From positions 496,001 to 560,000 of the forward strand of contig JAQYUZ010000004.1 of NCBI GenBank assembly GCA_033819885.1: 64,000 nt of DNA, given 5' to 3'. Below, in pieces: positions 1-64,000 of this stretch (its first letter is position 1; each line of letters opens with the position of its first letter). Under the pieces are notes generated by a model. It was not told where the DNA came from and did not search any database. It saw only the letters and a program-made list of their open reading frames with translations. Source of the stretch: Microbotryomycetes sp. JL201 (lineage: Eukaryota; Basidiomycota; Microbotryomycetes). The translations under genes and the position numbers were made by a program.

Positions 1-1118
1 GGGGGCGAATCTCCAGCACTGAATTGGACGCCGCAATGCGGGTCGTGCATCGGTTGAGAGTGCTCGCAGCAGGTCCTAGTATCCGAACACATCCGCCGTT
101 GTCCAGCTATGCGCAGCTCGTGCTTTCGCTTGCTCGAAAAGAGGCCGTCAGAGTAGCGTCTCGATCTGCGTCACCACGCCGCCACGACAGCATCTGCGTT
201 GGGCAATGGACGCTTCGATGCGCTCCTCAGACGTCTTGTATGGCGTCCTCGGCTGCGTCGGACTACGCCAGACCGGATTGGCGCTGCAGTCGGATCAGCT
301 CGAGAACGCGCCTTCTAGAACGTGCATGGTAACGTCTCGTTGCGAGTCTCTGCTCTGACCATGCAGCCAGCAGTACATGACGGCTGCGCGACTGTGGTCT
401 GCATGGCGTCTCGGGGCACGAGTTCGGTGCGAGAGCATTGTGACATAGCGGCTATCTCACGGTGCCACCGAAACATTTCGAGTGTTTGCGAAGTGACAAC
501 TCGACCCGTCCCAAGTGCGTCATTGTCGTCAGATAGCAGTGACATGTACAAGCAAACCTCTGTGGAATTGTATGAGCATCACGACTCCACGTTCCAGGAT
601 TGCGCAGCGAGATAGCCCTAGCCGTGCTCTGGCATGTGGAAACGTGTAGCCAGGTCAAGAGCTCTTGCGATGCATGCATGCGCTTGTTCACACTATTGCC
701 AAATAGCCTTGTCAATGCGACGGCCTCGTTGGCCGGTGTCCAGCGCGGATTTTCCCGTCGGTCGCACTCGTCACGGTTGCACGCGACCTCAAAAGTGTCA
801 AAAGGCGGCTGCGCTCTCGACTTGGGCAATTATACAACCGCTTTGCGATTTCACAAAAGCTTTTCACTGTCACCCATTGATGTAAAGCCGGCTAAGGGCT
901 CTGACAGCTTATTTCGCGCCGACGACCTGGCCTCGAAACGAGAGCATAAGCAAGCATAGAACGCTACCCAAAGAGAGGTACGTGCGTCTCAACAACGGAG
1001 AAAGAGAAAGCGAGGCTGTCAGCGCGGATACGCCAGGTCATATGTCACTTTGCTCGCTGTTCACGCCATCTCCGTTGCACAAACCGCCTTTGTACAAAGT
1101 CCTCACGATAGCTGCAGA
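1..1118. other. No supported gene at the left edge
   Basis: Both strands carry only short overlapping open frames with no recognisable domain, no consistent splice joins and no convincing start context. The stretch may hold the 3' flank of the EST1/SMG7-like gene, plus the flank of a gene outside the window. I see no tRNA, repeat or mobile element in it. Confidence 0.5.
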
Positions 1119-4100
1119 TCAAGTCGGGTCTGCTTGTCCATCACTGGCTAAAGCCCCCGTCAAAGCAGAAGGTCGCGCCTGAGGACTGCGCGACACAAAC
1201 TCGCGAGCGCCAGCAGACAGATCAGAGTCGCCGCGGCTGACGGTGGCCCGGATCGCCTGTGGTAATGCATGCCGCGACGAAGGCGAGACGCCAGTGCCCA
1301 ATGTCGCGCCGGTCATGGGTCGTAGGTGCCCCGCTGGCCGAACGTTTGTTGGTGCTGCATGAGCCGGCACGAAGGATGATCGTGATGTGCTGGCAGTAAC
1401 TTGGTTGTGCGTCACATTTGGCATCGCCTCAAATGCTTCCCTGGCGTCCAGGTCGGCCTGCAGCTGATGTGCTTGCTGATCGGGCCACAGGGAGCGGCGA
1501 GCTGGCGAGCTGGCCAGTGAGCCTCTCTGCGGCGACGTCTGACCTCGTGGAGTGATGCCGTGTCCAGCCATCATCATCCTGGACAAGCCAGACTCGAACG
1601 CGTGAGATGCAGCAACGTCGTCGCGTCTGGATTCAGAGTGAGCCGTTTTGTATACGACAACGTCGTCCATTGCCTCGTCAGTGTCGTCTTCTCCATCCAA
1701 AGAAAGCTGCTCTGCTTGGCCGATCCGCATTGCTAAGTCGACTGGGTCGTCCTCGGTCAAAGTATCGCAGAGTTCGACTTCAGCGTCAGGTTCAAATGAC
1801 AGGCGCTCGAGCGGAAGCACTTTGCTCGGGGAAGCAAGTTGATCCAACGGCATGTCAAAAGCGGCTGCAATTTGCTTTGCGGCGAAAGCCACTTCTCCAG
1901 CCTCGCGTGCTTCCGGGCTAAGTTCATCCGCATGGAGAGGCACGACAAAGGCGTCGTGTTCGAGGCAGACCAACGATGACTGTTTGACGAGAGATCAGGC
2001 CTGTTCAGACCAAGGCAATCATCTGACTGACCTCTGAGTCTGCAACGAGCACAGCATCAGATTGCAGCTCGGCTATGCGCATCAACTCCTCCTCGTTCGG
2101 GTGGACTTGTTTGCCAACTTCTGCTGCGTCTGTCGGTATCCCGTGAAGTCGAGGTTTCGTGTCTCGCGTGCTGCGTCGCAACGGTGCAAAGCCAAGCAAG
2201 TCGACGTCTTCCTCTAGCCACACCCCTCCCTCTCTCGCGCTGGGAAGTTTGGCAATCGGGAAAGCGTCCTTGATGGCATTGTTGAAGTCTGCGTATGCGG
2301 TCCAGAACGAATCAATTGCCTGTTGCAAGGCAAAGCCATCGGTGTGATCCACGTCAAGTGAGCTGTCGACGGCGGTGTGGGGATCTTGGGCATCCTGCGT
2401 GGACGGTGGGGATCGTTGCTTGCTTTCTCGCATCTCGAGCCGCTGTTGCACCCTTGCAATGTATTCAAGGTTGCCCATGAGCCATTTACTGAGGATTCGC
2501 AACGCCGGCACCGTCCTCCGAAACACGGCACTGATGAGCTGAGCGAGCGGAATTTCTGCGCCGGAGTTAGTGTCGCGGCTGGCAACCACCAGATCAAGCA
2601 CTTCGGTCTGCCCGATGACCAGAAGAATGCGGTAAAATGATAAGACGTGGATCAATAGATGAGGTTCGAGATTGACGTGCGCGCTTTCTTCGGCCGTGCC
2701 TTTGGCTGATGCGAGGGAGAGTCACATTGAGAGCACTCATGTGAACGATGAAAACACTCACGCGGGCGGTAGGTACGAGCGTGCCACAGAGCCGAGATGC
2801 TCATCATGGCAACCTTCACCAGTGTCTCGGAAGGCAGCAATCGAGTTTCAACGGCGCGCCTGAACAAGTCTTGGGCGTACAATGAGACGGCCTCAATGTC
2901 TGCAAGCCTTTTTATGCATTTGCGACGGGATCGTCAGCGTGTATACAGGGCGTCTGACGTTTTCAACTCACCGCTCTTTTGAGAAGTAAATACCTTGAAG
3001 TGCGACGAAAGCGGCTCGGAATTTGACGCCATCATCGCCATCTGGCTCTCCTCCGTCGGCAGCAAACCACCTTGCGACTAGCTTTGCGAAAAGCTTTCCT
3101 AGGTTGATGCGAGCAGTAGCGAAAGGCGTCACGACGGCAAGCGCACGATAGTAATGGTACGCCGTGGACAGGTTATCGTTGCTGTACGTCGAGAGGACCG
3201 CTAGCTGATTCGATGGGTTCCCTGTACTTCTTTCATTTAGCGTCAAGCTTACATGGGTCATAGTTCACGATCGCACCGTCATCTGGCATGAGCAAGCGAG
3301 CTTGGTGGTAGCACTCTGCGGCCCGAGTAAAATTCTTTGTTCTATCGCCTCCATCAGGCAGCTTCGACTTGCCACGCTTGCGTCCGGGCGGAGCACCTTC
3401 CTTTGTCGGATGCGGGTCGCTGTATAGCTCACGGTACCTCGCAAGGTCGCCAAAATAGATCAAAGCCTTGTGCACGAGCGGCAGGGCGCGGCTGCGTTGC
3501 TTGCTTAGCTGGTCGATGTCATTCGGGGCGTCCGACGAAACCATGTCGACCGTCTCAACAATTATGCCGAGCGTTTTTAGGCCCGCCACATCGTCGTAGA
3601 ACAAGTTTGACGCAAGACGCTGCAACAGCACTCGGTAAAATTCTTCTTCTTGTGCTACGAACGTCCTGAATTTTTGCGAAAGCTTGCGGCGGGCTGTCGG
3701 GCCTGGTGGCGGTTGCGCGTTTGCAGCTTGTCCGCCGCGATCGCGCTTGGATTTTCGATGAGCCTGAGGAGCCTGTGCAATGGTCTTGTCCATCTCATTG
3801 AGTTTGTTTCGGTATGAGGCGAGCAAGCCATGAGTTGTTTCCAGCCAAAGGTTTGAGAGAGCGTCAAGTGCCGTTTTCGAATGAGAAGAGACGACGCTCG
3901 ACGCAGTCGACATGTGCCCGAAAGTGACTGGCTCTGATGCCTTTGATGAAGCGTTGTTTGGGGCTGCAGAGTCGAAAATGACTTGCAAGTATGCCCGGCG
4001 CAGACTGCCGTCCAAGAGATATCAGAGCCTGCCGCGGCGCGCATCTCCCCTTGGTCAGGATTAACTCACGCTTCTTTCTGAAACTCGACTTCACGATCCC

Positions 4101-4450
4101 ACGGGTCTGCCTGCTTGAGTGTTTGGCGCAGATCGAGCGCGAGCCCCTTGGCGTCCCTGACAACGCCGAACGGGCGTCAAAAGTCAGCGCTGATCGGCTG
4201 GAAGGCAGCCACAAGCGCACCTCAACATCGAACTCATACTTGTGCCTTGCTTGCGAGTCGACTCGCTGCGCCTGCTGGCCATGGGCGGCTGAGCCCCACT
4301 GGCCACGGCAACGGCGGCGTTGGCCATGAAGAGCGAGCTAGGCGAGATCAAGGCACTGTCGAGGCAGTTGGCTACCTGGACTGCTTCGGCATGCTGAAGC
4401 CGAGCAGGGGCGAGTCCGGTTGGTTCGAATGAAACCCCGCCGAGCGTCAT
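1119..4450 (-). CDS. EST1/SMG7-like protein (14-3-3-like and TPR region)
   Basis: This family binds phosphorylated UPF1 in nonsense-mediated decay, or telomerase RNA in budding yeast. The family core is clear: the motif PWDREVEFQKEALRRAYL, then a long helical stretch, then ALIYFGDLARYRELY, YHQARLLMPDDG and NPSNQLAVLSTYSND followed by the AYHYYRALAV helix. These match the 14-3-3-like domain and the adjoining helical region. The C-terminal third is acidic and serine-rich and looks disordered. At least seven exons are joined by short introns, for example 1980-2031. The join at about 3230-3280 uses a GTGCGA donor and a 55-nt intron, giving DDGNPSNQLA. The stop is TGA at 1119-1121. The first exon is unclear: the frame encoding HKYEFDVE has no ATG, so another intron lies upstream and the start near 4450 is a guess. 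The gene is divergent from HRD1, less than 100 bp away. Confidence 0.8.
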
Positions 4451-4537
4451 CGAACGCGGGTGCTTGCCTCACTCCTTCGTCAGCCTTCTCCTCGGCGCGA
4501 ACTTCATCAGGTCTCCCAAAGCTCTAGGCTGGCCAGG

Positions 4538-6977
4538 ATGCAGCGGCTGCGGCTGTCTCGGCTGCAGCTGTACGGCCTCGCTTCGACCGCCTGCTTCGTG
4601 TCGGCCATTGTCAATGCGTTCCGCGTAAGGTCAAACTTTTACAGCGCAGCCGTCTACCTGAGCAAATCTAATGCATGCATGATGGTCAGTCAATTTCGCA
4701 CGCCTGTCGGCTCTCGGCGGCTGTTGCCCGCTCCGCCAGGGACGGGGCCCGAGCGCGCAATGCACGCACTGACGTGGCAGCTGCTCTCGTGCAGATCATA
4801 TGGAACCAGGGCATCTACCAGACAGTCCTCCTAGGCAAGCTCGTGCAGGCGATCTTTTTCGGCGAGCTGCGCATGATCGAGGTCGAGGTGAGAATCGCTA
4901 CGCCACACGCCCCCTCAATTCGCGAGTCCACTATCTCATACGTTTGATGCCTGCAGCGTCTCCAAGAACGAGCATGGTTCGCAGTCACCGAAACTCTCCT
5001 CGCCCTGACAATCTTCAAGGACGACTTCGAGAGCTCATTCGTAATGCTGTTTGTCAGCTTGCTGTTCCTCAAAGTCTTTCACTGGCTGGCATCAGATCGC
5101 GTAGAAATGGTAAATACTCGTTCACCGTCTTGGTTCCAAAGTTGCCAGCTGATGCCGCTGCTCTCAGATGGAGCAATCTGCTCAGGTTCCTCGATTGGCT
5201 CACGTTCGGATGGTCACTTTGCTCGGTATCCTCTGGATCGTCGACGTCTTGTTCGTCGTGCTCGCTGTTGAGTCGATCCTCATCGACGGGCCGACAGTCA
5301 TGGTCATGTTTGCGTCAGAGGTAAAAGCGCATCCCCGCGTAAAGGGTTGAGCAAAAGACTGACCAAGCCCGCTCGGCAGTACCTCATTCTGCTCGCAAGC
5401 TTGTGGAGTATCACCGCCAAATACGTCATCTGCTGTATCGACTTGCGATCTGACGCTCCGTGGGAGAGCAAGTCGCTGTACGGCTTGTATGTCGATCTCG
5501 TTGCAGGTGAGAGTACCCAACAGCTCGATGCCCACATTCGATGCTAATGGTCGGCGGTAGACTTTTTAAAGCTCGTAACATACCTCATCTTCTTCACGCT
5601 CATCCTGACCTTTTATGGTCTGCCTCTCAACATCCTGCGCGACGTATATCTCACTATTCGCTCATTCGTTCTGAAATGTCGCGATCTTGGTCGATACCGC
5701 GCTGCCACTCGTAATATGGAAACGCTGTACCCCGATGCAACACTGGCAGAAATGGACGCCATGGCCGACAAGACGTGCATCATTTGCCGCGAAGACATGG
5801 AGTTCCGCGGAGAGCGACCGGCAGCGGCAGAGGCAGAGGATCGGCAACAAGACCGCCCAAATCCACCACCGAGACCTCCGCCTACGGGACTCAATGATAC
5901 TCCTAAGAAGCTACCTTGCGGTCACGTCTTCCATTTCCATTGCCTAAAAAGCTGGCTAGAGAGGCAGCAAAGCTGTCCTACTTGGTGAGCTCGAGTGGTC
6001 GCGGGCGTGTGGACTTCAGGTTGACAGCCTATGTAACGCCGGTCCATCTCAGCCGACGACCCGTGCTGCAGTCTGAACGTGCCAGGCCAGCGCGACAGGT
6101 TGCCGCCGCGGATATTCGTGGCGCCGGTGTCGATGTCACAGGCAATGCTCATGGGCATCGCCATAACGATGGGCTGCGGCAAGCTCATATTAATTTGGCT
6201 CGCAATCTTGGTCGTGATGCTTTCGGGGTCGTCTTTCCCGGAATACCGTACCCGGCGGAGGCAGATCAGCCGGTACCTGGAGTCGCTAACGAAGAGGCGG
6301 CAAGTAGCTCCACACCTGCAGGACCTTCGTCACCAAGACCGACCACGAACGACGTGCCACCATCAGCCTCCCTGGCGAGGAGTCAACCACCCACCCTCGG
6401 CACGGACAATCCGTTGGCGCGGTTTGCTCTCCCTCACATGCCGCTGCCGCCGCTTAGCCAGGCGAGGTTCCACGGCACTCGACCCCTGGACAATTTGGCC
6501 GAGCAATTCGGCTCGCTGGCGACGGGATCTCAATCTTGGGAATTGCCGAAACTCGCTTCCAAGCAAGAGAGCCGGACATCTATTGGACGCACTGCAATAC
6601 CTCCAACACCAATACAACGAGACCAGTCTCAACCTGGAGAGCCACGTCTGATCCCGTTACTTGACGCGCCGGACCTCATTTCGGCAGGACTTGCCTTGTC
6701 GGACGCTCCTAGCCTACCTACAAAATCGTTGCTTCCTCCTTCCAGTCAGGCACTTTCAGACGAGGAAAGGCAGAACTTGTTGACGACAGCCGACCGCGGT
6801 CTGCACAGACGACTGCAATTACTCGTGGATTATCAAGAAAGGATCGATTCGCTCGTCAGTGACATGCAAACCGACTTAGATAGCTTGAAGCGTGCTACAT
6901 ACGAGAGCACCTCAGCAAGGAACAAGGGCAAGGGCAAGGAAGCTGGCCAAGGAGAAGGGTTCGCTTTCGCAGAGTAG
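4538..6977 (+). CDS. HRD1: HRD1/synoviolin-type ER ubiquitin ligase
   Basis: E3 ligase of ER-associated degradation, in the ER membrane. The start ATG opens MQRLRLSRLQLYGLASTACF. Several hydrophobic spans follow, split over exons ending near 4683, 4888, 5108, 5320 and 5507. The RING-H2 finger reads CIICREDMEF, then LPCGHVFHFHCLKSWLERQ, then CPTCRRPVL. The last part is completed by an intron inside the CPTC element (donor after 5984). An arginine/proline-rich spacer separates the first RING cysteines from the histidine. The C-terminal tail of more than 250 residues is proline- and serine-rich and ends in a short helix with KGKGKE. Family length and order (multi-span membrane part, RING, disordered tail) are as expected. 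The stop is TAG at 6975-6977. Confidence 0.92.
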
Positions 6978-7146
6978 CCAGATCAAATTGTTGTATGAAT
7001 GAATGAATGCTTTCGCCTTTCGCCGGTGTGCTGCTTGTCCCTTCAGGAGCTTCACGTGCGATTCCCGCGGACTGCTGAAATGACTGATTGTTTCCGATGC
7101 AGCCTTTATAATACGCTTGCCGTCGCCTGCGGCAACTCAAGCTTCT

Positions 7147-8175
7147 ATGCCCCCATCTGCCGTGAGCGATCGAAAGCAAATGTACTCCTCCCCTCTGGAA
7201 GTACACACTTTGCCGGCTGCCCATCGTCCTTGGCCACCTCGTCCTGTCCACGTTCAACACCGCATGTGTTGCTTCTGTCTACAAGCCAGGTGGGGCACAA
7301 TGGTCATCTGTGTCCTTGCAATTATTCTCGGCACGACCATGGCTGTCCAAAACTGGATCGTCTTATTTGGGTACCTTTCAGGCTGGATGTCTTATTTTGT
7401 CGTACTAGCAAGTGCCATCATTTGGACTCTGATGGTCATCTTCTCAATTTTCGGATACGTGGGCGTGTGGTGTCAGTGGAAATCACTTTAGGGCATGACT
7501 TTTTTTGTTTTGTTTTCCTACTGACCGCTAGATTGTCGTCAGTTAAGCGGCGCGACTACGTTTCGTTGTTTTACAATGTACTGTGGGGGCACATTTGGCT
7601 CAGGTATACTCGTCAATTGCTTGCGTGCTCACGTACTGACACCGCCCACCAGCGTCTTGACTGGGATCTGGTCACTGTCTGTACTGTCGGCCACGCCAAG
7701 CAAGCCCCTTCTTATCTTCACTTGGTGAGTCCCAAGCGAACTAACATGAGCACAAACTCTGGCTCACGATGGGCACCGTCGCAGCGTGAACGCCGTTACA
7801 CATGCAAAAAAAATTATTCCGTCCGAAGCCGAACACGTGCTTTTCAAGCTCGTGCAGAAGTGCGAGTCCGACACGACCTTGTGGCTCATCTTTTTAGCAT
7901 TCTTGTGGGCCGCTTGCGTCCTGGTCGAGCTGTTCTTGATTCTCACTGTCGGGCATACCATGGATGAGCTTGAGGACTGGGACGCGGCACATGCTGGATT
8001 TGACCTCGAGGGGCCTTTACCGTCATCGTATGTGTTTGCACGAAGTCTGGAGCGAGAGAGACGCCATCATCATCACCACTATCACCACGGTCGTAACAAA
8101 CTCGCGAGTGGCGTTGAAGAAAAGGAAATAAAGCGAACCCGGGATAAATGGGCTGCAACAGAAGACAGTGCTTGA
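7147..8175 (+). CDS. Four-span membrane protein, unknown function
   Basis: The ATG at 7147 opens a proline-rich cytosolic-looking leader. Spans follow: TMVICVLAIILGTTMAVQNW, then a WMSYFVVLASAIIWTLMVIF span. After splicing come a VLTGIWSLSVLSA span and TLWLIFLAFLWAACVLVEL. Joins are consistent: GVW to FKRRDYVSLFY across an intron near 7470-7540, and CVNAVTHAKK across one ending near 7785. The C-terminus has the acidic MDELEDWDAAHAGFDLEGP followed by a histidine cluster (HHHHHYHH) and a basic end. Four spans with a short loop are reminiscent of MARVEL-like or tetraspan proteins, but no diagnostic motif is visible, so no function is assigned. It lies downstream of HRD1 on the same strand and is convergent with the next gene. 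Confidence 0.7.
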
Positions 8176-8222
8176 CATCACGGCGACCTAGCTTGCCGTG
8201 CTCGAACAACTTCTATTCTCCT

Positions 8223-9398
8223 CTAAGTTTCTGCCCTTTCGTTGGTAAGGTCCTTATGTTGCTGCAACAAACCGCGGTTCTTTTCTTCCAGCACGTCCAG
8301 GCGAAACTTGAGGGAGTGCTTTTCTGTCTGCAATCTCTCCACCAACGTCTGGGCATCAGAGAGTGACTTATCCAGGCGGGCGTTTTCTTCTGTCAAACGT
8401 GCTATTGTCTGATTTCGACGCGCCAATGCATGATCGAGTCCATCCGCTCGAACCTTGTGCAGACGCGCTCTTTCCTCGTGCTGACGTATCAAGTCTTCAA
8501 GCAAGCTGGTGAGACCGTGCGTCGAAATTTCTGTCAGTCGATGCATTGTTGGAGGTACGATGGGTGGCGCAGGTGGAGGCGGTGGTGGCAAGTCTCGTAT
8601 GTAGGACCATTCACGTGGTGTTTGCGTTACTCGCTCGAGCAGTTCCACGGTTGGAGTTTCTTCAATCGATTCCGACTCTGGCGCCAGGACAGCATAATGC
8701 ACTTCGTCGACTGATGACTGCAGGGTAACGCCGGGATCTGGGCCATCAAGACACGTTCTCTTGGACTTATCACTGCGTCAGTGATATAATACACTAGAAT
8801 CCAAAAGGCTTACAAGTCTTTCTGGAGCGGTTTGCGACCTTTCGTGCTCTTTGTTTAGCCTATGACTCGGAATCGGACTGCGCAGCCGTTCTGCAAGATG
8901 CGGCGGCAGCACAACGGACGAGGACGACCGAGGGTTTGTATTTGAGCCCATCATCCGCTCAAAATACTTTCCTCCAGTTGGAGAAGATGACATCGACTCG
9001 GCATTAGATCGCGATTTCTTGCTTGACGATTTCGGCGGTAGCTTGTCAATCCCACTCGAAACCAGCGGGAACATGTTGTCGACACCTTCATCAGGAATTG
9101 GGTCCCCATTCTCATCCAAATCGGGCATGACAAAGACGACCGTATCCGAGTGATCCATCGCTTCCTCGATTTCGCGCTCTTCAACTCGTTCCCGTCCGCT
9201 GTCAAGAGTTACTGGCACGGAAGAGGGACAGCCTGAACTTTTCTGATGGTCGAGTGAGTGCTGAAATTGGAAACGAGAGAGTTTGATCGAGGGAGAATCT
9301 TGTGCCACCAAAAGTGAATCGCGGGCACGCTTGTTTGCTGACATGCCTTGAAGGCTATGTGAGAATGAGTCAATACAATTTTCGCAGCTCTTGTACAT
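8223..9398 (-). CDS. Coiled-coil protein, unknown function
   Basis: Two exons are supported, joined across about 8765-8820 (donor GTAAGC, acceptor TAAG) so that APERL runs into SKRTCLDGPDPGV. The N-terminal half is serine-rich and acidic, with MDHSDTVVFVMPDLDENGDP. The middle has a polyproline stretch, DLPPPPPPAPPIVPP. The last 110 residues are a long heptad-like coiled coil (LEDLIRQHEERARLHKV ... LTEENARLDKSLSDAQTLVE). The start is either the ATG at 9398 or the internal one giving MSANKRARD. Polyproline plus a coiled coil could suggest a cytoskeletal or scaffold role, but I do not recognise the family. Confidence 0.65.
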
Positions 9399-9673
9399 CA
9401 GTGTCCCTCGTCATGGATCGGTAGCTCCACGCGAGCGATTGAGGGAAAGACAGTGACCTTGGTCTGCTTAAAAGGTTGCGGCTGACACGACATTTCGAGA
9501 ATCGAAAAACCTTTATAACAAAATCACAACTATGTCCCAGAGTGCCGAAATACATCAATTGGATGGAATGATCTTTGTTACGGCCGAGCCTTCTATCTAA
9601 ATCCGCGGGTCATGTCGTTCGTAAAGATGACACGGTCGAAGTGTCTGTGAGAGCACATCAAGTGTGCGAAATC

Positions 9674-11900
<2,227 letters not shown>

Positions 11901-12242
11901 GTCCGCTATCGGGGTGTGCGAGTGTGAGGTGGGTGGCGTGAAGGAGGGTGAGCGGCGCTTTTCGCTGGTCTCTCAACAGTCGCGCGCCGCCGGCCGAAGG
12001 CAGGCAGGGCCCAGCCCCCAGTCAGCCACGTCAGACGCCACCAGACGAATCAGGAAGGTGTCCGACAATGACACGCCAACCCTATCAAACGCCCAAAATA
12101 GTCAACGCGACTGGTATTTGAGTGGATAGTCTGACCTTTACACACGCTTTGCTGACCAGCAGTGGCGAGACTCCACCACGAGCAGGCCCCAGTTCCACGC
12201 GCCAAGAATCCGCTACACATTGCAACAAACACTCCTTTGACA
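11901..12242. other. Intergenic spacer, UGM promoter side
   Basis: Lies upstream of the UDP-galactopyranose mutase start and downstream of the dehydrogenase stop, both on the minus strand. It should therefore hold the UGM promoter and the dehydrogenase 3' end. No gene or notable repeat is seen. Confidence 0.5.
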
Positions 12243-13496
12243 CTACTTTCGCTCGTCCACCATCTGCCTCATCTGATTCCACAGCTTTTGCCGCAGCTCT
12301 GGGTTCTCGCGCGTCCATGCAGGCGCGCCAATCGGCTTGAGTGGCGCCTTTGAAAACTCCAGACCTTTGCCCCGTGCCTCAGGATTCGCTGCAACGTAGA
12401 ACGGAATTTCTGCGTATCCCTCTGGTGTTGAGCCAATGGTGCGGGACAAGACGGGTGCGAACAACGACTGCAGCCACACGAGCGGCCGAGGAAAGCCACG
12501 ATTTGCAGCGGCGTTGCTGCAGTTGGTGGGATTCAAGTCAGCTCCATGTATGTGAAACCTAAATATTTGGACCCACGTGATGACCAGACCAGGAAACACG
12601 TGAGCCGCCCGCAGATGAGGATATGCCGTTGCAAAGTGCTGAAATTGAAGAAAAGCGTTGAGCGACACGGCTCGTGATAAAGCGCATGTTCATGCTCACT
12701 GCTGAGACACCGTCGATGACTGCTCCATCACGCGTACCCGTAGCAATCATGCGCGACACCAGCCACTTGTTGCGCTCTTTTTCGCTCTTGAGCTCGAGGT
12801 CGTCGAGGTCTGGTGGCGCAGCTTTGGCGCCACCGGGTGCCATGACGGACAGCCAAGTGTCTTTGAGCGTGCCAGATTCTGCCAGTAGATACGCAAGAGC
12901 AAATCGTGACACCACTTGTACTGTAAAGTCCTTCTCGTGACCTTCTGACGTAATCGAGAAGCTGCCATTCGGTGGGCCGCCTAGCCAGCCACATAAAGTC
13001 AGCCCGTGTATTCAAGCAGCACTCTACGCCACCCACTTACCCTGAGTAGTGATCAGAAAGCTTTGAGAAACAAGAATCAGCGGCTTGAGCGGCTTGAGCG
13101 GCTTGAGCGGGCCAACAGGACGGCAATAGCTTACTCCACTCGGCCGTCCGTCTTTGCTTTGATTTCCTCTGCAACCTTGTGCATGCTGCTGATTAAGCTG
13201 TTGTTTGCGATCCGCTCAGCCACCACCGCTCAAACACGTGACCTTGACGTCAGCAAGAAATCGACGCACCTCAGATCCGCCTTGATGAACTCTGCATGGG
13301 GAGCTCCTTTGCCTTTAAGTGAGTTGACAACCTCCTGGCCGAGCTGCTCGTTCCTGCCTATGACCCACACGGACGCGCCCGCCTTTGCGAATCGCTCGCC
13401 CGTAGCGCGGCCTATGCCCTGAGTGCCTCCGGCCACTGCAACGTTCTTGCCAGTCAACTTGATTTGTTCATTTGCGCGGGCTGCCTCTGCCGACAT
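12243..13496 (-). CDS. Short-chain dehydrogenase/reductase (retinol-dehydrogenase-like)
   Basis: The N-terminus begins MSAEAARANEQIKLTGKN and carries the cofactor motif AVAGGTQGIGRATGERFAKA followed by SVWVIGRNEQLGQEV. Later exons give FLITTQGGPPNGSFSITSEG, FTVQVVSRFALAYLLAESG and AVSLNAFLQFQHFATAYPHL, then HVFPGLVIT, the usual late SDR segment with a P-G turn. The order fits a fungal NAD(P)-binding SDR related to retinol dehydrogenases. The active-site Tyr of YxxxK is not apparent where expected (around ATAVSLNAFLQ). That could be real divergence or a misplaced splice join in the 12660-12740 region. An intron near 13062-13135 carries a 9-bp tandem repeat. The stop is TAG at 12243-12245. Divergent from the CLPTM1 gene. 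Confidence 0.75.
13081..13107. repeat. 9-bp tandem repeat inside an intron
   Basis: Three perfect head-to-tail copies of CGGCTTGAG, followed by a partial copy. The repeat lies inside an intron of the short-chain dehydrogenase gene, between the exon ending in GRVE and the exon encoding FLITTQG, so it is not translated. Confidence 0.85.
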
Positions 13497-13747
13497 CGCT
13501 CGGTCTCGGTTCCGGAAAGCTCGAGACCAAGAGCAATCGCCACTAGAGTGGGGGGTTGTGCCGATCTCTCTTCAAATTGCGAGCAGGTGAGCTCTCTCAG
13601 CTTCTCAGATCAATGTCAACGGCATCGTTCTTGAAAATAATGATATGATCTTCAGTTGACAAAATTCCGCATGCTCGGTGCCGAGCCGTGCGCTTTCACC
13701 TTTGCGCTAATAACGGCGGCGGCGGCGCGTGTTCCAAGTCGCTCACG

Positions 13748-15975
13748 ATGTCTGCTGCAGCTCAAGGTGCAAATGCACCTGCTGCGTCGGCCGGCGTCCC
13801 CCGAGCGCCTGAACAACAGAGGCGGAACGATGGCGGATTCCTGTCGAGCCCACTAGCCAAGAGTCTGATGCAAGCGTTCGCGGTATGGCTTATCGTGAAC
13901 AACCTGTGTGCGTCTCACGATGGCGACATCGCACTGCTCAGAAGGTCTGGCAAAGAGCCTTCGCTAAGCTTGCCTCGCCAGCATCGTTTCTGCAGAATCG
14001 GAAAGCGCAACCGCAAACACCTGCAACCAACAATAGAACGGTATCAGCCATTGGCAATGCGACAGCATCAGGCGGGGCTATTCGTCCGCCGCAGTTGACG
14101 CTCGAGCCTCTCTGGGCAGAAGGCGCAGTCCTGGTACGCATCCGATTTTACAGAGCCCTTCTGTAGAGCCGAATCTGAAGGTCCGCATTAAAGGACGTTC
14201 TGGTCAAGCTGTCAACAGCGACCGATGGTCGAGTCGACTTTCAAGACGATAGTCTCCCGTCAGTCCGTTGGGACGGCGTCGAATACAAGAACAGCAAGTG
14301 GTCAAAGCAGTGGGACACTCTCGTAAATGTGCCTACATCTGTTCAGAAGAACGGCTCGCTCTGGGCAGACATTTTCATCGTGCCAACGGGAACGTCACCG
14401 GACACGTCGTCGCCACTGTACGAGCCCGAGCATCTGCACATTCGGAAGCGTGCGTATCGGCCACAAAGACTAAGCATGCGTCGCTGAATCATTATTGTAC
14501 AGTGCTGACAAGGTATCACGCTTACCGCAAGCCGAGGGTAACCAAGAACCTACTATCAAAAGGCAAAGAGACGCCCGAAGAGCTTGCCGCCGAAGCTGCC
14601 GAGATCGAGAGGGAGAAGAATGAGCCAAGGCAGATCGTCAGCTACTGGCACCCCAACGTGACTCTTGAACTCGTTTGTGGTTCAGGCAACCTCATGTATT
14701 CGGGATTGCCGCCCGTGTTGCAGCGACACGTTCATCGTGCCAAGGGCAATGAGACGAACGACAAGGGCAACGGGTATTTCTACCCGATCACCTATGCAAA
14801 GTGCGCCAGGAGAAAGGGACTAAATTCGAACAAAACGCTAACCTAGGCTTGGCAGCGACTTTTGGCTGCTGCGAGAACAGATGACGCCAGTCAACACGAC
14901 TACCCCGCGCCTGCCTTTGCGCATCACTCTCGGTCCTACGTCACATTGGAAGTGGCAAATCATGGCATCGCTCGACGAATCGTTCTCTCAGGCGGCAGAC
15001 AGCGGCGGCTCCAGTGGCGAGATGGACGAAGTCAAACGCATGCTGACCGAAACCAGTCCATGGCTGCTCATCACTACGACGATCGTCACAATACATCACA
15101 TGGTATTCGAGATTCTCGCTTTCACCAGCGACGTCTCGCACTGGCGCAAGAAGAAGGACAACTTGGTCGGAGTCAGCGTGCGCACCATTGTCACCAATGT
15201 CGTGGTGCAACTCATCATCCTGCTTTACTTGCTCGACAACAACGAAAACACGTCTTGGATGATCCTGTTCTCTTCAGGAACGGGTGTGTTGATTGAAGCG
15301 TGGAAAATCCCAAAGACCGTCGACATCAAGCTCGTGCCCAAGTCTGGCATCATCCCGTACCGCCTCGAAGTCCATGACAAACACAAGTTGACAGAAGAGG
15401 AGCTCAAAACGCAAGAGGCCGACAAGCTCGCGTTCAAGATCGTCGGCTATGCAACGGTGCCACTGCTTGGAGGCTACACGATCTACAGCCTGTACTACAA
15501 CGAGCACAGGTCATGGTACAGCTTCGTCATTACGACATTGACCATGTTTGTGCAAGCATTCGGTTTCGTGCAGATGCTGCCGCAGATCGTCATCAAGTGA
15601 GTTTGTAAGCCGAACACCACGGGGACACAGGCTGACTCGCTTGTGCATAGCTACAAACTCAAGTCTGTCGCACACATGCCCATGAAAGCTCTAACGTACA
15701 AATTTCTGACGACGATCGTGGACGACTTTTTCTCATTCATCATCAAAATGCCTTGGCTGCACCGGCTCGCTTGCTTCCGAGACGATGTCGTCTTTGTCAT
15801 TTTGCTTTACCAAATGTGGATCTACAAAACAGATTACTCTCGCGCAAACGAGTATGGTCAAAAGTTGACGGACGAGGCTGCCGAGGCGCTGTTGCAGAAC
15901 AAGGAAGACAAAGAAAAGGAAAAGGTGGCCGTCGATGCGAAAGGTAAAAAACTCGAATCTCGCAAAGACCGTTGA
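13748..15975 (+). CDS. CLPTM1-family multi-pass membrane protein
   Basis: Family of cleft lip and palate transmembrane protein 1, an ER/Golgi protein linked in animals to receptor trafficking and lipid scrambling. The start MSAAAQGANAPAASAG is followed by a first span, FLSSPLAKSLMQAFAVW. Conserved luminal parts are LTLEPLWAEGA, VEYKNSKWSKQWDTLV, LWADIFIVPTG, EPRQIVSYWHPNVTLELV and NGYFYPITYA. The membrane half contains SPWLLITTTIVTIHHMVFEI and SVRTIVTNVVVQLIILLYLL. Then come VGYATVPLLGGYTIYSLYY and KALTYKFLTTIVDDFFSFII, and the diagnostic FRDDVVFVILLYQMWIY. The lysine/glutamate-rich tail ends ESRKDR with TGA at 15973-15975. The stop lies only 31 bp from the stop of the convergent HSDL2-like gene. 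Confidence 0.9.
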
Positions 15976-16006
15976 TGGTTTGTCATGCAATGTATGCTCC
16001 CAGCTT

Positions 16007-17184
16007 TCATCGTTTCTTGGTTGTCGGATCCTCCTGCCTGAGTTTGGCGATCTCGTCCCTGACCCATTGAGCGATGAACAGATCTTCGTGCAACTCTTCG
16101 GCCGGCACATTGGCGTACTTGTCGAGCTGCTCCGAATTGTGACTGCGATCCCAATGGCGAGCTTAGCCTCGTCGGAGAGGAGTTTGGCGCTCGCTCACTC
16201 ACCCTAGTTCCCGTCTCATGAAGATTTCGTCGATTTCGAAATTGCCGCTGCAGCGATCAGTGGGTCAGCAACGTACAGAATTGAGGTTTTGGTCAGCTCG
16301 CAGCTCACTTATATGATGCCGCCGGCTTGTTGAGCATGCCAAAGGCTGCGTCACCTATGAATGACGGGTCACGAGCGTACTGCCGCCCTTCCTCTGACAG
16401 AATCAATCGAATCGCTTCGGTTGAGATGTACGTCAATGGCCAAAGAGCTGTCTCGTTGCATGTCGTCAGCATCTTGGGGGCGTCGCTTGATCAATGGAAA
16501 GGCACCAACCATTCACACCAACTTTGCCCTTGAGCTCGCCAGCAAGTCCGAGCGAGACGATCGACATGCCGAGCTTTGCCACTGCGTAGGCTGTCGCTGC
16601 GCCCAAGTGCTCTGGTGTCATCAAGTCGCGCAGTGGCGGTGACAGAGTCAAGATATGCGGATTCCGACCCTTGTCCGCAGATCGGAGAAGATGCGGTACA
16701 GCCGCCTTGGAGACCAAAAACGTGCCTCTCGAATTGATGGCGTTCATGAGATCATAAGTTTTGACCGATGTCTTTTGCGAGTCCGTCAGTGAGATGGCGG
16801 ATGCGTTGTTGATGACAATGTCGATTCCCCCAAACTTTGATGCAGTCTGTTCGATGGCTTGCTCAACCTGAGCAGAATCTCTGATGTCGACTACCAGCGG
16901 CAGGGCTTTACCACCCGCTCGCTCGACCTGTTCTGCTGCCGTGTGGATTGTTCCAGGCAGCTTTGGGTGTGGTTTGTCACTGTGCAAGTGCGAATGGTTA
17001 TGTTTAAAATGCGATGGTGAGCTGAAGCTACTGTCGTCTGGCGGGGCCCCGCTCGGCGCTGCACTCACGTCTTTGCCGCGATCGTCACGTTTGCGCCGGC
17101 ACTGGCGAGCTTTGTAGCAATTGCTAGACCGATCCCTCGGGATCCACCAGACACAAACACGGTCGGCGCGCGTGCGAGCGACAT
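16007..17184 (-). CDS. HSDL2-like short-chain dehydrogenase
   Basis: The start MSLARAPTVFVSGGSRGIGL shows the Rossmann TGxxxGIG-type motif and continues AIATKLASAGANVTIAAKT. Further family elements are ALPLVVDIRDSAQVEQAIEQ and FGGIDIVINNASAISLTD. HILTLSPPLRDL and the catalytic AYAVAKLGMSIVSLGLAGEL follow. The late segment AIRLILSEEGRQYARDPSFI and FGMLNKPAASY then NFEIDEIFMRRELG matches hydroxysteroid dehydrogenase-like protein 2. The animal SCP2 sterol-carrier domain is missing: the protein ends shortly after, with DEIAKLRQEDPTTKKR. A His-rich insertion (SHFKHNHSHLHSDKPHPKL) follows the first exon, unless part of it is intron. The stop is TGA at 16007-16009. Substrate unknown; the family is often peroxisomal or mitochondrial. 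Confidence 0.85.
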
Positions 17185-17680
17185 TGCCGGCGTCTACAAT
17201 CGCCGGTACTAGTCAAGCAGGTGTTCTGCCGACACACCCTCACTGCAGAAATGCTGAACGCGCCGCTGTCGGGACTATATAGGCAGCCCGAGATCGAGGA
17301 AGAGGCAGGGACCAACTGTTTGATTCGCTAGCGTCGAATCACGTGCCGCTGCCCAAAGGCAGCACGACAAATCTCGATTCAAGCTGGCTTTCAGCAAACT
17401 TTGACTGAAAAAAAAGTATTCTTTTGACCTCTGCATCAAGCGCGCATTGATAACGAACGGTTCGTAATAAAGCACAATTTTGCGCTCTCGCGACGAAGGC
17501 CCTCAGGAGGTCGTCGACCTGGTGTGCACAGCTTTTCGAGAAGCTGTGCTTTCATGTGCTTGGCTCGGCCTGCCGAACAGATAGCGGTGCGACGAGCGTG
17601 CACGAGGTTGACTCCTCGCGGAGTTGGGACCGTATCTTCATTGTGCAGGCAAACCTTCTCGTCTCGTTCCGATCACCCAC
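17185..17680. other. Divergent promoter region between HSDL2-like gene and gene A
   Basis: Nearly 500 bp between two divergent starts. It contains an A-rich run (about 17409-17417) and a short inverted stretch around 17530-17545 (CTTTTCGAGAAGCTGTG). I could not support a gene here. Confidence 0.45.
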
Positions 17681-19199
17681 ATGGCGCCGCGTTCTCGGTC
17701 GAGCTCGAGAAGGAGAGGTGACGCGAAGCCTCAGGACAGCCGGAATCTGTCGGTCCCCGGACACTACGACCGGACGGTTCGTGATTGAGGTTTCGACCAA
17801 AACCCGGCTGTGTGCTGACAGTCTTCCTGCCTCAGCAGTCCGCTTTGATATCGAGATCTTTATCTCAAGAAGATCTATCAGTGGCTGCGAATGAAAACCA
17901 CTCCGAGATTTGGTTGCCCCTCACCAAGCTTAAGGAGCAGGATGAACGCAATCGTCAGGCTTCGAATCATAGGGCAGTCCTCGCGTACGAGGCGGTTCTC
18001 ACTGCTCAATTTCGCGCTCGAGAGCTGAATAATCAACAGAGAATTTCTAGTGCGTCATATCGGAGGCGGAATTTCAAGTCGAGGCGAAGGCACTGATGCC
18101 CACCCCCTTCCACAGAGCAAGAATATAAGGAGGCGCTCGACCTTCTTGTAAGGCTCTCTCATGAGCTCGCAGACATGATCCGATTGGCTGTGCAACGGAG
18201 CTTTCAAGAAGGATCTGGGCAAAAGTTGACTAAGTTCTGGCGAGACGTCGCACGCCACGATACTAGTGTGAGTCTTTCGGAATATTCACAGAACCCAGGA
18301 CCACGAATATAAGCCAACCTTCCCCTATGTTTCCAGGCGGTCCGGCTCCTGCACCAGGACTCGAATCTCGCCTTGCCTGCCGAGCGAGTTAGAGATCTGC
18401 AAGACATCTGGCTGCCGTTGATCCTACACGACGAGATGCCAGGCATCGATAGACTTGCTCAAAATATTCAGCACTGCGCGGAAGCCTTGCACAACGGTAA
18501 ATCCGTGAATTGGGAAAAAATGTCACATTGCTGACGATCACCCTCCAGACGCCTTTGATTTTTCAACTCGCAACACGCTTATTTCTAAGCTTCAGAAAGA
18601 GCGTGATCTCTGGGCCAATGGTATCAGGGAGTTTTGTCCGCGAGAAGAGTCATTCTGGCAGCGGCTGTCGAACGACGAGCCCGAGGCGAGTGCAGTCTCT
18701 GGAACTTGACCTGCACCAGCTCACAACTTCGTGACAGGCTGTGGCAATGTTTCGAGCTGCAGTGCTTGGAGCTCAGAATGCACACAACAATCAGCGAGCC
18801 TCGAGACTGTTCCAGGCGCCTCCACCGCTTCCCAAAGATGATGGATATGTGCCGAGAGCACGTGTGAGTCCCGGTTGGCGAACATGCAGTGATTGAATGC
18901 AATGGCTTAGCTTATTCCTTCCTTTGCCCAGTCCCCGGGGATGGCCATCAATCCCGGAGCCCTACTTCATCAGTCGCAGCACCCACCGCGCATGTCCTCG
19001 TTCAATACAGACGTCTCCCTTCCGCTTCGTGGGCGGCTCGTACACCGAGAAATTGAAAACGCTCACAAATCGCGTCGCAACTCATCAGTAAGTCATAGCA
19101 AGCAGGTATCAGGAGCTTCTTGTTTTGATTAACACATCACTCGACCAGTCTGATCACGATCAATACCGAGATGTACACGAAAGAAACCTGTTCGGCTAG
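17681..19199 (+). CDS. Gene A: twin W-x-P-L/F-W module protein, unknown
   Basis: I do not recognise this protein. Eight exons can be joined with intact frame: 17681-17776, 17839-18049, 18116-18267, 18337-18496, 18549-18685, 18738-18863, 18932-19087 and 19149-19199, giving 362 residues. The N-terminus is basic and serine-rich (MAPRSRSSSRRRGDAKPQ). Two modules follow. Module 1 opens EIWLPLTKLKEQ and closes KLTKFWRDVARHDTSAVRLL. Module 2 opens DIWLPLILHDEMPGID and closes EESFWQRLSNDEPEAVAMF. Both are predicted helical with no signal peptide or membrane span. A proline-rich tail leads to the terminal exon SDHDQYRDVHERNLFG. The intron after exon 5 appears to use a GC donor (GCGAGT). Same strand and same architecture as genes B and C, so a tandem duplicate. 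Confidence 0.75.
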
Positions 19200-19438
19200 T
19201 GTCTGGCCTGTTGACAGTCCCCGCTCTTCCTGTGTATTCTATCTAGAGATTTTGTCCGAAGCCATAAACTCTTATTTTATCTCAAATGATGACTGATGGC
19301 CGAGTGAGCAGGATCGCAGCTGGTACGCAGTAAGATTTTCGTGCGGTGCAGCTCTAAACTCCTCGAAATTGATCCCGCGGAGTTTGGCATACCTCGCCAG
19401 AAGCAGGCTCAGCACTTTGGCTTGAGCCATTCAAAGCC

Positions 19439-21217
19439 ATGTCGACTCTCCACACGAGCGGTCGCAGGAAATCGCATCACTACCACCATGTGAACCCGCT
19501 TAGCTCCCATCCTACTTTTCGGGTAGGGTTTCTCTCCCTCCGTATCGCAGAGGCAGTCGAGCAACAGCACGAAACGAACAGGGGCAGGAGTCGTGAGGGC
19601 GAAAAGCCGTCACATGGCCTCATCACTGGGCATCATCACCTTGTATCAGAGCGAAATCATAGCGCAGGCGAGGCTTTCCACAAGAGCGACAAAGTAGAGT
19701 CCAGCTGAGTGGAACTGTTGAGTTGTCTTGAAACTGAGCACGTAACCACACAGGGCATTTCGCGATTGAATCAACTCAGGAAGGACGAACAAGAGGTTTG
19801 GCGTCCGCTCGAGCGGTGGCGCATGCCCATGGTTGAGGAATACGTCACCTTGTGCATGGTCTTGTCGATAGCAGAGAACGAGCTCCATGCGCACATACTT
19901 GACGGTAAGACTGACCGCGCCATCAATAATCAGCATAAAGCTGATGTACTTCCGCAGACAACAAGTGGCGTGTGCTATGTAGGGCAGCACTTGCGTACGC
20001 CATCGAGTACGCACAAGACATTCGTGATCGTGTCCAATTGCCCGAGGGGATCAAGTGGGACGCTTACTGGCTCCTTGTCCAGAATGGAGATGAGAAGGCA
20101 AGTTCAGGTGCACAGAATGGCCCATCCTGCGGCCGGAACGTTCCCAACTGATATTGAGATTTTATGTGGGAAATAGTGCAGGCTATCGCTTCTCGATGCC
20201 GCTAACAGAGCTCCTAAGCCGCAGACATTTGGTCCTCACTGGACCGATGACTACGAAACCGTTTGGGGGCCTCTTGCGAGCCGCAACGCTGTGCCGTCGC
20301 AGCTCATTGATACGTTGGACCAGTTTGCACTCGCCGAAACCACGACCATGGATGGCAAGTCGAGCTGCCCTTCGTCAGAAGTGGACTGTGCCAACTGTTG
20401 ACCTCTTCCAAACAGCTACTGTGCAGCGCAGAAGGACATTCGAGCTACAAGACGCGCTTCATGATCTTGCGGAAAAGATTATCTCCCATGTAGACATGGC
20501 ATTCAAGACTCGACCCGTATTCTGGAAGGCCGTCAGAGGAAATAAAGCCCAAGTTAGTGGTGAGCACGAACGGCGCGCTGTCTTCTTGCTGACAGCGATT
20601 CATCAGGCTGTCAATGAGATTGTTCGAGCCTCGATCAAAGCGTGCGGTCACCCGCCGCAGTCGCCCCGGTTCGTCAAAGAGGATCAGGCTGTCGACTTGA
20701 GTCGAGTTTCGCCAAGGAGCAAGCCTGATAAGGAAAACAGGTCCAGCGCATCGCTCCATCAATTGCATCACGATGACGGAAAGTTCTCGGGCAATTACAG
20801 CGACCACGAGATCGCTCAGGCGCGGGAACGACAAACTTCGAGCGCGCCAACCTCGCCGTCTGTGTTGGACGACGACTTTGGTATGCATTTTACGCAACCC
20901 CGCGGAAGCGTGCGACTGGACCCGCGCCAGTCAATAGTAGACCGTCTTACTCCTGCGAGCCTCCCTCACCTCACACAAAATGCCACTGCTCGGGGTTTCT
21001 CTACTAGACTCGGCGACGCCACTCGGTCCCACAAGCCCGACAGACCGACATTCACACAGATTAACTGGTCCTCTAGCGCGCGAAGAGCTCACGACATGAC
21101 TGCGGTGAGTTTATCAATGAACTGACACTGTTCTCAGAATTCTGACTTCCCGCTTCGTATTTGTAGCCTGACTCCTCAGCTTACAAAGACTCGCACGAAG
21201 CAGACTTGTTTGAATAG
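19439..21217 (+). CDS. Gene B: twin W-x-P-L/F-W module protein, unknown
   Basis: Second of three tandem relatives, function unknown. Frame-consistent exons are 19439-19522, 19754-19904, 19958-20097, 20177-20354, 20416-20552, 20607-21104 and 21167-21217, about 412 residues. The first exon, with a histidine-rich SGRRKSHHYHHVNPL, is the least certain because its intron would be 231 nt, long for this window. Module 1 opens EVWRPLERWRMPMVEEY and closes WDAYWLLVQNGDEK. Module 2 opens DYETVWGPLASRNAVPSQ and closes FKTRPVFWKAVRGNKAQAVN. Two introns have GC donors, GCAAGT at 20098 and at 20355. A 166-codon exon encodes a long polar, serine-rich tail. The terminal exon reads PDSSAYKDSHEADLFE, resembling the end of gene A. 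Confidence 0.72.
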
Positions 21218-21433
21218 CTTCCTTGTAAATTGATCTCATCACATTTGTCATGCCTGTATATCGCCCTGGGGTTTGTGCTTTGAGATAGACAATCTTTGAT
21301 GCAATACCGACCTGTCTTCTGGAGGGCAAGCTCAGCTGCAGGCTACATATTATGGAAGCCGGACCTGCACTGCGTCCGCCCCATTTGGTGCGAAAGTGGC
21401 TGCGCAGAAGAGTCCGAGGATCCGAGGACTTGG

Positions 21434-21481
21434 AAGAAGGCCACTGCCCCAATATAAGAAGGCCAGGGCGGTGGCCTTCTT
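21434..21481. repeat. Direct plus inverted 10-bp repeat upstream of gene C
   Basis: AAGAAGGCCA occurs at 21434-21443 and again at 21456-21465. Its perfect reverse complement TGGCCTTCTT lies at 21472-21481, leaving a 6-nt loop. A TATA-like AATATAAG (21451-21458) overlaps the second copy. The stem lies 31 bp before the ATG of gene C, so it could act as a DNA element or as a 5'-UTR hairpin. Confidence 0.75.
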
Positions 21482-21512
21482 TCTCTTTCCTTCTGTTTCA
21501 GACCGCATCAAT

Positions 21513-22887
21513 ATGCCACAAATCAGGTAGAAAACAGTTGATCAAGAGACTCTGGCTAAGCTCGATCCGCATGGATCTGCCACGAGCTTACAAGTATGAA
21601 TCCCGAACTATTGACTCCTGACTCGTAGCGGCGAAAGGCCAGTGCTGACTTTTGTTGAGCAGAATAACGGCTTGACGTATTTCAAGACTCCGAGCATCAT
21701 CACCGAAGATTTCAGAGTCTTGTGGCAACCGCTGAAACTCGCGATGGGTCACAAGCCTGTGCACGAGTGGGACATGTTTGTAACGCTGAGCGCCCGTCTC
21801 GACTTGGGGCGACAGCTCGGGTTATGGCAGGGTCAAGGTGAGTGATTCGTGTCAGCAGGAATGCATTTCTGACCACGCTGCCGTAGAATTAGGCTGGGAT
21901 CGAGCTTGCGACAACCTATGCGATTTCCTGCACGATCTCGCGAATTCGATCCGTCTTGAGCTTGACGCTCGCCTGAAAGCGATCAATCGTCCTGTAGCGG
22001 CATTCATGGAGTCGATAAACATTGCAAAATCCGAAAGGCGGACCATCCTCGGCGCCGTCGTTACGCGCGACCTTGCTAGCCTCCGCGAGGCGTACGTGAG
22101 AGTTGCCGGTTGGTGGAAAATGGACTTTTACCAGGTCATCCAGCATCTTGAAGGCAAAGGTGTCTTGCCAAAAGCGATCGTCAATCAAATCAAAATCTGC
22201 CGTACGGCGGACATCATGAAATCTTCTGACGGGCCAATGCCGAATGACGTAAATTACGACATATTAAATCTTCAACGCTCGTACAGTGCTAGCTACAAGA
22301 TCCACATGTTTGCGCAGGAGGTGGTGGCAGCCCTGACCAGAGCAAAGGGTTTTGATGATGAAAACTTCTGGAGTGGGCTCCGTGCGCGGCGATCCCAGGT
22401 GAGCTGAGAGAAGCGTAGATGCAGAACCACTTTGCTGACATCCCCTTTCAAGGCCATTGAGGCGCTGGTGCAGGCGGCGAAGACAGTCGCAGCTTCAACT
22501 GAGCACGACTTGGTGCATCGTGTCCGGACTCGAGCGGCTGGCGCGCGTCCTCCTGTTGTCTTTGCGCCTTCGGCGTCGAATGCAGCACAAGCTGTGGCCA
22601 AGTCACACCTCCGTAACAGCGAAGGTCCATTATCGACAGTGCATTCGGCTCCGAATCTGAGGATAAGCTTCTCGAACGGTTTCGTGTTGCCTCCTCTCGA
22701 GCTGCCGACGTCTCCAACCCGCAGCTCAACCTGGCCTGAGCAACAGAGCCAAACTCGTAATCCACGACGACACGGCATGAATGTCGGGCAGATGCTGGGC
22801 TGCGGACCGTGACCACGTTCACGCCGCCTCGTGAAGTTTGTCAAGCGTATGATCCGAGGCAGCGAGCTCGGCTCCGCTTTTACCTGA
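21513..22887 (+). CDS. Gene C: twin W-x-P-L/F-W module protein, unknown
   Basis: Third tandem relative, function unknown. Exons 21513-21526, 21629-21837, 21887-22398, 22453-22782 and 22837-22887 give about 371 residues. Module 1 opens FRVLWQPLKLAMGHKPVHEW and runs through CDFLHDLANSIRLELDARLK. Module 2 begins at AGWWKMDFYQVIQHLEGKG and closes FDDENFWSGLRARRSQAIEA. The large 512-nt exon fuses the second half of module 1 with module 2, so two introns present in A and B are absent. If the last intron is not removed, the frame stops at 22812 instead. I prefer the spliced form because its terminal exon (FVKRMIRGSELGSAFT) is exactly 51 nt, as in A and B, although its sequence is only weakly similar. 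Confidence 0.7.
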
Positions 22888-23259
22888 AATTTGCTTTGAT
22901 TTCTGTAGCAGACGCTGTTACTACTTCTGTACTCAGTTCTCTCTATATTCTCCTGAACCCAATCCATATTGTCCTGCAGGCGCTTTGGCTGCGGAATGTC
23001 TCGCTCTCTCTCGTTCAACGTAACTCGGACTCACGCGCGACGCTCTCGAGGGCGAGAAACAGGCCGGGCAGGTCTTCCGGAGCTCATATCTCAGTGAAAC
23101 AAGGTCCGACCGGCCTCGGGTGGCCTGTACGAGGATGGAGCTGCCGAGGTCAGGGAGGCGCGCCTCAGCGTCCGGCGGCGAGGCTCTGCGTGCGTACACT
23201 GCATGCGCGTGCGCGCGTTCAACTGACAAGTGTCGTCTGACCTTTCAGCATCACCGCGC
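22888..23259. other. Spacer before the first GT90 gene
   Basis: Holds the 3' flank of gene C and the promoter of the GT90 gene. A short spliced 5' leader is possible, since TGACCTTTCAG at about 23238-23248 looks like a branch site plus acceptor just upstream of the ATG. No independent gene is supported. Confidence 0.4.
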
Positions 23260-25940
23260 ATGGCCGACGGCGGTCTGTTTGGGAGCAGCTCGAGCAGCGC
23301 CGTACCCGCCTCGCCACGGATCAGCTACAGCTCGCACCAGAATCCGTCGGCAGACCGTGGACCGCAAGCTGCTCGGATCGCAGGCTCGTCAGGCCGACAA
23401 TTGACACGCAGAATGTCTGGCTCGACGCCAGGCGCAAGCTTGCCCCAAAAGGTTCGCAACTCGTGGCTGAGCAGGCTCATCGGCTCAAACACGTCAAGTA
23501 CGCCTCCACCAGTAACTCCGGGCAGCAGTGCGTTCCCGAGCAACCCGCTCCGCACACCGCGACCGTTCTACGACGCCAGAACGTATGATGGCCGGCCCGT
23601 ATCGACCTTGGGACTGGTCAGAGACATTCTCTTGCGACCGTTCATGCTGTTGTTTCGCAGAGGACCGCTGCTGCCCCTGGTCATGCTTTTGATGACGCTC
23701 GTGCTCATCCTCACGTACTCGACTCATCCGTCCACGCAGTCCGTCAAGCGCAAGGTTCAAGGCGCCGTCGGACCGTACATCCCTCAGCGTGCCGCAGATG
23801 CCATCAGCTGGCGCAGCTCGCGGTGGAGCCAGCAACAGCCTTGGAAGGCCGGGAACGGCCTCGTTCCAGACCCTGACGAAGATGACTTGTCGGACCTGAG
23901 TGGACCAGGCAAGAAACCGACCAAGATTACAGCTGAATCTGCCTCTCTGCCATCGCCGCGCAAAGATGGACGTTTGATTCTTGAACCAGGCAAGAAGCAT
24001 CCTATCCCTGTGCTCATGGAACGGGCAAAAAAGGAGTGGGAGAGGCTCAAGGCGAGGCAGAGTAAGACGTTTGCTCAGGCAGTACGCGAGTACGAGCGTC
24101 GTTACGGCCGCAAACCACCGGAAGGTTTCGATCAGTGGTCAGTCCGACTCTTTTTTGATTCTGATTAGGCTCCACTCATCGATCGAGAGTGCAGGTACGC
24201 GTTTGCAAAAGCCCACAAGGTCTTGATGATCGACGAGTTTGATATGATCGACAAGGATTTATTGTTATACCGAGCGTTTGCCCCGCCGACATTTCGAAAG
24301 CGCGTCAACCATCTCAAAGACACATTCGACACAATCTGGACGATCGAAGTCAACAAAGGCAAAATCGTTCGCGGGGGACAGCTCAAAGACCACGACCGAG
24401 CGAAAGGCGTTGAAAAGCTCATGGAACGATTCCTCAAGCATTTGCCGGACCAAGTGCTTGTGTATAACGGCCACGACAATGCCAGGATAGCCATCGCCGC
24501 TGACGAGAGGGATCGACTTGAGACGCTCGCTCGCAAGGGAGAATGTAAGCGAGAACCATCTTGAACAGGAAGGGTGTCAAGCTGACGCAAGCTACATTCG
24601 ACAGACGACACCGACTCGGAACCGCCGTTCGAGCCAAAGCTGAAAGGTCAAGAGCCGCACTGGGGCATGCCTGTCTTTTGTCCGCCAGGCTCGGCCGTGC
24701 GCGAGCCCACGTTTGATTACGGCTGGGCATCCATGGAATCCACTGGTCTTGAGATGCCCGACGTGGAGGAGGGCACTATCGGCTCGCTTGTCGACAATTT
24801 CAAGTCGTACATGAATATTTGCGAAAACCCGCAGTATCGTCATTTCCACTGCACCTCGTCGTGGGTGTACCAACACCATCCTACGCCCGTACTGCCACTG
24901 ATCACGCCAGGCGTGCAAGCGACTCTGGCCGACATTCACGGCCTGATTATTGAGCAATTCGACCTCGACAATCAGCACGACCCAACTTGGGAGGAGCGCG
25001 CGTTCACGTCCTTGCAATGGCGTGGTCAAACAAGTGGACCTTTGTGGGAAAAGGTCGTGCCCTGGCGATCGACCCAACGCGCTCGCTTGCATTTGTTGTC
25101 CCACCAAGAATCTGGCTCGCGCACGATTGTCTTGACAGACGGTAACGACGTCATGAGAACGGAAGAGGTTCCGAACTATAGGCTCAACCCGTTGTTTTTG
25201 GACGCGGGCATGGTCGGACCGGCCGTGCAATGCGTCAAAGAAGACGGCACTTGCGACGAAATGGAACGAGTGTTTCAAGGGTACGACAAGCGGATTAGCT
25301 TTGATCGCGCTTCATTGTACAAATATGTTCTCGGTCAGTACTGTTCTGCCGCTGCACAATGACGTCTCAATGGCTGACTGCCAGCGCGACAGACATTGAC
25401 GGCAACAGTTGGTCTGGACGATTCCGGCGGTTGATGATGTCGAACGCGGCCGTAGTCAAGGCGACCATCTTTCCCGAGTTCTGGACGGTGAGCTGAGCTT
25501 CTTCTTTGCTGACAAGAGATCGGCGCTGACACTGAAGGTGTGGCTTGTAGGATTGGATCGTTCGTATGTCTACTGGCAGCGTTTCTGATATCGTTCCGAG
25601 AGCTGACGCGGACTTTGCGCAGCCTGGCTCCATTTTATTCCAATTCAAGTCGACTACAGCGACATGTGGGACGTCATGGCATTCTTCAGGGGCGGCTTGC
25701 AAGGCGAAGGCGCGCACGATGACCTCGGTCGACAAATTGCCGAAGCTGGCAAGGACTGGGTCAAGCAATGCTTCAGATGGGCAGACTTGGAGGCATATCA
25801 ATTTAGGTCAGTGCGAGATTCGTGGTTGTGAGATTGATCTTAGCTGACATTCGTGATCGCTCAGGCTCAATCTCGAGTACGGCAGGCTGTACAACGATGA
25901 AAAGCTTCCCGGATCGAACGACTTTACTGGAGATCCGTAA
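23260..25940 (+). CDS. GT90 (CAP10-type) glycosyltransferase, copy 1
   Basis: Type II Golgi membrane enzyme of glycosyltransferase family 90. In basidiomycetes this family includes CAP10 and the beta-1,2-xylosyltransferase CXT1. The start [13 protein letters not shown] leads into a polar cytosolic tail of about 130 residues. A signal anchor around [20 protein letters not shown] follows. The luminal domain has [29 protein letters not shown] and [20 protein letters not shown]. It continues with [26 protein letters not shown] and [36 protein letters not shown] and the final [13 protein letters not shown] complete the domain. The order and the [11 protein letters not shown] motif are typical of the family. 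At least six exons; stop TAA at 25938-25940. A second GT90 lies 12 kb downstream. Confidence 0.9.
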
Positions 25941-26265
25941 GTTGTATTGTTGTCTAATGAAGACCACTGCTCACCCACCGAACGTTGCTCGCGAACAGCT
26001 CTATCGAACCAAAATGGGACGGAACGATCAAACTCTGAGCGTCATGTTTTACGAATCTCATCACTGGTTCTGTTCTCGCATCTCTGGTCTGGTTTCGCAT
26101 CTCCAATCGAATTTCTTTGCATCCCACAAATACCCGTATTTTCATTGTGTAGACTGGCTAAGTGTTTTCATCTCTCACTTTTGTAGAACGAACCAAACTG
26201 AAATACATTCAACAACGTGATTGCGATATTACAATGAGATTAGTGCGAGTGTAGGTGCATTTGCC
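25941..26265. other. Convergent 3' spacer
   Basis: A relatively T-rich region between the stops of the GT90 gene and the NAPE-PLD-like gene, presumably holding the 3' ends of both transcripts. No gene is seen. Confidence 0.5.
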
Positions 26266-28290
26266 TCAACAGACGACAAGGTCCTCGATCTCGACAATGA
26301 TGGTTTCGCCAAGGTCGACGACGCCCATTCGACCTTTGTCGGCGCTCGGACCATCGTGGGCCAAGTCGTCTTCAAGTTGAGCGATACCTTCTGCCGTACA
26401 CGCTTCGTTGAGTTCGATGACGGCTTCGAGCGATTCGTTTTCGGCGCCAATGAACGTGCCAAAGTGAACGCCTGACAGCAACTTGACCTGTCAGCCCGTC
26501 GATTCTCCGATCGCGAAGTGAAAGAATAAAGTGCGCACCTATAGAGTTGCGAGATTTGGTTTCGAGGTGAATCGAAACGGCATCCGTCGGTGACCCGTGC
26601 AGTCCAGAGGGTATGTTTTCGTGGTGCAACTGTGAGCCAAAGTCGATGAATCAGTCGTTTCTGTTGCACTCCTGATGTCGACACTTACGCGCAAGCCTAG
26701 CCACGATACGAAACTCAGCGAACCGCCGCGCCAGATCGGAATGAATGACAAGTCAAAAGGTCCAAACTTTTCGCCGATCGCTGTCTCGACATGTCAGTAC
26801 TCAGCCCGACCTCTCCGAATGGTTGACACTCACTTCTGAAAGCAGGGCAAACGGCCTTTGACATGCGATGTCGTCGGTAGCCAGTGTCACTGCGAAAAAA
26901 AAAAACGGATTAGCTCTCGGCAATTCGCAGGAGCGACCCGAGAAGCGCTCACCCGGCAAAGTACAGGGCTCCGCGCCTCGTCTTTCGTTTACCTTTAGTC
27001 TCACTGTCGCCTTGAGCGTTCTCCTGTACCTGCTTCGTATCGATAAAGTGCTCGACGACCCAGCCACACCACAATGTCGAGCCAGAATCGATGCCTGTGC
27101 GACCAGAGTTGTGCTGTGCTGGTACACAAGTAATCTTCATCGTCGAGCTATTGCTCATGGTCATGGTCGATGACGTCGACGCGGCGTCTGTGATGGTGGC
27201 GAGCTCCTGGCCGACGTCTGACGGCGTAAGCTCAACCGACTCCCACCAGTCCATCTCGAATATGTTGTCTTCTGGCACTCCGGTGGCTGTGAACCAGGGT
27301 TTGTTGCCTATGATACACAATGCATGAATGAATATCCGAGGCAGCAAACACGAAAGCAGGTTCGACTGACCCAATGGCACAAAGTATTTGCAGTTTGGAT
27401 ATTCTTCAATGACGGCCTGAATGCTGGACAAGTCCAGGTGGTCGTAACTGGAGGATTGAGTTTGGATTCAGTTTTGAGAGCGCGCGATCTCGACGGTCTG
27501 GTGCTGTGGCGACTGACTGGTTGTGCGAGATGAACAGTGCCTCGCAGCCGGGCAAGTCTTGCACCTCGCACGGACTAGGCCTGTACCTTGCTGGTCCGGT
27601 GTATTGAGTCGGACCTGCCCTGCCGCTGAATATAGGGTCGAACAGCATCTTGAATGTGTTTTGGTGGCGTTTCAAGCCGTCGTGTCCCCAAGGCATCTCG
27701 ACGAACGCGCCGGCGTGTCCGAGCCAAGTGCCCATCATGAGCTGTCCGCGGTGATTTGGGTCGTGCGTGGTGCGCGTGAACCTGTCTCCGCGGTCACTCC
27801 TGGCTGTCGCGCCTCTGCCCTCGCCCCAGTCTGGCTGTACGACTTGAATCTCTCGTGCGCGCCTGTCACTCTCAAGCTTGTGGCGAGGCTTGGCCCATCC
27901 GACAACTGAGCCACCTGACCACATCTCGTGCAAAGTCGGGACCTGGGCAGATGGCCATGGGTTCTTGAATGCTGTGCCGTTGTCGTTGGCCCAGTGGCTT
28001 GGCTTGTCCTTGACGTCGTCCTGTCCGTCCTGAGCACCGTCTGTCGCAGCGCCATTGTCGTCTTCGTTGTTGTGCTCCTCCTCTCCGCTCTTGGGCTGAT
28101 GATGCTTGCTCTTGTGCAACCTGAGGTGCCTGCGGCGATGGCGATGCGCGCTCATCGTCTGCTCGCGCGCCGGCATCGCACCCAACGCCTCGTCCGCCTT
28201 GACTTGTTCGGCCGTAGCTTGTCCACAGCAGCTGTCGCTGCGGTCTCGCACGCACGGCAGTGATGGCATGGGCTGCAAAAGCGAAATCAT
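26266..28290 (-). CDS. NAPE-PLD-like metallo-beta-lactamase-fold hydrolase
   Basis: Family of N-acyl-phosphatidylethanolamine phospholipase D (yeast Fmp30), which cleaves N-acyl-PE. Landmarks in order are HRGQLMMGTWLGHAGAFVEM, MLFDPIFSGRAGPTQYTGPA, RYRPSPCEVQDLPGCEALF and the metal site SHNHYDHLDLSSI. Then come CKYFVPLG, FEMDWWESVELTP, PAQHNSGRTGID, LWCGWVVEH, YFAGDTGYR, SFIPIWRGG and FGTFIGAENESLEAVIELNE. The metal motif is split by a 70-nt intron (about 27448-27517). Before splicing it appears to read SHNQ, after splicing SHNHYDHLD. The N-terminal 120 residues are histidine/arginine-rich and then acidic, of uncertain start: 28290 or an internal ATG giving MSAHRHRRR. The family fits inner-membrane or lipid-remodelling roles. 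Confidence 0.88.
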
Positions 28291-28469
28291 TCCGCTTGCC
28301 CGGGAATGACCTCATCGATCATTTCCAAAGAACAGCCACTACAGATCATGCGCAGAGCAAGCTACCTACCACCTTGATTCGTATGCTGCGGGCGTGCACA
28401 CATGTTTTTGATAACTGCTCTCGAGGCAGCAACTTTCGAATTTCAAAGGTTCGCTTTCGACGAGAAACC

Positions 28470-30219
28470 ATGTCGCTACCGACGCACCAGGGCGGCGACC
28501 TGGGCGTGCCATCAGCAGCAGCAGCTAGTTCAGATCCACAGCAGCAGCAATCGTCTGGGTTCGAGTTTACGACGTTCTTCAAAGAGACGGCGCAGCAGCT
28601 GCCGTTCAACCAACGCCCGACGCCAGCATTTGAAGCGCAGCGTGTCGAGCGCAAGCGGCAAGATGATGTACCAGAGATTGATCCAATGTCGAGGCCATTG
28701 TGGCAACGCCTGCCTGCGTGGATTCCGTCAGTCTGAGTTTCGCTCGGAACGGGAACAAGCGCCGTCGCGGCTGACCTGTCGAAACAATCAAACAGCATCG
28801 TATGCTGGATAGCAACTTCATCCTTTGTCATTCTACAAAACAAGTACAGTCAGTCACCGAGACAAACGTACCCTTTCGGCGCACGCGACTCACGCCTTCA
28901 AAACAGTCCTGTCGGATCTCGGATTTCGGCACCCTGTCGCTTTGACTACAATCCATCTCGCATTCCAAACATGCGCAACTCGCTTGCTGAGAAAATATAC
29001 TCCCATGGTCGACAAGGCAAAAGAGCTAGAGGCGACAAACAAGATGAACAAGGACGCGTTCTTGACAAAGATCGTGCCCGTTGGCTTGTTGTTCTCTGCA
29101 AGTCTCGTATTGTCCAACTGGGTTTACCTACGGCTCACAGTGGCATTCATTCAAATGTGGGCCGGTCGCTGTTCCATCTCGTCGAGTCTGACGGTCCTAA
29201 TTGACCAAACTGTCCTATTCCAGGATCAAAGCATTCACGCCAGTGTCGGTTTTACTCGTATCGGCCGCGTTTGGTCTCAAGCAACTGAACCAGAAGGTAG
29301 GCGGTGACGATTGGACGTATCTTGCACGGCTGACGCCGCCTCGCTTGTAGATCCTGAGCATTGTCGGCGTCATCTGCTTTGGTGTAGCTATCGCATCGTA
29401 TGGCGAGATTCAGTTTGAGCTCATCGGCTTCTTGATTCAAGTCGGTCACGCGGGGACAGAGATGCACTGATGTACGCTGACGATGACGCCGCAGCTTCTC
29501 GCCATTGGCATCGAGTCCTGCAGGCTCGTGCTAGTCCAGATCCTGCTGCAAGGGTTTGGCCTCGATCCCATGTCGTCACTGTACTACACTGCACCTGTCT
29601 GCCTTGTCGTCAACGCGTAAGTAGCTCTGAATCAGATGACGACGATACGATGCTGATGTAGCTTGGCGACAGCCTGCTACTGCTGCCGGTCGAAGGCACC
29701 CAGGTGTTTTACAACGCCGTCTATCAGGTCGGCCTACCGACGCTGTTCGGCAAGTGAGTTAGGTATTGCATCAAAGGATCAAAATGCTCGCACTTGTTGA
29801 CGTCGAGAGTTGTTGACCAGCGCCTGCATGACGTTTGCGCTCAATCTATCGTCAGTTTGGCTCATTGGCAAAGCGAGCGGTCTCGTACTCACGCTCGCTG
29901 GGGTCTTGTGAGTTCAACAATCGGAGGCCTTTCTGTGAACGCTGACAGTGATCTGCGCCTCACAGGAAAGATGTGCGTCAGAGATCTCGAAGACCTTCTG
30001 CCATAAGGCATCCCTAACTTCTGATCTATTTCCAGATTCTTATCATTGCCGGCTCATACTTTGTGCTCGGCACAGAGGTGACGCGAATTCAGATCTTTGG
30101 CTACATGGTTGCATTGGCAGGTAAGCGACCGCTTCGTTCCTGGCGGTGTGCGCCCTGACACTCTCTGGCTGAACTTGGTTCATATCGGCACAGGACTGAT
30201 TGCTTTCAAGATGCAATAG
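28470..30219 (+). CDS. Triose-phosphate/nucleotide-sugar transporter family protein, copy 1
   Basis: Drug/metabolite transporter superfamily, TPT type (SLC35-like). The polar N-terminal exon starts [20 protein letters not shown] and ends [10 protein letters not shown]. Membrane segments then follow over several exons: [49 protein letters not shown] and [20 protein letters not shown]. The second half has [69 protein letters not shown] and [20 protein letters not shown]. Roughly ten spans in two similar halves, with the family-typical ASYGE, SLYY and PVEG positions. The last codons FKMQ precede TAG at 30217-30219. The substrate cannot be read from sequence. Confidence 0.85.
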
Positions 30220-30621
30220 ACGTTGGATTGTGTCACGGACATATATTGGCAAGCGTGAAAGCGCGAAAGGCGGGAATCATTGGGGCTGGTAGGCTGCGAT
30301 GGACGTGCGGCCAAGACGACATGAATCATGTAATAACGAACATACGATTTGAGCATCAATCTGAGCAGGCTCTGCCTATCCTGCAGATGGATTGCGATCG
30401 AGCGCGTCGACGAAATTTGAGCCGAGCTGAGCGCCCTCGTCGATTTATTAGTGTGTGCACCTTGAAAAGCAGTCACAATCATAAAGTTCTGAGGGAACGT
30501 GTCTTGCATGCCAGCGATGAGGACTGCCAAGTCGAAGCGGGAAAGATTATTTCTCCGCACGGGCGCGGGCGCGGGCGCGGCTCGAGCGCGCTTTGGTCTC
30601 GCTTGTGCGCGTCGCCCAAAC
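30220..30621. other. Spacer between transporter paralogs, with GC-rich hexamer repeat
   Basis: About 400 bp upstream of the second transporter. It contains three copies of GGGCGC in tandem (30563-30582) just before the proposed start. An in-frame ATG at 30508 would extend the second transporter by 38 residues through this repeat, so part of the spacer may be coding. Confidence 0.5.
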
Positions 30622-32168
30622 ATGGCATCGGCAACCGACGCAGCGCGTGACGCGTCTGCAGAGGAGCAGGAGCACATGCTGTACTCGAACGGCTCTCATA
30701 TGTCGGTCGACGATCAGCAGCGGCCGGCAAAGGCGGCAACAGGCGAGGACGAGCGCAAAGACGACGACGGACAGACACGGGACGGCGCAGCAGGCCTCAA
30801 CTTTCCACCTTGGATGATCATCATTACGTGGATATCACTCTCGACAGCCGTCATCTTTTACAAGTTGAGGATTCGCGCCGGGAACGGGGCTGTACCGGAC
30901 ATGGCAGAATCTGACCCAAACCCCTACAGTCGAGACATCATGGTCAACAGACATTTCAAGTATCCAATCACTCTGACGACGCTGCACTTGCTATTTCAAA
31001 CGATCGGCAAGTGCTTCGAGCCAAACTCTTTGCACTTGGCTCATCGCAGAGCTGACGCGAAAATCTCTGCACTGTCCTCAACAGCAACACGGATATTGCA
31101 CAGGTTCACAGACCTGATATCGGGCACAAGCACCGGCACATCACAGTACACAGCCTTGCCAATGACAACCTCTGATGACAGGCAATCGTCGCCACTTACG
31201 TCTGCAAACACACTTGCTGGCGTCAAACCCGGCTTCTCGCAGGACGAAGAGCGGAGAAGGATCAAAGACGCGAGCGTCAACATGTCGTTCGACGACTGGA
31301 AACTGCAAATGTGAGGAGGGAACAGGAGAAAGCCTTGAACCTTGAGCATTGCAGCTGACATGAATCGAAACAGTCTTCCTCCAGCCGTCATGTTTTCAGC
31401 CAGCCTCTGCCTCTCTAACTGGGCATACTTGTACCTCAGCACCGGTCCGTCCGCTTTCCGTCCTTTGAACAACCCCATACGCTAAAGGATATTGGCATTG
31501 CAGCGTATATTCAGATGCTCAAGGCGTTCGGGCCTGTAGCATATCTTTTGGCAGCGTTCGCGCTTGGCACAAAGGCCTTTTCTCTTAAATTGCTCGGCAT
31601 CGTCCTCGTCATCTCATCCGGGGTTGGCATGGCGTCCTACGGAGAGGCCAATTTCAACCTGACCGGGTTTCTGATTCAAGCTACTGCGATCGCCATCGAA
31701 GCCACCCGAGTGACTCTGATCCAGATCTTGCTGCAATCAGGTGGTGGAATGTCGCCTCTCAAGACGTTGTACTGTACGTCCAAAACCATAGTTCTCGGCT
31801 CAGCCAAGACTATCTTGCCAATACTGAGATTTGTTCTCATTTCCCCCGATCCAGTCTTTGCACCCGTGTGCTTTTGCGTCAACGCCGCGCTCATCATCCC
31901 GTTCGAAGGTTTCGCCGCCCTGACCGCCATCCCTCGACTCGGATTGTTCACAATCTTGAGCAACTGTACCTTGACATTCCTGCTCAACCTCAGTGGAGTG
32001 TACCTTATCAGTCTGTCTAGCATGGTCCTAAGTTTGACCAAAGTCGTCAAAGACATTCTGTTGGTAGCCGGATCGGCTCTCATTCTTGGAGACGCGTTGA
32101 CGTTGTTTCAATGTTTTGCGTACGGAGTCTCGACGGTTGGATTGTTTTGGTACAAAACGAGCTCATGA
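30622..32168 (+). CDS. Triose-phosphate/nucleotide-sugar transporter family protein, copy 2
   Basis: Paralog of the preceding transporter, same strand. The start chosen is MASATDAARDASAEEQEHML; an upstream ATG at 30508 is possible. The first span is PWMIIITWISLSTAVIFYK, then FKYPITLTTLHLLFQTIG. A polar stretch of about 90 residues with RRRIKDASVNMSFDDWKLQM lies between spans 2 and 3. Later parts are FSASLCLSNWAYLYLSTAYI, AFGPVAYLLAAFALGTKAFS, SSGVGMASYGEANFNLTGFL and CFCVNAALIIPFEGFAALTA. SGVYLISLSSMVLSLTKVVK and ILLVAGSALILGDALTLFQC follow. The conserved KVVKD near the end is typical of the TPT family. Stop TGA at 32166-32168. Identity to copy 1 is modest, so the duplication looks old. Confidence 0.85.
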
Positions 32169-32298
32169 GTAAGGCGGACAAAGGGGAATTCAAGCGTGTG
32201 CTGGCATATAGATCTTCATGGCTGTTGTAAAATAACCTTCCGGTTGAGACTGTTCCTACATTGCAGTCGAGCGACGCTCGTATTGCTAGAAGCACATT

Positions 32299-35200
32299 TC
32301 AAACGGACGTTTTTGACATGTCTACGTGCGAAAAGCGTGCAGAATAGTGCACATGTCAGGCAAAGCGATTCCTAGAAAACAACTGAACCAACTTACAATA
32401 AGACAACAAGTTGATCTGATCTTTGTGCAACGTCGTTCGACCGACCAAGTCGTACACTTTTTCTTGGTCACGCAAGACGCTATGAGCGTCAACGAGGCAT
32501 TGCACGCTCGCTCGACGCAATTCAGAGTGCGAGTCGTTAAGTCCCTGAAATACGTCGACATCGGTCAGACGTAGCACAGGTTAGGTTGGAGATGAGCGGA
32601 AACTGACCCTCTTGACGAGCTCTGCCCTCTTTGGCAACTCATCCTCGAGTATCTCTTTCGGCAACTTTGCAAACAGCCTGCCGATCAATCTCAAACCCAA
32701 AGCGAAAGCACGTGCGATCTCAGGTGTGATGTGACCGTCATTCTTGAAATCGAGGTACTGGACCAATGCGGATGATAAGAGTCCAAGCGTCAAAAGAGGT
32801 TCGGACCGGTCGGTTACAGTTCTGCCAATTTCCTCAGTTGCTGCAACGATCTGCCGAGGGATAGGTCGATCAGCAATCAAGTGAGTAGACTGGCATCACC
32901 CAAACGCTCACCGAACGGGATGAATCCTCGCGCAAGGAGAGCAGCAGCTCGAACAGGGTAGTCTCTTCACCTGCAAGACAAGGCAATTGATGCTCGACGA
33001 GGCTAGCAAGGAGTCTGAGAGCCGTTTCATGAGTCGTGGGGTACTGCGAGACCAAGCGCAGGTCAGTCGTCAGACTTGTTCAAGATCCGCGCTCGCTCAC
33101 ATCTCCCGTTTTCTTCGAGAGCATCTCTGTCAATGCTGCAAATGCTTTGGCGAATGTTTTGTCTCGGGTCCAAAAGTTTGCGTCTGACTCTTCTTGCCGT
33201 CTTTGAGACGGTGACGCTTCACTCTCGTTTTCATCGTCTTCGACAACCGGATATCTTCGCGACAGGTCCATGAGCTGTTCGAGCTCTTCGGCAGAGACGG
33301 TCTGACTCATGAGGCGCGCGATCAAACCGTCTGCATTTTGTGCGTCTGCGTTTGATTCTGCCGCTTGACCTTGTGTTCGCACTATCAGTGGATAATAGCA
33401 TCGATCGACGCGTGAAGCTCACTCTGACTTTTGACTGTCCACCAGTCGCTGCCTTTGTCCGACAGGCCAAAGGTCTCGACATTTCTTCCATCCGGACTAT
33501 CATTAAACACGTCAGATTGCCGGACAGAGGCGACATGCCTCGTTGCAACCGCTGGAGTCGAAAGCTGACTGGCGGGTATGGGTCCATGTTCTGTATTCGC
33601 AAGCGTTCCTACATGGAGGTCATGATGAGACTGAGAGGAGCCGTCCGGTGACCTGTGAAGACGATGCGCGCCGATGGCGACGGGTATGTGAGACGTTCTT
33701 CGGCTCGCTGTCGGAGACGAAGGCGAAGATTGCAAATGAGGCCGTTCCTGTTTGAACAAGGGCGTGGATGCCGACGAGCTCGGAGTTGCTTGTGTATTGC
33801 GTGGAGATGAGCTTGTAGCTCGTTCTGACGACGGAGTCGATACCGTCGCTGCAGCGACATCTTTGATGGTGTCTGCAGCTGCGTGAGCAGCCAGTTGGGC
33901 TTCCATTTCTTGCTCCTTCTGAGCCTTTTCTCGCTTCGCCTGCAACATCATCTCACGAACACTCGGACGAGTCGTCTTGACCGGTGCAGATGCACTCTGT
34001 GCTCTGGACACTGCCGGCTTCGGATCGTTGGCTGATGTCGAGCTCGATTGCTTGCGAGGATCGCTCTTGTCTAGCTGTTTGCGACTTGTCGAGTCGAGCG
34101 AGCAAGAAATCTTGTCTGCCAATCTTGACCAAATATCTTGGACGAGCCAAAACGTCGTCCGGCTCGTCTCTTTGACGCCGCTATTGGGGTCCGACAGGCC
34201 ACGCTTGAGCATCTGTTCGATCTCGCCCAGCCCGCCTGAAGTCTCAATGGCGTGCTGACTGTGTTCGCCGTGGACCTTGACGAGCGTTTGCAAGTGTGCG
34301 GCGGCGTATTGGCGGGCAGAAGCGTTCTTGTCCTGCATGACTAACGCGAGCTGCTGTATCGTTTGGAAATGGTACCTCGAGTTGGTGATCAGGGACGTGA
34401 CAGTCGCTTGTGAAGCAGTCGCAACGATCTTTTTCGTCTGTCCTGCCATGCCCAGACAGTGGCAGAGAAAAGGCTCAAGAAAGTGGTGGTCCAATGCAGA
34501 ACCAAAAGCGTCCGACAGCTCGGCCATGAGTTGAAGTGCAGAAATGGCCAAGGTCGTCCTGAGCGAGGACGACTGATGAAGACGATCAAGTCAGTCCGGA
34601 TTCCAACAGAGCCGTTGCTCCACAGAGCTCACCGTCTTGATCATGCCCTCTTCTACTAAGCGCAAATCGGCCAGGAAGGCGTCCTTGAACTGCGTTGGAG
34701 CGCCGCCTTTGATCAAGCCTCGCAACCGAGCTACACTCTTGTCTCGTGAGACCCAGTTGTGCTCCGTTTCTTTGCCTTCGAAGCAAGGTCTCATCTGCTC
34801 GATTTCTGAATGTAGATCTCGCTCGTTTGCAACGTATACAGGACCTATTTCTGCCGGTTGCTGATGGACGGCGGCAGGATCTGTCGGGAATGCGGCCGCA
34901 GGAAGGTTTGCAACGAGTGACGCGGGAGACGGCGGCCGTGGTCGAGGGCGTGCGTCCTGGGAGCTGGTATCTTGTACAGTACTGTTCATCTCATTGTCTG
35001 CGCTCAGCGTCTGTTCGCCACCGCCGAGAACGGCGGCCAAGATCGTATCTTGGAGTTTTTTGTTGACTTCTAACTTGAGCATTAGCTTTTTCAGGTCTGC
35101 TCTTGCTGCAGCAGACACTGTTGGCGCGCTAAAGATTGATATAGTTGAGGATAAAGCGAGAGAGCGTACAGTCGGATCCGGGTCGCCGAGCAGCGGCAGC

Positions 35201-36032
35201 AACAAGGGCGTGAATGGTCGCAAGGGCGTGATAAGGCTGCCATCCTCGCTCTGCCTGATTGTCACAAGAAACAATATAGCCTGGAGACTCGGACTGTGAG
35301 CTGAGCGTACGAGTATGTGCGAGGTGGCGAGCGAACGGCTGACCTGTTCGCGCGCTTTAGCGTTCTTGCTCTGGAACGCATGCTCCTGAATCCGTTGCTC
35401 CACGAGTTGCCAGGACGTATCTTTGAGCTGTTGATGTGGCGCCGGCGGTGCGAGCTTGGCCGTCAATAGCAGACTGGCCCTCGCTGCGGCTACGATAGCT
35501 TCTCTGGCTGCGTCCCTTACGCCCTGTTTCGAGTCTGCTAGCTTTTCTGTTGGTAGTAAGGTAGCGAGAGTCGATTTGAACTCGTGGTCGAGCCTGGCGG
35601 CGTGGTGGACCGAGCTCGGCGGCCTGTGCTCGCCATGCGTGCCGTCGCCCGTGCCAACGTCGACATGCGCAGCGCGACTGAACAAGTGAGGTAGTGTTTG
35701 AAGTGCAGCGGATACGACGTGTTGGTTGTTGTGGCGCAGGTGCGGCTTGACGAGTTGACTGAGTCGGTCGAGGTCCTCGTCGGTGAGCGCCTGCACGTGA
35801 GACGTCGGTCACGGCCAGCGTCTCGGCCTTTGAAGCAACAACGTACCTGCTGCCTGTCGCCAAGCAAGTCGCGGATGGCGTGCAAACCCTGTATTCGCCG
35901 CTCGTTGTCTGCGAGCGGATCGGAGTGGTAAGAGTGGAACAGCAGTGAGCATGCATCGTATACAAAGTCAGGGGCAAGGTCAGAGCCCTCACCTTGGGAC
36001 GCCAACTGCTGCTCGAGGCTGGCGAGGTCCAT
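32299..36032 (-). CDS. CLASP/Stu1-type microtubule-associated protein
   Basis: Microtubule plus-end and spindle protein with TOG domains. The start MDLASLEQQLASQGEGSDLA leads into helical repeats: LVKPHLRHNNQHVVSAALQT, SKQGVRDAAREAIVAAARAS and a VEQRIQEHAFQSKNAKAREQ segment. The diagnostic CLASP N-terminal TOG element follows as LHSEIEQMRPCFEGKETEHN, WVSRDKSVARLRGLIKGG and KDAFLADLRLVEEGMIKTV. Then TLAISALQLMAELSDAFGSA and FLEPFLCHCLGMAGQTKKIV continue that domain. A serine- and basic-rich linker with MLQAKREKAQKEQEMEAQL leads to C-terminal helices SELRRASVQCLVDAHSVLRD. The final exon is probably short (YMSKTSV, TGA at 32299-32301), reached through a GTAAGT donor. Without that splice the protein would end about 60 bp earlier. 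Divergent from ARG8 with 114 bp between the starts. Confidence 0.88.
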
Positions 36033-36121
36033 TGTCCGCGCCCGTGTGGTCGATGCGAGGTCACGTGCTCGCACGAGGCAGAGCAGAGCCGCGCCCGCCA
36101 AACCCGCAAAAGCGCAAGTTT

Positions 36122-36134
36122 GACTCCTCGAGTC
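36122..36134. promoter_or_regulatory. Short palindrome with a TGACTC core upstream of ARG8
   Basis: GACTC-CTC-GAGTC sits 12 bp before the ARG8 ATG, with TGACTC at 36121-36126. TGACTC is the core recognised by Gcn4/CPC1-type factors that control arginine genes in other fungi. The site is very close to the start codon, so a regulatory role is only a suggestion. Confidence 0.3.
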
Positions 36135-36146
36135 GATAGCGCACGA

Positions 36147-37902
<1,756 letters not shown>

Positions 37903-38167
37903 TTTTTTTTTTTGAATGTCGCAAGGATGAGGTTGTATTCCCTCGAAGGAGGAGTCCATTGAGCATGATAGACTAGTTTGCGTGCATTATAGCAGACGTT
38001 GAAATGATGCGTAAGACCTGTTATGAGCGGTGCGTCGATCGCCTTCGTGACCTCGAACCGGTCAAAGACTGGTTTACGCGACACCACCTTGCCGGAGAGA
38101 AGAGAGAGGGCGCGCACGGCAGGCCCGTGAAGAAACTGTGCCGACTGTGTGAATTGGGGACGCTGGG

Positions 38168-40873
38168 ATGCGGAGTGCGTCCTTGGGTCGGTCGCTGTCG
38201 GCTCAGTCGAGTCGGTCGAGCCTGAGCGCTGGCCAAGGGCAGCAGCCCCGTCGCGCTTCGAGTCACGTCAGCTTGTACCCGTACTCTGGATCATCGTCTG
38301 CGTACACGAGTCACCCGCGTCTGTCGATCAGAACGCCAGTGCTCGCGCCAGAGTACCCGTCGACGTTCAGCATCTTGACGAGGCCGTTCACGAAGGGAAG
38401 GACTTCTAAACGGGCAACGTTCACGCTCATTGCTTGCATTCTCGTCCTGTTCATTATATGGGGCCAGCTGCCGTCAAGTCGGAGAGGGTCTCTGACTTCA
38501 GCTCGGGGCGCAAACGGTCCTTTCGACCTGCTTCACTTTCAACGCAAGGGAGGGTGAGCAGCGCCCGTTGTTTCCATCGACATAAATGTCCGACTGTACG
38601 CTGACCATGACGCCTGACCTCCAGCTTCCTATACTACCCTGGCCACGCCACCAAAGAGCGAGAGAAGCCGAACGGGGTCATCGAGGAAGTCGAATATGTA
38701 CCGGAACAGCCTCATCCGATCCACCTCTTGATCGACAAGGCAAAGCGTGATTGGGACAAAAAGCTCAAAAGGCAAAGCACGAGCTTGGCAGACGCCGTGG
38801 ACGAGTACGAGCGCAGATACGGTCGCAGACCACCGAAAGGGTGAGCTCGCGTTGATCGTACCAATTCGAACGAATGAGACTACGCTCATACGCTTTGATT
38901 GTAGCTTTGCCGAATGGTGGGATTTCGCTCAACAGGTCAACTTTCAAATGCCAGACGAATTTGACAGCCTGAACGAAAACCTTTTGCCGTTTCTCGCCCT
39001 GCCGCCGTCAAAGAACCAAGAAAGATCGGAAAAGATTCAGTTTGACAAAGACTTTTGGATTCAAGTGAGTCCCATGTCCTTTGTTCAAGTGGCAGGCAAA
39101 GACTGACGAGCTCATCTTTCAGGACAAGGCCTTTACGATTCAAATTCAAGATGGCGCGATTTCAGTGCACGGACCAATGGCTCGGTCCTTGGAGAATCCA
39201 GACGAGAGGAGCACTCAAGCACATAAAATGATCAAAGACTTGGCTGGGCGGTTACCCGACATGAACGTGACCGTCACCGGACACGACAACCCCTGGGTCG
39301 TCTTGTCAGGAGAAGCGAGGAGCCGATTGAAATCGCGAGGGAGAGGCGGTCTTTGTGAGCTGGAATTCCTTTCCGCACAACTTTTCAGAATCAGATCTCT
39401 GACGGATGGTATCGAGCAGTAATTGAAAAGGAGGAAGAGGACGAGGTGCATGATAATTGGGACTATGACGGTTGGGCGGTCGCATGTCCACCTCATTCAC
39501 CGCTTCGGTCCGAACCTCGCTTCGATGAGCGGGTCAAAAATATAAGAGCGTGAGTCTGGCAATCGCTGATGACGTTGACACAGACCGACATGCAAAATTC
39601 ACAGCGTCCCTGAGCGGCACCCGAGCTTTATCCAAGACCATGTTGCAGCAATGGACCTGTGTGACCACCCTACCTTTCAGCCTATTCATGGTTTCAGCGC
39701 CTGGTCAGTCATCAGTGACGCTGCCCGGATCTTGTCACTCATAGAAAGTCATTACTGTGCAGGCCGGGTCCTCGTCCGGGTTTGCTATACCCCCTCTTCA
39801 CTTTTACGAGAACAGCTTGGCACGCCGACTTGCTGATGCCGCCGATTGACCAGTACGATCGACCGATTGGCAACGACCCAGACTGGGAGGACAAGAAGCA
39901 CGACAAGATGGTGTGGCGGGGGACGACGACCGGTGCTGATTTGACGATTAAGCACATGCGAGACCACAGTCAGAGGATGCGACTTGTCCGATGTGAATGC
40001 GACTCGCTGCAAGCTAGTGACCGCCGAAGCGCTGACAAACTACTTCATACGTCATATCTAGTGTCTCAGCAGAGTGGCAATTTGACGCTACAGGTTGCTG
40101 CCAAAGACAAGGACAGCATGCTCGGCCCCGTCGAAGACTTTGACGCCTCTGCGCAAGAACTTGCCGCATCGTACTTTGACGTCAAGTTCCTCGGCAAGCC
40201 CCAGCAATGTGGTGACGCTTGCGACGAGATTCAACGCGAGTTCGAGTGGGACAAGTGGATGTCTGCGGACGAGCAGAACGAGTACAAATACGTGATTGAC
40301 GTGGACGGCAACGGCTGGAGCGGCCGATTTCACCGATTGATGACTTCAAAGTCGCTCGTTTTAAAATCGACCATTTTTCCAGAATGGTACGCCGACCGGA
40401 TACAACCTTGGCTGCAGTACGTTCAGGCTCGATTCTTGCGGCGGGAGAGCCAACCCCAGTGTTGACCGAGTCACCCTATTCTTTGTGCAGCTATGTTCCG
40501 ATCGCTCCAGACTATTCCGATTTGTGGGCAGCGATGGCTTTCTTCAAAGGCGACTTGGCAGGGCGAGGTGCCCATGACGCAATGGCCAAGGAGATTGCAT
40601 ATAACGGCAGACAGTGGGCGGCAGAGTTTTGGCGGTGGGAAGATATGCAAGTCTGTGAGTGTTTGACAGTTTCAGTATTTGTGGAGATACTGCTGTCTGA
40701 CATGGTTTCTTGGGCCAACGCAGATTTGTACCGGCTGTTGCTAGAGGTGAGTGGTCATGGCAGGAGCACGGCGGACGAGTACACGACTGACTCGTGCGTT
40801 GTTTCACGAATGCTTTCAGTACGCTCGCATCATGTTGCGGTCTGAGGACAACTTGTACAGCATGGACATGTAA
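38168..40873 (+). CDS. GT90 (CAP10-type) glycosyltransferase, copy 2
   Basis: Second family-90 enzyme in the window. The start MRSASLGRSLSAQSSRSSLS leads to a signal anchor at ATFTLIACILVLFIIWG (about residues 80-97). Conserved parts parallel copy 1: YERRYGRRPPKGFAEWWDFA, MPDEFDSLNENLLPFLALPP, NVTVTGHDNPWVVLSGEARS and HDKMVWRGTTTGADL. Then DWEDKKHDKMVW, VIDVDGNGWSGRFHRLM, STIFPEWYADRIQPWL, YVPIAPDYSDLWAAMAFFKG and a short C-terminal part LLEYARIMLRSEDNLYSMDM. The catalytic-type D-x-D-G-N motif is intact. Copy 2 has a shorter cytosolic tail than copy 1. Roughly eight exons; stop TAA at 40871-40873. Acceptor and linkage cannot be deduced from sequence. Confidence 0.9.
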
Positions 40874-41041
40874 CCCGAGCCGAATCTCTAGTCCGAACCG
40901 ACAGAGGCCCTTTTCTGGTGATAATAATTGGCATCGCATATTGGTGTAATTGCGTATTTTGGCACGAACAAATTGCATACGACTTTGACCCGTGCATGGA
41001 TCTGTGTCTGTTTTGGGACGCCTCTCTCTTTCTCGTCAACG

Positions 41042-42635
41042 ATGGCCGCGCCCGTGTTTTCTGTGCCGCCGGTGGCTGTGCCGGCTGAACCTTCGTACAA
41101 GGACTCGTTGCCATCGTTCCTGAGCCCCATTGGCTCGCTGATGGACCGACTGCAGCGGGCTCGCGATGGCCTGGCGCTGCCCGAGCCGGGCAAGGCAGAG
41201 GACCTCGGCCGCGAAGTCAAGAGTGAGTCGCAGCAGCAGCAGCATCAGACAGACACGACGGAGCCAGGCTGCTCGCTCGCGCTTGACGCCGGTCTCCAGG
41301 CTGTCTCGGGCGCGCGCGTGCGTTTTCCTCGCGAGCTCGAGTGTTCAAGACACTGACGGCAGTTTTGATCGAGCTTTTGATCATGCAATAACAACGCTGA
41401 CTTGTTTTGTCGCTCCCGCCGATGCAGTGACGCACTTGACCAACTACACGTTCGACGGAGCGCGGGCCGACTTGTCAAAGGTCTTGTCACAAATGCCGGC
41501 CTTCCAAGTCCAGCACTCGTTCACGGCAGGCGCACAGGGCCAAATGGGCCCATCCCCAGGCACCTACTCGTTTGGCGCAGTGTACGCCACCGCACAGGTC
41601 AGTCGCGTTCCGTTGCCGCCGTCATTAGCGCTTCGGTTGCGGAACTGACATCTGGTCAAATTATTTGCGCTCAGACATTCATGCAAGGCAACATTGACAA
41701 CGAAGGTGGCGTCACTGGACGGTTCAATCATGCATGGTCGCCCGCCAACCTATCAAAGCTGTCTGTCCAGGCGAGTGCAGCAACCATAAACCAGTGGCCC
41801 GTGTCCGAACGAGGCTGACAGGCCGAGCTTGCTTGTTCTACAGCTCGGTGCCGACCCGTCCAGCCAGTCCGTCTTTTCATACGAGCAAGACCGTGTTGGA
41901 CAAGACTACACCCTCTCGTTCAAATCCATCAATCCGTCGCCAACAGATTTTACGGGCACCTATCTTGCATCCTACTTGCAATCGTTGACGCCGCATCTTG
42001 CTCTCGGTGCTGAGGCATTGTATCAACGACCCACGCCAGACCTCGAGGACTGCTCACTCGGATACATGGCAAAGTACCATAACGTCAAAAAGGACGAGCA
42101 AGGACAGCCAATCAAAGACTCGTACATTGCTACGGCCCAAATCATGCCCCAAGGCATGTGGCAAGCGACGTACTGGCGAAAGTTGGCAGAACGCGTAGAT
42201 GCCGGCGTCGACCTCGTTGTCATGCCCGCACTCGACCCGAGGCAGCGCAAGGCGATCGCGACCGCAGGCGTCAAATACGAGTTCAGGACATCGACGTTCA
42301 GGGGTCAGGTTGATTCAGAGGGCAAGGTGTCTGCGTTGCTCGAGCAACGCCTCAGTCCGGCGTTCGCATTCCTCGTCGCGGGTGAAATGGGTCAGTGGCG
42401 CGTGGCAGGCTATTCGCGCACCGACAGACTCTGACGTTACGTGTGTGAATAGACCACAAGCTCAACAAGAGCAAGTTTGGTGTCGGTATCATGTGAGCAC
42501 TGCCGACTGGTTGTGTACGTTTCACCATGGAAGCTCACTCGCGTGTCTCTTTCCTGCAGGGTCGAGTCGGCATCCGAGGAAGCCATGGAAGCAGCACAAA
42601 TAGCAGCCACCCAACCTGTCGTCCCACCTATGTAG
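41042..42635 (+). CDS. TOM40: Mitochondrial import pore TOM40
   Basis: Beta-barrel channel of the TOM complex in the mitochondrial outer membrane. The start MAAPVFSVPPVAVPAEPSYK leads into SFLSPIGSLMDRLQRARDGL. The barrel then contains VTHLTNYTFDGARADLSKVL, QVQHSFTAGAQG, YSFGAVYATAQ, FMQGNIDNEGGVTGRFNHAW and ALGAEALYQRPTPDLEDCSL. These are followed by GYMAKYHNVKKD, WQATYWRKLAERVDAGVDLV, ATAGVKYEFRTSTFRGQVDS and DHKLNKSKFGVGIMVESASE. The motifs match porin-3 family Tom40 over its length. Five or six introns; stop TAG at 42633-42635. Confidence 0.93.
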
Positions 42636-43179
42636 AACTCGCCACAGTGTCGATCGTACCGCGTTACTGTCATTCTTTTTAGTCTACTCACTCGCCCCGC
42701 TCTCCGATTTGTACACCTCTCCCTCTCCTGTTTCTCTACTTGTCTCGTTAGCACCGCCACGCCTTGCGGAAAGATGAGAATGTATGCCATGACATGCAAA
42801 GCAAGAATGAAAAATGCTCTGATAGTCTGATGTGGACGGAAGCCACCGGGTGGCCAGTGACACACGTTCGTTCGTTCCCTGTTCAAAGATCCGAGACTCT
42901 CCATTCCAATACAATCAAAAACAGGATGCCATCCCGTCCCACATACGACCATCCGCGTCTCTGGCCTCGAGAAGAGAAACAGCCAACGAGAGGCAGGCAG
43001 AGCGCGCGAACAGAAAAGAGGGAAAGTGGGAGAAAAAAGATTGTGATTCTACATAACAACAGACTGATTCCAGACGATTTCGAATGAGAATGACCCTTGG
43101 AAACGTCGAAACCTGGTCAAGTCGTGAAACGAGGACGAGAGGCCATCATGCAAGTGTATCAGATCTGTGGCGAGGCTGT
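42636..43179. other. Convergent 3' spacer between TOM40 and eS21 genes
   Basis: About 540 bp between two stop codons. It has a pyrimidine-rich part (42690-42750) and a purine-rich part (42975-43045). No supported gene or structured RNA is seen. Confidence 0.45.
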
Positions 43180-43664
43180 TTACTTCGAGTATGACCATGT
43201 GTTGGCAAGCACTGCGTGCGCAAGGCCGTGTCAGCGCAACATATCCTTGACAACGTGATTCGCTTTCAGAAGTCGTATCAACGTACAGCCCTCCTTCGTT
43301 GCCAGCCTGTTGAGCGAATCGTCCGAGTCACCGTTCTCGCGGACGGCGCCCGAGAAGGCAAAGGTGACGTTCGAGCCAGTCATCTTGCCCTCCTCGTTAA
43401 CGTCGGCGACGTTGATTTGGACAGAGGCGTGGTCCTTGGCCGTGATCAATCGGTTCGTGGCCGAGCACTTGCGCGGGACGTAGAGGTCGACGATTTGGCC
43501 CTGACGACGTAGATTGACACCAGTCAGTGCCACTTGTTCGACAGAAAACGTGCCTTTAGTCGCACACGCGCGGGCGTGTAGGATGCGCGACGAGCTTCTG
43601 CAGTCGGCTACCATACATCCCACGCGCCGCTCCTGTGCATCCCGCTCACCTGGTCGTTTTGCAT
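43180..43664 (-). CDS. RPS21: 40S ribosomal protein eS21 (RPS21)
   Basis: Small-subunit ribosomal protein. The first exon encodes only MQNDQ. A 148-nt intron, long for this window, then leads to [20 protein letters not shown] and [40 protein letters not shown] and NRLATKEG follow. A second intron (donor GTACGT, acceptor at about 43211) gives the terminal [10 protein letters not shown], matching the conserved family end. Without that splice the frame would run into an unrelated tail. The stop is TAA at 43180-43182. A tiny first exon followed by a long intron is common for fungal ribosomal protein genes. Confidence 0.93.
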
Positions 43665-44190
43665 TTTGAATAGAGAGCTGTTGGACGAGACGAAATAATC
43701 GTCAGCGCTGCTTCGTGGTACAATCTCGATTGCTTGCTCGGTCCTTCGAGTCGCCTCGTCGCAACTCATGGCGCGTCGAACACCGTCCGACGAGCGGTCA
43801 TGCCGTCTAGACTTGGTTCAAGTTGCCGAGTCGCATTTCACAGTCGTGCATGCGGTATCGCTGCCGCGTGTGCGCCGCCTTGACAATTTTTTCCTAGCCG
43901 GCGGTGCCGTGCGGCTGCAGTCGATGCCCGCTGTCCAAGAACATGACCATTGCCAGCGGGTCGTTCATCCTGATGCGATGACGCGGCGTGGCGAGCTTAC
44001 GTTTGACTTGACTGGGGTGGTGGTCGAGTGAAGGCCGACGTCGACTGCGCGCGGCGCCCGCCGTGGCCGGGCGCGACGTTAGAGGCCCGAGCTCATTCGA
44101 GCCTTTGCCCAGGGTCAGCGCAACCGCACACGCGCGTCATTCTGCTTGTCCCAGTTGTACCGCCTCTTGTCTGATTCTGCGCCTTCGGGT
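43665..44190. other. Divergent promoter region, RPS21/SPT8
   Basis: About 525 bp between two divergent starts. An 87-codon open frame at 43768-44031 (+) starts with ATG but has no recognisable domain and no splice signals, so I treat the region as promoter and leader sequence. Confidence 0.45.
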
Positions 44191-46541
44191 ATGGCGCCAG
44201 GGACGCGCTCGGCACAGAGCACGGCGCCGTCGACGCCTGCAGCGCAGCCGAGCCGCTCAAGGCGTGGCTCGGCAGTCGCGCTCGAGGGTACTGCTGCATC
44301 GTCAACGCGCAGAAGCACCAGACAACATCATGAAGGTGCCGAGGATGGTCACCCAAACGACGAGCACGATGCAGGTGGTCGTGATGATGTACGGCCGAGG
44401 CGGCGAGCAAGGCGGACGGCATCGGCAGAGCGGCCGCTCTCTGCTGACAGACCACAGGACCACGACGCGATGGATGACGATGATGAGGCGTCTGCCGCAC
44501 CTCTGCCGCCGCTCAAGAATTACGCCGAGGCTGTGGCCCGACGGCGCGCATTGTTTCAACGAGTGCGGCATGGCACGGATGTATCGTATGCAATCGAGGC
44601 CGTTTTTACCATCCCGCATTCCACTCAGGTGCATGCTATGGCAGCAGCGCCGTGCTCCTCGCACATTTACACAGGTCAGGCCCAGGCATGACCACTGCGC
44701 TGGCCGATGCTCACGCTCGACTGTACAGGTGGAAGTGACGGCTTTATTCGAAGATACGCAACGTACCCAACCTTGAATGGCTCTGGATTCGACAAGCCCC
44801 TGTTCCTCAATCTGTCAATGAAAACAGGAGCACAAGCATCCGCCACTGGCTCGTATCAAGACACGAGGCAGCCCGTCCTCGTCGGATACTGGGAGAATGA
44901 AGAGGCAGGACCGTGGTGCACTGATCTGTTGCCGCCGGCTGTCGCGCCAGCGGACGCAAATCCGGAGGCAGACGGCGAACCATCTGATTCGTCATTCGCA
45001 GCAAGAGCAGCAAAGGTCAAATGGGGACCGAAGACGGGCTCGTTGGGCAGTCAAAGCATAGTTCACAGTCTGGCAATACAGCAAGAGGAACTGTGGGGCT
45101 TAAGCGGCACTGGCGTGAGTGGTTCAGTCGCAAATGTCAAGCAACGTTCCAGTCTCAAGTCTCTGTCTCTGCAGTCTGGAACTATTAATATGTTCACAAT
45201 CCGGCACGACGAGGGCCAGATCAGGCATGTCTTTCGTGCAGCAGAAGGCGACTCTGGCGCAGGGCACCGATCACGCGCAGCAGTATCTGTATTAAACTTG
45301 ATGGCAGATGAAACGTCCTTTTTCAGCGGCGGCTGGGACGGCCGGATACTCGTGAGCTAGACAAAAGTGTATTCTGGCAGCGCGACCGTTCGCTGACTCG
45401 CTTTCTGACAATAGCGTTGGGACTTGAACATTGGTACGGCCACGCGGAGCTTTGTGGGGCACGGTGGCCAGATCTCCTCATTGGCGTTTCGACCGACGCA
45501 CAGCTCTGCTGCAAGTGGTTCTACGGCTGATGATGTCGACATGGACGCGGGAGGTGTCAACAACGGCCAAGGGGAATCAGATGCAGACAACGACCCTGAA
45601 ACTTCTCCGCTCTCGTCAGCCTCTTCATCAACTGGAGTAGCTGCAGCGCTCGTCAAGGCGGTCAACGGAGAGGCAGACGTGAATGACAAAGCAGATGCAG
45701 ATGCAATCGCAGCGAACGGCGACAGCGACGCTGACGCCGACGGCGAGATTGATGACGACGCCAACTTTGACGCTTCGGCTCCGTCAAATGGCCACACGAA
45801 TGGCATTGCAGCCAAAGAGCACACATCAAAAGCGGTTCCCGTAATTGGATCTGATGCAGCAAAAGACCTGCCCGAGCTGTCGCCAGACGTCTTCATGTCC
45901 ACGAGCATCGATGGGCAATGCATGCTTTGGGACATGCGGGCGGAAGGCACAAGTAAGGGAGTTGTACGACGTTTCGACACGAGTGGCAAGAGTAGTCGGT
46001 GGGCGACATCTGTCAGTAAACGATCATTGAGCTCATTTAGTCTCGGGAACTTATCGCTCTCATCTATGTAGGCCTGCTGGTCATCATGCGGTAACGAGGT
46101 ATATGTCGGTCGACGGTCGGGTATCGTTCAAGTCTACGACATTCGTCATTCGACGCCGAGCTCGCCGACCGTGGACACGTTGCGCATGCCTGCGGCGAGC
46201 GGGTCTGTCTCTGCCCTCGCCATGCTGCCATCGGGTCAGCATCTGGTGACCGCGTCCCAAGACTCTCTGCGTCTATGGGATTTGCGCAGAGCTCGGGCAG
46301 GCGACCGCAAAACCGGTGGCAAACCAGCGTATTCCATCATTCCAAGTCATCACACCGGCAGCGTGTCCCAATTGAGTGAGCTTTACTTGCGTGTTTCGTT
46401 ATGTGGGATGTCTGACTTTTGCTTGTTGTTGCAGTCATTGATCCAAGGGCGCATTTCCTTCTGTCTGCATCTGGCAATCGAGGCTGGGAGGGGTCAAGTT
46501 CGGAGAATGTTGTTATCCACCAGATCAAGGTTATCCGGTAA
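44191..46541 (+). CDS. SPT8: SPT8, WD40 subunit of SAGA
   Basis: Spt8 helps SAGA interact with TBP. The N-terminal about 110 residues are basic/acidic low complexity with MDDDDEASAAPLPPL. The conserved Spt8 start of the propeller is KNYAEAVARRRALFQRVRHG, VSYAIEAVFTIPHSTQVHAM and YTGGSDGFIRRYATYPTLNG. Later repeats are VKWGPKTGSLGSQSIVHSLA, MADETSFFSGGWDGRI, WDLNIGTATRSFVGHGGQIS and FMSTSIDGQCMLWDMRAEGT. EVYVGRRSGIVQVYDIRHST and HLVTASQDSLRLWDLRRARA follow. The last part, FLLSASGNRGWEGSSSENVV, is diagnostic. An acidic insertion of about 130 residues (45520-45880) interrupts the propeller. Stop TAA at 46539-46541. Confidence 0.88.
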
Positions 46542-46591
46542 CTCATCTGGATTGAACGTTTTGTTGTAAATTCCGCAGCCAGTTCTAGAAC

Positions 46592-48000
46592 ATGTCGACG
46601 GCCTTTGGCCGTGGCCTGACTCCTCGCGGCGTTGGTGCATCTGCCCCCACGCGGCCTTGTCAGAACGATCCGACTCGGTCTCATGGCTGCCAATATCACG
46701 TACATTGACGATGTGGCGGTCGACAGAATTGAATGGTCGAGTGCATGGACGCCATACACAGACTTGAACCAGACGAGTGGCGGCGTTTCGAGGTTCAAAA
46801 GTGCGTCTTGCGCCTTGAACTCTAGGTTATGACTCCTTCCAGCTGACTTTTGTGAGCAGACACTCTGCACTGGTGTCGAGCTGGAGTAACTGAAGGGGCT
46901 CGTCAATGCACCGCCACCGTTTCATTCACCGGGACGAATATCGCTGCACATGGCGATTTCAACAGCAAGCAGGGAAAGTACTGGTGCTTTGTGCTCGAAG
47001 GACAGGGCCGGGTAGGTGAAGCAGATTTTTCGCAAGGATATCCGTGGCGATGGTTCGATGGCGGTCAAATGGCACAGGGACGAACGCAGGGTTCATATAT
47101 GAACAAGACTCGTTGCGCGTGAGTAAGAAAAAGCCGATCCTCAGCCTCTCCGGGCCGACTCATGTCCAATCAATCGTACTAGGGTCAGAGGCCTTTCCTC
47201 CGGTCGTCACCGCCTCGTCATCGGTCAAGACAGCGTGTCAAGCGGCGAGTATGGCCTCACGATTGACTACTTTCAGATCAACACATCGGTTCCAGCGGGT
47301 GGAGCTCAAATTTGGGAGTGAGTTGGCTGCTGGTGGCTGCGGCGTGCGAATAAAGAGAGCAGGAGCTGACCGACGCTTGCAGTTCTGACTTTGCGTCAAG
47401 CACTCCTCAGATTAGCTGGGAGTATACGCTCCAGCTTCCTGGCAGTGGTAACGACACGTCGACCTCCAAATTTCTGCTCTCGCCCACTTCTCCACCGACT
47501 CAATCAGCCATTCCTCCGAGTAAAGACAGCTCCAAAGCTATCGGTCTCGGTATCGGTCTTGGCGTCGGTATAACTGCACTCCTCGCAGCCGCAATTGCAT
47601 ACTGGCTGTGGCGCCGTCTCGCAAGACGTCAGACGACTTCGTCTGTTGAATCAGACGAAAAGTCGCGCAGCTTTGCCCCGAGCGATTTTGACGGTTTGAC
47701 GATGAGGTCGGTGCCGATGACTTTTGGCTACGACAAGAGCTATAATGCAGGTGAGCAGGCTCTGGGAATTCGTTAAAAAGTTCATAAATGTCGCCGCAAG
47801 GAAGCAGGATCTCGAGCTCCAGCTGATTGCTTCGTGTCAAACCCAAAGGAATGTCACCCAGCCACGCGAGTGCTCCCGAATTGCAGCAAGAAGGAGACCA
47901 TGCTCTCATCGACAGTATACATGCAACGTTTGCCACTCCTGCTCCCGGAATGAGCACGATGCGACTCGACAGTCCAGAAACGTTCTCGGCTCGCGGTTGA
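46592..48000 (+). CDS. Single-pass surface protein with jelly-roll-like ectodomain
   Basis: Resembles the many basidiomycete proteins with a galactose-binding-like ectodomain, one membrane span and a polar tail, whose function is unknown. The ectodomain begins ANITYIDDVAVDRIEWSSAW and TPYTDLNQTSGGVSRFK, then ATVSFTGTNIAAHGDFNSKQ, WRWFDGGQ and HRLVIGQDSV. YGLTIDYFQINTSVPAG follows. A serine/threonine/proline-rich stalk leads to the span AIGLGIGLGVGITALLAAAI, then AYWLWRRLARRQ. The cytosolic tail has DEKSRSFAPSDFDGLTMRSV. A final intron (from about 47752 to 47848) adds GMSPSHASAPELQQEGDHAL and ends FSARG with TGA at 47998-48000; unspliced it would stop near 47774. The start is unclear: the ATG at 46592 is out of frame with the ectodomain without another splice, and no clear signal peptide was found. 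Confidence 0.65.
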
Positions 48001-48379
48001 ATGCCTTTGTAGACCATAAGCGCTCTTGGCAGCATTTGATTTTGACTGTAACGACTGCTCATCAGTGCTTCATTCGTGATTGTCGCGACCGGCTCTCGTA
48101 TCCTCGAAAAGGGAGACTGCATGTCACGAAATGCAGATACAATGTCACGAGAAAGTTTTTGCCATCAATCAAATACATTCAGAAAAAGAGACCAAAGTGG
48201 ACAAGGTCGACGACGCTAATGCTGGTAATAGGAAAGACAAAAAGGAGAAAAAAAAAATGATGCAATTGATGAAAAGCGGGCAAAGTGAAAAGCAAAACAG
48301 AGCCTTTGCAAAGTGCTTGCGTGCGGTAGGGTCGTAGAATCAAAGTGTCTGTTGGGTTCAATGTCGGCACAAGCGCCGG
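48001..48379. other. Convergent 3' spacer
   Basis: Between the surface-protein stop and the kinase stop. It has an A-rich segment (about 48236-48260) and no supported gene. Confidence 0.5.
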
Positions 48380-51300
48380 TCATGCTCTCGACATGGTCGT
48401 GTCATCCTCCCATTCGTCATCATCGTCACCCCTATGTCTCGACTTGTCGTCGGGCGTGGGCGGATGAATATGCGTATTGGCGAAGAGCCCTGCTGCATGT
48501 TGGATCATGCTGTCGCCTTCACCAGAAAAGGTGAAGCCGCCTATTGAAAGAAAGGCAGCATCAGCGATCACGCATCGTCGAGTTGTGTCACGGCCATGCT
48601 CACGAAAGTTCTCTTGCACACTATTAGTCAGAGGCGCGGGTGCAGGCGGCGGTCTTCGAGGCTTGTTGATTTCGAGTGGGGCCGCAGTGCCTTGATCCTG
48701 TCTAGCATTATCGAGCCATGCATCCGAATGAGGGTTACCGAACGTGACGTCAACAGGTGCCTCATCGAACAAGTTTGCTTCCGTGAATTCCGGGTCGAAG
48801 TTGGCAACAGACTCATCCGAATCGACGTAGGGCTTGAACGGCGGAGGAATCTGTCGGGCCGCGAGCAGTTCCCAGTTGATTGATTTGAAGAACGGATGTT
48901 CCTTGAGCTCGGCGGCATCTCGTTGAGCGCCGAGGCGATGCTTTGGATTGCGATTCAACAGCTGATCAAAAAAACGAAGGCGTTAGATTCCGAGTACACG
49001 TCAAGCGTGACAGCGGGTACGCACCCCTTTTACAAACTGTTTGCCGTCTTCTCCAATGACGCCGCGCGGGAATTTGACCTTGCCGAAGCAGCTGTGAAAG
49101 CTGTACCGTAAGATGCGAGTCACCGGAATGGAGGGAGAGCGCAAGAACTACGCACATGAGCTTGTACATTTGTTGCGTGTCTTCTGCGTAAAATGGACTC
49201 CAACCGCAGCACATTTCAAACAGTAGAACACCAAGGGACCTGAACCCAATGTCAACTCGAAGCCTTTTGCGCTCGGGCGGAAGCTACTCACCAAAAGTCG
49301 ACGAGTTTTGAATATCCATGATCGTCCAGAAGCACTTCTGGTGCGAGATACTCGGTCGTTCCGCAAAATGTGTTTGTAAGCGCATCACTAGGTAGATCAG
49401 GTTTGGATAAGCCGAAGTCGCACAGTACGACGTGTCCGTTTGCGTCAAGCAAAATGTTTTCCGGTTTGAGATCGCTGCGGCCAGAAAAGTCAGCTGTGCG
49501 TTCATGCAAGGAAGCTCGCTCCCAGCTCACCGATAGACGATATCAAACTTGTGCAGATGCTCGAAAGCCAGAACGATCTCGGCCGTGTAAAAGCGAGCCC
49601 GATCCTCGGTGAACCTGCCCTCTTTTTGAAGATGATGGAACAGCTCGCCTCCACACTTGTAGTCCATGACCAGATACAAGTCGTGATCCGTCTGGAAACT
49701 GAATTTAAGGCCAAGCAGGAAAGGGCAATCTGACGATCGCTGCAAGATTTTGCGCTCTCCGATTGTATGGGCAACCTCCTTCTTGGCAACGATTTCGCGC
49801 TTCGAAAGGACTTTCATAGCGTAGATACGCTGTGTATCCTTTTTGCGCACTTGGAACACGCGTCCGAAAGTTCCTTTGCCAATCATCCTGAGAAAATCGA
49901 AATCATTCGGACCAAGACCCTTCTTCACCTGCAACGACCATGAAACTGTCAGAGGCGCTTTCATCGCGACATTTCGCTAACCAACTGACGTCGAACTTTT
50001 CGTAACGAATCTGTATTCTGATCTCACCAGTGATGGTCTCGTCTTCGCTACGAGCTTCAAGCCTGCGCGAACATTTCTGGATGAGCACTGACAGCGCTCT
50101 GCAAGCAAGTACATGCGTGCTTACGGGAACCATTGATCGACAGTATAGCCGTTGACGAGTTTCGGCCGGACTTCAGTCAAGCCCAGAAACATCTCGTCCT
50201 CGACCGAACGGTCGTAAATCTGCACTTGAATAACGCTTTTCTCGTTCATCACGTCGCTGCAGGTCACGTGTACTTCAGTCATCAATGCAGTCGACTTCTG
50301 ACACGTCGATCGCCACTCACAAGACGACTTCGTGCTTCCACGTTGGGTTATACGCGCATGTATCGAACAAGTTTGGCGTCCGTTGCGGCTCAGTCGTGGC
50401 GGGAAGCTCTGTCGAGTCAATCTTCATAGGAGATGTGGCAGGTGACGCAGCAGAGCCGCCCGGTGCGAGACTGCCGTTTTGATTTAGAGAGCGCTTCAAG
50501 CCCGAGCCGTCCACGTGCGATGTTGAAGGTGATGTCGTCTCTGCGTTGCCATTGAGATCACCGTTTTGAGTGTGACCATTATGGATAGGAGTGTTGGCGC
50601 CGCTTTTACTGCGGGAGGAAGCTCCTGGTTTAGGCGATGCTTCACCCCTGACTTGCGGCACGCCGAGTGCCTCTTCCCCCTCTTCGTGAATCGGCTCGCG
50701 GCTGACAAACTCGTTCTGATCAAAGGTGACGACGACGTACGGTCGTGATGCGCTCGAAGGTGCGGATAGACTGCGAGCCGAGATGAGCTTGACCGAGAGC
50801 GTGCCCTTCGGAGCGGACCCTTGGTCGCGACGCCTAGCTAATGCTGAAGGTTGTGTTTTGAAAGAGAAATCCGGCTCTTGACGCGAGATGGCTATGGACG
50901 GAGGCGAGATGGAACAGACGGACGAGGTTGCGGACCGTGGAGAGCCCGACAACCAAGACGAGATCAAATGTGGCATTGTCCGTTGTGACGGAAGATGGTT
51001 CAAAGTTGTCGCAATATGTCCGGCCAGATGCGAGAGGGGTCGACAAGCGCGCGAGGTTGCCGTGACAGTTGGAACGTCCCAATGACGAGCGCCAGGGGTG
51101 AACGAGGCGCGCAGCGGGATACCGAGCGGGACCGAAGTCGAGAAAACCGAGAAGTGAGCAGATCCGTCGGAAAGTAATCGGAAGCGAAAGCATGGTAACA
51201 AGAGCGTGTGGCAAAAAATTACATGTCAGCGCTCTGGTGTGGAAGGGCGATCCGTTGCAAGAAAGAACGTGGCGTTGACGAGAATTCAATGCTGTTGAGC

Positions 51301-51840
51301 AAAACACAGTCGACGAGATGAGATAAGGATGAGACTGCTTGGCGCGAATGTGACGCCGGTGCCAGTACGGTGGAGCTCGCTGGTGTGCGGCAAAGGCGTC
51401 ATTCGTAAACGCGCAGCGTCTGGGCGGCCCTCGTGTGGGTGGACAGGTGCACGAGATGTCGTAGAGGACAGAGTTACAATAGAAGAACGTGACTGACCTG
51501 TAGTGGGCAGGCCGCCCGGCGTAACGGGTGCGGCGCCGCCTGGTGTGACCTCGCCTGGGCTTGTCGGCGCCTGCTGGTGCTGCGACGGCTGACTGAAGAA
51601 AGCGCCGCCAGGCGGCCCGCTGTGCGACGCGCTGGACGGATTTGACCTGACTGTAGGCGTCTTTGCACCTGACGGCAGCAGGGCTGCGAGCGACGCGACT
51701 GAGCTCGTCCGTTGCGGCGTCGAAGTGGCGGCGGCTGCGAGCGCCGACGGCGACAGCGCATCAAACGGGTTGGCCTGCGCGGAAGCCTTTGGCGTCACTT
51801 GATCGGACGGCGGTTGTACGCCCCCGAACAGCTTGAACAT
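48380..51840 (-). CDS. SCH9: Sch9-like AGC kinase with N-terminal C2 domain
   Basis: Nutrient-signalling kinase downstream of TORC1 in yeast. A serine/proline-rich N-terminal exon ([20 protein letters not shown]) ends near 51498. The C2 domain reads [68 protein letters not shown] and [15 protein letters not shown] low-complexity insert of about 90 residues lies inside it. The kinase has [40 protein letters not shown] and [24 protein letters not shown] and [20 protein letters not shown] follow. The AGC tail has [18 protein letters not shown] and the hydrophobic-motif-like [14 protein letters not shown]. The stop is TGA at 48380-48382. The join between the first exon and the C2 exon (50900-51498) is unresolved; a shorter protein starting near 51193 is possible. 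Confidence 0.85.
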
Positions 51841-52643
51841 GGCGTAGTGCGGCAGCGGCGGAGGTAGGCGGCGAAGCGAGCAGGAACCAACCGTACAGAG
51901 CTACAGACACGACGGCGCGCCGAATGTACAGGTTCAATGGGCGACAACAAGCGCGGGAAGCTGTATACACGGACAGCGTACACTGGGTCGGGGGCCGCCG
52001 AAGCGCGCAGCGGAAAGAGTCAGCGCCGACGACATCGTACGCTTTTGCCTTTAAACTTCAAGAGCGTCTAGCTTGCGTTGCTTTCCAGCGGGATAGTGTC
52101 ATGTACTTTCAAGGATGACTCCTCTCTATCCCCTGACACAGCTCAAAAAACAGCGAAAACATGAGTCTACTCGTCGTGGCAGCCATGCCATAAGTCTACA
52201 CTTTGCCAACCTGCCAGCTCATCACATCTGTATGCCGCTCTTTGCCTGTGCACAGTCTCGCGCAGGTAAGGAGAGCACAAACGAAAATCTTTTCGGTCAC
52301 TGTCATTCCCTGAATTTGGTCAAGCCGCGACGTTGCTTTCAATCATTCGAGGCTTACTTCCAAAGTTTACAGACGTGTCATGCAAGCTTTGTCTCTCGCC
52401 ATTCGAAGGGCCGAGCCTGGTCACTGCCCAGCGATGATCATGAGTGGCGTCTGGCGTATGCTTCACACTGGCTAAGTAGCTGACAGATATCCAACGCATT
52501 GGAAACGCTTTCAAACAACAGAATCCGGGTCTGACGAGGGCTGTTGGTGTCGAGTCTTGAGCTAGACAGGAGCAAGGTCACGTGCTCGGGTCGCGTTCGC
52601 CCAGTCGAACACACTGACCGTCACTCCTCTCGTCAACTCAAAA
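51841..52643. other. Long divergent intergenic region
   Basis: The largest gap between genes after the left edge, about 800 bp between the starts of the Sch9-like gene (-) and the Whi5-like gene (+). Open frames here are short and without domains. It probably holds two promoters with long leaders; no tRNA-like or repeat structure was seen. Confidence 0.45.
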
Positions 52644-54346
52644 ATGAGCGCACGTGCGCCGCCCGCGCCGGGACAAGGCTCACAAGATTCCCTGATATAT
52701 ACCTCTACGAGTGACGACCGGACCTTGGCCGGTCGCATGCACGCTGATTCGGCAGCAGCGGTCGTTGACGTCGACCGCCAACGCAGCCTCACGCCAGAGC
52801 CACTCGTGCACAGTCAGACGTACGACGACGAGGTCCGGCGATGGGTCGCATCCGCTGTTGGTGGATCGCAGCTCGCGAAAGCGCACGGAAAGGCAGACGC
52901 CGATGACGAATCGAGCTTCGAGCACCGCAACATTCAGATCCAGTGGCCAAAACACGATGCAACATCACGGGAGGCAGGTGCTACTCGACAGCAAATACGG
53001 CAGCAAAGACATGCGCAGACACTGGCTGCCACAGTGAGCAGCGTGATCCACCGCTCCTACTCTGCGCCACCTCCTCACTTTGGCACTTGCCTCAAACAGG
53101 CTGCATCGCGCTTGCAGGCACGTCTCTCTCTCGCCAGATTTAAACTGGACCATGGTTGGGTCAAGCAAAACCTAGAGGAAGTCGAAAATCTCTGTTTCAG
53201 GTATGGTAAAGGCGACGGGCAGACGTTTGAGTCGCGAGCAGACCGGACTGAACGGTGTCCCTCACCTGCAGCAAGTTCAGAATGCAAGCCCAAGCTCGGG
53301 TTCGAGCACGGGAGCGCGAACACCAGAGTGATATTGTCAGAAGACGGGCGAACGCCAACAAGCCAGACGAGCTTTTCGTCACGATGGTCTCAGAAAGTAC
53401 AAACGTCGGCTACGGCGATCTTCGCTACATGAACGCACACGCTGAGGGGACTAGTGCTCCCCCAAGTCAGGTGGCGCTGGGCAAGCGCAAAGAAGACGCT
53501 GTCACCTCGTCGTCTAGTCCCGTCCATGCCGGCGAGGACGCCAAGTCTCATAGACAGAAGCGCTCACGTATCGATTCAAACTCGGAAGGCGGTCCACACA
53601 GCCCGCCGCACCGCAACGGTAGGAAGGTTCTGCCGCAATCGTACGACGATTTCTGGGCGAGGATCAACACAACAGCGATGTCTCCTCCAAAAGCACCGGG
53701 CCGACTACGAGGCCCTGGTTCACCAATGGGTTGGACAGCATCCGGGGCGCCGGGGAGCCCCAACGTGCATTTGACGGACGCGGCAGGCCAAACGCTGACA
53801 CCTGCAGCACATGTGCCATCACATGTAACCCAACGTCACTCAGCAGTAGCAAGTACCTCTGCGCCTATGCTGCCAATAGATCGGGAACAGGCACTCGCAC
53901 CAACCGGAACCGGAAAATCCTTGGGCGCCACCGCTTCATTTTCATCTTTGCCGCCGCCACCACCGCTCGAGTTCGGCCATCCGCCGTCTGATGGTGCGGC
54001 GACTTCGTTGGATGATCCAGGCGACGAAGTCTCGATGCAGGACCGGCTCGATCATCGGCAGATGCCGACGGAAACGAAACAAACAACACAGGATACAGAT
54101 CGACGGCAAGAATCGCCTTACCGACCGAGAAACCATTTGACTGGTCACCTGACAGCGACTTGGCCGCAAGCGAGTGCCAGTCAGCAGGAAGAAATTTCAG
54201 TGGACGCGCTCGACGCCATGTTTGACGAGTCGCAAGGACAGTCCGGCGAGTCCCCAAGCACACAGCAAGAGGAAAATGCTATAGACAAGGCAGAAGCAAT
54301 GCCCAGCAGCAGCAGCCAGCAGAGCACAGATACGGTTCTGGCATGA
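52644..54346 (+). CDS. Possible Whi5/Nrm1-type transcriptional repressor
   Basis: Two exons, joined across about 53201-53269 so that ENLCF continues into SKFRMQAQARVRARERE. A mostly polar protein of about 540 residues, without membrane spans. The segment RLQARLSLARFKLDHGWVKQ followed by NLEEVENLCF resembles the short GTB motif of Whi5/Nrm1 repressors, which bind SBF/MBF and restrain G1/S transcription. Several CDK-type sites support this (SPPHR, SPPKAPGR, SPYRPR), as do a basic patch HRQKRSRID and an acidic C-terminal VDALDAMFDESQ. This is inference from a short motif; a different nuclear regulatory protein is possible. Stop TGA at 54344-54346. Confidence 0.55.
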
Positions 54347-54479
54347 TTGCGCTTGTTTTTGGTGTCAGAAAATGGCAATGAATACATTTACACACAAGCG
54401 GTACCAATCAGGAAGAAAAAATACACGGACATGACCAGTCGTTTGTGACAAATCTGAATCGGATCCCCCGCCAGAGTAC

Positions 54480-55962
54480 TCAGTGCTCGGCTTGCGATTG
54501 TTGCTCCGTCTGTTGCTGCTGCCGCTCCTCATCAAACTCCTCACTTATAGCCAGTAATCTCCTGAGTTGTTCGTTCTCCTGTCTCAATTGCTCTAGCTGG
54601 ATTTCCCGCTCGAGGGCTTCGTCAACAGGCCCTTTGAGCAGCTTGTCAAGCAACTCTTGGTGCTCAGCCGTCGAATGAGCATGCGTGGACGGTTCCTGTG
54701 TGCCTGCAGAGTTTGGCGCCCGCAAAGTGGGATTACCGGCGCCATTGGTTCCGGATGGCGCTGATGGTAGGACAACATTGTTCGAGTTTGGCGAGCTGAC
54801 GAGCGATGAGGTTGAAGTCGTAGGAATATAGTGAGGGTCAGTTGATGCAGATCGCCCAATGTATCCGCCTTCGGAGAGATCTCGATCGTGAGGTCGCGAC
54901 ATTGAGGCGCTTCTGTCGCCATCCTCTAGGCTCGACACTTTCGAGCCATCTGCGTTGTGCTTGAAGTATAGGTCGGCCTCGCGGGCACTTGAAGGCAGCA
55001 ACATTGGAGAATTTGTGTCGTCAGGGTCCTCGCCTTGGATTGACCTTAGAGCCTTGCGAATGAGCGAACCAAGGTGCAGTAGCGACATGTGAACTTGAAC
55101 TGGGTCCAAAGGCTCTGCAGAGGAGGGCGAGTCAAGTGCTCTTGTAGAAGATGCACCGACATTCGAACCTGCCGCCGCTGCGTCCAAATTAGGCATTGCG
55201 AGCAGCATGTTCTCGTAATGCCGAACTAGATCAAGATGGTGTTGCTGCGTGGCGAACTGTTGCACGACTGTGGTCAGCACACGCCCAACGTAGCTTCAGT
55301 TGTACATAATGTGTATGTCACGCACTGCATACGCTCTGAATTTGGCCATAACCGTATCGAGCGTGCTCTCGTAGTCCTTGAGCAGGGCCGACAGCTGACG
55401 ATTCTCTTGCTGCAAGTTTTGATTTTCGAGCACCAGTTGCACGTTCAAGCGTTCGAGTTCGGACTCGAATTCCTCTGTTCAAGGAGCTCGTTGGCTGCTG
55501 CTGTGTCATGATCTAGTCGTCACGAGCTCACCTTGGCTGACGTCGATGTTGAACCGTCTGAGCGTGAATCCCGTCTGCGTGTGCACAGCTTGATTCTGTT
55601 TAATCAGCGATGACAAGGTACACAAGCATCGTCAGTGGACTAGATCGCGAGCATGGACTACCGCCAACACCCAAGCCCAAGCTGGCGCTCGTGAGACTCG
55701 CCTTGAGCTCTTCTGCGCGCTGCTGCAGCTCTTCGGTCTGCAGCCTGTTGTGGCTCAATTGGGTACTTAGCTCGCCAAGAAGAGCCCACAGCCGGTCGAG
55801 CTCGCTGCCGCCGCCCGACGCCGACGACAGAGGTGCAGCAGCGCCAGTATTCATTGTGTAGTGTCCATCCAGTAGGGTCATTTGGACGCTCTCCGAGCCG
55901 CGTCGTTTGTCGCGAACGGCGTGATCAAAGACAAAGCTCAGGCTACCTCGCGCTCGGGCCAT
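54480..55962 (-). CDS. SIKE/FGFR1OP2-family coiled-coil protein (STRIPAK)
   Basis: SIKE1/FGFR1OP2 and fungal SCI1 are coiled-coil subunits of the STRIPAK phosphatase-kinase complex. The start is [20 protein letters not shown]. Matching parts are [20 protein letters not shown] followed by [16 protein letters not shown], corresponding to the ENTQIRDLQQENREL...LIMSKYR region of SIKE1. [20 protein letters not shown] corresponds to the GEVMRKAVQ helix, and [20 protein letters not shown] to LAQLELENKELRELLSIS at the C-terminus. A serine-rich insertion of about 150 residues separates the last two, longer than in animal proteins. At least four exons; stop TGA at 54480-54482. Confidence 0.72.
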
Positions 55963-56082
55963 CTTCTATCGGATTTCAAATCAAAGAGACTCCATGTCTG
56001 CACGTGGAAGTGCACGTCGCAATTGCACCAAATTTTAATTTAGCGTGAGCTTTTAATGTCGATTCCCAGCGCACGGCACGAT

Positions 56083-57058
56083 TCAGTTCGCGTCCAAGAT
56101 GGCCTGTACGATATCCCCGCCAGTCGTCTTGAGTGCCTTAATAGCTGTGAGAGTATTTGTCAGCGACTTGCTTGCGATTCAAACGAGGTGCATTGGCGAC
56201 GCACCTTTCGCTCTCGAGCATTTAGCCTGGTGGCGGTTTGTCGTTGGGTCAGTTAAAGCGTGAACCATGCAAGTCGATGCTTACCTGTTGCATGACAACT
56301 TGGACTGAACATGAATGAATGTCAGCTTGGTTGTGCGACATTGGAAACGATGAATGTTTCGGGATAAACTCACTGTCGTCTTCTTCTACGCCAGTGCTGT
56401 CTTCCTCGCCGTCCTCATCGTCAGCCTCGTCGGCCTTGGCCTTCTCTGCTGCTCCACTGGTCTCCCCCTCGCCCTTTGCTTCTGCCTCACGTGCCTGACG
56501 CTCCATCTCGGCTTGGGCCATGGCGTGCGCTTGCAAGAAGTGGTTCTGGGCGGCATTGTCATCCGTGCGTGCCTCGCCAAACACGACATAGCAGTCAGAG
56601 ATCGGCCTGCCAGTTTGCCGCGTTAATGGCTTAGCTCGAGCAGCATGCAGAAGCGCTGTTGCTCACGATTTGTACACTTCGGGTTGAGCGATGACGACGA
56701 GTTGCTGACGGCATTTAGAGCTTGTCAGTACGCATGTGCCACAGCTGTCCGCATGCTATGCACGTCGATGCGGGTATTCGGCGCCGGCCACGCGACCACG
56801 ACGGGCGACTCACTCCGCGAGGCCGTCTCATCACGACACGGGTTACGCCATCAACCTGCTTCAGGCCGAGCTTGCTGAGAGCTGTCAGATGTGCCCAGAT
56901 TGGAGCCAGCCCGCAATATCAGCGTTCGCTGCGTCGAGGATTATACGGCGCGCGTGAGCCTGCGTACCTTTGCGGCTCTTTGTCTCGCCACGCGAGCGCG
57001 AGCCTTCGACCGTATCGATTGTGACAGTTCCTTGTTGGTTTGACCCGTCGTCCGACAT
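56083..57058 (-). CDS. EGD2: Nascent polypeptide-associated complex alpha subunit
   Basis: Ribosome-associated chaperone subunit. The first exon starts MSDDGSNQQGTVTIDTVEGS and ends in ETKSRK. The joined NAC domain reads ALSKLGLKQVDGVTRVVMRR, then LVVIAQPEVYKS and VVFGEARTDDNAAQNHFLQA. An acidic linker DEADDEDGEEDSTGVEEDD follows, and the C-terminal UBA-like domain ends AIKALKTTGGDIVQAILDAN. At least six exons; the stop is TGA at 56083-56085. The NAC core and UBA are complete. The start lies 247 bp from the divergent exopolyphosphatase gene. Confidence 0.92.
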
Positions 57059-57305
57059 TGTTGTGCGGGATGTGGATGGCTGAGGGCGAGGACTCGACGC
57101 CGCCCGCGCGTTTTCCAGGTCGATCGCGAACTCGCCCCCCACCTTGCCATCCAACCCAATCACTGAAGTCACAACGTCAATCTCGCGCGTCATCCACGCG
57201 CTTCAAAAGAGCAGGCTCCCCTTTGTCGCGTGCTTCTTGGCAGTCATTCTCATCGCAACCGTCTCGGTCGAGCAACTCGCACGTGACTTTGGCCTCTCGC
57301 GGACC

Positions 57306-58706
57306 ATGGCGAGCGGTCGCCAGGATGAGCTCGCGACATTCCTAGAACGAAGCAAGAGAGACTTTATGCAAGATCTGAATGCTGGCCACCCGCTTGTCAA
57401 CTGGACAGTCAGTGTCGGCAACGAGGCTGGTGGCAAGTTGGTTGACGCCGGCAGCATGTGATTGCATCTACTGATGCCGCTACGGTCCCCCTCCAGATCT
57501 CGACTCTCTGGTCTCTGCGGTGGCGTATGCCTACTTTGCTCAACAGATCAGTCAGGCGACGACTCGCTTCGTTGCGCTCGTCCAGACTGCTCGAAGTGAC
57601 CTCGCTTTGCGCCCCGAGAACGAATTTGCGCTTTCGAACGCACAAATCGATGCTGAAAAGCACCTTCTGTGCCTCGACGACTTGCCCAATGGTACACTGC
57701 CACAGCTGGGCGCGGTCAGGCTCGCTCTTGTCGACCACAATGCCATGCTCTCTTCCGTGTTCGGGCCGGATGACACACGGGTAACAGCAGTCATCGACCA
57801 TCATGCGGACGAAGGCCGTCACATGCACGCTTCGCCAAGGTTGATTCAAATACCTACAGGCAGCTGCACCTCACTCGTCGCGACCTACTTCTTACCTCTT
57901 TTGCCCGCGACCGCACACATGTCCTCATCCCTCGCAGACTTGCTCTTAAGCGCAATCCTAATCGACACCAACCTGAAGCCCTCGACTGCAGGCGGAAAAG
58001 CGACAGATACGGACCTTCGCGCCGTGAGACTCTTGTCGCCCTTCTCGAGCTTTGTCGACGGCGCCGAGGGCAGCGCTGCTGCTGTCGGAGGCGACGTGAC
58101 GGCGACCCTACTGCAGGTTGGACGCTTGCTGCAAGCGAAAAAGTCTGACGTTGCATGGATGTCGGGTCGGGACTTGCTCCGGAGAGACTATAAAGAGTAT
58201 CAACACGACGCGCAGTCGCTCAAATACGGTTTGGCTACAGTCCCGGTCAGTTTCCGTTCTTGGATCGACAAAGATGACAAGAGGTATGGCTGGGAGGGAG
58301 TCGAGCGAGACTGTCGGGCGTGGATGGAGGAAAGACATCTAGATTTTCTCGGCGTGCTGACATCGTTCGAGGAGGTGGCGCCGGCGGGAAAGAACAAGGG
58401 TGCAAGGGCACGAGAGCTATACCTACACGTTGGCGGCAATGACTCGACGAGCGAGCGATTGCGCAACATTCTCTACCCGGGTCTCGAGGCGGATGCAGAT
58501 TTGCGACTTGGACCCTGGTTTGGCGGAGATCTGTCGGGCGAGCCTGGATTTGACAAACGATGGCGCCTCTGGCAGCAAGGTGAATTAAATACTTTGTAAG
58601 AACGTGGGCTTGCGCTGACTTCTCCTGTCGCTCCGAAACAGTGAACGCGAAAGCAACTCGAAAACAGGTGGCACCAGCGATAAAACACTTGCTAGATACG
58701 GCTTAG
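57306..58706 (+). CDS. PPX1: Exopolyphosphatase
   Basis: DHH-superfamily enzyme that removes terminal phosphate from polyphosphate. The start MASGRQDELATFLERSKRDF is preferred over an upstream hydrophobic frame because family members begin shortly before the first motif. Motif I, SVGNEAGDLDSLVSAVAYAY, is assembled across an intron near 57428-57496. Further motifs are AVRLALVDHNAM, VTAVIDHHADEGRHM, GSCTSLVATYFLP, SAILIDTNLK and the DHHA2 part FRSWIDKDDKRYGWEG. A final intron from about 58580 to 58641 joins WQQ to VNAKATRKQVAPAIKHLLDT, ending TAG at 58704-58706. Unspliced, the frame would stop at 58599 and lose the conserved ATRKQ end. Confidence 0.9.
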
Positions 58707-58845
58707 ACAATTCAGAATAGATCATATTTAGTGTATCTATTGTAAATCATTACTGGCCGAGGTTGACGAGTCTATCGGTGACATTGTCGACATCACGGTG
58801 GACAGCGCCACTTGCTCTCTTGCCATTCTTCAAATCGACCCACCT

Positions 58846-59275
58846 ATGTCGTGCGCAAGCATCAGGCAGGCGCTTGCAGAATGCCTGCAACGGACAGACT
58901 GTGTGCTCAAGCATGACCGGACGCCGCAAGATTGCCTGCAGAATCACGCCAGCGAGCTACCGATCGAGTGCCAGCAGCTGCGCAAGGCCTACTTTGAGTG
59001 CAAGCGGGGAATGGTATGTACACATCCAGACAGCGGAGCAGTCGGCATGTCTTGGCTGGCGAGCGCGAAGCAGCTTCGGGCTGACAATGAGCTCATTCTC
59101 GTGGCTTCACACAGCTCGACATGAGGTAAGTCCTGGCCACATCTTCACGCGACACATTGCTCAACGATTGACAACGTCCGCTAGGAAACGATTTCGGGGT
59201 TTGCCTGGCAAGGACAAGGGCAGCAAGCCGGCCGAGGCGTCTGCACCATTGGACGATGTCGCAGCCCAGGCTTGA
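58846..59275 (+). CDS. PET191: Cytochrome c oxidase assembly factor PET191/COA5
   Basis: Small twin-cysteine mitochondrial intermembrane-space protein needed for complex IV assembly. The first exon encodes MSCASIRQALAECLQRTDCV, TPQDCLQNHASELPIECQQL and RKAYFECKRGM. A microexon of 11 nt (59115-59125) supplies LDMR, and the last exon starts at 59185 with KRFRGLPGKDKGSKPAEASA, ending VAAQA with TGA at 59273-59275. The conserved end of the family, CKRG-x-DMRKRFRG, requires the microexon. Cysteine spacing is as in the family. Length about 90 residues. Confidence 0.92.
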
Positions 59276-59548
59276 ACGCTGGCAGTAGGTCGACTTTGAG
59301 GTGCTCTGCCTACAAGCAAGACATGTCCTGCGGGGAATTGGATGCAGAGTCGTCAGCTGTTAGCACGCCTCAGGCTCGGCGCTCGGCGATGAGCTTGAAA
59401 CGATGTTCCGTGTTGTATTGCAACTAGATCGCTGTCAGTGAGATCTTTAATGGAACACGAGAATCGGATTGACCGAAAGGTATATTGCTCGGCTGAGCAT
59501 TGCGTCACGCTTCTGATCTGTTTCTCTCTGCCCACAGCTTCGAGACCG

Positions 59549-60961
59549 ATGGCACTCCGGCTCGTTGCACGCCCATGGAACGGCCAGTGCACATGTCGGA
59601 GCAGTCCAATTGCAAGTTCGTCGCGCGCGCTGTCATCGACAAGCGTGGCGCGAGCGCCTTTCATGTATACGAGCTTGTCCGAACGCCGTGCCGTTCGAAT
59701 GCATGGCGCAGACACGCTCAAGTTTCTTCAAGGTCTCATTTCAAATGATGTGTACAAGCTACGACACGATGATAGTAATGCAGTGTACGCCATGATCCTT
59801 AAAGCCGATGTAAGTGACATCGCAGGCCGGAGCCTACGAGAACATGCTGATCTGGTTTCTGCCAAAGGGTCGCATGGGACACGACGTCTTTGTGTTCAAA
59901 GACATTGAAACGTCCGTAAACACTGCCTCGGATGCGGTCGTCGTTGACCATCCAGAGACGGCTACCGAAGAGCTTCTGACATACTTCAAGCGTCACAAGC
60001 TCAGGGCCAAGGTTGTCATCGGCAAATCTGGTAGCATCGCAGATAACACTGTCTGGGCGGCATGGAGGAATAGGAACGAAGACGCAACGTCGGACCAGCT
60101 CGACGCTGTCGCTCAGATGCTCCGAGAGAGGGGCGCCACCACCGACAACAGGGTGACGGGCATGGGCTATAGATGGATCGGCAGGCCGCATGATGCGCCA
60201 TGTTAGTATCTGATGGGAAAAACATGGCTGCACGAAGGAGGGCGAGCTAACGATCATTCGCAGTGCCAGCCGAGCTGTTTGAACCCGTTTCGGCCGCTCA
60301 CTTCCACCTTCACCGTCTGGCCCACGCTGTCCCGGAAGGACCAGCAGACTTTCCTCAGCTCGGGCTCGAGGCCAACATTGATTTTATGGGCGCGGTAGAC
60401 TATCGCAAAGGCTGTTACGTCGGTCAAGAGCTTACAGCGCGAACGCACCACAAGGGCGTCGTTCGAAAGCGTGGCGTCTCGTTGAGGTTGTTCAGGGAGG
60501 GAGAGGAGTGCGTGCATAGGCGTCATGGTTTCTTATATGTTGCGCTGACTACCGACGTCCGTTTTAGCATTCCGCACGAGATCCTGCCCGAAGGCAACCT
60601 CGTTCCGTACCCGGACCTGTTTCCTCTGCCGCCTCCAGGGTCCACTTTAACTTTGCTCAACTCGCCTGCCGGCCGACCTCGACCGTCAGGAAAGCTAGGC
60701 TCGTCCCTGCCCGTTCTAGCGAGGGCTGGCTTGTCGACAATCACGCTTGGCTTTGGTAGTGTTCGGACGGACCATGTCGGGGGCCCAGAAGCGCACGACA
60801 GCGTATTTGTTGTCAAGCCACCTGTCGTGGAAGGTGCTGAAGTGGGTAACGGTGCGGGTGAAAGCGACGAAGAAGGTGGACGATGGCTTGCAAAGGCATT
60901 CAGATCGGAATGGCTCGATGCAAAGCTGGCGGAAGAGAGCGAAAGGAAACAGCAGCAGTAG
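59549..60961 (+). CDS. IBA57: IBA57/CAF17 iron-sulfur assembly protein
   Basis: Folate-binding, GcvT-like protein acting with ISA1/ISA2 in mitochondrial 4Fe-4S assembly. The N-terminus [20 protein letters not shown] is followed by [20 protein letters not shown], compatible with a mitochondrial presequence. Core parts are [45 protein letters not shown] (joined over a 58-nt intron), [29 protein letters not shown] and the signature [20 protein letters not shown]. The C-terminal domain ends in a charged tail with ESERKQQQ. Stop TAG at 60959-60961. Length and motif order fit the family. Confidence 0.92.
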
Positions 60962-61075
60962 ACGAACATTTTCATGCAACAAGTCTGTTGTTGTGATGCT
61001 GCGCATTTCGTGAGCGAAGTTGAGGCTCGAGCGCTTGAGCTCCGGCCATTCCGAGCAACCACCGTCTCTCGCAGT

Positions 61076-62984
61076 ATGCCGCCTGTTCAGTATGGCGGCG
61101 ATGAAGGTGAGCTGCTTGGCGTCATCTCTGCCGCCGAGTCCCTTACGCTCGCCCTGTGTTTCCGCAGTCGGCGCTGTGGTTCTCGATATTGGCAGGAGCT
61201 CTGTCCGTGCAGGGTGAGCACCAGCGTACGCCGTTCTCATGCCGGAAAAAGAAATTCATGCGGCATGTGAATGTTGTCTACGCAGGTATGCCGGAGAGGA
61301 CGCGCCAAAATGCGTGTTTCCGACGACGTACGCAACCGTGCCGGCCGATGCGGGATCACAGGACGGACCAAAGTACATCCACGGCATTGGTGCGAATCTG
61401 TATCGTCCGAACGCGGTGCTGTCCAATCCGATCATCGACGGCATCGTAACAGACTGGGACGCGCTCAGCCGGACACTCGATCATGCCTTCAAGGATCGCA
61501 TGAGGCTACAAGACTTGAGCGAGTACCCTTTGCTTGTCACAGAACCGTGCTGGAACACTAAAGAGAACAAGGAGCGCATGTGTCAACTCGCCTTTGAGGA
61601 TTGGAAAGTGCCTGCGTACTATGCAGTTGACAAGGCAGTCATGAGCGCGTGAGCTACAACCTTGTGCTTTGCTTGAAGCGTCTGGTAGAGGTCTTACAAG
61701 CTGGATACGTTCCTCGACAGTTTTGCCACCGGCAAAGGTTCGGCTGTCATCGTCGACATTGGTGACGAGCTCACTACCGTCACGCCTGTCTATGATGGTT
61801 TCGTTCTTCGCAAAGGTATGCTACAGCCTACAAATGTACATCTGATCGACGCTCACAGTCGTCTCAACCTTTCTCCAGCGGTGCAGAAGCAACCTGCGGC
61901 CGGAGCGCTCTTGTCCGAAGTCTTGCTGTCTGCACTCGAATCGCAGCAGCCGCCAATCACGGTCAGACCGCAGTACCTGGTCAAGACGAAAGAAGCCGTT
62001 CCGCCGAATGAGCCTCCCAAGGCTGTCCTGAGGTCAGCTTTTAGCTCGTCTACACATGCGCAACGAGATGGCTGAAGCAAGATCTTGATTCGGCAGAGAG
62101 GAGCGTTTGCCAAACCCTGAAGACGCTTCCTGTCCGACCACGCCATCGTACCACAAGGCTCAGCTCATGAGGGTCATGCACGAAATGAAGGAGAGCGTTT
62201 GCGAGGTCAACGCCGCTCGGGATTGGAACGACGAGTGAGTTGCGACGCATGGTTTGTATCGATTGCATGGTTCTCAGCATGACGCGTTCATTTCAGACAA
62301 GTGGCTGCCAAGGGCACCAGATCGTTCGAATTTCCTGACGGCTTCAACACGTACTTTGGCCCGATGCGTTTGCGCACTCCCGAAGTCTTGTTTAACCCAT
62401 CGCTGCTGCCGCAAGAAGTAAGCGTCGAGTGTGTCTCGTGTATCTGCTGCTGGCTCACGGTGGTACTCCCTTTTCAGTTCACATCGAGGACTCTGCCGTC
62501 ATCGGCTAGCTCGATCGCTTCGCATCCTTACTCGGCACTGCAGCCGGTGCAGAAATTATTCACAAACTCGCTCATGCAGATTGACCCCGATCTGCATCCG
62601 ACATTGTACTCGAATGTGGTGGTGACGGGTGGCGGCAGCCTTGTGCAAGGTTTCGTCGACCGGTTGCAGATTGAGCTTGCGGCAAGTGCTGCCAGCATGA
62701 AGCTCAAAATCCGTGTGTAGTCGTTCTACCGTTACAGGACTCGTCTCACGTGCTGATTTGTTTCTGGTGCAGATGCGCCTGCAACGCCTGCTGAGCGTTC
62801 GCAAACATCGTGGCTCGGCGGTTCGATTTTAGCGTCACTGGGCACGTTCCACCAGGTAAGGCTTGCGCTTTGCACAGAGACCCGCAATTAGCTGATGCCT
62901 CGTGCGTGCTTGATGCAGCTGTGGATTGGACGCGACGAGTGGGAAGAAGTTGGCAGCAGCATCGTTCACCGCCGCATGAAGTGA
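61076..62984 (+). CDS. ARP4: Actin-related protein 4 (chromatin complexes)
   Basis: Nuclear Arp4/BAF53 is shared by NuA4, SWR1 and INO80. The start is MPPVQYGGDE. Exons join to give AVVLDIGRSSVRAGYAGEDA. Further motifs are PTTYATVPADAGSQDG, LYRPNAVLSNPIIDGIVTDW, YPLLVTEPCWNTKENKERMC and FEDWKVPAYYAVDKAVMSA. Then come FATGKGSAVIVDIGDELTTV, FPDGFNTYFGPMRLRTPEVL, LYSNVVVTGGGSLVQGFVDR and, after two more introns, SWLGGSILASLGTFHQ and LWIGRDEWEEVGSSIVHRRM. The last two exons matter: reading straight on would stop at 62720 and lose the actin-fold C-terminus. The stop is TGA at 62982-62984. The tyrosine-containing W-EE-x-G end is typical. Confidence 0.92.
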
Positions 62985-63339
62985 ATTGCGCAAGCGGAAT
63001 GACGAAATTCCAAAAGGCAGACTGAAATGGTGTGGATGAAAACAGCTGTTTGAGAAGAGGCGCTTGTGTTGTAATTGTTTTGGACTGTGCATGCCAAGGG
63101 GGCGGCGCTGACGCGCCAAGGCGCCCGAGCGGCGTCGGCCTTTTGACGCGCACGCCTGATCGCCTCGGTCCACTCGATCGTGCCAAGGTCAGTCGCTGAC
63201 AGTGCAGGCGATTGCATGCCGCTTTGGCTTGTTGGTCAGAGCTCGGTCGACTGCAACGTGGCATGCACGCCTGCACGCGAGAATCGCATGCGCAACTGAC
63301 GTCCCGCGTCTGGCTCGGTCGCAGGAGGCCGCGCGCACC
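62985..63339. other. Spacer before the right-edge membrane protein
   Basis: Holds the ARP4 3' flank and presumably the promoter of the next gene. A CAG-type acceptor sequence close to the proposed ATG leaves room for an upstream leader exon. No independent gene is supported. Confidence 0.45.
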
Positions 63340-64000
63340 ATGCCGAGCACGGCCGGGTTCCCGACGCTCGGCGCCATGTCGACAACGACGCTGGGCGTGA
63401 CGGCGACAGCGTACAACAGCTTTGTGACGCCTGCGATCAGCGTGCCGTGAGTGTTTCGCGGGGTTTTTGTTTTTCGAGAGTCGAGCGCGCCGCGCGCGAC
63501 ACACGACCAGGGCTAGCATATCGTAGACGCCGACAGCTGACTCGTGACGCTGTTCATGCAGGTTTCCGTCGTATTACGGCGGCCAGACGCAGGTCGCGTT
63601 CCAGTGGACAGACATGCCTTCGCTCGACGGCGCCCAGCCGACCCAGATCGGCGGCGCGCAGGCCACCAACGGCGTTCAGTCCATCATGCGAGAGTTTCGC
63701 GCGACCGCAATCAACCCGACACCCAACAAAGGTGACGCCAGCAAGGGATTCGAGTGGCCGACGTGGGCCACAGCCGTCATCGCCGGCTGCGGCGGCGCAG
63801 CATTGATCGCGCTCGTCGCGGGCACATGCTGCTGGCGTCGCGCACGCAAGCGCAAGCAACGAGACCGACAGCAGGCTCAGCGCGTCGATGACCTCTCGAA
63901 ACGCGCGAGCGCGTACCTGTCGCACGAGCAGCAAGCACGCGACGGCTTTGCGGGCACGGGCGCCGCGCTCGGCGACAAGCAGAGCAGGCGCAGGAACAGG
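63340..64000 (+). CDS. Single-pass membrane protein, incomplete at window edge
   Basis: The N-terminal exon MPSTAGFPTLGAMSTTTLGV is threonine-rich. It splices over about 63448-63561 into ISVPFPSYYGGQTQVAFQW. The middle is polar, then comes a membrane span, WATAVIAGCGGAALIALVAG, followed by CCWRRARKRKQRDRQQAQRV, which by the positive-inside rule puts the C-terminal part in the cytosol. No signal peptide is clear at the chosen ATG; an upstream exon may exist. The frame is open at the right end of the window, so the protein continues. No family recognised. Confidence 0.6.

What the first reader, a model, noticed from the sequence alone, without database searches (positions are those of the whole stretch)
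17681..22887. Three tandem genes encoding an unrecognised twin-module protein family
Genes A, B and C lie head to tail on one strand and each encodes two copies of a helical module of about 100 residues. Module openings are EIWLPL, DIWLPL, EVWRPL, ETVWGPL, RVLWQPL and the weaker AGWWKM. Module ends are KFWRDVARHDT, SFWQRLSNDEP, AYWLLVQNGDE, VFWKAVRGNKA, NFWSGLRARRS and the weakest (C module 1) AAFMESINIAK. A segment of A-x(3)-hydrophobic character follows most of them (AVRLL, AVAMF, AVNEI, AIEAL). I know no family with this signature. No membrane span, enzyme motif or nucleic-acid-binding motif is visible, so a scaffold or interaction role is only a guess.
Basis: partly seen in the sequence, partly recalled or inferred. 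Interest (0 to 1): 0.85.

Follow-up and report, generated by a model that had tools for sequence, protein, structure and literature searches.

The report
Private fungal tandem twin-module gene family
Three neighbouring genes of a little-known basidiomycete fungus each seem to encode two copies of the same helical building block, at matching intron positions, and resembled nothing in the databases searched; what they do is unknown.

Summary
Genes A (17681-19199), B (19439-21217) and C (about 21352-22812) encode six copies of one module. This signature occurs 4 times in 284 kb of the contig, both strands, always in this locus. A and B share intron phases and a 51-nt last exon (p 2e-5); C keeps a subset. 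A gene finder trained on neighbouring DNA supports C, partly B, A weakly, and reads through one of B's introns. The organism is Microbotryomycetes sp. JL201. No significant match in Pfam, NCBIfam, PDB sequences or 5.8 billion proteins, nor further copies at BLAST sensitivity. A middling model of one module is four helices without a fold match. Best reading: a lineage-restricted, fast-diverging tandem family of soluble helical proteins; an adaptor role is inferred only. Orphan families are common in fungi, so interest is moderate.

The parts
17681..19199 (+). Gene A, 8 exons, 362 aa: 17681-17776, 17839-18049, 18116-18267, 18337-18496, 18549-18685 (GC donor), 18738-18863, 18932-19087, 19149-19199
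   Evidence: open spliced frame, phases 0,1,0,1,0,0,0; coding score weak
17899..18354 (+). Module A1, approximate limits (EIWLPL ... FWRDVARHDTS | AVRLL), with a phase-1 and a phase-0 intron
   Evidence: border intron also used by the finder
18394..18790 (+). Module A2, approximate limits (DIWLPL ... FWQRLSNDEPE | AVAMF), with a phase-1 and a phase-0 intron, the latter with a GC donor
19439..21217 (+). Gene B, 7 exons, 412 aa: 19439-19522 (uncertain), 19754-19904, 19958-20097 (GC donor), 20177-20354 (GC donor), 20416-20552, 20607-21104, 21167-21217
   Evidence: the finder meets the sites 20354, 20416, 21104 and 21167 but reads through the intron 20553-20606 and splits the tail exon
19784..20195 (+). 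Module B1, approximate limits (EVWRPL ... YWLLVQNGDEK | CRLSLL)
   Evidence: only in the relaxed form of the signature
20249..20650 (+). Module B2, approximate limits (TVWGPL ... FWKAVRGNKAQ | AVNEI)
   Evidence: best similarity to C2 (z 6.4)
21352..22812 (+). Gene C: 21352-21387 (predicted first exon), 21663 or 21666-21837, 21887-22398, 22453 or 22474-22812; both ends uncertain
   Evidence: finder +23.5 bits, hand model without first exon +26.5 bits; phases 0,1,0
21711..22070 (+). Module C1, approximate limits (VLWQPL ... FMESINIAKSE ...), phase-1 intron kept, border intron absent
22090..22490 (+). Module C2, approximate limits (AGWWKM ... FWSGLRARRSQ | AIEAL), middle intron absent, phase-0 border intron kept
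19149..19199 (+). Last exon of A, 51 nt, SDHDQYRDVHERNLFG-stop
   Evidence: ungapped match to the last exon of B, 7 of 16 identical, p 2e-5
21167..21217 (+). Last exon of B, 51 nt, PDSSAYKDSHEADLFE-stop
20607..21104 (+). Ser/Thr/Pro-rich, probably disordered tail of B (A and C have shorter tails)
   Evidence: sequence; disorder inferred by eye

Best explanation
A, B and C are a real family of three tandem paralogues. An ancestral gene held one helical module with a phase-1 intron inside and a phase-0 intron at its end. That unit was duplicated inside the gene with its introns, and the twin-module gene was then copied in tandem; C later lost the two middle introns. Each protein is soluble and intracellular: a short N-terminus (basic in A and B), two all-helical modules of about 100 residues whose conserved W/PL opening and FW end probably pack the helices together, a disordered tail, and (in A and B) a conserved C-terminal peptide, Y[RK]DxHExxLF[GE]. 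The most likely mechanism is an adaptor: the modules dock on partner proteins, and tail and terminal peptide recruit or regulate. Shown: module homology, intron congruence, shared terminal exon, no significant match in the databases searched. Inferred: duplication order, packing role of the aromatics, cytosolic place, adaptor role (about 0.3 on its own).
For: Border signature 4 of 4 in the locus in 284 kb. Intron phases A 0,1,0,1,0,0,0; B 0,1,0,1,0,0; C 0,1,0. Terminal exons of A and B of equal length, phase and similar sequence. WxPL clustering 5 of 16. FW-anchored 23-residue segments of A1, A2, B1, B2, C2: 10 of 10 pairs with p <= 0.0037, though the anchor was chosen on the motif and C1 was left out. 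Finder: C +23.5 bits with splice sites equal to mine at 21837, 21887 and 22398, and in A the intron FWRDVARHDTS|AVRLL. Modelled frame best for the whole reading frame of A, B and C and in 12 of 18 exons. No significant match in Pfam, NCBIfam, PDB sequences or 5.8 billion proteins, where a control from the same window found 542. No signal-peptide-like or membrane stretch. Helical models.
Against: With splice terms my models score -15.6 bits (A), -14.6 (B; +4.4 without its first exon) and +26.5 (C); in A only 3 of 8 exons prefer the modelled frame. The finder reads through the border intron of B2 (20553-20606) as coding in both runs, skips A and B module 1 at default settings, and joins B module 2, C and the next gene into one 18-exon model. 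3 of 16 modelled introns have GC donors against 23 of 342 in the finder's own predictions (p 0.10). The protein database holds proteins of JL201 yet gave no hit of about 227 to 721 aa, so no such protein seems to have been annotated at these lengths. Whole-protein A-B similarity is z 1.6. No function was tested.
Confidence: 0.7

Rival explanations
1. A divergent branch of a known helical domain family (for example an adaptor, kinetochore, trafficking or transcription-complex domain) that has drifted beyond sequence detection; function as in that family. Compatible with the tandem history above.
Against: No significant Pfam, NCBIfam or PDB sequence match; best Foldseek E in PDB 3.1. Three tandem copies would be unusual for core complex subunits (inference).
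Confidence: 0.35
2. Only C, or B and C, are live genes; A (and perhaps B) is a decaying copy.
For: A scores as non-coding on the species model (exon terms sum to about -7.5 bits); GC donors in A and B.
Against: A has an open frame through both modules, the exact border signature twice and a terminal exon conserved with B; no stop or frameshift had to be passed to read it.
Confidence: 0.2
3. One larger gene: B and C exons belong with the downstream gene from 23249.
For: The finder at default settings joins 20084-26038 into 18 exons. A fused annotation over 721 aa would also explain the missing hit in the deposited proteome (inference).
Against: A and B end in similar stop-bearing exons; run on 21200-23100 alone the finder ends C at 22812.
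Confidence: 0.1
4. Chance: the reader stitched look-alike peptides out of non-coding DNA.
For: Low coding scores for A and B; several module pairs not alike.
Against: Signature and WxPL statistics, held-out profile ranks, C clearly coding.
Confidence: 0.04

Closest known systems
Taxonomically restricted (orphan) tandem gene families of fungi (general kind, recalled; no call)
   Same: adjacent, strongly diverged paralogues, no relatives found, no known domain
   Different: six copies of one exon-pair module with congruent intron phases make the history unusually readable
Helical bundles in general (top rows: P450 BM3 helices, flagellar export-apparatus chain, WipA helices)
   Same: helix hairpins of similar length in the C2 model
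Proteins built by internal duplication of exons (general kind, recalled; no call)
   Same: each copy carries introns of the same phase at the same place
   Different: middle intron phase 1, border intron phase 0, and C lacks two of them

Membership tests
Any Pfam-A family | score above the curated gathering cut-off | tested here: not met
   3 proteins (C without its ends) and 6 modules; best E 0.013, 16.1 bits against a cut-off of 23.9 (SGS, 1 of 6 modules)
Any NCBIfam family | match above the curated cut-off | tested here: not met
   0 of 3 members match even at E up to 1
A sequence family with a solved structure | significant profile match to a PDB chain | tested here: not met
   best E 0.044 (Rop) with the module profile, 0.25 (CqsB4) with the protein profile
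Known fold of any kind | structural match well above background | tested here: inconclusive
Lineage-restricted tandem gene family | adjacent homologous genes | tested here: met
Lineage-restricted tandem gene family | no relatives outside the lineage | tested here: inconclusive
   none at E <= 10 among 4051 and 7721 candidates, but candidates must share 5-residue words and be about 227 to 721 aa; fungal genomes could not be searched directly
Lineage-restricted tandem gene family | no further copies in the genome | tested here: inconclusive
   protein searches find only the locus plus one hit at E 0.52 judged chance; border pattern with TTCTGG and GT donor: 15 places, 3 in the locus, 12 elsewhere, one of which (C34:224067) was not examined
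Secreted effector family | N-terminal signal peptide | tested here: inconclusive
   maximum 10-residue hydropathy near the N-terminus -0.43 (A), -0.09 (B), 0.68 (C), so none is visible; but N-termini of B and C are uncertain and no signal-peptide program was run
Adaptor or scaffold protein | binds partner proteins | not testable with these tools
   no experiment

The most novel reading that the evidence does not exclude
A new protein domain, seen so far in one fungus only: a four- to five-helix module with a WxPL opening and an FW-x9 end, paired in every member and tandemly multiplied into a private locus under rapid divergence, as expected of a system of conflict or self-recognition inside this Microbotryomycetes lineage.
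Probability: 0.3. Interest if true: 0.6.

Novelty: new member of a known kind. Interest (0 to 1): 0.4.

Why it matters
Six diverged copies of one module with congruent introns let one ask how a domain of unknown origin arose and spread, in a fungal class with few studied genes. If the fold is new it adds a domain family; if it is known, it shows how far such a domain can drift. Orphan gene families are common, so the case is instructive rather than startling.

Tried and rejected
Known-domain searches gave only sub-threshold matches (SGS, HH_signal, FhuF, PH_CERLI1, DUF6117, Rop, an alpha-mannosidase, CqsB4); no Pfam family matched more than 1 of 6 modules, and I take them as chance. AlphaFold of the 170-residue exon of C alone: pLDDT 47, helical, not searched. 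AlphaFold of module C2 with five half-module rows: pLDDT 69.5; Foldseek against PDB and viral models and VIA-align listed only generic helical chains. Viral contigs: 41 pattern stretches, no relative. Possible paralogue at C20 (E 0.52): antisense to what by my reading of the letters is an aminotransferase gene; rejected. Border pattern elsewhere in the genome: the tool's reversed-pattern control gave 6 and 2 places against 11 and 4. Of the 12 places outside the locus, 4 (C12, C14, C24, C46) have a stop within the nine codons; L039, L040, L041, L043 and L044 lie in regions with other predicted proteins, judged by eye, without family search; L045 gave no gene prediction; C34:318557 is not among the hits, which covers it; C34:224067 was not examined. 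A first gene finder degenerated into one giant gene and was dropped; the second, with other penalties, is used. A first signature scan had an off-by-one and found nothing anywhere; corrected. One background script failed on a file name. Literature: 0 papers for 'Microbotryomycetes sp. JL201', for 'Microbotryomycetes' with 'JL201', and for 'Microbotryomycetes' with 'orphan genes' and 'gene family'; no paper was read.
Full report
Setting. The window is C34:496001-560000 of a 17.15-Mb, 92-contig assembly. A control search with the frame 57475-58596 (DHH/DHHA2) found a protein named for Microbotryomycetes sp. JL201, 100% identical over 89% of the query, on a contig of 576927 bases, the length of C34, so the organism is that basidiomycete (taxonomy). 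Neighbours of the locus include a CLPTM1 gene (14253-15597) and a short-chain dehydrogenase (16469-17212, minus strand); the downstream frames 23227-24165 and 24586-25359 have no Pfam match. ARAGORN and Rfam at its gathering scores find nothing in the window.

Gene models. I joined exons by hand from the forward frames. A has 8 exons and 362 aa. B has 7 exons and 412 aa; its first exon is uncertain (donor 1.0 bit, 231-nt intron). C has 360 aa in the form with exon 21352-21387 and the 22453 acceptor. Intron phases are 0,1,0,1,0,0,0 in A, 0,1,0,1,0,0 in B and 0,1,0 in C: each module of A and B holds a phase-1 intron in its middle and a phase-0 intron just after its FW motif, while C keeps only the first and the last of these four. 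A and B both end in a 51-nt exon, SDHDQYRDVHERNLFG and PDSSAYKDSHEADLFE, 7 of 16 identical, p 2e-5 by shuffling. I saw no such exon in C.

Is it more than chance? The border signature ([FY]W, nine residues, donor GT or GC, intron of 45 to 95 nt, acceptor, A[VI]xx[LFIM]) was scanned on both strands of 284 kb with splice scores learned from neighbouring DNA. It occurs four times, at 18235 (A1), 18653 (A2), 20520 (B2) and 22366 (C2), and nowhere else; fifteen other spacings gave one hit in total, also in the locus. Without the A[VI]xx[LFIM] constraint there are 13 distinct places, 5 of them in the locus, B1 being the fifth. The signature was read off these modules, so the fair test uses one as template and counts the other three (p about 4e-6). 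[IVL]WxPL occurs 16 times in six frames of the 284 kb, 5 of them in the locus. Plain similarity is modest: of 15 module pairs B2-C2 has z 6.4, B2-C1 4.2, A1-C1 3.3, A2-B2 2.7, A1-A2 2.3, and the other ten are below 2; whole proteins give A-B 1.6, A-C 2.3, B-C 3.6. Held-out profiles rank A1 3rd, B1 49th, B2 50th and A2 331st of 7086 ORFs with the other modules set aside; C1 and C2 were untestable.

Are the genes real? A gene finder of my own was trained on 210 kb of the same contig outside the window (a first attempt failed). In the window it gives long models over the CLPTM1, CLASP, EST1 and DHH genes (with Pfam). In the locus it supports C, including the phase-1 and phase-0 introns, but takes for the last border an acceptor 21 nt further on than the family alignment suggests. 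It finds part of A across the intron FWRDVARHDTS|AVRLL, and parts of B, where it reads through the border intron 20553-20606, which is in frame and free of stops. My full models score -15.6 (A), -14.6 (B, or +4.4 without its first exon) and +26.5 bits (C). On a simple codon score the modelled frame is best over each whole reading frame and in 12 of 18 exons, but in A in only 3 of 8. At default settings the finder joins B module 2, C and the next gene. Such a fusion may explain why the database, which holds JL201 proteins, returned nothing of about 227 to 721 aa for A, B or C; that is inference. Three of 16 modelled introns have GC donors; the finder itself used 23 of 342 (p 0.10).

Relatives. 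None at E <= 10 in 5.8 billion proteins with B alone (4051 candidates) or with the A/B/C alignment (7721), whereas the control found 542 at E <= 0.001, the 120 listed including Microbotryum, Rhodotorula, Sporobolomyces and Rhodosporidiobolus. The search needs shared 5-residue words, so distant relatives are not excluded. In the own genome, A, B, C and a consensus half-module find only the locus, apart from one hit judged chance. The border pattern with TTCTGG and a GT donor finds 15 places, 3 of them in the locus (A2 has a GC donor and is missed by design); the reversed control pattern finds 8. None of the 11 other places that I looked at seemed a member, and one was not examined.

History. 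A and B share the full four-intron twin layout and B2 resembles C2 best, so internal duplication probably preceded gene duplication, and C lost its two middle introns. No tree was built; the modules are short and diverged.

Verdict. The family reading is well supported for C and B2, less directly for A and B1; the function is open. As a kind it is a lineage-restricted tandem family; whether its domain is new waits for a confident fold.

Noticed in passing
C34:286001-496000 (training stretch, L038, L019-L037, L012): The self-trained finder uses GC donors in 23 of 342 introns despite a 6-bit penalty; GC-AG introns may be common in this fungus. Not checked against transcripts.
   Followed up: partly
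window 20553-20606: The border intron of B module 2 is 54 nt, in frame and free of stops; the finder reads it as coding, and retention would add 18 residues between FW-x9 and AVNEI.
   Followed up: partly
window 22399-22473: Two in-frame acceptors 21 nt apart (exons from 22453 or 22474) at the end of C module 2; use of the second, the finder's choice, drops AIEALVQ.
   Followed up: no
L041 (C28, contig end): Long open frame that reads like a copia-type retroelement polyprotein (my reading, no family search).
   Followed up: no
window 1119-4327, 32299-36032, 57306-58706: Ordinary conserved genes: EST1-like, CLASP-like and DHH/DHHA2 exopolyphosphatase.
   Followed up: partly
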